This document shows positions 1-64,000 of a stretch of 64,000 nucleotides of DNA, piece after piece; position 1 is the first letter of the stretch, and every line of letters starts with the position of its first letter. The notes beneath the pieces were generated by a model. It was not told the origin of the DNA, did no database searches, and saw only the letters and a list, made by a program, of their open reading frames with translations. Source of the DNA: Fervidobacterium pennivorans (GTDB lineage: Bacteria > Thermotogota > Thermotogae > Thermotogales > Fervidobacteriaceae); contig NZ_CP011393.1 of the NCBI RefSeq assembly GCF_001644665.1, positions 186,001 through 250,000 of the forward strand, read 5' to 3'. A program made the position numbers and the translations under genes.

Positions 1-16
1 TACTCATCATCAATGA

Positions 17-394
17 GTTTTAGAAGTGACTATGAGGGATGGAAACTTATGCCCGATCCTTGTGCTAATATCAAAAATCTTTTTAACTTGTTTTAGAAGT
101 GACTATGAGGGATGGAAACTTGTTATGATTCTCAAATGTTCCCTTTCGATACTAATAGTTTTAGAAGTGACTATGAGGGATGGAAACACTTCAAACAGTT
201 CCGCTACATTTTTCGGTTTGAATTTAACGTTTTAGAAGTGACTATGAGGGATGGAAACTTCGCTTCAGCGTTTGCTCTGACTGTTGGATTTATTTTTTGG
301 TTTTAGAATTGACTATGAGGGATGGAAACATTATTCCGTCTGGAACTTGCCCTGTTTGATCGAAGTTTTAGAAGTGACTATGAGGAGTAGAGAC
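17..394 (+). CRISPR. CRISPR array, leader-distal end (6 repeats, 5 spacers)
   Basis: Six 30-bp repeats start at 17, 90, 158, 229, 300 and 365. Each begins GTTTTAGAAGTGAC and the intact ones end GAGGGATGGAAAC. Five spacers of 43, 38, 41, 41 and 35 bp lie between them. The fifth repeat has one change (G to T at repeat position 10). The sixth matches through position 21 and then carries four substitutions near its 3' end. Terminal repeat decay and the GAAAC 3' end indicate that the array is read on the plus strand and continues to the left of the window, where leader and cas genes would lie. No cas gene is visible here, so the type cannot be assigned. Confidence 0.97.
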
Positions 395-452
395 AATCAA
401 CTGAAGCGCTCGTATGCTTAAACGTTATTTCAGCAGAAGGAATAAATAGAAA

Positions 453-492
453 CAAAAAAGACCTCTGCAAATGCAGAGGTGCAATTTTTTTT
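453..492 (+). terminator. Intrinsic terminator after the CRISPR array
   Basis: ACCTCTGCA at 461-469 pairs with TGCAGAGGT at 472-480, followed by a T-rich run at 485-492. An A run at 453-459 on the other side means it could work both ways. It would end the array transcript. Confidence 0.75.
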
Positions 493-520
493 GTTCTTGA
501 ACTTGAATGTACAGTATTAA

Positions 521-557
521 ATAAAAAACCCCAGTGAGCTTTTGCCCACTGGGGTTT
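521..557 (-). terminator. dnaK intrinsic terminator
   Basis: AAACCCCAGTG at 526-536 pairs with CACTGGGGTTT at 547-557. Read on the minus strand, the hairpin lies just after the dnaK stop and is followed by a T run (528-521). Confidence 0.85.
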
Positions 558-571
558 GTTTTTATTGTTTA

Positions 572-2365
572 TTACATCTGCTCGCTTGTGTTTGTTCCAC
601 CTTGAGCTTGTTGTTTGTAGAGGTATTCGCCTATTTTCATGCTTTCTCTTTGCAAGTCGTCGAATAGTATCTTGACTTTTGCGATGTCGTCTCTGTTGAT
701 TGCATCTCTCAAGTCCCTAATGATTTCCTCTAACCTGTTCTTTGTATCTGCCGGTATCTTGTCGCCGTTTTCTTTGAGTATTTTTTCGATGTGATATGCC
801 AAGTCATCTGCTTTGTTCTTTAGTTCGACCTCTTCGCGTTTTCTTCTGTCTTGTTCTTCATACATTTGCGCTTCTCTAATCATTCTTTCGATATCTTCGC
901 TGCTCAGTTGATGTCTACCTGTGACAACCATGGATTGTTCTTTTCCTGTGCCAAGGTCTTTTGCTGAGACGTGAACTATACCGTCAGCGTCGATGTCGAA
1001 CGTAACTTCGATTTGAGGCACTCCTCTTGGTGCCGGTGGAATACCTACAAGCTGGAAGCTACCAAGGAATATGTTATCTTTTGCCATTGCACGTTCACCT
1101 TGATAGACTCTTACTTCAACACTTGTTTGACCATCTTCAGCTGTTGTGAATATTTTGCTCTTTCTAACGGGAATCGTTGTGTTCCTTGGAATTATTGGTT
1201 CCATCAATCCACCCTTGACTTCAACACCGAGTGTGAGTGGTGTAACGTCTACAAGTACTACGTCTTTGTCTTTTGCACCTTCAGTTCCTGCCAAAATTGC
1301 CGCTTGGATTGCCGCACCGATTGCAACAGCCTCGTCTGGGTTCACACTCTTGTTCGGTTCTTTTCCGAAAATTTCCTTGATGAACCTCTGCACCATCGGA
1401 ACTCTTGTCATACCACCAACAAGAATGATTTCATCGATGTCCTGCGGTGAGAGTTTTGCATCGTTTAGTGCTCTTTCAATTGGTTCTCTTGTTTTTTCAA
1501 CAAGGTCTCTTGTGAGTGATTCGAACATCGCTCTTGTAAGTTTCATTTCTAAGTGCAGTGGACCTTCAGCTGTAGCTGTTATATATGGCAAGCTTATGTC
1601 CGTCTCAAGTTTTGTAGACAATTCTATCTTTGCTTTTTCTGCAGCATCTCTGATTCTTTGGAGTGCTTGTTTGTCGTTTCTTAGGTCTACGCCATGTTGT
1701 TTTTTGAATTCGTCGATAATGTAGTCCATTATTCTTTGGTCGAAGTCGTCACCACCAAGATGGTTGTTACCACTTGTCGCGATAACTTGAATGACTCCTC
1801 CACCTATCTCAAGTATGGAGACGTCAAATGTTCCACCACCAAGGTCGTAGACAAGGACTTTTCTTTCGCCTTCCATTTTGTCAAGGCCGTAAGCCAATGC
1901 AGCAGCTGTTGGCTCGTTAATTATCCTGAGCACCTCAAGTCCAGCTATGATACCAGCCTCTTTTGTAGCTTGTCGTTGAGCGTCGTTGAAGTAAGCTGGA
2001 CAAGTAATAACTGCCTTTTTAATTTCACCACCGAGATATTCTTCTGCATCTTTTTTGAGTTTCTTGAGTATGAGCGCACTGATTTCTTGAGGGGTGTACT
2101 CCTTGTCATCGATCCTCACCTTGTAGTCCGTTCCCATTTTTCTTTTAATGGATTTTATGGTCCTTTCTGAGTTCAAAATAAGCTGACGTTTTGCTGGTTC
2201 ACCAACAATGATTTCTCCGGTTTTCGTAAACGAGACTATAGACGGTGTTGTACGACTTCCCTCTGCGTTTGGAATGACCTCGATTGTTCCATCCGGTTTC
2301 ATCCAAGCGATAACTGAGTTGGTCGTACCAAGGTCAATTCCAACAACAAACTCTTTTTTCGCCAT
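572..2365 (-). CDS. dnaK: Molecular chaperone DnaK (Hsp70)
   Basis: ATP-dependent Hsp70 that binds exposed hydrophobic segments and refolds proteins with DnaJ and GrpE. The 597-residue product has the phosphate-binding motif GIDLGTTNS at about residue 9, the [14 protein letters not shown] motif near 190, the interdomain [10 protein letters not shown] linker near 370, then the beta-sandwich and helical lid. The start is the ATG at 2365 (MAKKEF), preceded by GGAGGTGG; an in-frame ATG 69 bp upstream has no ribosome site and would precede the normal N-terminus. A CIRCE element and a consensus promoter lie upstream, and a terminator follows, so it is probably a single-gene unit. grpE, dnaJ and hrcA are not next to it. 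Confidence 0.98.
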
Positions 2366-2412
2366 ATATATCCACCTCCGTAAGATTTTTGTTTTTTTTG
2401 TTTGCCGAATAT

Positions 2413-2450
2413 ATTCTATCAAATTAGCACTCATTTGTCAAGAGTGATAA
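2413..2450 (-). promoter_or_regulatory. dnaK promoter with CIRCE (HrcA) operator
   Basis: CIRCE at 2424-2450: TTAGCACTC, 9 bp, GAGTGATAA, an inverted repeat with one departure from consensus. On the minus strand TTGACA (2441-2436), a 17-bp spacer and TAGAAT (2418-2413) form a near-consensus promoter. The operator covers the -35 box and spacer, so HrcA binding should block RNA polymerase directly. Confidence 0.92.
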
Positions 2451-2518
2451 TTAAAATTTTTAAAAAATTTTGCGATGACAGTACTAACCGAAATGCAAAT
2501 GCGACATGGTGTTAGGAT

Positions 2519-3280
2519 TTATCCTATGTAGAATACTTTGTCTATCCTATTTAGCCAACCGTTTAAGTACTTGGGATTTTTGATACCAATGCGTTTGGCA
2601 TGGTCTCTAAAGGTGAGTCTTAGTTTTTCGATAATTTTGGGAAAATCTGGGTCAGAATCACGTAATGTGATGAGCTTTTCCTTTGGAGCCACAGAGTAGG
2701 CTATTGAGAAGGCTTTGTTACCGAATAGCACACACATGTGCATCAAAGCCACTTGCAGTCTTACACTTTGATATTTGTAAAGACCGTTGGGAAGGTAATA
2801 GCGAATGTATAAGATATTGAATGCGTCTTGCCTCGTAATACGGAAAACATCGATATCAGGGTTGTACTTAGAAGATATCCCATATCTTGTGAATCCTCCT
2901 GTTTCATCAAAAGTTAATGCTTCTCCTTCGTAGTCAACGACGCTGTAAATAACGTATTCAACAGTTCTGTCTCTTGCTAATGCCTGCCTTAGGCTTTTTA
3001 ATTCTTCTTTCATTTGATTGTACCTCTCAGTTAGTGTTACTGTGTCTAGTTGTGTGTCCGTCTCAAGCTCAGTGTAAGCTTCTTCGACAAAACCTGTTGA
3101 CTCTGTATTATGTTCAAGCGATGCAAAGTAAGGCTCACGTATGTCTACCTGGACATTTTGCACTTGAGCCTGCGGCGTTTTGCTGTTTAAAAACATACCT
3201 AAAATTGAAAAGATTATTAAGGAACTTCCAATAATTATGAAATAAAAAAGGATATTCTCAAGCTTTTTTAGGTTGAGCAA
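2519..3280 (-). CDS. Membrane-anchored GH108-like lysozyme/peptidoglycan protein
   Basis: The 254-residue product has an N-terminal membrane segment (FYFIIIGSSLIIFSILGMF, about residues 13-31) and an acidic, coiled-coil-prone stretch to about 105. The C-terminal half resembles GH108 (zliS-type) lysozymes: YEGEALTF with a candidate catalytic Glu, then GGFTRYGIS, then ITRQDAFNILYIRYY, and a terminal YLNGWLNRIDKV like the family's GWLNR tail. The likely start is a TTG at 3280, seven bases after GGAGG; the longer ATG form (3340) has no ribosome site. It would cut or bind peptidoglycan outside the membrane. The GH108 call rests on motif resemblance; it could be an inactive binder. Confidence 0.6.
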   Translation of the reverse strand: MLNLKKLENILFYFIIIGSSLIIFSILGMFLNSKTPQAQVQNVQVDIREPYFASLEHNTESTGFVEEAYTELETDTQLDTVTLTERYNQMKEELKSLRQALARDRTVEYVIYSVVDYEGEALTFDETGGFTRYGISSKYNPDIDVFRITRQDAFNILYIRYYLPNGLYKYQSVRLQVALMHMCVLFGNKAFSIAYSVAPKEKLITLRDSDPDFPKIIEKLRLTFRDHAKRIGIKNPKYLNGWLNRIDKVFYIG

Positions 3281-3327
3281 CTTTCCGCCTCCGTTTTTTT
3301 CAAAACTTACAAAGTGAATTATATCAT

Positions 3328-3597
3328 ATGGTCCTATCAAATGATTTTCAACCTATATTTTCCAATTTGAACGAAGCAACAAAGATTGCGGTCGTCTTAG
3401 CTTTGGTTTTCATCGTGCTATCATGCGTCACAGAAACGTCACCTAGCACAGCAAAAGAAGTTGCTGTCCAAATATCTAGACACGGGCATCTCACAAATGC
3501 TCACTTAGTATATACCAAAGATGGTTTGATAGGTCTTCCGTTTTATGTTGCCTCAAACAAAAGTGTTAAATTCCAACAGATGGAACAAAGATGCTAA
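3328..3597 (+). pseudogene. Possible lipoprotein remnant
   Basis: An isolated 89-codon frame. From a TTG at 3367 it reads KIAVVLALVFIVLSC, a good lipoprotein signal with the lipobox LSC, followed by only about 55 residues. No Shine-Dalgarno precedes either the ATG at 3328 or the TTG, and I recognise no domain. A terminator follows on the same strand. The simplest reading is a decayed lipoprotein gene whose 3' part has been lost; a genuine small lipoprotein cannot be excluded. Confidence 0.35.
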
Positions 3598-3629
3598 CGT
3601 TTGGATTCTTCTTCTAAAAAAAAATACGA

Positions 3630-3668
3630 AAGCGGCAGTCCAAGATGGCTGCCGCTTTTTTTGTTTTT
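3630..3668. terminator. Bidirectional terminator
   Basis: AAGCGGCAG (3630-3638) pairs with CTGCCGCTT (3649-3657). A T run follows on the plus strand, and the A run at 3616-3624 gives a T run on the minus strand, so it can also end the aminotransferase operon. Confidence 0.8.
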
Positions 3669-3683
3669 TACTATCAATCTTAT

Positions 3684-4883
3684 TTATTTTCTTGAGTTAT
3701 ACACTTTTATTCCTTCACCAAGTATTTTAACCGCATCGGCGAGTTTGTCAGCTTCAAGAACGTATGCTATTCGAATTTCACTCATTCCGGCGCCAGGTGT
3801 TGCATAGAATCCACTCAGTGGGGAGACCATCGTTGTTTTGCCATCAACGTTGAATTCTTTGAGCATCCAGATGATGAAATCTTCCGCATTTTCAACAGGA
3901 AGTTTGGCTGATAGGTAGAATGCGCCTTCCGGTTTGTGGACTACAACACCAGGTATTTCTTTGAGAGCTTCGTAGGTTGCATCTCTTCTTTTTTGGTATT
4001 CATCACGCACGGAGTTTGTGTAGTCTTCTCCAAGTGTGAGTAGCCCAATTGCTCCAAATTGTGTTGTTTCAGCAGGACAAAGTCTTGCTTGTGCAAATTT
4101 GAGTGCGTTTTTGTAGAATTCTTTGTTCTTTGTAACGAATGTGCCTATTCTTGCACCGCATGCGCTGTAGCGTTTTGAGATGCTATCGACCATGATGACT
4201 TGTTGTTCGATACCTTCGAAGTGGAATATAGAGATGTGTTTTCTACCATCGAATGTGAATTCTCTGTAGACTTCATCAGAGATTATCACAAGATCGTGCT
4301 TTTTGGCAAATTCTACGATTGTTTTCATTTCTTCGTAGGTGTAGACAGTTCCTGTTGGGTTTGATGGGTTAGAAAAGAGTATCGCTTTCGTTTTTGGACT
4401 GACGACTTTTTCAAATTCGCTCATTGGTGGCAGTCTGTAGCCATCTTCAGGATGAGCTGTAACTGGAACGAGTTTTACGTTCAGGTATGAAGCAAATCCA
4501 AGGTAGTTTGCATAGAATGGTTCGATGGTTACAACCTCATCGCCAGGGTCACAAACAACGCCAAGTGCAAACATTATGGCTTCACTACCGCCATTGGTTA
4601 CCATAATCTCGTCAGCTGTTACGTGTATGTTGTGTCGTTCGTAGTATTTAGAAAATGCTTCCCTTAGTTCCAAAAGACCTTGGGAGTGTGTATAAGCAAC
4701 AACTTCTGGTTTGTATTTTTCTATATACTCGTACCAGACCTTTGGTGTCTTGATATCTGGCTGACCTATGTTAAGGTAATAAATCTGTATTCCCCTCTTT
4801 TTTGCCTCGTCAGCATAGGGAACTAATCTTCTTATGGGACTTGCCGGGGTTTCAAGTGCTCTTTTGGATATTTTTGAAACCAT
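3684..4883 (-). CDS. PLP-dependent class I aminotransferase (AspC/AspB-like)
   Basis: Fold-type I aminotransferase of 399 residues that transfers an amino group between an amino acid and a 2-oxoacid. The PLP lysine is in SISKRYSACGARIG. The NGGSEA phosphate loop, the SNPSNPTGT stretch with the Asn that contacts PLP, and ISDEVYREF with the PLP-pyridine Asp are all present. The N-terminal ISKRALETPASPIRRL matches the aspartate-type branch, but the substrate is not readable from sequence. The ATG at 4883 has GGAGG eight bases upstream; a TTG six bases earlier is too close to it. Last gene of the 7852-3684 minus-strand operon, 21 bp after the YigZ gene. Confidence 0.88.
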   Translation of the reverse strand: MVSKISKRALETPASPIRRLVPYADEAKKRGIQIYYLNIGQPDIKTPKVWYEYIEKYKPEVVAYTHSQGLLELREAFSKYYERHNIHVTADEIMVTNGGSEAIMFALGVVCDPGDEVVTIEPFYANYLGFASYLNVKLVPVTAHPEDGYRLPPMSEFEKVVSPKTKAILFSNPSNPTGTVYTYEEMKTIVEFAKKHDLVIISDEVYREFTFDGRKHISIFHFEGIEQQVIMVDSISKRYSACGARIGTFVTKNKEFYKNALKFAQARLCPAETTQFGAIGLLTLGEDYTNSVRDEYQKRRDATYEALKEIPGVVVHKPEGAFYLSAKLPVENAEDFIIWMLKEFNVDGKTTMVSPLSGFYATPGAGMSEIRIAYVLEADKLADAVKILGEGIKVYNSRK

Positions 4884-4904
4884 GTACAATTCCTCCTTAT
4901 CTTA

Positions 4905-5507
4905 TTATACGTATACCAATTGAGTGTCTACAACCTCTGGCATGTCCAATGGCTCGGAATGTATCAGTTCAATTAAAGCATATTCTTCGGTATACGAAAT
5001 ATCAAGTATGTTAACCCCTATATAGCTCAGTTGTTGCATTTTTTTACCGTACGAAAGGAAATCAATCTTTAATTTTTGCTTGTATACTCTTTTTTTCTCA
5101 ATTATGCGTCCTTCACTCTGCGCTTTCTCTATTGCAATCTCAACTGCTTTAGAGTATGCATCTATCAGCCCTCTGACCCCAAGCTTTACTCCTCCGAAGT
5201 ATCTAGTAACAACAACCACTACATTGAGCAGTTGATGTTTCCTGAGAGTGTTCAGCATAGGGAGTCCGGCCGTTCCTGAAGGCTCACCAGCATCGGAGGA
5301 AAATTCAAGAATGTTGCCACTGTAAATGACCCGGTAAGCTGGGCAGTTGTGGGTAGCATCTTGGTATTTTTTGTTTATTTCGCTAATAAAAGCTTTGGCT
5401 TCTTCTTCTGTTTGAACTCCTTTAAGTGTGGTGATGAATATAGAACGCTCTATGTTTAACTTTGTTTCTATTGTTCCTTCAATAGTTCGGAATCTTTCAA
5501 TCTCCAT
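4905..5507 (-). CDS. YigZ/IMPACT family protein (UPF0029)
   Basis: The 200-residue product matches the YigZ/IMPACT family over its whole length: the N-terminal TKLNIERSIFITTLKGV, then AGEPSGTAGLPML and VVVVTRYFGGVKLGVRGL, the family signatures, followed by a small ferredoxin-like C-terminal domain. Bacterial members are linked to translation or proline-peptide metabolism in some annotations, but their biochemical role is unsettled, so I infer none. Its start lies 40 bp inside the upstream phosphodiesterase gene with no strong ribosome site, suggesting translational coupling. Confidence 0.88.
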   Translation of the reverse strand: MEIERFRTIEGTIETKLNIERSIFITTLKGVQTEEEAKAFISEINKKYQDATHNCPAYRVIYSGNILEFSSDAGEPSGTAGLPMLNTLRKHQLLNVVVVVTRYFGGVKLGVRGLIDAYSKAVEIAIEKAQSEGRIIEKKRVYKQKLKIDFLSYGKKMQQLSYIGVNILDISYTEEYALIELIHSEPLDMPEVVDTQLVYV

Positions 5508-6070
5508 TTTGTTTCAATGTACACCTGCCCATTGTCAAGGTTGTAGAACTTTGCTAAGAGCGTTTCTTCATCTACTTCAATTACCAAAACACTTCTCGGA
5601 GTGTTGTTTTTTGGGAGCGATGTGCTTCCCGGGTTCAACACATATTTTCCGCTTATTTCCTCTATTTTTGAAACATGCGTGTGACCGTGAACAATGAACT
5701 GAGCTTTTGTATCCCTTGCAAATTCTTCGATGTTGTTCTCTTCAAAGATTTCACCATGGACAAGAATGAAGGAGAAATCGCCGAAGTATTCCATGGAAAT
5801 TTTCGGCATTTCAGGTATTTCTAATACTTTCAAATCAACATCTGCGTCACAGTTCCCACGTATATAGTTAATTCGATACTTTTTGAGTTTTTCGACCAAT
5901 TCTTTTGGGTTGTACCCTTCCGGAAGAGGGTTCCTTGGACCGTGGTAAAGAATGTCGCCAAGGTGAAAAATACTTGTGAAAGAAGACAAATCGAATAGCT
6001 TTTCTAAATCTTCCCACGCTTTTACAGAACCATGTGTATCGCTTAATATCAATACTTTAACGCGTCCCAT
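5468..6070 (-). CDS. YfcE-type metallophosphoesterase
   Basis: Calcineurin-like phosphoesterase, 200 residues, of the YfcE/MJ0936 group. The metal ligands are all visible: SDTHG (Asp and His, about residues 10-13), FHLGDILYHG, RGNCD, VHGE, and HGHTHVS. Such enzymes hydrolyse phosphodiesters in vitro with Mn2+; the physiological substrate is not known. GGAGG lies eight bases before the ATG. It follows the sigma-54 gene by four bases and overlaps the YigZ gene by 40, so it is mid-operon. Confidence 0.9.
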   Translation of the reverse strand: MGRVKVLILSDTHGSVKAWEDLEKLFDLSSFTSIFHLGDILYHGPRNPLPEGYNPKELVEKLKKYRINYIRGNCDADVDLKVLEIPEMPKISMEYFGDFSFILVHGEIFEENNIEEFARDTKAQFIVHGHTHVSKIEEISGKYVLNPGSTSLPKNNTPRSVLVIEVDEETLLAKFYNLDNGQVYIETKWRLKDSELLKEQ

Positions 6071-6074
6071 ACCT

Positions 6075-6989
6075 TCATCCTCCTGTACTAGATGTTGTTT
6101 TATCTTCTTGATTATTTTCTAAAGTTTCCAACATTCTTCTGTATTTATTAACCGTTCTGCGCGATATTTGGATACCTGCTGATTTGAGTACAAGTGTAAT
6201 GTGGGCATCTGTCAATTCACTGTCCAATTTGAGCAGTTTTTCGATTTCTTGCAGCACGATTTTTTTGTTGAGTATTCTTCCAAAAAAGAACCTTAGAGGA
6301 AGAATCCCTAGTGGTGTGCTAACGTGTTTATTTCTAACAGCTCTACTAATGGTCGAAACATGCACCCCTAAGAGTCTTGCCATGTATCTCATGGTAAATA
6401 TCTGAGGGTATTTTCTGTAGCCTCTGAGAAAGTATTCATTTACCTTACGTATTTCTTCGCAAATTCTAAAGAGTGTTTCTTCTCTCATTTGTAACGCTTT
6501 AGCTATTATTGGGTCCTTTACTTCTATCTTTCGAACCTCTACCTTTTCTGGGGTCATTATTATATCCGGTTCGATGTACATGAGATTTTCATTAACTGTG
6601 TTTTGCTGAATCTCTTCCGCAAATTCTGTGAAAATTAGGTCAATAAGTTCTTTGGCTTGCTGAACTTGGATATTAAATTTTTCTGCCAGTTCCAGAGGTG
6701 TAATCCTTAGTTTTCCTGAACTGTCGATGTTGTAGATTATGTATTCAGCTACTTTCTCTTCTTGGTCGGTTAGTCCAAGGTATGGTAACAACTTGACTAA
6801 GACCTCATGGAGGTCTTCAGAATATGGATGATATGTGTCGTCTATTTCAACCACAGGTAAGTATTTCTCACGCAAGATGTGATACGGTAGCTCAAGTATG
6901 TTAAGATAGAACCTCTCCGTTTTTGTGAGTAATAGCTTTTGTTCTAACCTTGGAGTTTGAGAGTTGTTATTTCTTTTGCTATTTGGCAT
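6075..6989 (-). CDS. rpoN: Short RNA polymerase sigma-54 factor
   Basis: A 304-residue sigma-54 relative; usual members have about 400-500. Residues ~14-35 (LEQKLLLTKTERFYLNILEL) correspond to the glutamine-rich activator-responsive region I. The core-binding region follows (LPYLGLTDQEEKVAEYII). YMARLLGVHVSTISRAVRNK plus TPLGILPLRFFF matches the helix-turn-helix that binds the -12 element, and SRRTVNKYRRML near the C-terminus is the RpoN box that reads -24, with the paired arginines kept. The acidic region II and a central segment of the core-binding domain are missing. The start overlaps psuG by 46 bp, so initiation may be coupled or further downstream. No enhancer-binding activator gene lies in the window. 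Confidence 0.85.
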   Translation of the reverse strand: MPNSKRNNNSQTPRLEQKLLLTKTERFYLNILELPYHILREKYLPVVEIDDTYHPYSEDLHEVLVKLLPYLGLTDQEEKVAEYIIYNIDSSGKLRITPLELAEKFNIQVQQAKELIDLIFTEFAEEIQQNTVNENLMYIEPDIIMTPEKVEVRKIEVKDPIIAKALQMREETLFRICEEIRKVNEYFLRGYRKYPQIFTMRYMARLLGVHVSTISRAVRNKHVSTPLGILPLRFFFGRILNKKIVLQEIEKLLKLDSELTDAHITLVLKSAGIQISRRTVNKYRRMLETLENNQEDKTTSSTGG

Positions 6990-7852
6990 GCCAACCCCAC
7001 ATTGTTTTTTAAAAGTTCAATATTCGCTCTTAAGGTTTTGTAATTACTCAGCTCAGCTACACGCGAAAGAAGATACGGTGTGACTTGCTTACCTGTGATA
7101 CCTTTCTCTTCGCATTCTTTTAACGCCTGTTTGATGTAAAGTTCTACTTCGCTTTCTGATATAGCGTGCTCTTCAGGAATGGGATTTGCTACTAAGATAG
7201 CCCCTTCTATGCCGAGTTCTGTCTTAGCCAAGTAAATTTTTGCAATTTCCTCTGGCTTTTCAACCACGTGGTCTAATTTGTAGGAAGATAGACCTTCGTA
7301 GAATATAGGGAATTTATCTGTTCTGTATCCAAGCACGAGTATCTGGAACGTCTCCATGAATTCGATAGTTTTTTTCACATCAAGAATGGACTTACAACCT
7401 GCGCTTACAACTATCATATCTGTCTTCGACATCTCCGTTATATCCTGTGAAACATCCCAGTCACCTACGTGTACGCCACCAATCCCACCCGTTGCGAATA
7501 CATCTATACCTGCCATTTTGGCTATACGCATCGTAGCACTGACCGTTGTTGCAGCACTTTTCTTCAATGCAACCACGTAAGGTATCTCACGTGTGCCTAT
7601 TTTCAAAGGGTCATCCTCAAGCATATGGCTGATTTCTTCTTCTGTCATTCCCACTATGATTTCCCCTTTAAGAACCCCTATCGTTGCTGGAACAACACCA
7701 TTTTCTGTGCAGATCTGTTCCAGAGTCTTTGCTGTTTCTATATTGTGCGGATATGGTAATCCGTGAGCAATTACAGTGCTCTCAAGGGCAACAATCGGTT
7801 TACGTTTTTCGAGTGCATCTTTGACTTTGGGTGATATCTTTAATTCATGCAT
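6944..7852 (-). CDS. psuG: Pseudouridine-5'-phosphate glycosidase
   Basis: PsuG/IndA family enzyme that reversibly cleaves pseudouridine 5'-phosphate to uracil and ribose 5-phosphate. The 302-residue product shows the family landmarks: VALESTVIAHGLPYPHN, VPATIGVLKGEI, FATGGIGGVHVG with the metal-site region, and VSAGCKSILDV. The start is the ATG at 7852 (MHELKISPKV), with GGAGTGAGGA just upstream; the longer in-frame start at 7933 has no ribosome site. First gene of a five-gene minus-strand operon. The kinase partner PsuK is not adjacent. Confidence 0.93.
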   Translation of the reverse strand: MHELKISPKVKDALEKRKPIVALESTVIAHGLPYPHNIETAKTLEQICTENGVVPATIGVLKGEIIVGMTEEEISHMLEDDPLKIGTREIPYVVALKKSAATTVSATMRIAKMAGIDVFATGGIGGVHVGDWDVSQDITEMSKTDMIVVSAGCKSILDVKKTIEFMETFQILVLGYRTDKFPIFYEGLSSYKLDHVVEKPEEIAKIYLAKTELGIEGAILVANPIPEEHAISESEVELYIKQALKECEEKGITGKQVTPYLLSRVAELSNYKTLRANIELLKNNVGLACQIAKEITTLKLQG

Positions 7853-7930
7853 CTTCCTCACTCCTGTTGGCTTAGCTGTGTTGTCTTGTTGTGTTCTGAT
7901 GTTAATTATAACATACATAAAACACTTCGG

Positions 7931-7975
7931 CAAAAATTGAAAAAGAGGGAGCCAAATGTTTGACTCTTTGACTCC
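7931..7975 (-). terminator. Terminator of the cyclase/PrcB_C operon
   Basis: GGAGCCAAA (7948-7956) pairs imperfectly with TTTGACTCC (7967-7975). On the minus strand it is followed by a T-rich stretch (7944-7931). It lies downstream of the gene ending at 8034. Confidence 0.65.
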
Positions 7976-8033
7976 CCAGATTAAAAGAATTAACTTCTTT
8001 TCGAACGACTTAGACGACTAGTTCCGCAGTTCT

Positions 8034-8864
8034 TCACTTCACATTGAAAACGGCCCTAAACTCACCTAAGTTTTTTATATCCACTATCACTTCATACATG
8101 CCAGATGGGAATTTACCAAGTTCTATTGTTTTTGTCGGTGTTGTGAAAGCCTGTGTTACCATATCACCGGGACCTGGTTTGTAAAACGTGCCTGTTACCG
8201 TAATTTTTCCAGGATTCTTACCAACCGGATAAACGATGTCTGGTTCGTTTAGTTCTATTCGATACCCACCTGTTGGGAATGTCCCTGCAATCACTTGAAG
8301 TAAAACAATGTCATCCTTTGATACTTCTTCACCTTCAGAAATTACTCTGTAACCTGCCTGGGTTCGAACCAATATTTTTATATTCGCACTCTCTTTATCA
8401 CCATAAATTGGCACGCTTATTTCACCACCTGTAGTTGGTTTGGGTTGCTCAACGACTTGAGAATTGACATACAATGTATACTTTGCTGGAAGGATAACTA
8501 GTATCAAAGGTAGACGAATATAGTTTTTGTCACGTATCCCAGCAATTTCTTCTGTGTATTCTTTCTTACCATCAAAACTTACCGCACGGATTTTGAAAAA
8601 AGTATTAGCTTGCTGGGTTGATAGAGGTTGGAACACCCAGGCTTTGAGGATGTATCCTTTACTTTCATCATCTTCAAAGAGCTTTATGTACTGAACAGAA
8701 AAAGTCTTTGTCCCAACCGATTTAAACAAATACTCAGGCAATGTTGTGGTAAGCTTCTTGACAAACAATTCTATTCCCTGAGCAAAAGAAAGTACAGAAA
8801 AGACTACGGTAATAGCTAAAACGATTAACAAACAGATGATTCCCTGCGTTCTTTTTGTTCTCAT
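8034..8864 (-). CDS. Secreted protein with C-terminal PrcB_C-like domain
   Basis: The 276-residue product has a Sec signal (GIICLLIVLAITVVFSVLSFAQG, cleavage probably after SFA). The middle section is unassigned. From about residue 165, VLLQVIAGTFPTGGYRIEL and KITVTGTFYKPGPGDMVTQA match the PrcB_C domain (GGY..I and PG..VTQ motifs), followed by a short beta region. PrcB in Treponema regulates an outer-sheath protease; a protease-regulator role here is only an analogy. GGAGG lies seven bases before the ATG. It follows the diguanylate cyclase gene by 36 bp and is probably co-transcribed. Confidence 0.7.
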   Translation of the reverse strand: MRTKRTQGIICLLIVLAITVVFSVLSFAQGIELFVKKLTTTLPEYLFKSVGTKTFSVQYIKLFEDDESKGYILKAWVFQPLSTQQANTFFKIRAVSFDGKKEYTEEIAGIRDKNYIRLPLILVILPAKYTLYVNSQVVEQPKPTTGGEISVPIYGDKESANIKILVRTQAGYRVISEGEEVSKDDIVLLQVIAGTFPTGGYRIELNEPDIVYPVGKNPGKITVTGTFYKPGPGDMVTQAFTTPTKTIELGKFPSGMYEVIVDIKNLGEFRAVFNVK

Positions 8865-8900
8865 ACCACATCCTCCTTTCTAAAGTTCGTGAAAAGCAAA

Positions 8901-10427
8901 TCATAAACCGGATTTTTTGCTGTTCTGTGAGTATTTATAGATTTTCTGTTCATACATCTTTTTATCAGCTTCTTCGTATGCTTTGTCAAAATCTTCAAAT
9001 TGTGCGTAACCATACGAAAAGCCAATGCCAAGTACATTTCTGCAATCGTTGTATAAGCGGTTTATAATCTTTAACACGTCATTTTCTTTTACAGATTTAA
9101 ATATCAAACAAAATTCATCTCCACCCAATCGTATGAAATAATCCTGGCTTCTGATATGCGATTTTACAATTTCAGCAAACTTTTTCAGAACGCTGTCACC
9201 AAAAATATGACCGTATTTATCGTTGAGAACTTTGAAACCATCTAAGTCAAGTAGGACGAACGTTCCTCCTCTGGGAATTAGATCTATCACCTTTCGATTG
9301 TAAACGCCGGTTAAATGGTCGATAAGGTTCTCCTTCTTTAGTTTTTCGTGTGAAATAGATATGTCCTTAAACTTCCTAATTGTTGCAGTTCCAACGAACA
9401 CCAGAAAAACGAATCGACCATAATGGATTGTCAGTTCGTTTGTTTGGTTTGTGGCTAAAACATAAAATGTTTGGATTCCTGTGAAGTATAGGAACACGAC
9501 AGGGAAATAGAATTCTATTAGTTTGTGCTTGAAGATGAAATAAAGTATGATAAACATTAAAACAAGGGAGTAAATCTGTGAGATTGTACCTGCAATGTGG
9601 ATATATTTAACACTTGTGGAAAACATAGCCACGGATATTAAAATAACAGGTATGGTTTTGAGAATGTATTCAAATTTTTTGTTGAGCCAAGCATTCCCTG
9701 TTGAAATGATTAATATAGCAAAAAAGAGATATGTTAAAACAAATACCGGACCTGTTACAGCAAATTCCTCGAATAGGAGGTAAAGCTCTGGGCTGCCAGA
9801 GGATTCGCGGTAGGTGAATTGAACAAGTGAAGCTATCATGAAGGCAGAAGCAACTGCCAAGTAAAGGTAAACCCTTTTTTCTCGTTCATTAGCACTTTGG
9901 TAAGCAATCAAGAGCAAGTAAATAATCAAAGCAGTGGCACCAATACCAGCAATGGTTATTTTGTCCCTGAATAAATCTATTAAGCCTACTCTTTGAATAG
10001 CATATTCATAGGTTGCTAAATAAGGTTTACCATACAAACCTACACCAACTAGGCCATGTAAAACAACAGTTATTCTGTTTGGTCTCTCTGGATACAATAA
10101 GACCTTTGGAACCCTAACCATTAAAGCCCTGGGCCAAAGATTTCCACTACCGTCCCCGAACGAGGCTGTAAGTACACCATTTACATAAACCTCGAACTTT
10201 GTAGCCAAAACTTTTTGGAAAACAATGCAGTTATTTATACCATCGTACTCAAAGGTTCCATTTAAAGCTACTTTCGAAGGTTTAGTTAGTTCTATATACT
10301 TCCCTAGCTGAGCATCCCATTGTATGATAGGTCCAGCTGGTTTATTTATCAAACCGAGAACAAAATAAAGATCACCAGATAACAATCCAGCAAGTAAAAT
10401 CAATAGTAAAGATTTTGTTTTAAACAT
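8901..10427 (-). CDS. Membrane diguanylate cyclase (GGDEF)
   Basis: Makes cyclic di-GMP from two GTP. The 508-residue product has an N-terminal signal or anchor, an extracytoplasmic beta-rich sensor domain of about 130 residues (FEVYVNGVL...), seven or so membrane segments from about residue 170 to 355, then a GGDEF domain. The catalytic motif RLGGDEF is intact, as is the inhibitory RSQD five residues before it, so product feedback is expected. The layout resembles 7TMR-DISM receptors. The ATG at 10427 is eleven bases after GGGGGTG; a GTG at 10460 is less likely. The ligand is unknown. Confidence 0.9.
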   Translation of the reverse strand: MFKTKSLLLILLAGLLSGDLYFVLGLINKPAGPIIQWDAQLGKYIELTKPSKVALNGTFEYDGINNCIVFQKVLATKFEVYVNGVLTASFGDGSGNLWPRALMVRVPKVLLYPERPNRITVVLHGLVGVGLYGKPYLATYEYAIQRVGLIDLFRDKITIAGIGATALIIYLLLIAYQSANEREKRVYLYLAVASAFMIASLVQFTYRESSGSPELYLLFEEFAVTGPVFVLTYLFFAILIISTGNAWLNKKFEYILKTIPVILISVAMFSTSVKYIHIAGTISQIYSLVLMFIILYFIFKHKLIEFYFPVVFLYFTGIQTFYVLATNQTNELTIHYGRFVFLVFVGTATIRKFKDISISHEKLKKENLIDHLTGVYNRKVIDLIPRGGTFVLLDLDGFKVLNDKYGHIFGDSVLKKFAEIVKSHIRSQDYFIRLGGDEFCLIFKSVKENDVLKIINRLYNDCRNVLGIGFSYGYAQFEDFDKAYEEADKKMYEQKIYKYSQNSKKSGL

Positions 10428-10584
10428 CTTGTTTCTAACACCCCCATTTACTATTCCCACCTGGTATCACAAAAATGATAACAGCGCCTTAATAAATGTC
10501 CACACACGAAAATGTTCAAACCACTTTCACAATGTATTATATCACTGTTAAGATATTTTTATCAAGCCTAGTTTAAAAAAGAAA

Positions 10585-10626
10585 AAACAACAAAAAACAA
10601 AAAAGCCTCTGCTTTTTGCAGAGGCT
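10585..10626 (-). terminator. rRNA operon terminator
   Basis: AGCCTCTGC (10604-10612) pairs with GCAGAGGCT (10618-10626) around a five-base loop. On the minus strand a long T-rich run (10603-10585) follows, about 20 bp after the 5S gene. Confidence 0.9.
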
Positions 10627-10645
10627 TTTTGAAGGGTATTAGGAA

Positions 10646-10765
10646 TCCTGGGCACTACCTACTCTCGCAAGGGGTCGCCCCCTTACTACCATCGGCCCGC
10701 GGTGGCTTAACGGCCAGGTTCGGAATGGAGCTGGGTGTTTCCCACCGCAGTATCGGCACCCAGGG
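10646..10765 (-). rRNA. rrf: 5S ribosomal RNA
   Basis: About 120 nt. On the minus strand it runs from CCCTGGGTGCCGATACTG to GAGAGTAGGTAGTGCCCAGG with complementary ends and the conserved CCGAACCTGG segment. Last gene of the rRNA operon. Confidence 0.95.
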
Positions 10766-10783
10766 CCATTCAAAAGTGCATAG

Positions 10784-13722
<2,939 letters not shown>

Positions 13723-13746
13723 CACTTTTCAATGACCCTTCCCCAT

Positions 13747-13822
13747 TGGTGGAGACAAGGGGATTCGAACCCCTGACCCCCTGCTTGCAAAGCAGGTGCT
13801 CTCCCAGCTGAGCTATGTCCCC
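13747..13822 (-). tRNA. tRNA-Ala (TGC)
   Basis: 76 nt including an encoded CCA. The acceptor GGGGACA pairs with TGTCTCC via one wobble, and the anticodon loop TTTGCAA carries TGC. It lies in the 16S-23S spacer. Confidence 0.97.
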
Positions 13823-13827
13823 ACCCA

Positions 13828-13904
13828 TGGTGGGCTCGGGAGGAATCGAACCTCCGACCTCACGCTTATCAGGCGTGCGCTCTGACCATCTGAGCTACGA
13901 GCCC
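13828..13904 (-). tRNA. tRNA-Ile (GAT)
   Basis: 77 nt with an encoded CCA. The acceptor GGGCTCG pairs with CGAGCCC, and the anticodon loop CTGATAA carries GAT. It is five bases from tRNA-Ala in the rRNA spacer. Confidence 0.97.
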
Positions 13905-13917
13905 AGTCACTCAAATC

Positions 13918-13932
13918 CGAATAGCAGCCACC
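13918..13932 (-). other. 16S processing stem, 3' arm
   Basis: CGAATAGCAGCCACC is the perfect 15-bp inverted repeat of 15488-15502. The arms flank 16S and would form the RNase III stem. Confidence 0.8.
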
Positions 13933-13943
13933 ACCCTCTCCTT

Positions 13944-15450
<1,507 letters not shown>

Positions 15451-15487
15451 CTAATCTCTTCAGGTTTAACCCTGCTCTTATTTTTTC

Positions 15488-15502
15488 GGTGGCTGCTATT
15501 CG
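15488..15502 (-). other. 16S processing stem, 5' arm
   Basis: GGTGGCTGCTATTCG is the exact complement of 13918-13932. Confidence 0.8.
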
Positions 15503-15570
15503 TATTTCAATGACCGGACTCATTCTTACCTTCTTACCTTCATCGCGTCAACTTTCCGTCGCGCTTTGTT

Positions 15571-15599
15571 AATTTATCACACACTTTCACTTTTGTCAA
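15571..15599 (-). promoter_or_regulatory. rRNA promoter P2
   Basis: On the minus strand TTGACA (15599-15594), a 17-bp spacer and TAAATT (15576-15571). It is the nearer of two tandem promoters to 16S. Confidence 0.85.
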
Positions 15600-15650
15600 G
15601 ACCCGAAATTCTTTCGCTTAATTTTTCTTAAGCGTCCTTAAGCGTTTTTT

Positions 15651-15679
15651 AATTTACCATACTTGCTTTGAATTGTCAA
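15651..15679 (-). promoter_or_regulatory. rRNA promoter P1
   Basis: On the minus strand TTGACA (15679-15674), a 17-bp spacer and TAAATT (15656-15651), with the same architecture as P2 80 bp downstream. The rest of 15451-15912 holds only the leader, these promoters, a doubtful 28-codon frame (minus strand 15740-15654, MAIAVRKKDEKDEADK...) and a weak terminator; I see nothing else in it. Confidence 0.85.
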
Positions 15680-15851
15680 CTGGCCTTTTTGTCTTATCTG
15701 CTTCGTCCTTTTCGTCCTTCTTGCGGACGGCGATTGCCATTTTACTATGCCTTGTGTTAACTGTAAAGTCTATTCCAGTAACGGATTTGCTCTAATCTAT
15801 GTTACACAATACAAACACTCTCCTATCTCTCAGGCGTTTTGAAAATATTCA

Positions 15852-15876
15852 AACCCCTTGAAAAATCAACGGGGTT
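15852..15876 (-). terminator. Possible terminator of the 15913-16716 gene
   Basis: AACCCC (852-857) pairs with GGGGTT (871-876). On the minus strand a loose T-rich stretch (TTTGAATATTTT) follows. Weak but well placed. Confidence 0.45.
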
Positions 15877-15912
15877 AGTATTCTTGTTTAATTTATATTC
15901 AAGCAGTTCCTT

Positions 15913-16716
15913 TCAAATGTTGAACAAAGGTTCATCTTTTTTCTCATGTTTCTTTTCGTCTGTCTTTGTATTTTTCCCTTCACCCATGTCAAACGTTTGA
16001 CCAAGTGCTAAGACTACTGCAAGCTCCACTGGAAGTCCTGCTTTTACTATCTTTTCCACGGTTGTCTTCACATCGTATGTGACCCTCGCAAACTCGTACC
16101 AGTAAACGCCGTTGTCAACGTATAGTATAAGATATGTAGCTCCTGGAACCCCGTCTTTCGTTCTGCCGACACTACCAGGGTTCAGGATGGTTTTACCGAA
16201 AAGATGGCGTGCCATCATGAGATGTGTATGACCATTAATTATTATGTCTTCTTCAACATTCTTGAGCAATAACTTTAGTCTTTCCGCTGATGTGGACGGT
16301 TTAACATACTCAAGCAAATAATTCACAGGACTACCGTGGACCAATAAAATCTTTAGACCTTCGATTTCAATAGACAGTCGGTGCGGAAGTGATTTGAGAA
16401 ATTCTTTATTTTCTTTTGTTGTATTTCTAATTGTCCAGCTAATTGATTCATCCCCAACCTCCGTCTCCCTACCAGGATTGTAAGCACAACCACAGCTGTC
16501 CTTTTCGTAGCCAATAGCATCGTCGTAGTTACCCATTACGGTAGGAATTTTTCGCTCTCTTATAACTTCAACAACCTCGTTCGGGTTTGGACCATAACCA
16601 ACAAGGTCCCCGACACAATATACCTCATCTATATTCCTTTTTTCGATGTCCTCTAAAACGGCATTTAAAGCCTCCAGGTTTGAATGGACGTCCGATATGA
16701 ATGCTATTTTTTTCAT
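15913..16716 (-). CDS. Metallophosphoesterase (YfcE/diadenosine-type)
   Basis: Calcineurin-like phosphoesterase, 267 residues. The metal-site motifs are SDVHSN (residues 8-13), CVGDLVGYGPNP, GNYDD, LVHGSP and INGHTHL, with NPGSVG near the end. It resembles the broad YfcE/ApaH-like protein-phosphatase or nuclease group, so the substrate is open. The last 25 residues (GEGKNTKTDEKKHEKKDE) are a charged, probably disordered tail. GGAGGAG precedes the ATG at normal spacing. On the minus strand TGATATAAT at 16773-16765 is an extended -10 box. The gene stands alone. Confidence 0.85.
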   Translation of the reverse strand: MKKIAFISDVHSNLEALNAVLEDIEKRNIDEVYCVGDLVGYGPNPNEVVEVIRERKIPTVMGNYDDAIGYEKDSCGCAYNPGRETEVGDESISWTIRNTTKENKEFLKSLPHRLSIEIEGLKILLVHGSPVNYLLEYVKPSTSAERLKLLLKNVEEDIIINGHTHLMMARHLFGKTILNPGSVGRTKDGVPGATYLILYVDNGVYWYEFARVTYDVKTTVEKIVKAGLPVELAVVLALGQTFDMGEGKNTKTDEKKHEKKDEPLFNI

Positions 16717-16764
16717 ATGAAACTCTCCTCCTTTGATGATGTATAAAGGTGCATTCTCTTTTGA

Positions 16765-16773
16765 ATTATATCA
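16765..16773 (-). promoter_or_regulatory. Extended -10 promoter of the phosphoesterase gene
   Basis: On the minus strand TGATATAAT, an extended -10 box about 50 bp upstream of the ATG at 16716. No clear -35 is needed for this class. Confidence 0.55.
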
Positions 16774-16870
16774 TGTAAAGTTTTAAGAAATATTAATTTA
16801 GTTCCTGCCTATGAATGGTAGAATATATCATTGAACAGAGTGCTCAAAAGGAGAAAGGAGGAGGAAGGGT

Positions 16871-17749
16871 ATGAATTTCTTTGTGGTAGATGCATTTACG
16901 CAAGCTCCTTTCTTGGGTAATCCTGCGGGGGTTGTTATTTTAGGTCCGAAGGACACTCTCGATGAAAATGTTATGCAAAATATCGCTAAGGAAGTTAGAT
17001 TTTCGGAAACGGCTTTTGTGAAAGCCAAGAATGACAAAGAATTTGTCCTTAGATATTTTACACCTGTTGCCGAAGTTGATTTATGTGGTCATGCAACCAT
17101 TGCATCTTTTAAAGTATTGGAATACTTAGGATTAGTTAATCAAGGATGTATATACAAAGCACATACTCGAGCTGGCACTATCGATATTTCCATAGAGAAA
17201 GGAATAGTAATGATGGAGCAAGCAACTCCATCCTTAGGTGATGAATTAGACACCAATGAAATTTCCAGGATAGCGAACATACTTGGAATAAGTCAGAAAG
17301 ATATAGGCGATAGCAAGTACAACTTGAAACCGAAGGTTGTCAGCACAGGTCTATGGGACCTTCTCATACCTGTAAAGTCGAGGGATATACTTTTCTCACT
17401 TTCACCAGATTTTGAAGAAATTTCAGAGTATTGCAGAATGAACGAAATTGTAAGTTTCCATGTTTTCACCCTTGATGAAGATAGAGCACTTGCAAATTGT
17501 AGAGATTTCGCACCACTTTACGGAATACCTGAAGAAGCGGCTACGGGAACAGCCAATGGTGCGCTGATTTATTATCTATACAAATACGGAATTGTTGAGC
17601 CAGAAAAGATATATGAGATAATTCAAGGTGAAACGATGGGCAGAAAGTCAAACATATTTGCGAAAGTGCACTTTAAAGATGGAGTGTACAAAGCCTACGT
17701 TGGCGGAAATGCAAAGATAGTTATTGAAGGCAACCTTTTGATTTTTTAA
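16871..17749 (+). CDS. PhzF family isomerase/epimerase
   Basis: PhzF-fold protein of 292 residues, made of two similar diaminopimelate-epimerase-like halves. Family signatures are visible: FVVDAFTQAPFLGNPAGVV at the N-terminus, RFSETAFV with the candidate catalytic Glu, VDLCGHATIA, and in the second half EEAATGTANGAL. The phenazine enzyme isomerises a dihydrohydroxyanthranilate, but most members are uncharacterised and no phenazine genes are nearby, so the substrate is unknown. A strong ribosome site (GGAGGAGG) precedes the ATG. Single gene, with a shared terminator downstream. Confidence 0.9.
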   Translation: MNFFVVDAFTQAPFLGNPAGVVILGPKDTLDENVMQNIAKEVRFSETAFVKAKNDKEFVLRYFTPVAEVDLCGHATIASFKVLEYLGLVNQGCIYKAHTRAGTIDISIEKGIVMMEQATPSLGDELDTNEISRIANILGISQKDIGDSKYNLKPKVVSTGLWDLLIPVKSRDILFSLSPDFEEISEYCRMNEIVSFHVFTLDEDRALANCRDFAPLYGIPEEAATGTANGALIYYLYKYGIVEPEKIYEIIQGETMGRKSNIFAKVHFKDGVYKAYVGGNAKIVIEGNLLIF

Positions 17750-17755
17750 TTTTAG

Positions 17756-17780
17756 AAAACGGGGGATGCTCCCCCGTTTT
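17756..17780. terminator. Bidirectional terminator
   Basis: AAAACGGGGG (17756-17765) pairs with CCCCCGTTTT (17771-17780) between the converging PhzF and phosphohexomutase genes. Each arm ends in T residues on its own strand. Confidence 0.85.
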
Positions 17781-17796
17781 AACGTGATTAACGAAT

Positions 17797-19248
17797 CTAT
17801 CGCGCTAATATCTCATTAACAATACTTTTGATTTTGTTTTCAAGTTGCTCCAGATTAGAAATGGCGTGCTCTTTTGTATCGGCTCTTACCATAACGTACG
17901 CTTTCATTTTAGGTTCCGTTCCCGATGGTCTGACAAAAATACGACCACCTTCGAATTCCAACCTTAAGGTATCATTTGGAATTACTCCGTTATACCCTTT
18001 TGAGTAATCAATGACTTCTTTAACCCCTTCGGCCTTTGTTTGTTTTAATTTTGAATATACATCAAGTGCTTGGTCAACAGATTTGAAATCGAAGTTGATG
18101 AGTTTTTCAAGGTAATATCCGTATTTTTTGTACAGTTCTTCCATTCTGTCAAGTAAATCGAAGTTAACAGCGGCTTTTGCTACTAAACCACAAGCAAGAA
18201 CAGCATCTTTATCTCGTGCTAAATCTCCTGTTAGATATCCACAACTTTCTTCAAAGCCGAAAACGAAATCGAGTTCTTTATGCTTTTCAACCAAATCTCC
18301 TATGAATTTAAATCCTGTTGGAACTTCAAAGAGTTTTATTCCACTTTCTTCACACAATGGTCTCACCATGTCTGTTGTCACTATGGTCTTTACGAGCATT
18401 CCCTTATTCCTTCCAGACTCAAGGTATCCGTCTATCAACATTTTAGAAAGCAAAACACCCACCTGGTTACCTGTTAACCTAACATCCTTAAAAACCACAC
18501 CTACTCTGTCTGCGTCTGGGTCTGTTGCTAATCCAAGGTCTACGTTGTACTCTGCCATGTATTTTCTCAGCAATACAAGAGCTCTATCATCTTCGGGATT
18601 TGGGGTTTTTACGGTTGGGAAATTGCCGTTGTGCTCCATTTGCTCTTTAACTTCTATCACTTCCGCTCCAAGCATTCTCAAAAGCCTTGTCACAAACTTT
18701 GCACCTGTTCCGTGGAGAGGTGAATAAACTACCTTCAACCCTTTCAAGTCGGCATTCACAACTTTTGAAACATCTGAAATATATTCATCGAGAAACTCTT
18801 GTGGCACTATCGTATACTTTTCTACTGCATTTATCGGCTGGTTCCATGCTTGTTTTACCAGCTCAGTTAGGATATCGGTAACTTCCGGAATAGCCTGGAC
18901 ACCGTTTGAGGTATAAACCTTGTAACCATTGTATTCGGGTGGGTTGTGGCTCGCTGTTATTACAATCCCCATATCCATGCCAAGTTTTCTCACGCCATAT
19001 GATAAAACTGGTGTTGGCACAGGTTCACCAAATAAATAGACCTCCATTCCTTCACCTGAAAAAACTGAGGCTGAAAGTTTTGCAAACGTTTCAGAGTTAT
19101 TCCTTGTATCGTATGCAATCAAAACTTTTTTTAAACCTTTCATTTTCATATACTCGGCTACGCCTTTTGAAGCTACAGCAACGGTCTTTTCATCAAACTC
19201 GCCTTCTCTCATTATGCCTCTGATACCACCAGTGCCAAAAAGAATCAT
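17797..19248 (-). CDS. Phosphohexomutase (PGM/PMM family)
   Basis: Alpha-D-phosphohexomutase of 483 residues that interconverts sugar 1- and 6-phosphates through a phosphoserine. FGTGGIRG opens the protein, TASHNPPEYNG carries the phosphoserine (about residue 101), ATDPDADRVG is the metal-binding loop, GFEESCGYL is the sugar-specificity loop and RPSGTEPKMK binds phosphate. The GFEES loop fits glucose or mannose phosphates better than GlmM, but the substrate is not certain. GGAGG lies before the ATG, which overlaps the stop of the upstream permease gene by four bases. Last gene of the hexosaminidase operon. Confidence 0.9.
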   Translation of the reverse strand: MILFGTGGIRGIMREGEFDEKTVAVASKGVAEYMKMKGLKKVLIAYDTRNNSETFAKLSASVFSGEGMEVYLFGEPVPTPVLSYGVRKLGMDMGIVITASHNPPEYNGYKVYTSNGVQAIPEVTDILTELVKQAWNQPINAVEKYTIVPQEFLDEYISDVSKVVNADLKGLKVVYSPLHGTGAKFVTRLLRMLGAEVIEVKEQMEHNGNFPTVKTPNPEDDRALVLLRKYMAEYNVDLGLATDPDADRVGVVFKDVRLTGNQVGVLLSKMLIDGYLESGRNKGMLVKTIVTTDMVRPLCEESGIKLFEVPTGFKFIGDLVEKHKELDFVFGFEESCGYLTGDLARDKDAVLACGLVAKAAVNFDLLDRMEELYKKYGYYLEKLINFDFKSVDQALDVYSKLKQTKAEGVKEVIDYSKGYNGVIPNDTLRLEFEGGRIFVRPSGTEPKMKAYVMVRADTKEHAISNLEQLENKIKSIVNEILAR

Positions 19249-20816
19249 GCACGTTCCTCCTTTCTTAGTATTTCTATTATTATGAACAATGAAACGACAA
19301 ACACAAAGTAGAACGTATTTAACGCCATCGCTATTTCTGTGTTTCTTGAACTCATCAATCTGAACACAACAACCGAAAACGTTGTTATCGGTGGTTCTGC
19401 AAGTGTCAAAGTTCCAGAAGTTTCACCAACAGAGATTGTAAATGAATAAACAAAAGCTGTGAAGATGTAATTTTTCATTATCGGAATCGCTATCTTCGAT
19501 ACCCACTTCATAGTGCCTGCTCCGTCTACCTTCGCTGCGTCTATTATGCTTTGAGGGATATTCCTCCAACCGGTTTCGATGATACCAAAAACTATGGGTA
19601 AGTTTATCAAAGAGTGGACAACGATGAGCCTCAACAAAACTGGGATGTTTATAAAAACATACGAAAACGCTATCGTTACCGATGACAGCGCTGCAGGAAT
19701 GAGTACAAGGTAATACAACTTTTTGCCTTTGGAAGAATAATACCCTGCAAACATATTAACAACAACACTCATTAACGAGGAAGACAACGCTATAATGAAT
19801 GTGTAAAAAATCATGCTCTTCAAATCCGTTCCCACAAGGTACTCTAAATCTTCCAAAAAGAGCATTTTGAAATTTGTCAGAGAAAAATTACCGTAATAAT
19901 CCAAAAAGCCAGAAAGTGCTGAGTAGATTAAGGGAACAAATATTAATAGTGTGGATATCACAAAGAAAAAATAACCCCAAAGTGGAAATTTCTCGAGGTG
20001 TTGGTAGTGGTGTTTATCGAAGCTCTCCCTTTTAACGGATGTGAAAAAGCCTATAACAGAAATAAACAAAAGTTGGAAAAGCATCAATGTGGAAGCAGCT
20101 TTGAAATCGAAAGTGATTCTTGAATACATGTAAATCGCCACTTCAAGTGTTGAATACTTGATTCCACCAAGTATCAAAACTACTGAAAAGCTGGTGAATG
20201 TATAAATGTATGTTAAGAAAAATGCTCTTAATATTGCTGGCAAAAGCACAGGAATTTCTACTTTTGAAAATACTTGCCATTTTGATGCACCATCGATTTT
20301 TGCAGCCTCTATTAAATAACCATCCATGTTTTCCCATGCTTCACCAACTATCCTGATAAAGAGAGGAAAGTTGTAAAAGACATGACCAAGGAGCACTGCG
20401 GTAAATGTGTATAATATACGAACATTAAACCCAAAAAGTCTCAGCAACTGCGAGTACAACCCTTTGTTGCCAAAAACAAGAAAAAATCCTATAGCCATTG
20501 TAATTCCAGGTAATACGAAAGGTATGCTCGACATAACACGGAACACTTTTTTAATCACGGGATGTATCTTCGTTCTGCCAACAAGGTATGCCCCAGGGAT
20601 TCCTAAAAGTGCAGTTAGAGCTGAAGACAAGAATGCCTGATATATCGTGAACTTTATTTTTGAACTGTTATCAACAAGTGCGTTAAAAGAAAACCCACCG
20701 GCAAAACGAAGGTTTAAAATAAACGGTATAAGCAGTGCAAGTGCTAAATATAGAATCGGAATAGATGCTGTTATAAGGCTAACAAGCGACTTCAGTTTCT
20801 TTTGTCTCTTTCGCAT
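19245..20816 (-). CDS. Two-domain ABC permease (ThiP/FbpB type)
   Basis: A 523-residue inner-membrane permease with about twelve segments, made of two fused copies of the binding-protein-dependent permease domain. Each half carries its EAA loop: EAAKIDGASKWQVFSKVEIP (about residue 180) and DAAKVDGAGTMKWVSK (about 440). This duplicated architecture belongs to the iron(III)/thiamine permeases (FbpB, ThiP). No ATPase or binding protein is adjacent; it sits between a hexosaminidase gene (gap 3 bp) and the phosphohexomutase gene (overlap 4 bp). It could serve the ThiB-like protein at 59954, which is inference only. No strong ribosome site; coupling to the upstream stop is likely. Confidence 0.87.
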   Translation of the reverse strand: MRKRQKKLKSLVSLITASIPILYLALALLIPFILNLRFAGGFSFNALVDNSSKIKFTIYQAFLSSALTALLGIPGAYLVGRTKIHPVIKKVFRVMSSIPFVLPGITMAIGFFLVFGNKGLYSQLLRLFGFNVRILYTFTAVLLGHVFYNFPLFIRIVGEAWENMDGYLIEAAKIDGASKWQVFSKVEIPVLLPAILRAFFLTYIYTFTSFSVVLILGGIKYSTLEVAIYMYSRITFDFKAASTLMLFQLLFISVIGFFTSVKRESFDKHHYQHLEKFPLWGYFFFVISTLLIFVPLIYSALSGFLDYYGNFSLTNFKMLFLEDLEYLVGTDLKSMIFYTFIIALSSSLMSVVVNMFAGYYSSKGKKLYYLVLIPAALSSVTIAFSYVFINIPVLLRLIVVHSLINLPIVFGIIETGWRNIPQSIIDAAKVDGAGTMKWVSKIAIPIMKNYIFTAFVYSFTISVGETSGTLTLAEPPITTFSVVVFRLMSSRNTEIAMALNTFYFVFVVSLFIIIEILRKEERA

Positions 20817-20819
20817 GAC

Positions 20820-22688
20820 TTAGAAAATCAACCCCCGCCTGTCACCATTTCTTACTCTTCTTATTCTTGTTAATTTGAAAACGCTTTGCTCTAACCCTCC
20901 TGGCCTATTCCATTTTAACCAAATTCTTTTGTAGTCTTTCAAAACACGTTCAAGTTCCGTATCAAATTCGTTCCATTCGTTGTCTGGAACAGATTCGATA
21001 GAACCATAAGTTTTGAGGAAACTTAGCACCTGCACGCCCAAATTAGCGAATTCTATGTTGTTAACTAGTTGTTCAATAATGTTTTCAAGATGCTTATCCT
21101 CCAACGACATTGAACATAGGTCTTCTTTTATTTCTTTTAGTTCGTTCCTTAGCTTGTCCAAAGTTTCTTCGTTTATTTCTTTCAGCTTCTCGTTTTGGCT
21201 AAACCTATCTGGGAAGATAAAAGCATAGAAATACGGCGTTCCATTTGGTGTGTATGGAAGAGCGTTGTGTAACTGACCTAATCTGTATATAACCTCTGCT
21301 AAGGGTTTTTCTGTCTCAAATATGTGGAAATTAATGGAGTTTAGTAGCTCTTCAATTGTAATCCCCGCCAAATTCCAACTAAGAGCAGCGCTCATAGAGA
21401 ACCCAATCCACGAAAAAGGTAGATGTTGTGGATGTCCATTATCTCCCCAATCGGTTGTTAACACTCCTATTGCCCCGTGCTTGTATCCATTGTAAATTGC
21501 ATTCCTTATGTTTTCAATAGCGTTATCGGCTCTTCCAATAAAAGCATTCCACGTAGATGTGCCTGGACAGACATAGAAAGACAACCCACTTTCTGAATAA
21601 AGTTTGCATTTTTCATCAAACGGGTGATTCGCCTCGTAACCCCATACCATCGCAATCATATCCTTTGGCAACTGAGGAATAAACTCAGGATGATTTTCGA
21701 TAATATCCCCCCAGAACATTACAGCTTTTTTGTAGCTTTTTGCGATACTGTAAATCTTCATCAAAAAGTCAAAATAGACCTTGCCTTTACCATACTGCTC
21801 GCACAATTCTTTAGATTTTCCCTGTCCCAAATCGAATGTCTCATCACAACCAATGTTTACCTGCTCACTTGAAAAGTTTGGTAAGAGTTCTCCTAATAGT
21901 TCTTTTACAAAGTCTAGCGAGCCTGGAACAAGCGGAGAGATAGAGAACGGATACTCGTACCGACCTCCCCACGGTGTATCATACCCATCTGGTGCCTCAG
22001 CAAGATGTTTGTACTCATCATGTATAAGCCATTTGCTTAAATGACCGAATGTATTCTGATTGGGAACAAGCTCGATGAAGTGTTCTTTGCAAAAAGCATC
22101 CAGTTCAATTATTTCTTCATGCGTCAAAGCACTGTATTCTTTCCACACCTTCTCGTGACCTCTGTAGGCAAACGTGTGTTCCATGTAAAGCTGGACCTGA
22201 TTTATCTTCAGTTCCGAAAGCTTTCCGATAATGGATTTGAGAACCTCAAGATTTGGAATCCTGTCTCGGCTTATATCAATCATTATTCCTCGATTTCCAT
22301 AGTCCGGAAAGTCTTCGATGAACAGTTTTGGTAGTTTATTTTCGAACTGTGAGATCTGCCTCAAAATCTGTCTTAACGTTTGAACACCGTAAAACAAACC
22401 TGCCTCATCGTGAGCTATTATGATGATGTTTCGGTCTATAGTTAGTCTGTAACCCTCTTTCTTTGGGAAAATGTAGGGGTTAACTACCAACTGTACGAAT
22501 TCATCCCCCTTCGTAGATTTTATTATCGTGTATTCTTTAAATACTGCTTCTTTTTCTTTCAAATACTTAGCTATCTTTTCGTTTGTCGTATAGATAAACC
22601 CATTTTTTGGAATAGTTACACCAGATTCTCTCTCAAACGTCCACCTTACCATCTTCGGTTTTGGAATTAACAACAATTCTTTACCCAT
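20820..22688 (-). CDS. GH20 beta-N-acetylhexosaminidase
   Basis: Glycoside hydrolase family 20 enzyme, 622 residues, removing terminal N-acetylglucosamine or N-acetylgalactosamine by substrate-assisted catalysis. An N-terminal GH20b-like alpha/beta domain (to about 125) ends in AGLFYGVQTLRQIL. The TIM barrel follows with RGIMIDISRDRIP, and the catalytic Asp-Glu pair is in NIGCDETFDLGQG. The helical C-terminal tail is extra. No signal peptide, so it acts in the cytoplasm on imported sugars or muropeptide fragments. The ATG at 22688 follows GGGGAGTG; the earlier in-frame ATGs lack a site. First gene of the operon. Confidence 0.9.
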   Translation of the reverse strand: MGKELLLIPKPKMVRWTFERESGVTIPKNGFIYTTNEKIAKYLKEKEAVFKEYTIIKSTKGDEFVQLVVNPYIFPKKEGYRLTIDRNIIIIAHDEAGLFYGVQTLRQILRQISQFENKLPKLFIEDFPDYGNRGIMIDISRDRIPNLEVLKSIIGKLSELKINQVQLYMEHTFAYRGHEKVWKEYSALTHEEIIELDAFCKEHFIELVPNQNTFGHLSKWLIHDEYKHLAEAPDGYDTPWGGRYEYPFSISPLVPGSLDFVKELLGELLPNFSSEQVNIGCDETFDLGQGKSKELCEQYGKGKVYFDFLMKIYSIAKSYKKAVMFWGDIIENHPEFIPQLPKDMIAMVWGYEANHPFDEKCKLYSESGLSFYVCPGTSTWNAFIGRADNAIENIRNAIYNGYKHGAIGVLTTDWGDNGHPQHLPFSWIGFSMSAALSWNLAGITIEELLNSINFHIFETEKPLAEVIYRLGQLHNALPYTPNGTPYFYAFIFPDRFSQNEKLKEINEETLDKLRNELKEIKEDLCSMSLEDKHLENIIEQLVNNIEFANLGVQVLSFLKTYGSIESVPDNEWNEFDTELERVLKDYKRIWLKWNRPGGLEQSVFKLTRIRRVRNGDRRGLIF

Positions 22689-22827
22689 ATCAACACTCCC
22701 CTTTTTAATGCATAAAAGCATCACTATCTCTTTTTGTTTTCCAAAAAGAATTATATCACTGCAAGCGGATTACATAAGCTTACTTGCAAATAGCTCATAA
22801 CAATTGCAAAACAAAATTCAAATATTT

Positions 22828-22855
22828 TTGCTTGAAGAATGCATATTCATATGAT
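22828..22855 (+). promoter_or_regulatory. Putative guaA promoter
   Basis: TTGCTT (22828-22833), 16 bp, TATGAT (22850-22855), about 65 bp before the guaA ATG. I saw no purine riboswitch in 22725-22919. Confidence 0.5.
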
Positions 22856-22919
22856 AACTTTTTGGTATAAGCGAAACAATGAAAATAGCAAATTACCAAA
22901 AAACCGTGGGGGGAAGACG

Positions 22920-24467
22920 ATGGAGAGAAAAACAGTTGTGGTACTTGATTTTGGCTCACAGTACACACAGTTGATACTCAGGCGTGTTAGGGAACTTGGT
23001 TTTTATGCAGAACTACTCCCTTACGACGAACCCTGGGAGAACGTCCAAAAGCTTTCTCCAAGTGCGTTTATTCTCTCAGGAGGTCCCGCAAGCGTTTATG
23101 ATGAGAACTCACCTAAGATACCTTCCTACGTTTTTGAAAGCAACCTGCCAGTTCTTGGAATCTGCTACGGGCTCCAAGCCCTTGTTCATCAACTCGGAGG
23201 AAGGGTAGAGAAATCTCCGCACAGAGAATTTGGACCAGCTCAGTTGGAAGTTGTAAAACACATCGGAATCTTCGAAGGGGTACCTAATAAATTCACCGTT
23301 TGGATGAGTCATTCTGACAGAGTGGAAATTCTACCAGACGGGTTTGAAGTTATAGCAAGAAGCGAGAACTCTCCTTATGCAGCAATTCGAAGCTTGGACA
23401 ATAAATATTACGGAGTCCAATTCCACCCGGAAGTTGTTCACACTCAACATGGAAAAGATATACTACGCAATTTCTTAACAGTCGTTGCGAAACTTTCTCC
23501 AAACTGGTTGATGAAAAACCTTGCTGAAGAATTAATAAACGAGCTCAGAAAAAAGATAGATGGAAAGGTTATCCTTGGCTTGTCGGGAGGGGTTGACTCT
23601 TCTGTTGTAGCCATGTTATTACACAAAGCCGTGCCAGATAAGTTGATACCTATATTTGTTGACACGGGACTGTTAAGAAAAAACGAAGGTCAAGAAGTGG
23701 TGAAACAATTTGAAAACTTAGGCATAAAGATATACTGCGTAGATGCATCGGATAGGTTCTTCAAAGCTTTGGAAGGTATCGAAGACCCTGAAGAGAAAAG
23801 AAAAATAATCGGACACACATTTATAGACGTTTTTTACGAAGAAGCGATGAAGCTTAAACAACAGCACGGAGACATTCAATATTTGGCACAAGGAACACTC
23901 TATCCAGATGTAATAGAGAGTAAGGTGGCAGAACGAAAAGCTGGTGCAAAGATTAAAACTCATCACAACGTTGGTGGATTACCGGAAAAGCTGCCTTTCA
24001 AAATCATTGAACCACTCAGATACCTTTTTAAAGATGAGGTTAGAGCTCTTGGTAAAGAGTTAGGCTTGCCCGAAAGCATAATTTATCGTCATCCGTTCCC
24101 AGGTCCAGGACTTGCAGTTAGAATAATTGGCGCTGTGACAAGAGAAGCTGTAAGCATCTTGCAGGAAGCGGATGCGATATTTATCGAGGAACTCAAAAAG
24201 TGGGATTTGTACAACAAAGTCTGGCAAGCGTTTGCTGTTTTGCTACCTGTCAAAACTGTTGGTGTCATGGGAGATTATAGAACTTACGAGAATGTTATTG
24301 CGCTGAGAGCGGTAACAAGCGAAGATGGTATGACAGCAGATTGGGCAAAGTTGCCACATGAATTTTTGAACCACGTTGCGAAAAGGATAGTGAATGAAGT
24401 AAGAGGTGTAAATAGGGTTGTTTACGACATAACATCAAAACCACCCGCAACAATTGAGTGGGAATAA
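22920..24467 (+). CDS. guaA: GMP synthase (glutamine-hydrolysing)
   Basis: Converts XMP, ATP and glutamine to GMP in the last step of guanine-nucleotide synthesis. The 515-residue product has an N-terminal class I glutaminase ([17 protein letters not shown] with the nucleophilic Cys; [11 protein letters not shown] with the catalytic His), then the PP-loop ATP pyrophosphatase ([13 protein letters not shown]) and the C-terminal dimerisation domain ending KPPATIEWE. The start is the ATG at 22920 after GGGGGGAAG; the upstream ATG at 22839 would add 27 unlikely residues. Single-gene unit with a terminator behind it. Confidence 0.98.
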
Positions 24468-24521
24468 TTGGAATAAAGTAGAACCAAATAACAGCTGGCT
24501 CGTGCCGGGCATACCTCAACA

Positions 24522-24556
24522 AACAAGGCAAGGATTGATTCCTTGCCTTGTTTTTT
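24522..24556 (+). terminator. guaA terminator
   Basis: AACAAGGCAAGGA (24522-24534) pairs with TCCTTGCCTTGTT (24540-24552), followed by a T run to 24556. Confidence 0.9.
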
Positions 24557-24573
24557 ACCTATTTATTAGGTAG

Positions 24574-26097
24574 TTATCTTGCTGGAGCGGTTGATGAATT
24601 ACCATCTGTATTCATTTTTATCACGTAAACTTTATCCCCATCGCACCCAAAGGAACCTGTCCATCCAACTGTCACATATCCATCATCAGCCGTTTGTCTG
24701 ATTTCCCAGGCTTCTTCTCTGTTTTCTCCACCAAACGTCTTCTCCCACAGTAACTGTCCTTTGTTATTCAGTCTGAGAATATAAACATCTACGGATCTAT
24801 CCTCTGAGGATTCTGTGTAGCCCGAAAGGATGTAGCCTCCATCGTCTGTTTGCTGTATAGAATAAGCCATGTCCTCCCCATTTCCACCAAATGTTTCTTC
24901 CCATACTTTATTACCATTTTCATCAAGTTTCAAAACATACACATCGTAACTTCGTTCTGGCGATTTGTAAAAACGTCCACAAACGATATAACCCCCATCA
25001 GTTGTTTGTTGCACTGAATAAGCCTCGTCGTTTTCAGAGCCACCAAAATTTTTCTCCCACATCAATTCTCCGTTTTCATCAATTTTGAGAACATAAATGT
25101 CCGTTCCTGCATCAACAATTTCCGTAAACCCTACAACGATGTATCCTTTATCGTTCGTTTGCTGAACAGAGTAAGCTTCTTCATCTCCGTTTCCACCAAA
25201 CTTTCTTTGCCATTGTATATTCCCAGTTTGGTTTAGTTTGAATACATAGGCATCTTTTCCTTTCCCAGGTACATAAGAATATCCAGCAACAATGTAACCC
25301 CCATCCACGGTTTTTTGTACTGAAAGCGCTTCGTTACGCTGAACTTCTGCGGACAGCATTTCCCAAACTATCGCTCCATCTGTATCTAACTTAGCTACAT
25401 AGGCTTTGCTCTCTTCGTTGTAAGTTGTTCCTGCAACCACATATCCTCCATCATCTGTCAAAACAACGGAACGTAGTTTGTCACTGAAACCTTTTCGAAA
25501 GACTTTATCCCATTGTTTGGTACCGTTTTGGTCAATTTTTGCTGCGTAAAAAAATAAATCTTCGTCTGCGCTGTAAACTTCTCCAACAATGATGTAACCA
25601 TTATCACTTGTTTGCTGGATAGAGTATCCGTGGTATTTATTTTGTTCAGATTCGCCGTAGAGATTTTGCCACATGAGTGCAAAGTTAAATTTTACATTAA
25701 ACTCCAACGTTAGTACTTTTCCTTGCTCAATTAAGACCGTATATTCAACTGGCTCATTTTTATTAGTCCAGGTTTGGGGTTCTACAGAATCGTTTTTAGC
25801 AATCAAGGATGCTGTAAGCTTTACAGTAACAGTTCCTGGTTGTAATTCCAGTTCAATACTTGTACTTTCCCTATCAAACTTTAAATTCAAAGCATGCCAC
25901 ACACTTTCGCTTTGTTCCTTCCACTCAAAAACAGCAGATTCTATATCGTAGTTTTCCAAAACTCCCTTATTTAAAACAACCGTTGCACTTAGCTTACCTT
26001 TAACAGTAGGACTACTAACGCATGTAGATAGCAGTAGAACTAGTCCAAATAAAGAAGACAAAAAAACAGCTTTAACTATCCTGAGACGTTTCTCCAT
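24574..26097 (-). CDS. Lipoprotein with tandem beta-propeller-like repeats
   Basis: The 507-residue product starts with a lipoprotein signal (AVFLSSLFGLVLLLSTC, lipobox LSTC), so it should be lipid-anchored outside the membrane. Residues ~30-140 form a beta domain. From ~145 there are about seven tandem ~52-residue units with the pattern AYSVQQT.DGGYIV.G, a gap, DVYVLKLDENG, then W.K.FGG. This matches the delta-60/PQQ-like surface repeats and probably folds as a propeller; the ligand is unknown. The unit count is by eye. The ATG at 26097 is six bases after GGAGGGG. It stands alone, convergent with guaA. Confidence 0.85.
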   Translation of the reverse strand: MEKRLRIVKAVFLSSLFGLVLLLSTCVSSPTVKGKLSATVVLNKGVLENYDIESAVFEWKEQSESVWHALNLKFDRESTSIELELQPGTVTVKLTASLIAKNDSVEPQTWTNKNEPVEYTVLIEQGKVLTLEFNVKFNFALMWQNLYGESEQNKYHGYSIQQTSDNGYIIVGEVYSADEDLFFYAAKIDQNGTKQWDKVFRKGFSDKLRSVVLTDDGGYVVAGTTYNEESKAYVAKLDTDGAIVWEMLSAEVQRNEALSVQKTVDGGYIVAGYSYVPGKGKDAYVFKLNQTGNIQWQRKFGGNGDEEAYSVQQTNDKGYIVVGFTEIVDAGTDIYVLKIDENGELMWEKNFGGSENDEAYSVQQTTDGGYIVCGRFYKSPERSYDVYVLKLDENGNKVWEETFGGNGEDMAYSIQQTDDGGYILSGYTESSEDRSVDVYILRLNNKGQLLWEKTFGGENREEAWEIRQTADDGYVTVGWTGSFGCDGDKVYVIKMNTDGNSSTAPAR

Positions 26098-26198
26098 GAT
26101 TGTCCCCTCCATATATGAAAGATTTTGAAAAGATTGCTCTTCAGACGTTTAAAAACGGAAATGTGTATACAGTTTAGACCTTGTACTTCGTATTTTCG

Positions 26199-26227
26199 TT
26201 CAAATGTCTTTCACTTTGTTGTATAAT
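26199..26227 (+). promoter_or_regulatory. Promoter of the PatB-GNAT gene
   Basis: TTCAAA (26199-26204), 17 bp, TATAAT (26222-26227), 25 bp before the ATG. Confidence 0.7.
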
Positions 26228-26251
26228 CTTTGTGTGAAAGGAGGCACGGAT

Positions 26252-27823
26252 ATGAAAGAATTTGATGATATTATCGAACGTAGAAACACAGACTCTTTCA
26301 AATGGGATATGATAATCAAACTATACGGTGAAGATGTGCTCCCCATGTGGGTTGCCGATATGGATTTCAAAAGCCCTCAACGTGTTATTGATGCGCTAAA
26401 GAATAGAGTCGAGCATGGAGTATTTGGTTACACATTTCGCTCGGACGAATATTACAACGCAATTGTAGAATGGTACAGAAAAACTTATGGACTTGAAATC
26501 CAAAGAGAATGGATTGTCAACGGTCCTGGCGTTGTTCCAATGATTGCATTCTTAATAAACATCTTCACACTCCCTGGTGATAAAGTTATAATTCAGCCTC
26601 CCGTTTATCCACCGTTCTTCCGGGTAGTGATGAACAACGGAAGACAACTTGTTGAGAATAGACTGATTCTAAAAGATGGTAAATGGGTTATGGACTACGA
26701 AAGTTTGGAGAAATCAATTGACAGTAGGACAAAGCTGATAGTGATTTCAAATCCACATAATCCGGTTGGTAGAGTCTGGACATTTGAGGAATTGGAAAAG
26801 CTTTACGACATTGCTAAAAAGTATGACTTGATAATCGTATCCGACGAGATACATGCGGATATTGTTTACGAACCAAATGAGTTTACAAGCTTTTTGAAAG
26901 TTGGAACAGAAAATATCATCGTACTGAATTCTCCAGGGAAAACCTTTAATATTGCAGGTCTGACAAACTCATACGGGATAATTCCCGATAAAGCACTAAG
27001 GCAGGCTTACAAGAACTACATCGAATCCCTCGAACTTCTAACCGGTAATGTGCTCAGTATTGAAGCGCTGAAGGCAGCGTATAAGTGTGATGAATGGGTT
27101 ACAAGCCTGAAAAATTACTTGAAGGGTAACCGAGACTTTGCGTATAAATTTATCAAAGAACACATGCCACTTATTAATCCCACCCTACCGGAAGGCACAT
27201 ATCTAATGTGGCTCGATTGTTCGAAACTGGAACTTGAAAATCCTCAAAAGTTCTTTTTGGAGAACGCAAGAGTTTACCTAAACAACGGAGCTGAATTTGG
27301 CGATAGTCAGTCCGTTAGACTGAATTTTGCGTGTCCAAAGGTGCTTTTGGAGGAAGGTTTGACCAGAATGAAGAACGCTTACAATAAGCTCTTGACAGTT
27401 GAGCATTTCACTCTGCCAGATAAACGATTCGAAGAATGCAAAAAAATTAGACGTGAGGTTTTTATTATAGGTCAAGGAATTGATGAAAAAATAGAACTCG
27501 ATGGTAGGGATGAACAAGCCATTCATTTCTTAGTTCGACACTTTGGCAAATACATTGCAACTGCACGAATCAGGGACATCGGAGACTATTGGAAAGTTGA
27601 AAGGGTTGCTGTTCTTAAGGAATTCAGGGGATTAGGTTACGGTAAGAAGATTATGGAGGCTATAGAAGACTATATAAAAAAGACAAACCCCAAGCCGATA
27701 ACCTTAAACGCTCAGCTTGAGGTCAAAGAATTTTACGAAAAACTCGGGTACAAACCAGTCGGTCATGTCTTCCACGAAGCCGGAATCCCTCACATCAAGA
27801 TGGAAAAGGTTTTGGAAAGTTAA
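26252..27823 (+). CDS. PatB/MalY-type C-S lyase fused to a GNAT acetyltransferase
   Basis: A 523-residue fusion. Residues 1-385 are a PLP-dependent PatB/MalY-type cystathionine beta-lyase or aminotransferase: MWVADMDFKSP, GVFGYTFR, SNPHNPVGRVW, VSDEIHADIVY and SPGKTFNIAGL with the PLP lysine. Residues ~390-523 are a GNAT N-acetyltransferase: FEECKKIRREVFIIGQ, VERVAVLKEFRGLGYGKKI with the acetyl-CoA loop, and AQLEVKEFYEKLGYKPVG. One open frame runs through both, so it is a genuine fusion. The ATG at 26252 follows GGAGG by seven bases. The combined function is unknown; it may link sulfur amino-acid breakdown to acetylation. Its end overlaps the convergent gene by four bases. Confidence 0.9.
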   Translation: MKEFDDIIERRNTDSFKWDMIIKLYGEDVLPMWVADMDFKSPQRVIDALKNRVEHGVFGYTFRSDEYYNAIVEWYRKTYGLEIQREWIVNGPGVVPMIAFLINIFTLPGDKVIIQPPVYPPFFRVVMNNGRQLVENRLILKDGKWVMDYESLEKSIDSRTKLIVISNPHNPVGRVWTFEELEKLYDIAKKYDLIIVSDEIHADIVYEPNEFTSFLKVGTENIIVLNSPGKTFNIAGLTNSYGIIPDKALRQAYKNYIESLELLTGNVLSIEALKAAYKCDEWVTSLKNYLKGNRDFAYKFIKEHMPLINPTLPEGTYLMWLDCSKLELENPQKFFLENARVYLNNGAEFGDSQSVRLNFACPKVLLEEGLTRMKNAYNKLLTVEHFTLPDKRFEECKKIRREVFIIGQGIDEKIELDGRDEQAIHFLVRHFGKYIATARIRDIGDYWKVERVAVLKEFRGLGYGKKIMEAIEDYIKKTNPKPITLNAQLEVKEFYEKLGYKPVGHVFHEAGIPHIKMEKVLES

Positions 27824-29820
27824 AATCTCATATCCAACCCTATTGAAAGATTTAGATTGTTCGGTGATAATTCAAAGTTACTCAATAGAATTGTGTAATT
27901 TATTTCTGTGTAAAAACAAATGCCACCGTATGCCAGTACGGAATTTCTTACATACGATGAAAGTGCCAGACCAATGAGAACGCCGTAATCACTGATATAA
28001 CTTGCTCCTGAGCTTTCCGAAACAATGTTAAACGATGTACCCAGCAAAAGTTCTATGTTATCTCCAAATAAGAACTTCGAGAACTCAAAAGCAACAGGGG
28101 ATATCATCTTATCAACAGAGCTTGTGTCGTATGGTGTGCTAAACGAAAATGTTAATGACCACTGGTAATTTCCGTAAATATTGCTTTGGATGTACCCTAT
28201 TTTCATACCATAAGCTTCTTTTTCTATGAAAAATCCGAATCTCATTCCCAAGCTGTCTGGAAATTGCTTTGTCTCGATAACAAGAGAATGTGGCTCAACA
28301 TCTGCGCCGGGCACAATGTAGAATATTCTAGCTTCTGAGCTTTTTTCATATACCCTTTCAAGTCTCATGAAACTGGTTGTATAACCATCTGCAATGCTTT
28401 GGAAAACATACCCTGGTTTTGCACCTATGTTCTTACCACTTTCAAGTAATGCTTTCTCACCACTGATTTGTGAAATAGCTGTGGATAGAGGGAAGAGTAA
28501 CTGAAGAAATTCCTGAATTTCATCTGTCATCCAGTAATAACTACGAATCTTCGCATCTGTATGAAAATCCACTTCTTCCGTTCCAAATCGGTCAACAGGT
28601 TCTTTTAACACAGTTTCTATCTGCTTACTAAAGAACCTGCTGCCAACCAGTGTGCCTTTTTCCGTATCGAACACCTTCATGAGCAACGAATAGAACGTGT
28701 TGAGTTTAGTTACTTTGTAGAGGATATAATCGTAAAACCTTGTTTCATATACGTAGTTATCCTTCTCCCAAGGACCTTTGTAGTACTTTACATACGAACC
28801 TTTTTCTTTATCGAAAACATACCTTTTTGTGTTAGAGTCATAACGGTAGTAACTCCCAACCTCGACCTTTACAGGAACGTCCAAATTACCGACACTTTTT
28901 TTAATATACGCTCCGTTAACAGGATTTTCAAAGAAATAGTACCTATCTTCGGTAAATTGGTAATCGCTTTTAACTAAGTTTTCAAATGTTATCAAATACC
29001 TTGGTGGTTGGAATTTTACAACAATCTGCTCGGTCCCAAGTAAGTCCGAAGTTCTCACAATTTCCATAATTTCATCTATGTACAACCTGTCGTAAATATT
29101 ATACCTTGTATCTTCTTGTAATGTTGCCAGCAAAGCTGTTCGCAAAATGGGGTCAAAACCTTTCTCGAAGATAACAGCGATGTCTACCTTATCAGGACTG
29201 TATTCATTGACCACGGTTGAAAATATTTTCCTTGCGTTTTCGATTGCTCTCTCAACTGTTGAACCTTTCCCAACGATAGGAGTTATAGATTTGATAAAGA
29301 ACGTTTGTAAATCGATGTCGGTTACCACTAAATAGATGTAGTAATTCGTTACGGGGATTTCGTAACTTTTCAGTAAGTAAAAATCACTGGTTATATATTT
29401 CTCTTCTTGTTTCCTTGCCCAGGCGTATTCTTGAAGGTAAACGTATCTACCGTACTTATCAACTACATAGGTCTTTTGCTTTTCATCGTAAGTATATCTT
29501 CTTTTGTCTCCTATCTTGTAATAATTTCCTTTAAAATAGACGTAATCTCCCCTTTCATCACGTACAAACTCGTTCACTTTTCTTGATGTTGACTCTTTTG
29601 ATATACCCAACACGTGAACAATTCTTGCAGTGTTATCTTTCATATCTGCAAAAGTAGTCGTTAGCGAAACACTGAGGTCGATATTCTCGTAGACAGGTTT
29701 CACACTCTTATCAAAAACAACCTCGATTTTTACGCTTTTACCTTGCGCAAAGGAAAGAGAAGAAAAGACAAATATCACCAACGCCCAAAAAATCACGAAT
29801 GTCTTAGATATTCTCACCAT
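27820..29820 (-). CDS. Secreted protein with tyrosine-rich modules and barrel-like C-terminus
   Basis: A 666-residue protein with a Sec signal (FVIFWALVIFVFSSLSFAQG). Two aromatic modules are visible: GDYVYFKGNYYKIGDKRRY onward (about residue 90) and GSYYRYDSNTKRYVFDKEKG (about 340), each a run of Y/K/D strands. The last 150 residues alternate polar and hydrophobic and end in IGLDMRF, a terminal Phe as in outer-membrane barrels. I do not recognise a family. The neighbouring gene at 29814 has the same module and the two overlap by seven bases, so they form one operon. A role in the outer sheath (toga) is inference. Confidence 0.75.
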   Translation of the reverse strand: MVRISKTFVIFWALVIFVFSSLSFAQGKSVKIEVVFDKSVKPVYENIDLSVSLTTTFADMKDNTARIVHVLGISKESTSRKVNEFVRDERGDYVYFKGNYYKIGDKRRYTYDEKQKTYVVDKYGRYVYLQEYAWARKQEEKYITSDFYLLKSYEIPVTNYYIYLVVTDIDLQTFFIKSITPIVGKGSTVERAIENARKIFSTVVNEYSPDKVDIAVIFEKGFDPILRTALLATLQEDTRYNIYDRLYIDEIMEIVRTSDLLGTEQIVVKFQPPRYLITFENLVKSDYQFTEDRYYFFENPVNGAYIKKSVGNLDVPVKVEVGSYYRYDSNTKRYVFDKEKGSYVKYYKGPWEKDNYVYETRFYDYILYKVTKLNTFYSLLMKVFDTEKGTLVGSRFFSKQIETVLKEPVDRFGTEEVDFHTDAKIRSYYWMTDEIQEFLQLLFPLSTAISQISGEKALLESGKNIGAKPGYVFQSIADGYTTSFMRLERVYEKSSEARIFYIVPGADVEPHSLVIETKQFPDSLGMRFGFFIEKEAYGMKIGYIQSNIYGNYQWSLTFSFSTPYDTSSVDKMISPVAFEFSKFLFGDNIELLLGTSFNIVSESSGASYISDYGVLIGLALSSYVRNSVLAYGGICFYTEINYTILLSNFELSPNNLNLSIGLDMRF

Positions 29821-31175
29821 GAGACACCACCACCTAATTCAAAAGTTGAGAAATCGATGGCAGTAAGTGCTCTTAATGTGAAAATACCAAATTTGGTATT
29901 TAATCCCACCATAGGAACTGCTGAGCTTGACTGACCTGAAGTGTTGTCGAATATTTTCAAGGTTGTGAGCGCATAAATAGGCAAAGAAAGTATACGTTGG
30001 GAATAGCTTACGCTAAAACTTCCAATCTCAGAGGTAGACAAATCGTAACCAAAACCAAAAACCAGCGCGGAGATTTCTTCTCTATGTATGTTCAATGTTT
30101 TCACTGAGAGTTCAAATCCAATGCTTCCAAAACTTTCTGGAGAATATAGGTATAGAATGCTTACACCTAATGGGAAAACAAAGTCTGGGTTCTTTTCCGC
30201 AACAATAAACCCTTCTTCTATTTTTGCCCCGCTTTTGATGTATGTTACTTCGCACTCACTGTAATCTCCAGCTGTTCGAACAACTTTCAATTCCGCAATG
30301 TAGTTATCCCCGTCGTAAACTCCAAAGTAAAGCCCAGGTTTTACACCATCAATTGAACCGATATCAATCAACGCTCGTGGGAATTTCACACTATCGACAA
30401 AACCATACAGTTTCCTTAATCCTATCAGTCTACTTGCCAACTCTAAACTTACGTTCTTAGCAAACTGATTTAGAATTTTCGAAGATGGATATTCAATTCT
30501 TAGAAGTCTGTTGTTATACGGGTCATATTCGTGCAAAACTAAAGGTACAGCCACACTTACGGTAAATGCGTCTTTCTTAACGTCACTTCCTTCCAAACTT
30601 AGCACGTAAGAAATATAACATTCAAGCACATAGTAAGTATTCTCGTGTGGAACTTTCGAATAAAAGTCTAGCGGAATGTAATAATTCCCATCGGTTCCTT
30701 TTACATACATGCCATTCTCATCTTGGATATAATTTTTACCATCGAATCTAAATCGTGCGCCTTGAATGACACGAATGTACTTACCATTTGCGTATATATA
30801 CTCACCTGAAATGCTGTTTCTAACATATTCAACAGATTCTTTTCTCACACTTAAATTATTTAGATAAATCAACACGTTCAGAGAACCTTTTGGGTATTCT
30901 CTTTTTGATAGAATAATATTCTGCGTAGATAACAAATCTTGTAGGTTCATTTCTGAAAAAAGTTGCACTATATTGTCTCTTAGGGTCACCGTAAACTTGT
31001 TTGTGTCTAAAAGCTCAGATAAGAAAACGCTCTTCGTTATTTTTTCAATACTCTCGTTTCCAATCACACTCACTGAAACATCTATGACGGGCTTTGCTGC
31101 AAACAACATATTGAAACAGCTCATCAACAATATTATCAAAATACTCGTTGTAACGAACTTGGAAGACATATCCAT
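29814..31175 (-). CDS. Secreted protein, paralogous module to the next gene
   Basis: A 453-residue protein with a signal peptide (ILIILLMSCFNMLFAAKP). Residues ~120-180 carry GEYIYANGKYIRVIQGARFR, a stretch of D/G/Y strands and NGMYVKGTDGNYYIPLDFY, closely resembling the module in the 27820 gene. The C-terminal third looks like alternating beta strands and ends ELGGGVSW, consistent with a barrel or membrane-associated sheet. No family is recognised. The ATG at 31175 follows GAGG by seven bases; an ATG six bases later is also possible. First gene of the pair. Confidence 0.72.
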   Translation of the reverse strand: MDMSSKFVTTSILIILLMSCFNMLFAAKPVIDVSVSVIGNESIEKITKSVFLSELLDTNKFTVTLRDNIVQLFSEMNLQDLLSTQNIILSKREYPKGSLNVLIYLNNLSVRKESVEYVRNSISGEYIYANGKYIRVIQGARFRFDGKNYIQDENGMYVKGTDGNYYIPLDFYSKVPHENTYYVLECYISYVLSLEGSDVKKDAFTVSVAVPLVLHEYDPYNNRLLRIEYPSSKILNQFAKNVSLELASRLIGLRKLYGFVDSVKFPRALIDIGSIDGVKPGLYFGVYDGDNYIAELKVVRTAGDYSECEVTYIKSGAKIEEGFIVAEKNPDFVFPLGVSILYLYSPESFGSIGFELSVKTLNIHREEISALVFGFGYDLSTSEIGSFSVSYSQRILSLPIYALTTLKIFDNTSGQSSSAVPMVGLNTKFGIFTLRALTAIDFSTFELGGGVSW

Positions 31176-31236
31176 ACACCCGCCTCGCCCTAATGAACAC
31201 ATCATTCAATAGTATGGAACTCGTATTTTTGGAAAG

Positions 31237-31572
31237 TTATCGGAAAAAATATCCTACGGTATCCCTAAATATAAGCACAGCCGTGTTTTTCAAATAGGGC
31301 GCCATCTCATCTAAAAACTTCTGTGCTTTTTCATCTGTTGTGAAGAATTCTATGATTATTGGAAGTTCATGGTCGATAACTTCTCTAGTCAATGTGTGTA
31401 ACTTTTTGTCGAATATATACCCCTCAAAAGCTTTGTATTCCACAAAATCTGTGATATCCATCTTTAAAGCCATCTCGGCAATTACCTTGTTAAGTGGTTT
31501 CTTTCCAAATGCTTCGCATCTTTGATTTTCTTTGACATAAATACGTACGAATGTGCCAACAATTTTCTCCAT
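31237..31572 (-). CDS. DUF190 family protein
   Basis: A 111-residue DUF190 protein, a PII-like ferredoxin fold found next to crcB in many genomes. VRIYVKENQRC near the start, the central GITDF-like turn (MDITDFVEYKAFEGYIF) and LPIIIEFFTTDEKAQKFL match the family. It probably senses or regulates rather than catalyses; the ligand is unknown. GGGGG lies seven bases before the ATG, and it follows the fluoride channel gene by 27 bp. Confidence 0.87.
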   Translation of the reverse strand: MEKIVGTFVRIYVKENQRCEAFGKKPLNKVIAEMALKMDITDFVEYKAFEGYIFDKKLHTLTREVIDHELPIIIEFFTTDEKAQKFLDEMAPYLKNTAVLIFRDTVGYFFR

Positions 31573-31599
31573 ACAAATGCCCCCTAAATCATTTGCAGA

Positions 31600-32001
31600 T
31601 TACAATCTCGCATAAATAACATCAACCAATTCTTTCCCACCTAAGGCACTTAAAAGACCTACAGATAAATTAAGGAGGATGTTCATAGCAGCAGCAAAGT
31701 AGCTTCCGTTATATACAAGTGCCATAGTCTCGTATGTTAATGTTGAAAACGTAGTTAGTCCTCCCATTATGCCAGTGGTAAAGAACAACCTGACGGTCTC
31801 ATTCATTGGAATGTAAAATGAAACCTGCATAATTAACCCAAGAAGGAAACTCCCTGATATATTTACAGTAAAAGTACCGTAAGGTATCAAGGAGGTTGGA
31901 TACCTTTCATTAAGCCAAAGAGAAATCAGATATCTAAAAACCGAGCCCAAAAAACCTCCAGTCCCAACCGCTGTTAACCTAACCCAGAATCCTGATTTCA
32001 C
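31600..32001 (-). CDS. crcB: Fluoride channel CrcB/FluC
   Basis: Small four-helix channel (133 residues) that works as an antiparallel dimer to export fluoride. GGFLGSVFRYLIS, FTVNISGSFLLG with the conserved Asn, and GIMGGLTTFSTLTYE with the phenylalanine-threonine filter are all present. The start is a GTG at 32001 with GGAGG seven bases before. It lies between the PIG-L and DUF190 genes. I found no fluoride riboswitch in the upstream DNA. Confidence 0.95.
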   Translation of the reverse strand: MKSGFWVRLTAVGTGGFLGSVFRYLISLWLNERYPTSLIPYGTFTVNISGSFLLGLIMQVSFYIPMNETVRLFFTTGIMGGLTTFSTLTYETMALVYNGSYFAAAMNILLNLSVGLLSALGGKELVDVIYARL

Positions 32002-32026
32002 ACTGAAACCTCCTTTCCAATGTTGT

Positions 32027-32677
32027 TCAAAACATTAACACTTCAGGTTCGAAAACTTCAGCTGCCACGCAATTCATAAGGCCTCCGTAGAACTCGTTAA
32101 GTTGCAAATAAGGTTCCAGGACTCCAAGCTGTGTTTTAAAATTTGAAATAACTGATTTTTTCTGCTCATAAACTTTTGAGATATCAACATACACTTTCGA
32201 CTTCGGGCTGTTGAAAGGGTCTGACACAAATCGAAGTACATTCTTGCAAAAGTGTGGTTCATAATCTAAAAATTCAGGAGTGACCATTGCGAGAAACAAT
32301 GCCTTATCAGTTGCTGTGCCCACCGCAGCATGGTCAGGGTGTCTGTCATTTCGTGGATGTGTGATTAACAAATCCGGTTTGTATTTTCTTATAAGGTTAG
32401 CAATTATGTTCGGAAGCTCGTTGTTAAAGTGCAAACTACCATCTTTCAGGTTCAAAAACTCGTACGAGTTAACTTTCATCATTTTTGTAACATTCATAGC
32501 CTCCTCGTATCGTTCTTGGGCAGTTGCATACCCCGCTGAACCATCTGTCAGAACAACACACTGAACTTGAGCTGTCGGATTCTCGCTAAGTATTCTTAAA
32601 ATCAACCCACCTGCCCAAATTTCAATATCATCCGGATGCGCACCTATGAAGAGGTAACTATCAAGGGTAGTTATCAC
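32027..32677 (-). CDS. PIG-L/LmbE family deacetylase
   Basis: Zinc-dependent N-deacetylase of 216 residues. The metal motif AHPDDIEIWAGG is near the N-terminus (about 13-24), and THPRNDRHPDHAAVG supplies the third ligand and catalytic His. Relatives remove acetyl groups from GlcNAc conjugates, for example bacillithiol (BshB), mycothiol or GlcNAc-PI; which one applies is open. The GTG start at 32677 has GGGGGTG upstream. First gene of the three-gene unit with crcB and DUF190; any functional link to fluoride is unexplained. Confidence 0.9.
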   Translation of the reverse strand: MITTLDSYLFIGAHPDDIEIWAGGLILRILSENPTAQVQCVVLTDGSAGYATAQERYEEAMNVTKMMKVNSYEFLNLKDGSLHFNNELPNIIANLIRKYKPDLLITHPRNDRHPDHAAVGTATDKALFLAMVTPEFLDYEPHFCKNVLRFVSDPFNSPKSKVYVDISKVYEQKKSVISNFKTQLGVLEPYLQLNEFYGGLMNCVAAEVFEPEVLMF

Positions 32678-32788
32678 TCAAATTCACCCCCTATTGATTT
32701 GTGCCATAACTATTATATCGCTTCTATTTCGTTTTCACAAAATTTTGTGTATAATATTCACGAAGCAAAAATAGGAGGTGTGTGAAAA

Positions 32789-33532
32789 ATGTCAGAAAAA
32801 ATCAACTACCTTGAAAAATTCAAACCATTTGTTTACAAGGACGAGTTTATCGAAATGCCTTACAGACTTTTCATACCTGAAAGTCAAAAGCCAGGTGAGA
32901 AATATCCGCTGGTTGTTTTTCTTCATGGGGCAGGCGAGCGTGGAAGAGATAACGAAAAACAAATTATTGCAAACGAAGGTGCCACTGTATGGGCTAGTCC
33001 GGAAGTGCAGGAAAAACACCCCTGTTTTGTACTTGCTCCACAGTGTCCGGAAAACGGGTATTGGGGAACTTCGTTTAGAACTGGTGACGAGCTAGAACCA
33101 AACTCTCTACTTTCAACGGTTTTTCTGTTAATCAACCAGGTTGTAGATGAGTATCCCATTGACGAAGAAAGGATATACATAACAGGACTATCGATGGGAG
33201 GTTTTGGTACCGTCGGTCTTTTAACACTTTGTCCAGAAAGATTTGCGGCAGCAGTTGTTGTCTGTGGTGGAGGTAACGTTAAAAAAGTCCAAAAAATCTC
33301 GCGCATCCCTATTTGGTTCTTCCATGCCGAAGACGATGACGTTGTACCCGTAAAGTTTTCTCGTGAGTTAGTCGAAGCACTGAAGAAGCTAAACGCGCCT
33401 GTACGATACACAGAATACCCAAAAGGCTACATGGAAAGCATTGGAAGTTTCCCACATGCCTCTTGGATTCCTGCTTACAGAGATAAAGAAATGATTGAAT
33501 GGCTCTTTAGTCAAAGCAAAGCGCGAAGATAA
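32789..33532 (+). CDS. Alpha/beta-hydrolase esterase
   Basis: A 247-residue serine esterase of the phospholipase/carboxylesterase group. HGAGERGRD forms the oxyanion region, GLSMGGFGT holds the nucleophilic Ser (about 130), AEDDDVVPV the Asp, and FPHASW the His. No signal peptide is visible, so it is probably cytoplasmic. The ATG is preceded by GGAGG, and a TATAAT box lies at 32751-32756 without a convincing -35. Single gene, with a shared terminator after it. The natural ester is unknown. Confidence 0.9.
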   Translation: MSEKINYLEKFKPFVYKDEFIEMPYRLFIPESQKPGEKYPLVVFLHGAGERGRDNEKQIIANEGATVWASPEVQEKHPCFVLAPQCPENGYWGTSFRTGDELEPNSLLSTVFLLINQVVDEYPIDEERIYITGLSMGGFGTVGLLTLCPERFAAAVVVCGGGNVKKVQKISRIPIWFFHAEDDDVVPVKFSRELVEALKKLNAPVRYTEYPKGYMESIGSFPHASWIPAYRDKEMIEWLFSQSKARR

Positions 33533-33535
33533 AAC

Positions 33536-33561
33536 GAAAGCAGGGGATATCCCCTGCTTTC
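33536..33561. terminator. Bidirectional terminator
   Basis: GAAAGCAGGGGA (33536-33547) pairs with TCCCCTGCTTTC (33550-33561) between the converging esterase and glycan-polymerase genes. The T tracts are short. Confidence 0.75.
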
Positions 33562-33577
33562 TAAATTATCTCTCAGC

Positions 33578-36500
33578 TTACTTATATTTTGCTAATAGTT
33601 CTTCTAGGAATTTGAGAACTTTTGCCTTACTATTAAATTCCGGCATAGCGAACAACGGTTCTTTCCAATCTTTTAGTATTTCTTCCTCGGCAGTTTGCTG
33701 GTATAGGCTTAACAAATTCTCAGCCGTTCTCAAAAATTCCTCCTTTATTAGTTCGTAATGAGCCTTGAACCTGGCATATCTTTCATAGAGCTTCATCAAA
33801 TTCGAATCGATAACAGCTGTTAGTATCGATGTGAGCTCTTTCTTCGCATCATCAGAGAAATTCAATGCTTGAATTTGGTTTTCAAAATCTTTCATAGAAT
33901 TATAGGCATTTGTTTTCCAAACACTCGATTTTCCTATTCTCATCCAGAATGTTGGTGGGTATTTAACGAGCTCTTCAATGTACTCCTTTTCAATGTTCTT
34001 GAAATCGGTGCTCGTTATTGAATTATACAACCTTCTTAACCTCTCTTCAAACATCGGAGTTAGACTGTTCGATAGATAGCCTTTTTCATCCTCTTCTAAG
34101 ACGGTATCTAAACGATTCTTCATATCTTCAACGAATACATCAAAGCTCTTCTCCCAGTAGTCTCTGTCGTTAACCTTCTTTGAGACGAGGTCATAATTTT
34201 CCTTATACCATTCTATCAATTGTGAGTAAGTAACTACACTCTCTTGGTACTCCGAAATAACTTGATATTCTCTTGCAAGAGCGTGGAGATAATCGAGCAC
34301 GCCATCAGGCACACCCCATACACCTTTTGCTTCCATGTATTTACATGTTTTTGCCTCCAGTTTTGCTATATCAACGAGTAGGTTGCGCGATTCTACGTTA
34401 ATTGGATCTAACGCTTGGACTGTCAAACCAGCAAAGTACCTGTAGATATCTTGCCCACCTGTTGTTGCAAGCTCAATATCAAGATTCTTCCAGTCTGGGA
34501 ATCTGTTCCATCCTCCAGGCATAATGTAAAGCGTCTTTCTAACCCAAGTATCAAACTTGTTGAAGAAGAGGGATTCAAGAGCTAATGTCTTTTTATTAAT
34601 TTCTTTATCATCAATGTTGTCAGTAAGTGTCTTTGCAATCAGGTAGAGGGAATTGTACCTAACAGCTAATGTTTTGAAAGTATTTCTTTCTGTAAACGTA
34701 AGTAACGAGAATTCATATAAACAAGCTGAATCAACAATTGCTTGTGCTGTCGCCATATCGATTTTGTCAATAAACGATGGATTATTTTTTATGTAGACCG
34801 CCAAATCTTTGAAGTAAGCATACTTAAACTTATTTGGAAGTATATTCTGGAATTCGTCGTAGTTCTGATTTAGAACAGCTTCTGGGTTATTTCTCAGAGC
34901 ATCTTTTAGGATAGCAATCCTTATTGGGTCAGAAGCAAGTGCTGCGAGGTAGAAATAAGACTTACCATACGTGTGGTTAAGCCTTACGCTCTTTAAAAAG
35001 TATGATTTTGCTTGTTCATAGTATTTTGTGAGCTCACGTGGTATTGCTTCTTTCTGAGCAGTTAATGCCCTTCGATTTTGTGTTATCTGATTTCTTATGT
35101 TTTGAATATTCTGCAAACGCTCACTTTCCGCCTGTGCTCTGTTATACAAACCTCCCAATTTACCTGCCTGAGATTGTTTGTATTTGTGCCAATTCTCAGG
35201 AGAGTAAATCTGGAATTGCCCGGAGAAGTTGTTAAGGTCAGATTCCATTTGGTCAAGTTGATTTAGATAGTTGTCTATCTGACTCAGTTGATTTCTCAAT
35301 TCTGCCAACGTTTGGAATGCCACATTACCTTTTCTGAAGTACACTTCTGAAATGAAATGATTCCATCTCAGATAGGTAGAGCCTGCAACAGAAGAAATAA
35401 GAACAAGTCCGAGAACAACCGCTTTGGCACCTTTTATTTCGTATTCCTTTCCGTCTACTTTATTAAAATACTTACCCAAGCCTGCGCTCAGAACAAATGT
35501 TGCCATCAATGCGTTCGGTAGCAAATGTCCCGGGAAACTAAAAAAGCTTTGGAACGCAAACACTATTCCGCTCAGCACAAGCATGGAGAACAGTGTCGTA
35601 TCATCACGTTCCTGTAGCTTTTGAATATTCTTTACTACATAGATAACAAGTAAGATAAGCATCACAACAATCAAAGCCAGCCCAATTATTCCTGTCTCGC
35701 TAAGCACTTGGAAGTAGTCGTTGTGTGCCCTTTTGAAGTTGTTCCAACCGTAGCTGTATATGGGCTTGTCGGCGGTCAAATCTCCGATTCCGTAAAGACC
35801 GTACAACTGATAAGTTCCTATCCCTTGACCAAGAAGTTTGTGATTCTTCCAGATGTAAATTGTCGAAAACCAAGACAAGTATCTCTCGTCTCTACTTGAG
35901 ACTGAAGCCATCGCACTAAACCTATCAGTCATTGTGAAAGCTCCGAAGTTGTTGAATGGAGAAGGAACGTTGTAAAGAACAATCAAGATAATAGACATAA
36001 GTATGAATATTGCTATCGAAATCCTGCGTAAAGATTTTAGTTTCCTAAGTAAACTGGGTGCACTTTTCCGAAGTTCTGCTTCAGCTTTGTCTTCGCGTTT
36101 ACGTATAAAGAAGAAATAAGCAAGGATTAGTAATACTATTTCTAAAACGAGCGCCAAGTATTCTGACCTGGTCTGAGAAAAGATAATAACATCTAAATAA
36201 ATGATTGCGGAGAACAAGGAGAGTAATTTCATAAAAAGAATCCCAGAAAACTTTCGAACATTCATAACACCAAGGTCAAGACTAATGACAAAGTAAAGTG
36301 CAATAGGCAGAAGCATGTTTAGATAGTTTGAAACGAATATGACATTTCCTATATTTGCTTTTATGCTTGCTCTCTCAAAAGGATTTCCAACTTGCCCAAG
36401 CATTATGTCATATCCCAAATAGAAGTTTAGGATAGCGTTGACGGCTATAAACAACCCTGTCAGCACGAAAACAAAAAGAAACCTTGCAATCTTCTGTTTA

Positions 36501-36856
36501 TCATCAAGAATGGTTGAAAAGTAGAAGGATAAGAGCACATTTAAGAATAGGTATAGTCCTATGTCAAATGCTTGTCTAAAGAAGTCCGGATTATCTCTCC
36601 AGGTATTTATCGTTGAAAGCAGTGCAACTATCGAAAATGCCAACCAGATAAAGTGGACCTTGGATGCGAAGAATTTAATCTTCTTTGTTCGGAGCAGTCT
36701 AAAAAGCAGGTACACTCCTATCAACAACGTGGCGACTGTTAAAATCGCGTATTTTGGAGTACTGAACTCGTAAGTGTACTCTCTGTGAGCAAAGAGTGCA
36801 ACAAGAGGTATGGTGATATACAAAACTAGTTCCTCGAAAAATGAAAGCACTTTCAT
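33578..36856 (-). CDS. Very large Wzy/WaaL-like O-antigen polymerase/ligase protein
   Basis: A 1,092-residue membrane protein. Residues 1-470 carry about twelve membrane segments with the Wzy/WaaL signature loop: MTDRFSAMASVSSRDERYLSW, LGQGIGTYQ and FKRAHNDYFQVLSETGIIGL (His-Asn and Glu-Gly motifs). The family usually has 400-550 residues; here about 600 further residues follow a last helix, starting with a coiled coil (about 530-610) and continuing as an all-helical region that I cannot assign. It probably joins undecaprenyl-linked glycan units or transfers them to an acceptor. The ATG directly follows GGGGAGGAGG; a GTG six bases on is better spaced. It lies 29 bp after the WecA-like gene. 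Confidence 0.85.
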   Translation of the reverse strand: MKVLSFFEELVLYITIPLVALFAHREYTYEFSTPKYAILTVATLLIGVYLLFRLLRTKKIKFFASKVHFIWLAFSIVALLSTINTWRDNPDFFRQAFDIGLYLFLNVLLSFYFSTILDDKQKIARFLFVFVLTGLFIAVNAILNFYLGYDIMLGQVGNPFERASIKANIGNVIFVSNYLNMLLPIALYFVISLDLGVMNVRKFSGILFMKLLSLFSAIIYLDVIIFSQTRSEYLALVLEIVLLILAYFFFIRKREDKAEAELRKSAPSLLRKLKSLRRISIAIFILMSIILIVLYNVPSPFNNFGAFTMTDRFSAMASVSSRDERYLSWFSTIYIWKNHKLLGQGIGTYQLYGLYGIGDLTADKPIYSYGWNNFKRAHNDYFQVLSETGIIGLALIVVMLILLVIYVVKNIQKLQERDDTTLFSMLVLSGIVFAFQSFFSFPGHLLPNALMATFVLSAGLGKYFNKVDGKEYEIKGAKAVVLGLVLISSVAGSTYLRWNHFISEVYFRKGNVAFQTLAELRNQLSQIDNYLNQLDQMESDLNNFSGQFQIYSPENWHKYKQSQAGKLGGLYNRAQAESERLQNIQNIRNQITQNRRALTAQKEAIPRELTKYYEQAKSYFLKSVRLNHTYGKSYFYLAALASDPIRIAILKDALRNNPEAVLNQNYDEFQNILPNKFKYAYFKDLAVYIKNNPSFIDKIDMATAQAIVDSACLYEFSLLTFTERNTFKTLAVRYNSLYLIAKTLTDNIDDKEINKKTLALESLFFNKFDTWVRKTLYIMPGGWNRFPDWKNLDIELATTGGQDIYRYFAGLTVQALDPINVESRNLLVDIAKLEAKTCKYMEAKGVWGVPDGVLDYLHALAREYQVISEYQESVVTYSQLIEWYKENYDLVSKKVNDRDYWEKSFDVFVEDMKNRLDTVLEEDEKGYLSNSLTPMFEERLRRLYNSITSTDFKNIEKEYIEELVKYPPTFWMRIGKSSVWKTNAYNSMKDFENQIQALNFSDDAKKELTSILTAVIDSNLMKLYERYARFKAHYELIKEEFLRTAENLLSLYQQTAEEEILKDWKEPLFAMPEFNSKAKVLKFLEELLAKYK

Positions 36857-36885
36857 CCTCCTCCCCATTTATTCAAAATTGATGC

Positions 36886-37836
36886 CTAGTATTTTAATAT
36901 TTTCAACCATTTTGACATGAAATAATACATAACGAGCAGCACTACTACAGCGGGTAACGATAACATCGTATTTTGCTTTGCTATTATGCCTATCGTGAAA
37001 AACACAAATTGTATAAATACAACTACGAGAAGTGTGTATCTTTTGTTCTTGGTCTTTGACTGGATTTTATCATAGAAATGCCCTCTGTCGCCACTGAATG
37101 GAGAGCGTCCGTTCAATATCCTTCTTAAAACACCTGCTCCAAGATCAAAAAAGAAGAGTGAAAGAAAAATAAAAGCTGAAACCACATATGGGAGATTAGA
37201 AGTCCCATTTCGAATAGATGAGAGTAAACCTATTGAAAGAACACCACCAATTAAATAACTCCCAGCGTCTCCCATGAATATCCTTGCGGGGGGAAAATTG
37301 TAAAGCAAATAACCAGCCAAAGCACCAACGAGAGCAAGTAACAGAGCTTTGTCATATCGTGACGTTGCAACGCTAAATAAACCTATTGCAGAAATTGCCG
37401 AAACACTTGCGCAAACGCCATCCAATCCGTCCATCATATTAACGGCATTTATTAATGCAGCAACTAAAACGACGTAAAGTGGAAAAAGAAAAGAGAGACC
37501 TACATACTTGTACACGAGAACACTGGCAATTACAAATTCAGTTACTAGTCTAACCTTTGGATCTGCGTTCTTAGCATCATCGCAAAGTCCTAAAAGAACA
37601 AGAATAGTTAGAGTAATTTTTGTCACAAGCTCAAAAGGTGTAACGAAGAGGACTCCTAGATAAATACTTAAGCCACCTAAGTATGGTGTTATCCTCTCAT
37701 GAGGCTTGAGCTCTCCATCAGGTCTATCAACAATACCATAGCTCTTGGCTAACCGTCCAAAAATAGGTATTGTCAATGCACTTATTATAAAAGCTGGAAC
37801 AATAACCCATAGGTCTTTCATTGAAATCGATTGCAT
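36886..37836 (-). CDS. WecA/MraY-family polyprenyl-phosphate sugar-1-phosphate transferase
   Basis: Integral membrane transferase (316 residues, about ten helices) that starts glycan assembly by moving a HexNAc-1-phosphate from a UDP-sugar to undecaprenyl phosphate. GLCDDAKN has the paired aspartates, NAVNMMDGLDGV and FMGDAGSYLIGG are active-site loops, and RRILNGRSPFSGDRGHFYDK ends with the HFYD variant of the WecA HIHH-like loop. Its size and loops fit WecA/TagO rather than MraY. It is probably co-transcribed with the large polymerase/ligase gene downstream. Confidence 0.92.
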   Translation of the reverse strand: MQSISMKDLWVIVPAFIISALTIPIFGRLAKSYGIVDRPDGELKPHERITPYLGGLSIYLGVLFVTPFELVTKITLTILVLLGLCDDAKNADPKVRLVTEFVIASVLVYKYVGLSFLFPLYVVLVAALINAVNMMDGLDGVCASVSAISAIGLFSVATSRYDKALLLALVGALAGYLLYNFPPARIFMGDAGSYLIGGVLSIGLLSSIRNGTSNLPYVVSAFIFLSLFFFDLGAGVLRRILNGRSPFSGDRGHFYDKIQSKTKNKRYTLLVVVFIQFVFFTIGIIAKQNTMLSLPAVVVLLVMYYFMSKWLKILKY

Positions 37837-37893
37837 TTTTTACAACTCACCCACTTCCTACCTGAAAGTTGCAGAAACACAAGCTACGTTTAT

Positions 37894-37922
37894 ATTATAC
37901 TACGAACCATGTTGAAAAACAA
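37894..37922 (-). promoter_or_regulatory. Promoter of the glycan-assembly operon
   Basis: On the minus strand TTGTTT (37922-37917), 17 bp, TATAAT (37899-37894), about 60 bp upstream of the WecA-like start. Confidence 0.7.
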
Positions 37923-37976
37923 TAACACAACATTGCGTCATAAACAATTTAATCAAAGATTTCCAAACTTTGGCTC

Positions 37977-38004
37977 TTGACAATTCAATCTTATATGTTA
38001 ATAT
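37977..38004 (+). promoter_or_regulatory. Putative promoter of the tRNA cluster
   Basis: TTGACA at 37977-37982 is a perfect -35. TAATAT at 37999-38004 is the best -10 at 16 bp. It lies 45 bp upstream of tRNA-Glu. Confidence 0.55.
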
Positions 38005-38048
38005 ATAACACGGTCACCAAGATTGAAAGGCTGATTCTTTAAAAAGAT

Positions 38049-38123
38049 GGCCCCATAGGATAACGGCTAGTCCATCGGATTCTCAGTCCGAGGGTCGGGG
38101 TTCGATTCCCCGTGGGGCTGCCA
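38049..38123 (+). tRNA. tRNA-Glu (CTC)
   Basis: 75 nt with an encoded CCA. GGCCCCA pairs with TGGGGCT through one wobble; the anticodon CTC is in GATTCTCAGTC. Confidence 0.95.
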
Positions 38124-38131
38124 GAACGGAA

Positions 38132-38206
38132 GCCCCCATAGTTCAAAGGATAGAACGGCGGATTCCTAATCCGCAAATGGAGGTTCGATTCCTCCTGGGG
38201 GCACCA
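38132..38206 (+). tRNA. tRNA-Arg (CCT)
   Basis: 75 nt with an encoded CCA. The acceptor GCCCCCA pairs with TGGGGGC; the anticodon CCT is in GATTCCTAATC. It reads AGG. Confidence 0.95.
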
Positions 38207-38211
38207 TGATT

Positions 38212-38287
38212 GGGCCGCTAGCTCAGTAGGTAGAGCACCTGACTCTTAATCAGGTGGCCGTGGGTTCGAGTCCCACGCGGCCCACCA
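38212..38287 (+). tRNA. tRNA-Lys (CTT)
   Basis: 76 nt with an encoded CCA. The acceptor GGGCCGC pairs with GCGGCCC; the anticodon CTT is in GACTCTTAATC. Confidence 0.96.
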
Positions 38288-38324
38288 GATTTCCAGATTT
38301 TCTGAAAAACAAATATTTACAAGT

Positions 38325-38474
38325 AAAGAGGAAGCGCCCGGCTTCCCACCCAATGGCGAAAAGCCTATTGGGTAAGGAAAGTGGAAAATGCTGAAACAGA
38401 AATAGCGTAAGGTTTACTGAAAATGTTATCTGGTGTTAAAATCAATTGCGGGCGCAGACCCGCATTAATTTTTT
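38325..38474 (+). promoter_or_regulatory. Structured infC leader with attenuator-like hairpin
   Basis: Between tRNA-Lys and infC. The first hairpin is GGAAGC closing on GCTTCC. The second is ACCCAATGGC, a GAAAA loop, then GCC, a bulged T and ATTGGGT. A long A-rich unpaired part follows, and then TGCGGG (38447-38452) pairs with CCCGCA (38459-38464), followed by TTAATTTTTT. The last hairpin looks like an intrinsic terminator just before the ribosome site, so the leader probably attenuates infC-rpmI-rplT, perhaps through L20 or IF3. I cannot match it to a known leader family. Confidence 0.55.
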
Positions 38475-38493
38475 ATAGTAGGAGGGGGAAACT

Positions 38494-39015
38494 ATTAAGA
38501 ACGAAAAAGAAAAAATCATTAAAAACGAGGAGATTCCATTCACTGAACTGCGTGTAGTTGATGAGGAAGGAAAAGTCGTTGGTATCATGTCGAAAAGCGC
38601 AGCTATTGACCTTGCAAGGTCAAGGGGACTGGAGTTAATTCTCGTTGCTCCGAATGCACAACCACCAGTTGCGAGGATACTGGACTACGGTAAATACAAA
38701 TACGAACTTGCGAAAAGAGAACAGAAAGCAAAGAAAAACCAGAAGATTATTGAAATCAAGGAAATGAAATTCAGAACCGCTATCAACGAACACGATTACC
38801 AAACCAAGCTCAAACACATTAGAAGGTTCTTGGAAGACGGAAATAAAGTCAAGGTTACTGTAATGTTCCGTGGAAGAGAAATGGCGTTTATGGACAAGGG
38901 TAAGGAGATACTCGATAGGATTGCAAAAGACATTTCCGACATCGGAACAGTCGAAAAGGAAGCGAAGATTGAAGGAAGAGACATGTGGATGATGCTTAAG
39001 CCGAAGAATCTGTAA
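38494..39015 (+). CDS. infC: Translation initiation factor IF-3 (AUU start)
   Basis: IF3 binds the 30S subunit and checks the initiator tRNA and start codon. The conserved N-terminal domain (NEEIPFTELRVVDEEGKVVG) lies upstream of the first ATG (38587), so the gene must start earlier. A TAG at 38479 limits the frame, and no ATG, GTG or TTG lies between. The ATT at 38494 is five bases after GGAGGGGG, giving a 173-residue protein of normal IF3 size; it continues through ARSRGLELILVAP, ARILDYGKYKYE and the C-terminal VTVMFRGREM. Rare AUU starts are known in infC and allow IF3 to repress its own translation. First gene of infC-rpmI-rplT. Confidence 0.93.
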   Translation: MKNEKEKIIKNEEIPFTELRVVDEEGKVVGIMSKSAAIDLARSRGLELILVAPNAQPPVARILDYGKYKYELAKREQKAKKNQKIIEIKEMKFRTAINEHDYQTKLKHIRRFLEDGNKVKVTVMFRGREMAFMDKGKEILDRIAKDISDIGTVEKEAKIEGRDMWMMLKPKNL

Positions 39016-39060
39016 TGGTTCATTATGAATAAAAAATAAATTAAGCAGGAGGGAAAAGCA

Positions 39061-39264
39061 ATGGCCAAGAAAAAGATGAAGGTCAGCAAAACTGCGGCCA
39101 AGAGATTCAAGGTCACAAAGAATGGAAAAATTATGCGCAGGCATGCCAACGCATGGCACAAAACTGGAAAGAAGAGAAGATCAACATTACGCGCCCTTAG
39201 ACTCGAAGACGTTGTTTCTCAAGCTGATAAGCCAAGAATCCTCAGACTTCTTGGGAAAAAGTAA
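39061..39264 (+). CDS. rpmI: Ribosomal protein L35
   Basis: Large-subunit protein bL35, 67 residues, full length. MAKKKMKVSKTAAKRFKVT and RRHANAWHKTGKKRR are the family hallmarks, and the protein is highly basic. GGAGGG precedes the ATG. It lies 45 bp after infC and 34 bp before rplT in the standard order. Confidence 0.97.
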   Translation: MAKKKMKVSKTAAKRFKVTKNGKIMRRHANAWHKTGKKRRSTLRALRLEDVVSQADKPRILRLLGKK

Positions 39265-39298
39265 AATGATAAATTAAACCGAACAAGGAGGAATAGAT

Positions 39299-39655
39299 AT
39301 GCGCGTCAAAAATGCTGTAAATGCAAAGAAGAAAAAGAAAAAATTTTTGAAGTTTGTTAAAGGTTTCAGGGGTGCGCTCAGCAGAAGATATACGCTTGCT
39401 AAACAATCTTACTACAGAGCACTTAAGTTTGCATTTGACGGAAGAAAGAACAAGAAAGGAAACTTCAGAAAGCTCTGGATTACAAGAATAAACATCGCTG
39501 CGAGAAACGAAGGATTGAAATATAACGAATTGATACATGGACTCAAACTCGCAAACGTGGCAATCAACAGAAAGATGCTTGCAGAACTTGCAGTCAACGA
39601 TCCAGAAAGCTTCAGGGAATATGTAAAGATTGCAAAGACAGCTCTTGGAAAATAA
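39299..39655 (+). CDS. rplT: Ribosomal protein L20
   Basis: Large-subunit assembly protein bL20, 118 residues. The basic N-terminal extension (VKNAVNAKKKKKKFLKFVKG) is followed by the globular part with LWITRINIAARNEGLKYNE. GGAGG is well placed before the ATG. L20 represses its own operon in other bacteria by binding the leader, which fits the structured leader upstream of infC. A terminator follows directly. Confidence 0.97.
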   Translation: MRVKNAVNAKKKKKKFLKFVKGFRGALSRRYTLAKQSYYRALKFAFDGRKNKKGNFRKLWITRINIAARNEGLKYNELIHGLKLANVAINRKMLAELAVNDPESFREYVKIAKTALGK

Positions 39656-39671
39656 TTGATAGTGATTCTCA

Positions 39672-39703
39672 AAATCAAGGGGCGCAAAGCCCCTTGATTT
39701 TTT
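39672..39703 (+). terminator. infC-rpmI-rplT terminator
   Basis: AAATCAAGGGGC (39672-39683) pairs with GCCCCTTGATTT (39689-39700), then T residues. Confidence 0.92.
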
Positions 39704-39745
39704 GTAACAGTAAACGCCCTAGCTCTTAGGAAAGGAGTGACTTTT

Positions 39746-40687
39746 GTGAACGATATCAATGCAGACAAAGCTATTAGAAAAGTTGCACTAATCGCGGTTT
39801 TAACAAATGTGCTACTGGCTGTGTTAAAAGTCACCGTTGGGCTTCTCTTTAAAAGTATGGCAGTCTTAGCGGATGGTATAGACACTTCAACGGATATTTT
39901 AACATCTTCAACTATGCTAATCGCAACGTTAATCTCCAGAAGGCCTCCGGATAAGGAACACCCGTATGGTCATCACAAGGCAGAAAATATAGGTGCAAAG
40001 ATAATATCTTTCGTCATTTTTTACGCAGGCGTGAGTTTGCTTGTTGAGAGTGCAAAGAGGTTGATAACCGGACAATATGAAATTCTTGTTAGCTTTTGGC
40101 CATTGTTTGCAGCGATACTTTCCGTTAGCGGAAAGACATTCCTGTTCGTAATTGAATACACCACTGGGAATAAGTACAAAAGTAATTCAATGGTTGCGGA
40201 AGCCAAGAACATGAAGAACGATATTATGATGTCAAGTTTGGTCTTTGTTGGAGTTGTACTTAACAAAATAGGCTTAGCTTGGATGGACCCTTTGGTAGGA
40301 ATTGTTATGTCTGGTATAATAATAAAGGTGGCGTGGGAAGTTTTTGAAGAGAACACACATGACTTAATGGACGGTCTAAAGGATGAAGAGATGTGGATAT
40401 ACGAAAAGGTTTTCGAAGCTTGCCAAAAGTGTGGAGCTTTGAATCCCCATAAAGTGCGTGTAAGAAAAGTTGGTGGAAAGTTCGATATAGATATGGATAT
40501 TGAAGTTAATGGTGAGATGAACGTCAGGGATGCACATGAAATCACGAAATGCATTAAAAAGCACCTCTTTGAAACAAAGGAAATTTACGATGTGGTTATC
40601 CATGTTGAGCCGGAGGCAAACGATGAACACGAACCCTTTGGACTTACGAAAGAAACTTTTAAAAAAGACGAGAAAGAGAAAAACTAA
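39746..40687 (+). CDS. Cation diffusion facilitator transporter
   Basis: CDF-family metal/proton antiporter, 313 residues. The first metal-site helix motif AVLADGIDTSTDI (a D...D variant of HxxxD), the HPYGHHKAENIG loop and the second-site region AEAKNMKNDIMMS are present, followed by a cytoplasmic ferredoxin-like domain (VRVRKVGGKFDIDMDIEV). The usual second-site HxxxD reads AKNMKND here, so the metal preference may differ from zinc. The GTG at 39746 is eight bases after AAGGAG; a GTG at 39737 is too close. Its tail overlaps the next gene by 65 bp. Confidence 0.88.
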   Translation: MNDINADKAIRKVALIAVLTNVLLAVLKVTVGLLFKSMAVLADGIDTSTDILTSSTMLIATLISRRPPDKEHPYGHHKAENIGAKIISFVIFYAGVSLLVESAKRLITGQYEILVSFWPLFAAILSVSGKTFLFVIEYTTGNKYKSNSMVAEAKNMKNDIMMSSLVFVGVVLNKIGLAWMDPLVGIVMSGIIIKVAWEVFEENTHDLMDGLKDEEMWIYEKVFEACQKCGALNPHKVRVRKVGGKFDIDMDIEVNGEMNVRDAHEITKCIKKHLFETKEIYDVVIHVEPEANDEHEPFGLTKETFKKDEKEKN

Positions 40688-41720
40688 CCAGAAACTAGCC
40701 CTAACAAATTTCTGCAAGCTCTTTATATCCACCACGCTCATAGCACTCACACTTGTATTCTTAACAATTATCTTTCAGCCTGAAACGGCTTTTGGGCTTA
40801 CTCTTGATGAAATATTGGAAAAATCAAAAACCGACCCAGATTTTGCCTGGGATATGTATCTTTCTTTCATTTCGCAATTAAGCCCCAACGTATCAACCGT
40901 TGAAAGTAAAAAAATAGAGCAAGTCGGAAGAATTATAAACGCTAAAAGGAAACTAAAAGAGCTCGACTTTGCAATTAAAGAAGATATTGAGGGGCTTATA
41001 AGATTTCTGAAGACAAACTCAATAGACTCAACTCTGAAGTACCTTATTCTTGAAATTTTCGGAGAAGAAAACCTTGAGGAATACTTAAATAATAATCTTT
41101 CCCACAACCTTGACGTTTTATTACTAACAAACATTCTTACCGTCGATGTAAAAGACTATGCTGAAAGTGTTCTCGATGTAATAACACGGGACGATAAGGC
41201 AAAGAAACAATTTTTAGACATTGTTCTGAAACGTCTGGACAAAAAGGATGTATTCATTAATTCCATATTCGAATACATGTACCAACGCTACTCAAACACT
41301 GATAAGGAAATAAGAAGTCGTATTTTAGAACTATACAAGGACTTTAAAGCCTCCGGATACACAGATACACGGTTTGAAAGCATGCTAAACAAAACAAACA
41401 AAACTTGGTACAAATTCTGGCACTGGTTTTTGGAATTTTCCTCTCGCCTTTCTCAATTTGCTGATAATTTTGTCTTTGTAATCTTTGGTCTCGTCGTGGT
41501 GAGTATATTAGTTCTTTTTTCACTAAAATTCGTGAGATACAAAATCTTCTATATCTTAGGTTTTAAAAAGCTGGCTGCTCTAACATACAGAAAGATTGTC
41601 GACGAAGACCCATTAAACGAAGATAAAAGGCTAACCCTTGCCCAACTTTACGAAGAAGCTGGGATGTTCGAAGAAGCGATGAATGAATACAACTTTTTGA
41701 AAAGGATAAAGCTCGAATAA
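40623..41720 (+). CDS. Membrane protein with C-terminal TPR-like segment
   Basis: A 365-residue protein I cannot assign to a family. A basic N-terminus (LRKKLLKKTRKRKTNQK) is followed by a membrane segment or signal (LFISTTLIALTLVFLTIIF), a long helical extracytoplasmic part to about 290, a second membrane helix (FVFVIFGLVVVSILVLFSL), and a cytoplasmic end with one TPR-like hairpin (LAQLYEEAGMFEEAMNEYNFL). The ATG at 40623 is six bases after GGAGG, inside the transporter gene; the earlier ATG at 40530 has no ribosome site. It may be a scaffold protein, judged from the architecture only. Confidence 0.7.
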   Translation: MNTNPLDLRKKLLKKTRKRKTNQKLALTNFCKLFISTTLIALTLVFLTIIFQPETAFGLTLDEILEKSKTDPDFAWDMYLSFISQLSPNVSTVESKKIEQVGRIINAKRKLKELDFAIKEDIEGLIRFLKTNSIDSTLKYLILEIFGEENLEEYLNNNLSHNLDVLLLTNILTVDVKDYAESVLDVITRDDKAKKQFLDIVLKRLDKKDVFINSIFEYMYQRYSNTDKEIRSRILELYKDFKASGYTDTRFESMLNKTNKTWYKFWHWFLEFSSRLSQFADNFVFVIFGLVVVSILVLFSLKFVRYKIFYILGFKKLAALTYRKIVDEDPLNEDKRLTLAQLYEEAGMFEEAMNEYNFLKRIKLE

Positions 41721-41818
41721 GTTGGACAATATCTCTTTGTTATTATTCAGTGGTATAATTTTTGTGAGTTTTTATCTATTTATCTATAAAAGCCTTTAAA
41801 GCTGTTGAAAGGGGCGAA

Positions 41819-42985
41819 ATGAATATGTCAAATAAGGAGCATGAGAAGCGCTTTATTCCGCTTTCAAAACCGCAAATAGCTCAAGAAGATATTGAGACTG
41901 TAACAAAAGTTCTAAAATCCGGAAGGCTTAGTATAGGTCCTTACACTGAATTGTTTGAAAAAGCTATAGCAGAGTATGTTGGAGTAAAATACGCGGCTGC
42001 TGTTTCTAGTGGAACAAGCGCACTCCATCTTATTCTAAAGGCTCTGAACTTTGGCAAAGGGGACCTCCTCATAGTTCCATCCTTCACGTTTGTTGCTTCT
42101 GCAAATGTTGCGTTATATGAAAACGGGAGTGTCACATTTGTTGATATTGACCCAATTACAATGAACATGGACATTGAACACTTTAAGACGATAGTTGAAG
42201 AAAATTTCAGCAAATTCCGCAGAATATTCCTGATGGCTGTAGATATATTCGGTCATCCCTTAGATTGGGACAAAGTAAATATATTCGCGGAAAAATACGA
42301 TGTTACGGTTGTCGAAGATTCATGCGAAGCGCTTGGCAGTGAGTATAAAGGAAAGAAAGTGGGAACTTTTGGCGTAGCGGGAGCGTTTGCGTTCTATCCG
42401 AACAAACAGATAACAACTGGTGAGGGTGGAGTTGTTGTTACAAACAGTGAAAAGATATACAAACTATCGGTTTCATTGAGAAACCAAGGGCGTGGAGAAG
42501 GTCAAGGCTGGCTCTCTCACAATTACGTTGGTTACAACTACAGAATAGATGAGATGTCAGCTGCACTTGGTTGGTCACAAATGCAGAGGTTAGATGAGAT
42601 TATAGAAAAACGTGCAAAGGTAGCTGAGAGATATAAAGCTCTCTTAAAAGATTTACCCTTAGAGGTTCCTGTCGTTATGGATTATGTCACCAAAATGTCG
42701 TGGTTCGTATACGTTGTCAGACTACCACAAGGAACACCAAGTGCAGTTAGAGATAAGATCATTCAAAAGCTTGAGAACGAAGGTGTCCAATGTAGAAACT
42801 ATTTCTCACCTGTGCACTTGCAAAAACCTTACAGAGAACTCGGTTGGAAAGAAGGAATGTTACCTGTCACAGAAGACATCTCCCAAAGAACAATAGCTAT
42901 CCCGTTCTACACGGATATGGAGCAAGAAGACCAAGAATATGTAGCACAGAAACTACGCATAGTATTAGAAACGTTTCTAAAGTAA
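41819..42985 (+). CDS. DegT/DnrJ/EryC1/StrS-family sugar aminotransferase
   Basis: PLP enzyme of 388 residues that aminates keto-sugar nucleotides, typically for surface glycans. FIPLSKPQIAQEDIETV opens the protein. SSGTSALHL binds the cofactor phosphate, VEDSCEALGSEYKGKKVG carries the pyridine-binding Asp, and FAFYPNKQITTGEGG holds the PLP lysine. NYRIDEMSAALG is the family's substrate loop. The sugar is unknown. AAAGGGG lies four bases before the first ATG. It starts the plus-strand run that includes lnt and dnaB. Confidence 0.92.
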   Translation: MNMSNKEHEKRFIPLSKPQIAQEDIETVTKVLKSGRLSIGPYTELFEKAIAEYVGVKYAAAVSSGTSALHLILKALNFGKGDLLIVPSFTFVASANVALYENGSVTFVDIDPITMNMDIEHFKTIVEENFSKFRRIFLMAVDIFGHPLDWDKVNIFAEKYDVTVVEDSCEALGSEYKGKKVGTFGVAGAFAFYPNKQITTGEGGVVVTNSEKIYKLSVSLRNQGRGEGQGWLSHNYVGYNYRIDEMSAALGWSQMQRLDEIIEKRAKVAERYKALLKDLPLEVPVVMDYVTKMSWFVYVVRLPQGTPSAVRDKIIQKLENEGVQCRNYFSPVHLQKPYRELGWKEGMLPVTEDISQRTIAIPFYTDMEQEDQEYVAQKLRIVLETFLK

Positions 42986-43013
42986 AAATACGCATGTAGG
43001 GGGAAGGGGCTTC

Positions 43014-44489
43014 ATGGTTCAAACAGTTCTGAACATAGTAATGTCTTCTCTTCTTACAACGTTATCAATGCCAGGTTATCTCTTTGGAGGGATAGTGTTT
43101 TTCTCTCTTATTCCTCTATTCTTCGCTTTAGAAAAGAAAGGACCAATCCTTTCAGCGATAGTGGCTTTTCTATATTTTTTCACTTTCTCTTTTGTGAATT
43201 TTCACTATTTAATAAACACTCTAACAACTGGTCTACCTGAATTGTTCGGGCGTTTCAACGCCACGGCGGGTTTTTTGGTTTTCATCCTTTTTTGTATTCT
43301 TGAAGCTTTACCATTTTTGCTTTTTGGATTTCTCTACGGACTTTGGACTGAGAAGGTCAGATTCCGCGTTTTAGAACCTATTTTTGTCGCTTCTCTCTAC
43401 GTTATCTCTGATTACTTGAGAGGTATAGGAGAGTTAGGTTTCACAGGTGGGCGATTAAGTGATGCTCTTTACAATTTCAAAGGTTTGCTTCAGTTACTCC
43501 CATTCACAGGAACCCTTGGACTCGTTTTTCTCATAGTGATAGTCAATTATGAAGGTTACAAACTCTTACGTGCGAATAAGAACAACTACGTTTTCTTTTT
43601 AGCACTGATTGCTCTGGTTCTCTTTGTAAACGGCACAATAGAATCTTTCATACCAAAGACTGTTGGGGTCAAACCTATTATCTTAGCCCAGACAAACATG
43701 CCACAGAAAGTGAAATACTCATACGACTCAAACACTATCGCCGATTACCTTATAAAGAATTTTTCAAACTCCCCAGATTTGTTGACGATATTCCCTGAGG
43801 GGGTCTTCCCGGGAACAGACATAAGAAACTCAGATATTGAGAAAAGGCTACTCGAATCATTTAAAAACCGAACACTTGTAATCGGTTTTCCCACATTAGT
43901 AGGCAACGACGCATTCAACAGTGCAGTAATTTATTCTGATGGGGCATTTTTTGATAAATACGATAAAGTTCAACTTTTCCCATTTGTAGAAAACCTTCCT
44001 TACAAAGAAATATTTGGGCGTCTTTCTTTTCTAAGGGGCATGTATTACTTCAGTCCTGGTGAGTTGAAAGTTTTTGATATAAAAGGATATGGGAAAGTAG
44101 GATTCCAAATTTGCTTTGAATCGTTCTTCCCATACATATCAAGAAGACTTTCAAAAGATGCTGGTTTCTTGGTAGTAATAACAAATGACGGATGGTATAA
44201 TTCAAAAATTCCATTAATCCAACACTTTACCCAAGCAATTTTTAGGGCTGTAGAAACGCACAGAACAGTTGTTCAAGTTTCGAACACAGGAATCAGTGGA
44301 GTTGTAGACGAGTATGGTAACTTCTTTGCTTTGCCTGAAAACCAAACAACTTGGAGCATTTTTTACGTCAAATCCAACAATGATGTAACATTTTATGCTA
44401 AATACGGCGATTACATGGTTATCATATCACTTATTTTGACTATAATTGTAGGACTTACTGCCAAAAAAAGAAGAACGATTTTTGATTAA
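43014..44489 (+). CDS. lnt: Apolipoprotein N-acyltransferase
   Basis: Adds the third acyl chain to the N-terminal cysteine of lipoproteins. The 491-residue product has six to eight N-terminal membrane helices, then a nitrilase-like domain with the catalytic triad: IFPEGVFPG (Glu), KYDKVQLFPF (Lys) and GFQICFESFFP (Cys). NDGWYN and HFTQAIFRAVETHRTVVQ are typical Lnt loops. A final membrane helix ends the protein. Its presence implies triacylated lipoproteins, in keeping with the diderm-like envelope and the lipoprotein gene at 24574. A strong GGGGGAAGGGG site precedes the ATG. Confidence 0.94.
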   Translation: MVQTVLNIVMSSLLTTLSMPGYLFGGIVFFSLIPLFFALEKKGPILSAIVAFLYFFTFSFVNFHYLINTLTTGLPELFGRFNATAGFLVFILFCILEALPFLLFGFLYGLWTEKVRFRVLEPIFVASLYVISDYLRGIGELGFTGGRLSDALYNFKGLLQLLPFTGTLGLVFLIVIVNYEGYKLLRANKNNYVFFLALIALVLFVNGTIESFIPKTVGVKPIILAQTNMPQKVKYSYDSNTIADYLIKNFSNSPDLLTIFPEGVFPGTDIRNSDIEKRLLESFKNRTLVIGFPTLVGNDAFNSAVIYSDGAFFDKYDKVQLFPFVENLPYKEIFGRLSFLRGMYYFSPGELKVFDIKGYGKVGFQICFESFFPYISRRLSKDAGFLVVITNDGWYNSKIPLIQHFTQAIFRAVETHRTVVQVSNTGISGVVDEYGNFFALPENQTTWSIFYVKSNNDVTFYAKYGDYMVIISLILTIIVGLTAKKRRTIFD

Positions 44490-44540
44490 CCAATGGATAT
44501 TTCTTTCATGTTTTTTTGACTATACAGGGAGGATGGAATT

Positions 44541-45887
44541 GTGAAGAATGTGCCTGCTAGCATTGAGGCTGAACAAGCGTTGATAGGGAGTATATTAATT
44601 GAGCCAGAAAAGGTTGATAACATAGTTTCTATAGTCAGCTCTTCTGATTTTTATGACCCAAAGCATCGTCATATATTTGCTGCAATAGAACAACTGCACG
44701 ACGAAGGTCTACCTATCGACATTATCTCTGTGTGTGATAGACTAAAAGTGATGGGAGTTCTTGATAAGATAGGTGGAGAGCTATACGTTGCGCAACTTGC
44801 AGATAACGTTCCAACTTCAGCACATGCGGAAATGTACGCCCATATAGTGCGAGACAAAGCGATACTGAGAGAATTAATCGCTGCAGGTAGCCTTATAGTT
44901 GAAAAAGCCTACGACGAAGCACTAAATGTCGATGAAGTACTCGACGAAGCGGAACGATTGGTCTTTAGAATTGCAGAGTCACGTGCAACAAAAACATACG
45001 TAGATATACGAAGCGCCTTGACCGAGGTTTTTGAACACCTTGAAGAATTAAGGTCAAAGCATTTAAAAGGGCTTACGGGTTTAGTGACAGGTATCCCGAC
45101 CGGGTTCAAAAAACTCGATGAAATGACTTCCGGATTCCACAAGTCCGATTTAATAATCATAGCGGCACGTCCCAGTGTGGGTAAAACAGCTTTCGCACTG
45201 AACTTAGCGAAGAACATGGCAACTGTTGGGGAAGCCTCTGTAGGAATTTTCAGCTTGGAGATGAGTAAAGAGCAACTCATTCAAAGACTTTTGTGTATGG
45301 AATCTCTTGTAGACCTTCAAAAAGTTAGAAGAGGTTGGTTGAGCGATGAAGAATGGAAACGACTAGTCCAGGGTGCGTCAAGATTGATGAAGGCGAATAT
45401 AATAATAGATGATGAGTCCAACCTTGAACCACGTGTTTTGAGAGCAAAGGCGAGAAGGATGAAAAAAGAATACAACATAGATGCTATATTCATAGATTAT
45501 TTACAGCTTATGGACTTGGGTGACGGCAGGAGAGACAGTCGTCAGCAGGAAATCTCTGAAATCTCCCGTTCACTGAAGTTACTGGCAAGAGAACTTGATG
45601 TTTCAATCATTGCACTGTCACAGCTGTCAAGAGCGGTCGAACAAAGGGAAGATAAACGTCCACGTCTTAGCGACCTCAGAGAATCAGGTGCTATCGAACA
45701 AGACGCAGATGTTGTAATATTCCTTTACAGAGAGGAATACTATAAAAAACAACACGTCGACTTACCACACGAAACAGAGATAATTATTGGTAAGCAAAGA
45801 AACGGCCCCATCGGAACAATCACGTTGATGTTCAATCCATCGTTCACAAACTTCTTTGAACCTGATGTGTTCCATTCGGAAGTTTAA
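44541..45887 (+). CDS. dnaB: Replicative DNA helicase DnaB
   Basis: Hexameric helicase that unwinds DNA at the replication fork. The 448-residue product has the N-terminal primase-interacting domain (VPASIEAEQALIGSIL) and the RecA-like domain: ARPSVGKTAFAL (Walker A), SLEMSKEQL, IFIDYLQLM (Walker B), LSQLSRAVEQR and LRESGAIEQDAD. No intein is present. The start is a GTG eight bases after GGAGG. It lies 51 bp after lnt and upstream of coaD. Confidence 0.97.
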   Translation: MKNVPASIEAEQALIGSILIEPEKVDNIVSIVSSSDFYDPKHRHIFAAIEQLHDEGLPIDIISVCDRLKVMGVLDKIGGELYVAQLADNVPTSAHAEMYAHIVRDKAILRELIAAGSLIVEKAYDEALNVDEVLDEAERLVFRIAESRATKTYVDIRSALTEVFEHLEELRSKHLKGLTGLVTGIPTGFKKLDEMTSGFHKSDLIIIAARPSVGKTAFALNLAKNMATVGEASVGIFSLEMSKEQLIQRLLCMESLVDLQKVRRGWLSDEEWKRLVQGASRLMKANIIIDDESNLEPRVLRAKARRMKKEYNIDAIFIDYLQLMDLGDGRRDSRQQEISEISRSLKLLARELDVSIIALSQLSRAVEQREDKRPRLSDLRESGAIEQDADVVIFLYREEYYKKQHVDLPHETEIIIGKQRNGPIGTITLMFNPSFTNFFEPDVFHSEV

Positions 45888-45930
45888 AATAACCTAATAA
45901 ACAACACTGACTTAAAAGGAGCGAAAGAAT

Positions 45931-46416
45931 ATGGTTAGAGCCATCTACCCAGGTTCCTTTGACCCAATAACGTATGGTCATATAGACATTGCGAAAAGAG
46001 CTGCCGAACTATTCGATGAGCTTTACGTGGTGGTTATGGAAAACAAGAGAAAGAACTATACGTTCACGATAGAAGAACGTGTAGAAATGGTGAAAGAGTG
46101 TCTTAAAGACCTACCTAATGTACGTGTCGATACATTTTCAGGACTCTTGGTTGAATATACAACAAAAAACAACATAAATGTGGTCATCAGAGGTTTAAGA
46201 GCAGTCACAGATTTCGAATACGAACTCCAGATGGCACTTGCCAACAAAGAGATATGTAACGGTGTTGAGACCGTATTTCTTATGACTGATAAGAATTACT
46301 CATTTCTCTCTTCAAGCCTTGTAAAAGAAGTTGCATCGTTTGGTGGACAAGTTTCCCAATGGGTGCCGGAGTTTGTAGAGAGAAAATTGCGAGAAAAGTT
46401 TAAGAACTTAAGATGA
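45931..46416 (+). CDS. coaD: Phosphopantetheine adenylyltransferase
   Basis: Penultimate enzyme of coenzyme A synthesis: 4'-phosphopantetheine plus ATP gives dephospho-CoA. It has 161 residues, the normal length. [19 protein letters not shown] contains the nucleotide-binding GHxxI motif, and [14 protein letters not shown] and the ISSSLVKE-like [13 protein letters not shown] are conserved. A ribosome site (AAAAGGAG) precedes the ATG. The next gene begins nine bases after its stop. Confidence 0.97.
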
Positions 46417-46425
46417 GGTGAAAAG

Positions 46426-47142
46426 ATGGAAAAAAAGCTTAATGGTCCTAATGAGATGAAAGAAATTATAGTAAAAGCCGAAAATCTTTCCAAAATATAC
46501 GGTTCTGGTAGTTCAAAAGTCGTTGCACTCGATTCGGTGAACCTAGAGATATACAAAGGGGAAATCGTCGCAATACTTGGTCCTTCTGGCTCTGGAAAGA
46601 CCACTTTACTGAACTTACTGGCAGGTCTTGATGTTCCAACTTCGGGCACGATAGTCATAGATGGACAAGAAATAACGAAAATGTCCGAAGAAGAAAAAGC
46701 GAAATTCAGAGCTAAGAATATGGGGTTCATATTTCAATTTTTCAACCTAATACCTGTTTTAACCGCTGTTGAAAATGTGGAACTCCCACTACTTCTCAAT
46801 AAGGTTCCCGTCGTAGATGCACGGAAAAGAGCTTTGGAGCTTCTCGAACTTATGGGAATCTCTCATAGAAAAGATGCTTATCCTTCACAGTTATCAGGTG
46901 GTGAACAACAGAGAGTTTCCATTGCTCGTGCACTCTCGACAACACCAAAAATCATCTGGGCTGACGAACCAACAGGTGCACTCGATGTGAAAAATGGAGA
47001 GCAAATCAAAAAGCTGATAATCGAGCTTAACAGAGAATTCGGAACAACTTTTGTTATAGTAACGCACGACCAAAGCGTTGCCCAAATCGCAAACAGAATC
47101 ATGAGAATGGAAAGCGGTAGAATAGTTGAAGTTATAGGTTAA
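46426..47142 (+). CDS. LolD/MacB-type ABC transporter ATPase
   Basis: ABC ATPase of 238 residues in the LolD/MacB/FtsE-like group. GPSGSGKTTLLNLLAGLD is Walker A, then the Q-loop FIFQFFNLIPVLTAVENVELP (typical of this group), LSGGEQQRVSIARAL (signature) and IWADEPTGALD (Walker B). The SSKVVALDSVNLEI opening also fits. Partners are MacB-type permeases, but none is adjacent; the gene lies between coaD and holA. The substrate could be lipoproteins or peptides, which is not decidable here. Confidence 0.88.
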   Translation: MEKKLNGPNEMKEIIVKAENLSKIYGSGSSKVVALDSVNLEIYKGEIVAILGPSGSGKTTLLNLLAGLDVPTSGTIVIDGQEITKMSEEEKAKFRAKNMGFIFQFFNLIPVLTAVENVELPLLLNKVPVVDARKRALELLELMGISHRKDAYPSQLSGGEQQRVSIARALSTTPKIIWADEPTGALDVKNGEQIKKLIIELNREFGTTFVIVTHDQSVAQIANRIMRMESGRIVEVIG

Positions 47143-47163
47143 GGAGGAGAAGACCGGTCGAAT

Positions 47164-48180
47164 ATGGTTATTTACCTTGTTGGTGATTCCGAGCTCAGTA
47201 AAGAACTTTACATAAAAGAATATTTGAAAGGCAAGGACGTGGAATATCATAAAATATTCGCAGATGATGACGGGAAGATTGAAGAATTAAAGAACGCCGG
47301 TGTAAGTTTAGGGCTGTTTTCAAGCGCTAAAGTTTACGATTTAGTAGACTTTGACGAATGGTCCAAGAGTGAAAAAAACCAATTTCAGTTGATTGATTTA
47401 TCCGGAAGTTGGGTTACAGTCTTTGTCCGAACGGAAAAGGTAGGAAAAGAGGTTACAAAGATTCCAGGTAAAATAGAAATCCTGACGTTCGAAAAACCCA
47501 AAGAATGGGAAGAAGACAAATGGTTGAACTTTGTGAAAGATGTGGCAAGAAAAATAGGTGTAATCTGCGATGAAGAAGTCGCGAAAAGCATATTTAAATT
47601 CACAGGACCGGAGGAATACGCGATACTTGCAGAACTTGAGAAACTCCAAATTTACGCAGGTGAGCACCCAACAACACAAGATGTTGAACAAATTGTTTTT
47701 AAAAGAACTATCAGCAAATTAGACGAATTCTGCTTTGCTTTATCAGAACAAAATTACTCAATTGCCAAAAACATGCTGCACGAAATCTGCAATGATTACG
47801 AACCGATAATTATATCGTATACCGTTTCAAAGCACTTTATAGAACTATTCAGCATCATAGTTCATGCTCCAAAAAAACGTGAGTACAAATGGCCTGATGT
47901 AGCTCAGCTTTCCAAAGAACTTGGAATTCTTTCACCAAGGGTTGCAAGGTTTTTAGGATTCACATTCAAAGATTCAAAATACAAGCCTGTAAACCATGTG
48001 TTGATTTATTCTCCAAAGGTGCTAAAAAACATTATAGAATATCTTTACTTCGTCGATAGAAGGGTCAAACTTAGCGATGACATAAAGATTTTGATGGGAC
48101 TGTTTATAAGTAAACTCGAATCAGGAGAATTCGATAAGACTTTCGAAGAACAGGATAAGCAACAGCAAGTGGAAGATTAA
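47164..48180 (+). CDS. holA: DNA polymerase III delta subunit (HolA)
   Basis: Clamp-loader delta subunit, 338 residues, which opens the sliding clamp. Similarity is low but has the right pattern: an N-terminal domain with YLVGDSELSKELYIKEYL and SLGLFSSAKVYDLVDF, the middle AAA+ lid-like domain (IFKFTGPEEYAILAELEKL), then KRTISKLDEFCFALSEQNY and the C-terminal helical collar. Replication context (dnaB upstream) and the position before era support it. The ribosome site GGAGGAG is somewhat distant (about 11 bases). Confidence 0.8.
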   Translation: MVIYLVGDSELSKELYIKEYLKGKDVEYHKIFADDDGKIEELKNAGVSLGLFSSAKVYDLVDFDEWSKSEKNQFQLIDLSGSWVTVFVRTEKVGKEVTKIPGKIEILTFEKPKEWEEDKWLNFVKDVARKIGVICDEEVAKSIFKFTGPEEYAILAELEKLQIYAGEHPTTQDVEQIVFKRTISKLDEFCFALSEQNYSIAKNMLHEICNDYEPIIISYTVSKHFIELFSIIVHAPKKREYKWPDVAQLSKELGILSPRVARFLGFTFKDSKYKPVNHVLIYSPKVLKNIIEYLYFVDRRVKLSDDIKILMGLFISKLESGEFDKTFEEQDKQQQVED

Positions 48181-48232
48181 GGATATAAGAATCCAGAGAA
48201 ATCATTATACGATTTGATGGGAGGGAAACTAG

Positions 48233-49129
48233 GTGAAGAGTGGATTTGTCTCGTTTGTTGGAAAACCCAACGTAGGTAAGTCATCGATAATCAATGCGAT
48301 AATGAAGAAAAAAGTTGTCATTGTATCGGATAAACCACAGACAACTAGAAACAGAATAAATGTTATATACACGGACGCAGACGCGCAAATCATTTTCGTT
48401 GACACGCCGGGTATACACAAACCATTGCACAGACTTGGTGAATACATGGTTAAGGCCGCTGTCCAAGCGTTAAAAAACGTTGATTTGTTGCTTTTTACAA
48501 TCGATGCAAAAGAAGGTTTTGAAACACCAGAAGAACACATATCAAACTACATAAACCAGTCTGGAACACCAACAATTGGAGTAATCAATAAAATAGACCT
48601 TGTGGACAACGACCGTGCAGATTTAATAGAAGAGCAAATAAGAAGCCATGTGAACAATCTTCTTGATGTAGTGCGCACATCTGCTGTGACTGGCGAGGGG
48701 TTAAACGAACTCGTCGAGAAGATTAAGCAACATCTGCCTGAAGGTCCTCAACTATATCCTGAAAATATTATAGTCGACAGACCCCTTTCATTTATCGCTT
48801 CTGAACTGATAAGGGAGAAGATATTCCATTTCACGTACGAAGAAATCCCTCATTCCGTTGCCGTTATTGTCGAAGAAGTCAAAGAAAGGCCAAATGGTGT
48901 TGTGTACATTAGGGCAAACATCTACGTCGAAAGGGAAAGTCAAAAGGGTATAATCATTGGTCAAGAAGGAAGAATGATAAAGAAAATTGGAGAAAGTGCA
49001 AGAAAAGATATAGAATACTTCTTGGGCTCAAAAGTTTATTTGGACCTCCATGTAAAAGTCAAGAAAGACTGGAGAAACAAGGACTTTATAATATTGAACG
49101 AAGTCGGCATGCGTGATGATTTGGATTGA
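48233..49129 (+). CDS. era: GTPase Era
   Basis: Essential GTPase for 16S rRNA maturation and 30S assembly, 298 residues. [14 protein letters not shown] (G1), the PQTTRNRI switch, VDTPGIHKP (G3) and INKIDL (G4) are followed by the KH domain with [20 protein letters not shown], which binds the 3' end of 16S rRNA. The GTG start follows GGGAGGGAAAC. It ends the plus-strand run, twelve bases before the convergent gene's stop, with no terminator visible. Confidence 0.97.
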
Positions 49130-49141
49130 AATCAATTATTG

Positions 49142-50050
49142 CTACTTTGATATCCTGGGAATGTTAACAACATTTAACTTCATGTCCACGCGTGCAATGT
49201 AATACTTGAATCCGTACTTTCTCGCCAAACTCACGTATGTTTTTATACGCTCGGCATTTGTACTGTCGAAGGGATTACCATTGTCAATGTATTCAACTGA
49301 AAGAATGGTAATCCCATTCTTCATAAGCTGAGTAAGTTTATTAACTCTGCGAACAAATTCTTCGGTATTCGTTACAAGTTGTCCCTTAGAAAAAAACAGG
49401 CTCTCAACGATAACATACTTTGCTCTTTCTCTCAAATCTGGAAATTCAAGTAGGATGTCTTCTCCATTTACCAGTGCGTATTCAAACTTTGGAAAATCGT
49501 TTGTTAGTTTTCTGAGATTTTCGACCATAGCGTTTTTTAATGCTTCTGCGTTTTTTCCAGAAAGTTTTTGAAGTTTTGTATGTTGATAGATATTTATCCA
49601 ATCCAAAGCAACCCCATTGAACCCGGCTGATGAGATTCTCTTCATGTATTCCTTTACCACGTCATACCATTCTGAGTACCAGTATTTAACGTAATATTCC
49701 CCGGGCCAATTATCCAGAGCCCCAAGCACGATGGCTTTGTTTAAAGAATTCCAATAGAACCTCCAGTTTTCAGCAACAGCGAAGTTCAAGTAAGAAAATA
49801 CCTTTTTTCCTCGAGATTGTAAAGGTGTTATATCTTCCTTCTTGAAAGCCTTTTTATCTGTTCCATCTGCTGAATAATCAATCACTACCAAATCTGCCTT
49901 CACCAACATAAGTTCTTCTAACTTAGGACCATTTGTGTAAAGAATCCAGTCTTGTGGAACGTCGGTAGCAAAAAGACTTAAAAAAATAGGGAATAACAAA
50001 ACAAAGAAAATTGTTGTTAAAGCTATCTTTGAAACAAAATCGTTTGTCAT
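49142..50050 (-). CDS. Secreted GH114/TM1410-like protein
   Basis: The 302-residue product has a signal peptide (ALTTIFFVLLFPIFLSLFA). It resembles the TM1410/GH114 family (endo-alpha-1,4-polygalactosaminidase-like TIM barrels): DWILYTNGPKLEEL, VVIDYSADGTD, KVFSYLNFAVAENWRFYW, GFNGVALDWINIYQ with a candidate acidic pair, and VIVESLFFS. Most members are biochemically uncharacterised, so activity on an exopolysaccharide is likely but not shown. The ATG at 50050 is six to eight bases after GAGGTG. Single gene, separate from the ribosomal operon by a terminator. Confidence 0.82.
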   Translation of the reverse strand: MTNDFVSKIALTTIFFVLLFPIFLSLFATDVPQDWILYTNGPKLEELMLVKADLVVIDYSADGTDKKAFKKEDITPLQSRGKKVFSYLNFAVAENWRFYWNSLNKAIVLGALDNWPGEYYVKYWYSEWYDVVKEYMKRISSAGFNGVALDWINIYQHTKLQKLSGKNAEALKNAMVENLRKLTNDFPKFEYALVNGEDILLEFPDLRERAKYVIVESLFFSKGQLVTNTEEFVRRVNKLTQLMKNGITILSVEYIDNGNPFDSTNAERIKTYVSLARKYGFKYYIARVDMKLNVVNIPRISK

Positions 50051-50084
50051 TTTTGACACCTCTTAGTTTTCAATATAGACCGAA

Positions 50085-50130
50085 AAAGAAAAAGGAAGTC
50101 GCCAATCGATGACTGGCGACTTCTTTTTTT
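50085..50130. terminator. rpsF-ssb-rpsR terminator
   Basis: GAAGTCGCCA (50095-50104) pairs with TGGCGACTTC (50114-50123). T runs lie on both sides (50124-50130 plus, 50093-50085 minus), so it may be bidirectional. Confidence 0.9.
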
Positions 50131-50136
50131 AACTTA

Positions 50137-50367
50137 TTAGTATTTTAGATATGGTAATAACGCCATCTGTCTTGCTCTTTTGATTGCTGTCTTTACCATT
50201 CTTTGGTGTTTCGCACAGTTTCCCGTAAGTCTTCTTGGAAGTATCTTACCTTTTTCGTTTAGGAAATCTTTAAGCAATTTTGTATCTTTATAGTCAACGT
50301 ATTCAACATTCATTTCACACAACTTACATGCCTTTATTTTTCTTCTTCTCTGCCTTACTCTTGGCAT
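50137..50367 (-). CDS. rpsR: Ribosomal protein S18
   Basis: Small-subunit protein bS18, 76 residues, partner of S6. Cysteines in KACKLCEMN and in GNCAKHQR could form a zinc site, the cysteine-containing form of S18. The C-terminal half ([20 protein letters not shown]) is highly conserved. A good ribosome site (GGAGGGAAG) precedes the ATG. Third gene of rpsF-ssb-rpsR. Confidence 0.97.
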
Positions 50368-50404
50368 CCTACTTCCCTCCTATTGACGTATTATTCACTA
50401 CTCA

Positions 50405-50815
50405 TCAAAATGGTGGTTCGTCATCGTTTGGAATGTCCTCTTCTTCAATATCTTCGCCAAAAACTTCTTCGTACGGTATCTCTTCTGGTATTTCTTTCTC
50501 ACTCTTTCTTGAGTCAACAAACACGATATTGTCTGCCCATATTTCGACGGTTGACCTGGTTTGTCCATCGTTTGTTTTCCATTTATTAATTCTTAACTTG
50601 CCATCAACCAAGACCATTCTACCTTTTTGGAGATAATTGTGTGCCAGCTCTGCCAACTTTCTGAATGCTACAATCCTTATAAAATCGGCTTCATCACCAT
50701 TTGCTCCACGGTTTACCGCAATTGTAAACGTGGTTACCAGATTTCCGTCGATTGTTTGCCTTGTCTCAGGGTCTCGTGTTAATCTACCAACAAGAACAAC
50801 TTTGTTATACGACAT
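50405..50815 (-). CDS. ssb: Single-stranded DNA-binding protein
   Basis: Homotetrameric SSB, 136 residues. One OB fold (NKVVLVGRLTRDPETR, DFIRIVAFRKLAELA, VDGKLRINKW) is followed by an acidic tail ending DDEPPF, the partner-binding tip. The start overlaps the rpsF stop by one base (TAATG), so translation is coupled. Confidence 0.97.
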   Translation of the reverse strand: MSYNKVVLVGRLTRDPETRQTIDGNLVTTFTIAVNRGANGDEADFIRIVAFRKLAELAHNYLQKGRMVLVDGKLRINKWKTNDGQTRSTVEIWADNIVFVDSRKSEKEIPEEIPYEEVFGEDIEEEDIPNDDEPPF

Positions 50816-51204
50816 TATTCCACCTTCTCTTCAGAAGCACCCTCCTGCTGGACTTCCTGGTTAGAACCTTCTGTTTCTTTCTTGGCTCTTGCTGCTTTTC
50901 TCTCTTTCTTCTCAAGGTCTTCTCTTCTGAACGTTTGCCATCTCATGAAATCTGGGTGCACTTTGAAATAGTTCTCAAGTTGTTCAAGTCCTTGACCGTT
51001 TGACCTGAAGTAAAGAACTGTGTAGTCACCTTCGAAGTACTTTCCAATCTTGTACGCAAGTTTTCTAATGCCCCATCTGTCAACGTTCTCAACCTGTGCT
51101 CCGAGCCTTTCTTCCAAGAACTTCTTAACACCTTCAACCAACTTGTTCCTTTCTTCCTCTGGTACATCTGGTTTGATGATGAACATCGTTTCGTAAATCC
51201 TCAT
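50815..51204 (-). CDS. rpsF: Ribosomal protein S6
   Basis: Small-subunit protein bS6, 129 residues. The ferredoxin-like core (RIYETMFIIKPDVPEEE, RWGIRKLAYKI, GDYTVLYFRS) is followed by an acidic, probably disordered tail of about 30 residues (EGSNQEVQQEGASEEKVE). A strong GGAGGAGG site precedes the ATG. First gene of the operon. Confidence 0.97.
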   Translation of the reverse strand: MRIYETMFIIKPDVPEEERNKLVEGVKKFLEERLGAQVENVDRWGIRKLAYKIGKYFEGDYTVLYFRSNGQGLEQLENYFKVHPDFMRWQTFRREDLEKKERKAARAKKETEGSNQEVQQEGASEEKVE

Positions 51205-51262
51205 AAAGCACCTCCTCCCTCGGTCTTATGCGGCCCTGCTTATTTTTAAGCAGAGCGGGATT
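51205..51262 (-). promoter_or_regulatory. Candidate S6:S18 autoregulatory leader
   Basis: The rpsF 5' leader on the minus strand has a hairpin, CTGCTTA (51253-51247) with TAAGCAG (51242-51236), followed closely by GGCCGC and ACCGAGG. rpsF leaders in many bacteria bind the S6:S18 pair through a CCG-bearing bulge; the CCG near this hairpin is suggestive, not proof. Confidence 0.3.
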
Positions 51263-51294
51263 TTTTGAATTTAAATTTCATCTTACCTAAAACA

Positions 51295-51320
51295 TAAAAC
51301 AAAGACGGGCATATGCCCGC
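51295..51320 (-). terminator. Possible terminator of the tRNA-Cys/tRNA-Met unit
   Basis: The palindrome CGGGCATATGCCCG (51306-51319) is followed on the minus strand by TCTTTGTTTTATGTTTT. It lies between tRNA-Met and rpsF. Confidence 0.5.
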
Positions 51321-51335
51321 TGCATCTTTGCTCTC

Positions 51336-51411
51336 TGGTGGGCTCGGAGGGGATCGAACCCCCGACCGTCCGGTTATGAGCCGGATGCTCTGCCAACTGA
51401 GCTACGAGCCC
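51336..51411 (-). tRNA. tRNA-Met (CAT), elongator type
   Basis: 76 nt with an encoded CCA. The anticodon loop CTCATAA carries CAT. The acceptor GGGCTCG/CGAGCCC is fully paired, including position 1-72, so it is not the initiator. A CAT tRNA read as Ile after lysidine modification cannot be excluded. Confidence 0.9.
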
Positions 51412-51418
51412 ACAAACC

Positions 51419-51495
51419 TGGAGGCGACGGAGGGATTTGAACCCTCGAATAGAGATTTTGCAGACCTCCGCCTTAGACCCCTTGGCTACGTCGCC
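51419..51495 (-). tRNA. tRNA-Cys (GCA)
   Basis: 77 nt with an encoded CCA. The acceptor GGCGACG pairs with CGTCGCC; the anticodon loop CTGCAAA carries GCA. It is transcribed ahead of tRNA-Met. Confidence 0.93.
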
Positions 51496-51509
51496 CCGTT
51501 GCGTGTTAC

Positions 51510-51538
51510 ATTCTATCACATAACCTTTCACCTGTCAA
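51510..51538 (-). promoter_or_regulatory. tRNA-Cys/tRNA-Met promoter
   Basis: On the minus strand TTGACA (51538-51533), 17 bp, TAGAAT (51515-51510), 14 bp before tRNA-Cys. Confidence 0.88.
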
Positions 51539-51582
51539 CAGGGTAGGTAAGCTTCAAAAAGCATATTATGTGTTAAAAATGC

Positions 51583-51622
51583 AAAAAAGAACCCTCCTCA
51601 AAATTTCTATCCTGAGGAGGGT
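51583..51622 (-). terminator. Clp ATPase gene terminator
   Basis: ACCCTCCTCA (51591-51600) pairs with TGAGGAGGGT (51613-51622); on the minus strand a T run (51588-51583) follows. Confidence 0.88.
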
Positions 51623-51644
51623 CCTGTAATGCCTATTTTATTTG

Positions 51645-53864
51645 TTATCCTTGTATCTCCCAGTATAGTCCTTCATCTTTCCAGTAGAATTTCACCTTTT
51701 GACCTTCCTTGACTTGTTCATCAATTATCAGTTCAGCGAGCTTGAACTCTATTGTGTTTTCAAATAACCTTCTAAGAGGTCTTGCTCCCATTGTTGGTAC
51801 GTAACCTTCCGTTGCCAAGTACTCCTTCATTGATTCATCAAGCTCCACGATGATGTTCCTATCAGCAAGCCTTTCGTTGAGTTCCTTGAGATAGATATCG
51901 ATTATTTGCTTAATGTGTTCTTTCTTTAGTGGTTTGAAAACAACTGCTGCATCGATTCTGTTAATTAACTCTGGTCTGAAATACCTGCGCATTTCCTCTT
52001 CGATATGCTTTGGTATAGCACTTTCCAAACCATCTTCAATATCCTGGATTATTATGTCTGACCCTATGTTACTTGTCATTATGATTATCGTGTTCCTGAA
52101 ATCAACCGTCGTACCCTTACCATCGGTAAGTCTTCCATCATCGAAGAGTTGTAGCAACACGTTGAAGACTTCTGGATGCGCCTTTTCGATTTCGTCGAAG
52201 AGCACGACACTGTATGGTCTTCTTCTCACCTGTTCCGTGAGTTGTCCTCCTTCTTCGTAGCCAACGTATCCCGGAGGCGCACCGATTAACCTAGCAACTG
52301 AGTGCTTTTCCATGTACTCACTCATATCGATTCTGATTAGTGCCTTTTCACTACCAAACAGCACGTCGGCTAATCTCTTTGCAAGTTCTGTTTTACCGAC
52401 ACCTGTTGGACCTAAAAACAGGAACACACCGAGTGGTCGTTTTGGATTTCTGATACCTGCACGTGACATCTTTATAGCATTTGCCACAACTCTTACTGCT
52501 TCTTCTTGGTCTACGAACTTTTCGTGGATGAGCTTTTCAAGGTTCTTGATTTTTTCCTTTTCGTCACCCATAATCTTACCAACAGGTATTCCTGTCCAGC
52601 GTTCAACGACTTTTGCAATATCTTCATCAGTTACTTCCTGTTTACCATCTATTTTCGCACGAGCTGCAGCCTCATCTACTAAGTCCACAGCCTTATCCGG
52701 CATAAACCTGTCTGTAATGTACTTTGAAGCTAACTTTGCAGATGTTTCAATAGCCTTGTCGCTAATCTTAACTCCGTGGAACTCTTCGAATTTTGGTCTG
52801 AGCCCTTTCAAAATCTCAATCGTTTCTTCGACCGAAGGTTCTGAGACGAATATGACCTGGAACCTTCTCGCAAGAGCTTTGTCTTTTTCTACATGCTTCC
52901 TGTATTCCTCAACGGTAGTTGCTCCAATTACCCTAAGTGTGCCTCTTGCCAGCTCTGGCTTCAGAATGTTACCGGCATCCAGTGCACCTTCAGCAGCGCC
53001 AGCTCCAACAACTGTGTGAAGCTCGTCGATGAACAGAATAACATCAGTTCTTTTCTTGAGCACGTCTATAAGTTTCTTGAGCCTTTCTTCGAATTCTCCT
53101 CTGAACTTCGTTCCAGCAACTAACCTTGCGAGGTCAAGTTTAAGAATTGTCTTGTTCTTCAAGAAATCTGGAACATTTCCAGATACTATTCTTTGAGCGA
53201 GCCCTTCAACAATTGCTGTCTTACCAACACCTGGGTCTCCTATGAGAACTGGGTTATTCTTGATCTTTCTACCAAGAATTTCTATCATCCTGTTGACTTC
53301 GTTATCTCTGCCTATGACAGGCATCAACTGACCGTTCTTTGCCATTTCGGTTAAATTCTCAGTAAATTTGGCAAGAACGTCGATGTTTTCCTCTTCAGAG
53401 TATGTTCTCTTCATTCTGAGTTCTTTGATAGCTGTATAGAGCTTGTCTTGTGTGATTCCATATCTTGCCAACAACCTGTAGACAGTCGTTTCTGGAACTA
53501 TTGCCATAGCAAGGAGTAAGTGGTCCGTTCCGACCTTTTCGTCACCCATGCGTCTGGCTTCACGTTTCGCCTCGTTGATGACCTTTGTAGTATCTGGTGT
53601 GACGTAGATTTGTCCTGTGCCACCAGAAGAGTAGTAATAACTTCCTTTGGATGTGATAGCACGTTCCACATCCCTTCTCAATCCGTCGATATCTACATTG
53701 AGATGGCTCAGAATATCGTAAGCTGCGTTTTTCGAGTTCTCCAACATGGTCAAAAGTATGTGCTCAGGCGCCATTTGGTTTTGCCTGTAACGATTTAACA
53801 CATCCGTTACAGATTGCAATATCTCCTGAGCGTTTTCTGTGAATTCCTCAAGGTTGAATGTCAT
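51645..53864 (-). CDS. Clp/Hsp100 AAA+ ATPase without M-domain or ClpP loop
   Basis: Double-ring Hsp100 unfoldase, 739 residues. The N-domain has two Clp repeats ([23 protein letters not shown]). NBD1 has [15 protein letters not shown] and [18 protein letters not shown]2 has [16 protein letters not shown] and [14 protein letters not shown]. After [10 protein letters not shown] the frame runs straight into the NBD2 linker, so the ClpB coiled-coil M-domain (about 120 residues) is missing. The NBD2 region after [13 protein letters not shown] has no IG[FL] ClpP-docking tripeptide. It is therefore ClpA-sized but lacks the ClpA/ClpC protease loop. A CIRCE operator upstream fits heat-shock control. 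The ATG at 53864 is eight bases after GGAG. Confidence 0.93.
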
Positions 53865-53918
53865 ATCAACCACTCCTTTCTTTTCTTTCTATTTTGTTTA
53901 ATTTGCGTTTCCGATGAT

Positions 53919-53956
53919 AGTATAACATATTATCACTCAAATGTCAAGAGTGCTAA
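53919..53956 (-). promoter_or_regulatory. Clp gene promoter with CIRCE operator
   Basis: CIRCE at 53930-53956: TTATCACTC, 9 bp, GAGTGCTAA. On the minus strand TTGACA (53947-53942), 17 bp, TATACT (53924-53919). The operator overlaps the -35 and spacer exactly as at dnaK. Confidence 0.92.
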
Positions 53957-54013
53957 TCAAAAAGTTTAAAATTTGTCACGCGAAAGTGATTCAAAAACAT
54001 AAATTTTTCTGAC

Positions 54014-54041
54014 TTGATTTTGAAAATTGTAATGTTAGAAT
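54014..54041 (+). promoter_or_regulatory. Promoter of the MFS/MATE pair
   Basis: TTGATT (54014-54019), 16 bp, TAGAAT (54036-54041), about 70 bp before the MFS start. It is divergent from the Clp promoter. Confidence 0.6.
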
Positions 54042-54108
54042 TTAATTGGTGATTGTTCGATATGCTAACTTATTTTTAGACCAATCAAGGGGGTTTTTAC
54101 TCAAAACC

Positions 54109-55314
54109 ATGTCCTATCGACCCAGTTCATATTCAATCGATTCTGCAACTCGCTTAATTACTATTTTTACGTTCATAGATGGGCTTGCACAAGGTATATA
54201 CGGAACTATTTTCAATCTGATGCTCCGCACTTCAGGCATGCCAACTTCGCAAGTTGGGCGTATTACTTCATTCTTCCTCTGGGGTAGTGCGTTACTTGGA
54301 CTTGTGTTTGGTATCATTGCAGATAAGATTAACAAAAAACAATTAATGGTCACCACTCATCTTTTGAGTATATTCTTTGGAACGTACAGGGCCATTTCTC
54401 CTTCACTTATTCATCTTGGCATCTCTTCTTTTCTCTTCGGTGGTTTTTCAACAGCAACATCTATTGTTCTTTCCACACTTTTGATAATAAAAACTGCAAG
54501 AGAAAGCCGTAGTAAGGTACTGGGTCTTAACTTTGGAATAGGTATGTTCACTGGAGTTTTGGGAAACGTATTAGGTGGGGTGTTAGGGGATGCCTTCCCA
54601 ATTAGGAACGTATTAATTGTAGCGAGTTTATCGAGAATCGTCGCACTCGTTCCTATCTGGAAATTGAGGTTATACGAACCAAAATACGAAGGCAAAAAGG
54701 GTGGAGACACCAATGCGTTTAAATTCTTTAGCGTACTTAATAACTTAGATAGGCGTGCGACGAAAGTAACTCTTTATTATTTTCTTTCAACAATGAGTGT
54801 TGGATTTGGTGCCGGGTTGTTTGTAACTTTTGGTAATGTTATATTCTACGATATATTCCATATGAAACCATCGTTGATAGGACTCATTCTGGCATTGGCT
54901 CAGTTAGCTACGAGTATTGGTGCTGTGTTTTCTTACAAGTTAGGGAAAAGGTTCGGTGAGATGAACGTCTTAATCTTTTCGTATGTCTTTGTACCCATAC
55001 TAATTGTATTGCTCAGCTTTATAAGAGAACCGATAACCTTTACCTCTGTGTATATACTCCGCTTTGCGGTAATGAATATGGTCGGTCCTCTTTTAACCGC
55101 TTTAGTATTTTCTAACATTCCACCAAGTCTTCTTTCTTCAATTAATGGTATGAACTCGTTTATAAACAACGTTGCACGTGCTCTCTCAGCAGACCTATTT
55201 TCCATACTCACCAAATACAGCAACGGATACACACTCATTTTTGTTGTAAGCTCGATTTTCTACTTTTTGAACGCTTATGTTATGATTAGAATGTACAAAC
55301 ACATTTCAGAGTAA
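54109..55314 (+). CDS. Major facilitator superfamily transporter
   Basis: Twelve-helix MFS protein, 401 residues. The loop between helices 2 and 3 (GIIADKINKKQLMV) is the A-motif-like G..aD...rr. Short loops and a central cytoplasmic stretch (LYEPKYEGKKGGDTNAFKF) separate the two six-helix halves. Substrate unknown; efflux is plausible because a MATE exporter follows 33 bp later. The ATG at 54109 is about 15 bases after AGGGGG; there is no closer alternative start in frame. Confidence 0.85.
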   Translation: MSYRPSSYSIDSATRLITIFTFIDGLAQGIYGTIFNLMLRTSGMPTSQVGRITSFFLWGSALLGLVFGIIADKINKKQLMVTTHLLSIFFGTYRAISPSLIHLGISSFLFGGFSTATSIVLSTLLIIKTARESRSKVLGLNFGIGMFTGVLGNVLGGVLGDAFPIRNVLIVASLSRIVALVPIWKLRLYEPKYEGKKGGDTNAFKFFSVLNNLDRRATKVTLYYFLSTMSVGFGAGLFVTFGNVIFYDIFHMKPSLIGLILALAQLATSIGAVFSYKLGKRFGEMNVLIFSYVFVPILIVLLSFIREPITFTSVYILRFAVMNMVGPLLTALVFSNIPPSLLSSINGMNSFINNVARALSADLFSILTKYSNGYTLIFVVSSIFYFLNAYVMIRMYKHISE

Positions 55315-55347
55315 GAATTCTAGTTTATACAAATTGGGGGAGATACA

Positions 55348-56751
55348 GTGAAAACATTTGACGAATGGTCAAATGGCAAAAAACATATCGACGAAAATGA
55401 AAGTACCAAGCTTCTCACCAGAGAATTATTTAGATTATCCCTTCCCACAATGCTTGGTTTCGCTATACAGTCTTTGTACGATATCGTGGATATGTTTTGG
55501 ATTGGAAAGATTTCCTACAAAGCCATTGCAGGAATCGTCATATTCTCTACAATATTTTGGTTAGTCGAAATACTCAACGAAATCATAGGCACTTCTTCCG
55601 TTTCGTTGATTTCGCAAGCTTATGGGAAAGGAAATTTGAAGCTAACGTCACTAATAATAGAACAAACGCTTATCTTTAAAGCTATAGTCGCACTCATTGC
55701 TTCAGGGTTACTGTTGTTGTTTTTCAAACCTATTGTTAGCTTCTTCTCTTCGGACACAGATGTTATTAACTCGGCAATTCACTATGGATACATCCGCATA
55801 TTTTTCATGCCTGTATTTTTTATGACCTACTCCACATTCACGGCACTAAGAAATATAGGTCGTGCATCACTTGCAACACTCACTATGGCAGCAGGAACTA
55901 TCGTGAACATAGTGTTGGACCCAATATTTATATTTGAAAAGATTCCATTCCTCAACATCACAGGCTTTGGTCTTGGTGTTTCAGGTGCTGCGTGGGCGAC
56001 AGTGATTTCTACGTTTATTCCCCTTGTCTGGGGATTGTATCTACTTTTCCGAGGAATAGAGGGCGTAAAGATTTCCATAAAGGGGCTCTTATCGTTAGAT
56101 AAGAAAATAGATACAAAACTTATCACCATAGGTTTACCATCCGGTGTTGAAATGCTACTTCGGAATCTTTCTTACACTGTATTAATCAAAATTTCCTCAC
56201 TTTTCGGTTCAGAGTACGTAACGGTTTTTGGCATCATTGAACGCATGTTTGGGTTTGCCGTTATCCCAATATTTGGTTTATCTATGGGGGCAAGCACACT
56301 GGTAGGCTTCCAGCTGGGGAAGAACAATGAAAAAGGTGCCAAGAAGGCAACGATTCTGGCAACGTTTTACAGCGTTATCATTGTTTCTCTTTTGCTCGTG
56401 CCTTTACTATTATTCCGAGAATCCGTTTTTGTTCTTTTCACATCAAATGAAAACGTAATAGAAATTGGTGCAAAAAGCATTCCATACGTTGTCTTTGCGT
56501 TATTTATGATATCCTTCAGCGCAGGACTTTCCAGTGCATTCTTTGGTTCGGGAAAGACATCAATTCCCATGATAGCGGGGATTTTAAGTCGATGGGGTGT
56601 TATGGTTCCATTCGTTTTGATTTCCACATTTGTGCTCCGTTTAGGACCTATCGGACTGTGGCTGGCATTTCCTGTAACGGAATTTGTTGAAGTTTCAGTT
56701 ATGTCTATTGCATTTGTTAAGTCTAACTGGTACAAAAAACGTGTTATTTAG
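55348..56751 (+). CDS. MATE family efflux transporter
   Basis: Twelve-helix multidrug/toxin extruder (MatE), 467 residues, in two homologous halves: LFRLSLPTMLGFAIQSLYDIVDMFWIG with SVSLISQAYGKGN, and the second half with GFQLGKNNEKGAKKA and IPYVVFALFMISFSAG. Energised by Na+ or H+. The start is a GTG after GGGGGAG. It is probably co-transcribed with the MFS gene before it. The last eight bases overlap the convergent MFS gene. Confidence 0.9.
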   Translation: MKTFDEWSNGKKHIDENESTKLLTRELFRLSLPTMLGFAIQSLYDIVDMFWIGKISYKAIAGIVIFSTIFWLVEILNEIIGTSSVSLISQAYGKGNLKLTSLIIEQTLIFKAIVALIASGLLLLFFKPIVSFFSSDTDVINSAIHYGYIRIFFMPVFFMTYSTFTALRNIGRASLATLTMAAGTIVNIVLDPIFIFEKIPFLNITGFGLGVSGAAWATVISTFIPLVWGLYLLFRGIEGVKISIKGLLSLDKKIDTKLITIGLPSGVEMLLRNLSYTVLIKISSLFGSEYVTVFGIIERMFGFAVIPIFGLSMGASTLVGFQLGKNNEKGAKKATILATFYSVIIVSLLLVPLLLFRESVFVLFTSNENVIEIGAKSIPYVVFALFMISFSAGLSSAFFGSGKTSIPMIAGILSRWGVMVPFVLISTFVLRLGPIGLWLAFPVTEFVEVSVMSIAFVKSNWYKKRVI

Positions 56752-57943
56752 CTTGGTTTTGTTGTTGGACAGCGAAGTTAAAAAGTAGTTGAATAAGGTA
56801 TATAACAACACTTATTGAAAGCGCATAAACTAACAGGCCTAGATTTCCTCCGAGCTTATCAAACAACATTCCTCCAACAAGCGGACCAACACCAAATAAA
56901 AGCCCGATGACCATTTCATGCAAAGCCCCTTGTTTGCCGTGTTCTTCTTCCTCCGACAAAAGTCCGTAAAATATGGCGAACGTGTACGGAACTGCGTAAG
57001 TGAAACCGGCAAACAATGCTGTAAGGAAAAACATTAGAGGATTTTTGGCAAAAAAGGCTATAATTCCTGTCATTGGAACAACCGACAAAAGTATGCCACA
57101 AAAATATTCGTTTCCTACCCAACCTTTCCAAGATTGCAAGATAACAAAAGTGAGCAAAACTCCTATATTTGCCCCCACAGTCAAGAAACCTGCATTTTCC
57201 AGCTTCAGCCCAGCAAGCATCATCAACTTAGGGAAACTAGCCAGAACAGATGTGTAAATCAAACCACCAAGGAATAGGATAATTCTGTATTCCAGCCTGA
57301 GTTTTCTCATCGCGTTTTTGTTCGTCACTACGGATGCGTTTTGAGAATGCTCTAGAAGTTTTCTGTAAGGGGTAAATGTAATAGTATCTCCGAACTTTTG
57401 GTAGTCTAAAGAAACAAGTAGACTTGTCATACCCGAGATTATCAAACCTAAAACAAATATAACACCTGGCGCTCTTACGGTAAGAAAAGGACCAAACGCA
57501 ACGCCAATTATATTTCCCGTACTCCAGGACAACGTGAATCTGCCTGTTATCGATGGTGGGTCTATCCTCAGTAAGCTTTCAGACTTAGCAATCAAGCCTT
57601 CAACTTGTGGAAAGAATGCCCCAAAGAAGATACCTTGTAAAACTGCAAAAATAACTAAACCTTCGGGGTTGTTAGCAAAAAGCCCGAACATTGAGACAAT
57701 GAAAAGATATACAGCTAAAAAAGAAATTGTCCTTTTGTACCCGTATCTTGTTCCAACGTGTCCCAGTGTCACACTTGCCATTGCGTAGGCTATAGATAAA
57801 ATAAGGTTAACAAGACCTATCTGAGTAAAAGAAAAACCCAATTTTGCAGCAGTTGAGTTTATGTAAGTGCTATAAAGGTATGCTTGAACAGAGATTACAA
57901 AAGAAAGAAAATGATACTTGTGGAAAATTTTCTGCCTGCGCAC
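56744..57943 (-). CDS. Major facilitator superfamily transporter
   Basis: Twelve-helix MFS protein, 399 residues. LGHVGTRYGYKRTI is the A-motif loop after helix 2. The second half holds NEYFCGILLSVVPMTGI and LLFGVGPLVGGMLFDKLGG. Not closely alike to the MFS at 54109. The GTG at 57943 is nine bases after GGAGG; the GTG at 57952 is too close. It lies 32 bp after the deacetylase fragment. Confidence 0.85.
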   Translation of the reverse strand: MRRQKIFHKYHFLSFVISVQAYLYSTYINSTAAKLGFSFTQIGLVNLILSIAYAMASVTLGHVGTRYGYKRTISFLAVYLFIVSMFGLFANNPEGLVIFAVLQGIFFGAFFPQVEGLIAKSESLLRIDPPSITGRFTLSWSTGNIIGVAFGPFLTVRAPGVIFVLGLIISGMTSLLVSLDYQKFGDTITFTPYRKLLEHSQNASVVTNKNAMRKLRLEYRIILFLGGLIYTSVLASFPKLMMLAGLKLENAGFLTVGANIGVLLTFVILQSWKGWVGNEYFCGILLSVVPMTGIIAFFAKNPLMFFLTALFAGFTYAVPYTFAIFYGLLSEEEEHGKQGALHEMVIGLLFGVGPLVGGMLFDKLGGNLGLLVYALSISVVIYLIQLLFNFAVQQQNQAK

Positions 57944-57975
57944 TTTTTGCACCCTCCATCTAAAAAAAGATACTG

Positions 57976-58497
57976 TTAGAAGAATTCCTTCGGATCCGCG
58001 AATGAGTACCCTTGAGAAAGAATGTAAGGCACAATTTCTTCGAGGATTTTCAATGCTCTTTTCCCTCTGTTACGCCCGTTGTGCAACAATATTATAGCGC
58101 CAGGTTTAATTGCGGATTTAAACATCTTAATAATCTCCTCATCAGGTTTGTCAAACCAATCTCCTGCAACACTCCAATTCATAGTCACATATCCGTATTT
58201 CATTGCTATTTCTCCAACCCAATCTGTGTAGTAGCCCTCCGGCATTCTAAGAAATCTTATCTTAGCTTCAGGAATTATATCTTTTACATTTTCCTCGGTT
58301 TTATCAAGGTCACTAATTAACGTTTGCTTCATCTCTTCCAAACTTGATGTTTTCTCCAGTTTATAAAAACTTCGATGGCAATAAGTATGGGAACCTATTT
58401 CATGTCCCTCTTCGTACTGCCTCTTTAACACGTTGGCATAACCTTTCACTGTATCACCAGAAACAAAGAATATAGCTTTGATGTTATACTTTTTCAA
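57976..58497 (-). pseudogene. N-terminally truncated polysaccharide deacetylase (NodB domain)
   Basis: The frame (173 residues from a TTG at 58497) contains most of a CE4/NodB domain: KKYNIKAIFFVSG, GHEIGSHTYCHRSF (the metal His pair), RFLRMPEGYYTDW (R.P.G motif) and GAIILLHNG. The essential first motif TFDDG is missing: the frame extends upstream only to a TAA at about 58547 through GYTEEILDFL, with no start codon and no TFDDG in any frame before it. The 5' end has been lost, so it is probably a pseudogene, or a metal-binding relic without the catalytic base. Confidence 0.75.
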
Positions 58498-58613
58498 GAA
58501 ATCCAGAATCTCTTCAGTATAACCTCTCTTTTTCGTATTACCAATCTCCCTAAATTAGTACTACACTTCACTATAATTATATCCAAGACTTCGGAATCAA
58601 TAATTATATTGCA

Positions 58614-58642
58614 TTGACGAAAACTTAAAAGCATGTTACAAT
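58614..58642 (+). promoter_or_regulatory. Promoter of the TPP riboswitch leader
   Basis: TTGACG (58614-58619), 17 bp, TACAAT (58637-58642), starting transcription just before the riboswitch. Confidence 0.8.
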
Positions 58643-58666
58643 AAATGTGGAAACATATTTCCTATA

Positions 58667-58763
58667 TCCTGGAGGGGAGCTCCTGAATGCGGGGCTGAGA
58701 GGGGAACGCCAAGTTCCCGACCCTTCGAACCTGATCCGGGTAATACCGGCGGAGGGACCAGGA
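58667..58763 (+). promoter_or_regulatory. TPP (THI-box) riboswitch
   Basis: The conserved thiamine-pyrophosphate aptamer is recognisable: CCTGG (58668-58672) closes on CCAGG (58758-58762) as P1. GGGGCTGAGAGG forms the pyrimidine-sensing arm, and ACCCTTCGAACCTGATC with GGGTAATACCGGCGGAGGGA the pyrophosphate-binding arm. Binding of TPP would switch expression of the downstream gene off. It lies upstream of thiB, but an insertion sequence now separates them. Confidence 0.95.
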
Positions 58764-58804
58764 ACCAGGGTAACGGAATAAATAATAAAAAGCCTTTTAA
58801 ACCT

Positions 58805-58850
58805 TCCCTCCGCTTAGTTGAAAATGCAAAAGCGGAGGGATTTTTTATTT
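58805..58850 (+). terminator. Riboswitch-controlled terminator
   Basis: TCCCTCCGCTT (58805-58815) pairs with AAGCGGAGGGA (58830-58840), then T6 and more. The left arm is also complementary to GCGGAGGGA at 58749-58757 inside the riboswitch, which makes an anti-terminator when TPP is absent. Confidence 0.9.
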
Positions 58851-58863
58851 CAAGAACACTCAC

Positions 58864-59936
58864 ATTTTGAGATAGTGTTAACTTGTAGTGATGAAAGAGT
58901 GTAATTGTGAAAGAATGCGATTGATATTGCCATTGTGCGTTTTCCAAAGATTCTTCACTACACAAAAGCCTTGAATGTATTTTGCTAAATTCTTCGTATT
59001 CTTCAGCCCTCGCTTGAGTCGGAAAAAGTCTTTCAACAATGAAAACTTAGATTCACATTGATTGTTTTTACCGAGCGGTACCACTACGTGATTGATATTT
59101 CTGAACAACAGCTTTACTGCACTTTCATATGCACCAAGTCCATCAGTAATAAGTTCAATGCTTTTAGGTTCTAAATTACCAAAGAACTTCTCGAGCAATA
59201 CTTTGACTTGTCCCATATCACGGTACTTTGAGACATGCCAACAAAGAATTAAGTTAGTTTCGTGATCAACTAATAGCCAAACATAGTACTTTTGTTCTTT
59301 GAACACAAGAACAGTTTCATCAGCATGAACTGAGAAAACATTTTCGATGGTAAATGTTGGGAAAAGTACAGAGAATAAAGTACACAATCTAATAACCCAT
59401 TTGTATATGGTGAAATGAGATACTTTGATATTAAGAGAATGAGCAAGAGAGCGATAAGACATATTGTGTTTCATATACAAAACGAAAGCTTTTAAGATGA
59501 AGTAGATAGGGAAGCGGAAATATTTAAATTTCTCAGGAATAAGTGAGACTGGTTCAGGAAGGTTAAAAGGAACTCTATCTTTTGTACGACAAGCTCTACA
59601 ACGGAAGACAACGAAAGAGCGACGGACTTTGTGAATTTCCATAGCTTTACCACAAGAAGAGCATTTGGGATATGGGAAAGAGAAGTTTTTGCGTTTGTGA
59701 GAATGGGAGAGTTTGAAAGAATGATGGCAGAGTTTGCAAAGGAATTGTTGGTTACCGTATTTGTCGTGACCGTTTTTGTATAAGTTGGTGGAACCGCATT
59801 TTGGACAAGAGAGTGTTGAGTTGTTCATATCGGGGAACCTGCTTTGTCAAGAGATGGTTGGGGGGTGTCCCCTATTTATAAGGATAATACGGTTTTTGGA
59901 AAGTTTCAATACTTTTAGTTAACATTATCCCATTTT
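58864..59936. mobile_element. Insertion sequence (1,063 bp) with 5-bp target duplication
   Basis: Imperfect 15-bp terminal inverted repeats, GAGATAGTGTTAACT (58869-58883) and AGTTAACATTATCCC (59917-59931), match at 13 of 15 positions. Direct repeats ATTTT at 58864-58868 and 59932-59936 look like the target duplication. The transposase gene fills most of the element. Coincidentally GAGA follows both copies of ATTTT, so the ends are certain only to a few bases. Confidence 0.85.
58878..59828 (-). CDS. IS6/IS240-like DDE transposase
   Basis: A 316-residue transposase. The N-terminal zinc ribbon has CPKCGS plus CKLCHHSF, with a second pair in CSSCGKA and CRACRTKD. A helix-turn-helix follows (MSYRSLAHSLNIKVSHFTIYK), then the catalytic DDE core: HADETVLVF (D), ITDGLGAYESAV (D), and KNNQCESKFSLLKDFFRLKRG (E). 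This resembles the IS6/IS240 group with an extra zinc finger; the 5-bp duplication is shorter than the usual 8 for IS6, so the family is tentative. The frame is intact, so the element may still be active. Confidence 0.88.
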   Translation of the reverse strand: MNNSTLSCPKCGSTNLYKNGHDKYGNQQFLCKLCHHSFKLSHSHKRKNFSFPYPKCSSCGKAMEIHKVRRSFVVFRCRACRTKDRVPFNLPEPVSLIPEKFKYFRFPIYFILKAFVLYMKHNMSYRSLAHSLNIKVSHFTIYKWVIRLCTLFSVLFPTFTIENVFSVHADETVLVFKEQKYYVWLLVDHETNLILCWHVSKYRDMGQVKVLLEKFFGNLEPKSIELITDGLGAYESAVKLLFRNINHVVVPLGKNNQCESKFSLLKDFFRLKRGLKNTKNLAKYIQGFCVVKNLWKTHNGNINRILSQLHSFITTS

Positions 59937-59953
59937 GAGAAGGAGGGTCTAAC

Positions 59954-60937
59954 ATGAAACGATTGCTCAAGCTAGCTGTATTCTTTTTGCTAATAGCAAC
60001 GGTCTTTGTTTATTCCGCAGAGCTAGTGATTTACACATCTGACAGTTTTGCAGGTGGAATTGCAAAGGTTGTCGTTCCAAAATTCGAGCAGATGTATAAG
60101 TGTAAAGTTAAAGTGGTAAGTTTTGGTTCTATGGGAGACGTTTTGGCAAGACTCATCGCCGAAAAGAACGCACCTAAGGCTGATGTTGTTATCGGTTTAA
60201 ATCCTCAACAACTTCAAAAAGCGATAAAAGAAAACTTGTTGCAAAAGTACCGTGCCACCAATTCGAAAAACCTTGTCTACAAAGGCTTTGTTAATGACTA
60301 CGGAACAGTTTACGATTACGGTGCTTTAGCGATGATTTACAACATCGAAAAGATAAAGAATCCTCCAAAATCTTTCAAAGACCTTTTGAAACCTGAATAC
60401 AAAGGCAAGTTTGTCCTTATCGACCCAAGAACCTCCAGTACAGGTCTAACATTCCTGATGTGGACCATTGCTGCACTCGGAGAAGACGGTGCAATGGAAT
60501 TTTGGAAAGAAGTCAAGAAAAATGTATTGACATTTACAAGTGGATGGAGTGCAGCATTCAAAATGCTTGAAACAGGCGAGGCAGACATGATAGTAAGTTA
60601 TGCAACAGACGGTGCTTACAGCATGTATAAATATGGTTCTATCAAATACATGCCCATAATCTTCGAGGAAGGTGCATACGTACTCGAGGAATATGCAGCT
60701 ATCGTAAAGGGTGCAAAGAACTTAGCACTCGCAAGGGCTTTCATAGAGTTCATGCTCACCCCAGATTTTCAAAAGGAAGTACCACTGAACCAGTGGATGT
60801 TCCCAGTTATCGATGTCCAGCTACCGGACGTATACAAATATGTACCAGCTGTAAAGAAGATACTAAGGCTTGACCCAAGTATTAATGATAGGTTGGATGA
60901 GATACTGAAAAAATGGGAAAAAGCAGTTATTGGATAA
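59954..60937 (+). CDS. thiB: ThiB-like thiamine ABC substrate-binding protein
   Basis: A 327-residue periplasmic-type binding protein with a signal peptide (KLAVFFLLIATVFVYSAE). It matches ThiB/iron(III)-binding family 1 proteins: LVIYTSDSFAGGIAKVV, the ADVVIGLNPQQL hinge, DYGALAMIYN, IDPRTSSTGLTFLMWTI and SYATDGAYSMY. The TPP riboswitch upstream, apart from the insertion, supports thiamine or a precursor as ligand. GGAGGG lies six bases before the ATG, beginning 18 bp from the insertion boundary. No permease or ATPase follows; a terminator closes the unit. Confidence 0.9.
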   Translation: MKRLLKLAVFFLLIATVFVYSAELVIYTSDSFAGGIAKVVVPKFEQMYKCKVKVVSFGSMGDVLARLIAEKNAPKADVVIGLNPQQLQKAIKENLLQKYRATNSKNLVYKGFVNDYGTVYDYGALAMIYNIEKIKNPPKSFKDLLKPEYKGKFVLIDPRTSSTGLTFLMWTIAALGEDGAMEFWKEVKKNVLTFTSGWSAAFKMLETGEADMIVSYATDGAYSMYKYGSIKYMPIIFEEGAYVLEEYAAIVKGAKNLALARAFIEFMLTPDFQKEVPLNQWMFPVIDVQLPDVYKYVPAVKKILRLDPSINDRLDEILKKWEKAVIG

Positions 60938-60972
60938 CAAAAAAATAAAAAATAACATAATTAAAAAATTAA

Positions 60973-61007
60973 AAAGCCTCTGGAGTGCGAACCGCCCCAG
61001 AGGCTTT
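60973..61007 (+). terminator. thiB terminator
   Basis: AAAGCCTCTGG (60973-60983) pairs with CCAGAGGCTTT (60997-61007). The T tract is short and interrupted. Confidence 0.75.
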
Positions 61008-61131
61008 AAATTTTGAAGAACTTCTCAGAAAGGAAATGATTAAAGCTTTGAAAGTTGAACAAAAATGCTAGTAAGTTGGTCTAAACTTGTAGAACAGCCA
61101 TATCAGTCAACTTATCATTGGAGGTGTGTAA

Positions 61132-61857
61132 ATGCCAGCGAGGAATCTTCTTTTCGTTTCCTTACTTATAGCGACACTGCTAATCTTTCCATATACTTTC
61201 GGTCAGTTTCTAAAAGTAGGACTTTTATTAGGTGAACCATACGCGTATTGGAGCTCAACTAAGCTTTCTGGAATAGAATACGACATTTGGCGGGTTATCG
61301 GAGTTGAATTGAACATGAATGTGGAGTTCTACGTGCTCCCGTTCTCTGTACTTGACGTTTCGCTAGCTCCAAAACTCGGTTTAGACGTAATCGCTGGTGG
61401 TATCCATATGACCGATGAAAGAAAAAAAGTCTTCAAATTTACCCAGCCGTACATTAATTCAGGACTTGCGATAGTGATCAGAAAAGACGTTAAATGGGAT
61501 GGAGATATCGAAAAAATCACTTTTGGAGTGAAGAAAGGCGCTACCGGTGAGAAAATTGTCCAAGATTGGGTCAAATCCGGCAAGAAGATAAAATACTCGA
61601 CCTTTGTATCAAACGAGGAAATTGTAACTAACCTCCTCATCAAAAAAATAGATGGTGCATTCTTTGATTATATCAACGCTTTGTACCTATCGAAAAAATA
61701 TGGGTTCCAGGTTCACAAAGATTTGATTTACTCCATCAACATAGGTGCGGTTGTGCTAAACATTTCTTTAGAGAAGAAACTAAATGATGCAATATCTAAA
61801 CTTGAATCAGTTGGAACGATAAAGCGCATACTTGCATCATACATTGGAGCCTTTTAA
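61132..61857 (+). CDS. Family 3 (amino-acid-type) solute-binding protein
   Basis: A 241-residue binding protein with a signal peptide (LLFVSLLIATLLIFPYTFG). The fold is that of family 3 (amino acids and polar compounds): VGLLLGEPYAYWSSTKLSGIEYDI, VIAGGIHMTDERKKVFKFTQPYI (typical hinge-region motif), and FGVKKGATGEKIVQDW. The ligand is unknown. GGAGG is well placed before the ATG. No permease is adjacent, so it is either an orphan or a sensor-type protein. A terminator follows. Confidence 0.9.
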   Translation: MPARNLLFVSLLIATLLIFPYTFGQFLKVGLLLGEPYAYWSSTKLSGIEYDIWRVIGVELNMNVEFYVLPFSVLDVSLAPKLGLDVIAGGIHMTDERKKVFKFTQPYINSGLAIVIRKDVKWDGDIEKITFGVKKGATGEKIVQDWVKSGKKIKYSTFVSNEEIVTNLLIKKIDGAFFDYINALYLSKKYGFQVHKDLIYSINIGAVVLNISLEKKLNDAISKLESVGTIKRILASYIGAF

Positions 61858-61867
61858 AAGTATACAA

Positions 61868-61897
61868 AATGCCCCCGGCGAACCAGGGGCATTTTTG
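61868..61897. terminator. Bidirectional terminator
   Basis: AATGCCCC (61868-61875) pairs with GGGGCATT (61886-61893), then T residues on the plus strand. On the minus strand the tail is weaker. It lies between converging genes. Confidence 0.8.
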
Positions 61898-61928
61898 CTT
61901 TATTCGCTTTATTGGTTACATTTATCTA

Positions 61929-62648
61929 TTAGAGTATTAGTCCTCCATCTACACCAATAACTTGCCCTGTGATATATGATGATTCATCTGAAGCTAGGAA
62001 CAAATACACGTAAGCAACTTCGATTGGTTCTCCAAGGCGTTTAAGTGCCGCTCTTTCTGCCATCATAGTCAGAATCTTTTCTGGAACCTTTTCTGTCATC
62101 GGCGTTTTGATAAAGCCTGGTGCAACGGCGTTAACCCTGATTTGCGCACCCTTTCTCGCAAATTCTTTTGCCCAGGTTTTCGTCATACCAATGACACCTG
62201 CTTTTGTTGCCGCATAATTTGTCTGACCTATGTTTCCGTAAACCCCAACAACAGATGATGTGTTGATTATACTACCCTTGCCTGCCTCCAACATGTATGG
62301 GACAACGGCTTGTGTCATATTGAAAACACCTTTTAAGTTCACATTGATAACCTTATCCCAATCTTCCTCGGTCATGTTTTGAATCAACGCGTCACGTGTA
62401 ATACCTGCGTTGTTGACAAGCACATCTATCTTTCCAAATTTTTCAACAACATCCTTCACTACCTCTGCTATTCTGTTTCTGTCTGTTACATCAAGCTTGT
62501 AGAAATGTATATTCGGATGTTCATATGTTGCTTCACTTACGTCACACGCGATAACTATTGCTCCTTCCTTTGCAAACAATTCAGCAGCTGCTCGTCCAAT
62601 CCCACTACCTGCACCGGTAATAATACACACTTTGCCTTCTAATCTCAT
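61929..62648 (-). CDS. Short-chain dehydrogenase/reductase (FabG/PhaB-like)
   Basis: Classical SDR of 239 residues. TGAGSGIG binds the nucleotide, VLVNNAGITRD follows, and the catalytic Ser-Tyr-Lys are in NTSSVVGVYG and NYAATKAG. RVNAVAPGFIKTPMTEKVP is typical of 3-oxoacyl reductases. It lies 26 bp downstream of a thiolase gene, so the substrate may be acetoacetyl-CoA (PhaB-type) rather than an ACP thioester. The ATG at 62648 is seven bases after GGGGG; the ATG directly before it is also possible. Confidence 0.9.
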   Translation of the reverse strand: MRLEGKVCIITGAGSGIGRAAAELFAKEGAIVIACDVSEATYEHPNIHFYKLDVTDRNRIAEVVKDVVEKFGKIDVLVNNAGITRDALIQNMTEEDWDKVINVNLKGVFNMTQAVVPYMLEAGKGSIINTSSVVGVYGNIGQTNYAATKAGVIGMTKTWAKEFARKGAQIRVNAVAPGFIKTPMTEKVPEKILTMMAERAALKRLGEPIEVAYVYLFLASDESSYITGQVIGVDGGLIL

Positions 62649-62674
62649 CATCTAACCCCCTTATTTTTAGAATA

Positions 62675-63877
62675 TTACTCGATATTTTCAACAATTACTG
62701 CCGTACCCATTCCTCCACCGATACAAAGTGTAGCCAAACCATACTTTGCATGCCTTTTCTTCATTTCATAGAGCAACGTTACTATAATCCTGTTCCCACT
62801 AGCACCGATTGGATGACCGAGTGCTATCGCCCCACCATTGACGTTCGTGCGCTCAAGTATCCAATCTTTCGAAACTCCAAACGCTTTCTCCCAGCCTTTT
62901 ATAACCGCAAGGCTTTGCGCAGCAAACGCTTCGTTAAGTTCGATGAGTTCTATATCCTGGAATGACAAACCTGCTTTTTTAAGTACTTTCTCCGTTGCTG
63001 GAACAGGTCCAAAACCCATCCTCATCGGGTCTACACCAGCCTGAGCCCATGCAACAATCCTGCCCAGCGGCTTAAGTCCTTTCTTTTCAACATACCTTTC
63101 ACTTGCAAGAACTATAGCACTTCCTCCATCGTTTATTCCACTTGCGTTACCTGCTGTAATCGTTCCATTGGGCTTAAATGCGGGTTTTAACTTCGCCAGC
63201 GATTCAAGTGTTGTATCGAAACGCGGGTATTCGTCCGTATCAAAAATTTTTACACCCTTTTTGTCTGGAACTTCAACTGGCACAATTTCGTCTTTGAACT
63301 TACCTGCCTCGATAGCTGCCTTTGCCTTCATCTGACTGTTGTAAGCAAATTCGTCCTGTGCTTCACGAGATATGTTGAATTCTTCGGCAAGTGCTTCAGC
63401 GGTAAGCCCCATGTGCACTTTATTGAAAACATCCGTAAGTCCATCGAGTATCATGTGGTCTTGCAATTCTTGGCTTCCAAACCTCAGACCGAACCTTGCA
63501 CGATAAGAGAGCAAAAATGGAGCTTGTGACATATTCTCAATTCCACCTGCGAGCACTACATCAGCCTCACCAAGCTCGATGTCACTAGCACCTATCATGA
63601 CCGCCTTCATCCCACTACCGCACAGCATATTGACAGTGTAACCTGGCTTCTCAACAGGAATGCCCGCATAGATACCTACCTGTCTACCCGGTCCCATACC
63701 TTGCCCTGCCGTTAGAATACAACCTACAATAGTTTCGTCAAAATCCTCAACTGGTATTCCAGCTTGCTCTATCGCCGCCTTTGCTGCAATTGCACCAAGC
63801 TGTGGTGCAGGAATATCTTTCAAAGAGCCTCCAAAACTTCCAATAGCCGTCCGTTTTGCACCAAGGATGTAAACCAT
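62675..63877 (-). CDS. Acetyl-CoA acetyltransferase (thiolase II)
   Basis: Biosynthetic-type thiolase, 400 residues, condensing two acetyl-CoA to acetoacetyl-CoA or the reverse. The nucleophilic Cys is in NMLCGSGMKAVM (about residue 88). GGIENMSQAP is conserved, NVNGGAIALGHPIGASG carries the His, and TLCIGGGMGTA the second catalytic Cys. The ATG follows GGAGGTGG. With the reductase next to it the pair gives acetyl-CoA to 3-hydroxybutyryl-CoA; upstream genes lie outside the window. Confidence 0.95.
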   Translation of the reverse strand: MVYILGAKRTAIGSFGGSLKDIPAPQLGAIAAKAAIEQAGIPVEDFDETIVGCILTAGQGMGPGRQVGIYAGIPVEKPGYTVNMLCGSGMKAVMIGASDIELGEADVVLAGGIENMSQAPFLLSYRARFGLRFGSQELQDHMILDGLTDVFNKVHMGLTAEALAEEFNISREAQDEFAYNSQMKAKAAIEAGKFKDEIVPVEVPDKKGVKIFDTDEYPRFDTTLESLAKLKPAFKPNGTITAGNASGINDGGSAIVLASERYVEKKGLKPLGRIVAWAQAGVDPMRMGFGPVPATEKVLKKAGLSFQDIELIELNEAFAAQSLAVIKGWEKAFGVSKDWILERTNVNGGAIALGHPIGASGNRIIVTLLYEMKKRHAKYGLATLCIGGGMGTAVIVENIE

Positions 63878-64000
63878 ACAAGGACCACCTCCACCTCAAA
63901 TATGAAAATACATGATAGTAATACATGAATCACCTGTCACATTATCTATCTCAATTAGACCATTTTTAACATTGCGATGTCAAAGGATACGTTCCTGCGA

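Follow-up and report, generated by a model that had tools for sequence, protein, structure and literature searches.

CsgG (PF03783; 4uv2/4uv3), the curli secretion channel, is characterized by a lipoprotein signal, the membrane hairpins TM1 and TM2, and assembly into a nonameric secretion pore. LptE is a single-domain lipoprotein, which plugs LptD and has neither an FlgT_C domain nor a barrel of its own. In Vibrio, FlgT builds the flagellar H ring together with FlgO and FlgP (PMC6504787, PMC6375700). The published proteins of the Thermotoga outer sheath, or toga, are OmpA1 and OmpB (PMC3387000). Beyond these two, little is known about the Thermotogota envelope.

Here, we describe two overlapping genes, B and A, in a 64,000-nucleotide stretch of Fervidobacterium pennivorans (contig NZ_CP011393.1, positions 186,001 to 250,000 of the forward strand), which we refer to as the window and by which positions are numbered. 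The original prediction, made from the bare sequence, took their products for secreted proteins with a common tyrosine-rich module, and possibly for a sheath component or a secretion pair. The open-licence literature searched yielded no paper describing the pair, and neither the combination of CsgG and Fervidobacterium nor that of Thermotogae and CsgG or FlgT gave any result.

Gene Layout

The two open reading frames lie as predicted, with a seven-base overlap:

29814..31175, reverse strand: gene B, 453 aa, upstream member of the pair (open reading frame and orthologs)
27820..29820, reverse strand: gene A, 666 aa, downstream member of the pair (open reading frame and orthologs)
29814..29820, reverse strand: overlap ATGGTGA, comprising the last Trp codon and stop of B and the start codon of A

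Gene B starts with ATG at 31175, within a frame that opens at 31205. In the relatives that were read from genera g1 (Fervidobacterium), g5 and g14, the overlap has the form ATGGTRA, such that the Trp codon and stop of B overlap the Met-Val start of A, i.e., the terminal Trp codon of B and the start of A use common bases. At most of these loci, a GGTGGTGG-like stretch, which codes for the final glycines of B, is found at the expected ribosome-binding site of A. Translational coupling through the overlap might keep the B and A subunits in proportion. The two loci read from f9, L079 (g34) and L080 (g38), lack this overlap: their B proteins terminate in Phe, and a conventional GAGG or GGGG lies ahead of A; the coupling is therefore limited to one part of the phylum and is no universal rule.

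Several other genes surround the pair. A PatB-type C-S lyase fused to a C-terminal acetyltransferase-like part (26204..27823, forward strand) is convergent with A and overlaps its end by four bases; beyond it, on the side away from the pair, lies a gene for a lipoprotein-like beta-propeller protein with delta-60/DUF5122/PQQ_2 repeats (24574..26112, reverse strand). On the other side, a DUF190 protein adjoins a CrcB fluoride exporter (31237..31572 and 31600..32001, both reverse strand), and a 1096-aa Wzy_C protein (PF04932, O-antigen ligase family) is encoded at 33578..36868 on the reverse strand.

Paralogy and Inheritance

Sequence comparisons show B and A to be paralogs: BLASTP relates them at E 8e-11 with composition adjustment, and a profile-to-profile alignment at E 1e-30 over profile columns 206-551 of A and 41-390 of B. 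Compared to B, A has one additional N-terminal domain, which bears its own tyrosine-rich module. The common module put forward originally is thus real, but the claim fell short in that the relationship extends over the proteins as a whole.

Both genes are present in 16 of the 103 Thermotogota genomes, representing five genera (seven genomes in g1, four in g5, two in g14, one in g34, and two in g38). No genome carries a single member: if contig ends (G097) and a disrupted copy in a metagenome-assembled genome (G003) are taken into account, the pair is complete in 16/16 carriers, and this co-inheritance confirms that B and A are a real pair. A plasmid search for the pair gave no match. The trees of A and B are largely alike and follow taxonomic groups: in both, the genera of f1 are separated from g14 and f9, and only a few inner branches differ in place. 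These observations suggest that the pair has been inherited as a unit, with losses.

The distribution bears on the idea that B and A are structural components of the toga sheath. Signal-peptide-like N-termini and C-terminal beta-strands in a Thermotogota genome would fit such a role. However, 87 of the 103 genomes lack the pair, which makes a general toga component unlikely, and the toga proteins that have been published are OmpA1 and OmpB. The sheath proposal of the original prediction is accordingly not supported in its general form, and we consider it very improbable that the pair builds the toga.

Predicted Fold of B and A

Each protein begins with a hydrophobic signal-like stretch, in agreement with the signal peptides that had been proposed. 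No cysteine is conserved at its end among the orthologs of B or A, i.e., there is no conserved lipobox. The assigned regions are listed below; domain identities, domain order and the position of the inserts are supported but not proven.

31098..31175, reverse strand: B signal-peptide-like N-terminus, about residues 1-26 (sequence)
30417..31094, reverse strand: B CsgG-like domain, about residues 28-253, tyrosine-rich insert included (AF2, Foldseek, hhalign)
30651..30842, reverse strand: B tyrosine-rich module (profile match, alignment)
30186..30407, reverse strand: B FlgT_C-like domain, about residues 257-330 (weak PF16538 match in two orthologs, hhalign, Foldseek to FlgT)
29817..30185, reverse strand: B C-terminal beta-strand region, residues 331-453, about eight strands (AF2, lipocalin-type matches, charge)
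29746..29820, reverse strand: A signal-peptide-like N-terminus, about residues 1-25 (sequence, alignment)
29200..29733, reverse strand: A first CsgG-like domain, about residues 30-207 (AF2 secondary structure, low confidence)
29377..29586, reverse strand: A tyrosine-rich module 1 (module profile)
28495..29199, reverse strand: A second CsgG-like domain, about residues 208-442 (profile comparison, AF2, Foldseek)
28726..28950, reverse strand: A tyrosine-rich module 2 (module profile)
28261..28494, reverse strand: A FlgT_C-like domain, about residues 443-520 (hhalign)
27823..28260, reverse strand: A C-terminal beta-strand region, residues 521-666 (alternation and charge calculation; AF2 without confidence)

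Direct searches returned no match for B or A in Pfam (up to E 1) or NCBIfam, and no usable match among PDB sequences. Among the orthologs, weak direct Pfam matches were obtained to CsgG (PF03783) for 3 of 12 A rows and to FlgT_C (PF16538) for 2 of 12 B rows; neither B nor A of the window reaches the CsgG cut-off. The AF2 model of B, built from seven sequences (mean pLDDT 65), runs in the order beta-alpha-beta-alpha-beta3, tyrosine-rich module, beta4-beta5-alpha, FlgT_C-like stretch and about eight C-terminal strands. The model of A, from four sequences (mean pLDDT 42), has a similar pattern with two such domains.

With these low-confidence models, Foldseek matched B to FlgT (8z5n and 3w1e, E 2e-6 and 4e-6, probability 1.00), followed by LptE and CsgG (probability up to 1.00, E 6e-3 for the latter), and A to CsgG as its top match (probability 1.00, E 2e-3) and to FlgT (probability 0.97); TM-scores normalized to the query length are low, at about 0.2. 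B also matched lipocalins over about 130-140 columns, which is taken to reflect its C-terminal strands.

Profile comparisons link both proteins to a C family of Thermotogota (e.g., L070, L078:5577-6779), which combines CsgG-like and FlgT_C-like domains with C-terminal strands in the same order. By hhalign, A is related to this family at E 2e-12 and B at E 2e-8, the alignment of B leaving the tyrosine-rich module as a gap; B is additionally related to a family of ~410-aa proteins at E 1e-11 over its FlgT_C part. Several C-family members exceed the PF03783 cut-off (25.8 bits vs. 20.8 for the L078 copy). An hhalign comparison with CsgG of E. coli K-12 alone was not significant for A, B or the C family; this is uninformative, as it fails even for a family that passes the Pfam cut-off. 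Among the other matches, TFIIH p62 and CdiA-CT (weak, to the A profile) and the protease-like and regulator-like proteins L037-L039 (E about 0.002-0.005) were judged to be due to chance.

The order of a CsgG-like followed by an FlgT_C-like domain is seen in the AF2 model and by hhalign, while Pfam gives no match above its cut-off. Foldseek, run with the low-confidence models, and the profile links to Thermotogota proteins above the CsgG cut-off together make the CsgG/FlgT fold very likely, in our judgment, for both B and A. Rather than unrelated folds without a barrel or a common domain, the models, weak as they are, give domains common to both proteins and possible barrel strands, as the original prediction implied. 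The C-terminal strands are consistent with an outer-membrane barrel, predicted at low confidence. In B, this region contains 13% charged residues (AF2 pLDDT about 44-66) and ends in GGGVSW. A ends in DMRF, with a nearly invariant C-terminal Phe (one of 12 ortholog rows ends in Leu), so that one protein of the pair indeed ends in Phe and the other in Trp.

FlgT being the best structural match of B, the pair could consist of flagellar accessory ring proteins that are true functional counterparts of Vibrio FlgT, and FlgI is present in 16/16 carriers. Yet FlgI is also found in 68 of the 87 non-carriers and is too widespread to be informative: its co-occurrence with the pair is weak and confounded with ancestry. 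Moreover, FlgI is located at 1786 kb and the pair at 214-217 kb, and no flagellar neighbors were recognized by eye in the loci read. A flagellar function therefore appears improbable.

The Tyrosine-Rich Module

A and B contain a single copy each of the strict motif G[DE]Y[VI]Y (at residues 91 and 124, respectively), and looser G.Y[VI] motifs recur. A module profile with the consensus G.Y[VI]...G.Y..V..G..Y.YD....Y..D..G.YV finds exactly three modules in the whole genome, two of them in A and the third in B, which agrees with the one or two per protein counted originally. When aligned to the B module, the first and second A modules were outscored by 0 and 1 of 2000 same-composition shuffles, respectively; the alignment of the two A modules with each other is weakly above chance (148/2000). 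Across the phylum, the profile detects only the proteins of the pair and two marginal matches (E about 1e-3), one to a chemotaxis receptor (MCP)-like protein in G024, which was judged a chance match, and the other to G001:C14. The module has no match in Pfam, NCBIfam or PDB sequences.

In the hhalign comparison of B with the C family, the module is an insertion between beta3 and beta4, i.e., at the loop that carries the TM1 hairpin in the CsgG structure. Charged residues make up 24-41% of the modules and 20-50% of their flanks, compared to 14% of TM1; at the TM2 position, B has 18%. The high charge makes the modules unlikely to cross a membrane, and judging by composition they are most likely soluble.

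This argues against a CsgG-like secretion pore, in which A and B would oligomerize by their CsgG domains and export a substrate while the modules line or cap the channel. The placement of the module at the TM1 loop and the top match of A to CsgG would favor such a pore. Nevertheless, a lipobox is not conserved, both proteins, in contrast to CsgG, end in a strand region of their own, and no substrate gene is linked. A pore, and with it the secretion pair of the original prediction, is possible but less likely than a scaffold or ring, and on the whole we doubt the pore.

Alternatively, the modules could bind carbohydrate or another surface, with the CsgG and FlgT_C parts serving as a stalk. Aromatic-rich repeats would suit carbohydrate binding; in several g1 genomes a Wzy_C gene is located close to B and A, and in g5 it adjoins B. 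However, Wzy_C genes are present in 97 of the 103 Thermotogota genomes and hence do not track the pair, their co-occurrence being uninformative because of this wide distribution, and the module resembles no solved structure in sequence. Adhesion is thus another unlikely explanation.

A Putative Scaffold or Ring in the Envelope

There is roughly an even chance, in our view, that B and A form an outer membrane-anchored periplasmic scaffold or ring in the manner of FlgT. Each protein would consist of a signal peptide, one or two CsgG-like domains with the tyrosine-rich insert at beta3/beta4, an FlgT_C-like domain and a small C-terminal beta barrel. The predicted barrel could anchor B and A in the outer membrane, such that the CsgG and FlgT_C domains reside in the periplasm and, with B beside A, assemble into a ring or scaffold. 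The modules might protrude from this assembly, presumably facing the outer membrane if the geometry of CsgG applies, and might bind an envelope polymer or another protein.

A more specific version, to which we assign a rather low probability, is a mixed B/A ring of the CsgG fold that is particular to Thermotogota, exposes its private tyrosine-rich modules at the cell surface or immediately below it, and serves a function other than those of CsgG and FlgT, such as envelope spanning, export or surface attachment. If a scaffold or ring of this fold exists, the CsgG/FlgT fold would enter the Thermotogota envelope together with a module unmatched in Pfam, NCBIfam and PDB sequences, and the carrier genera named above are those in which the pair is open to study.

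Comparison With Known Systems

FlgT (3w1e, 8z5n) has a CsgG-like domain followed by an FlgT_C-like domain, the order that is predicted for B and A. B and A differ from it by an added C-terminal beta-strand region and tyrosine-rich inserts, and in being an overlapping paralog pair that, in the loci read by eye, is not linked to flagellar genes. With CsgG, they would have the predicted CsgG-like domain in common. In contrast to CsgG, B and A lack a conserved lipobox, carry a charged tyrosine-rich insert at the presumed TM1 position as well as extra FlgT_C-like and C-terminal strand regions, and stay below the Pfam cut-off; no csgA/E/F-like neighbors were noticed in passing. LptE is related to B in fold, as indicated by Foldseek.

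The C family matches B and A in domain order but is distinguished from them by lacking the tyrosine-rich insert and by passing the Pfam CsgG cut-off in g5. In g5 (L078:5577-6779, L085:11333-12538), the next gene downstream of A belongs to the C family and is in turn followed by a lipoprotein-like gene; no C-family copy was detected in the genome of the window. Genomes of f9 and f8 (L063-L068, L072-L075) encode proteins of about 400-460 aa with a weak FlgO/CsgG-like N-terminus, an FlgT_C-like domain and C-terminal strands, but no tyrosine-rich module.

Finally, OmpA1 and OmpB of the Thermotoga toga are exported envelope proteins of Thermotogota, as B and A appear to be, and OmpB homologs end in Phe, as A does (PMC3387000). 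B and A are set apart from both by their predicted domain make-up, with the CsgG/FlgT fold, and by their narrow distribution.
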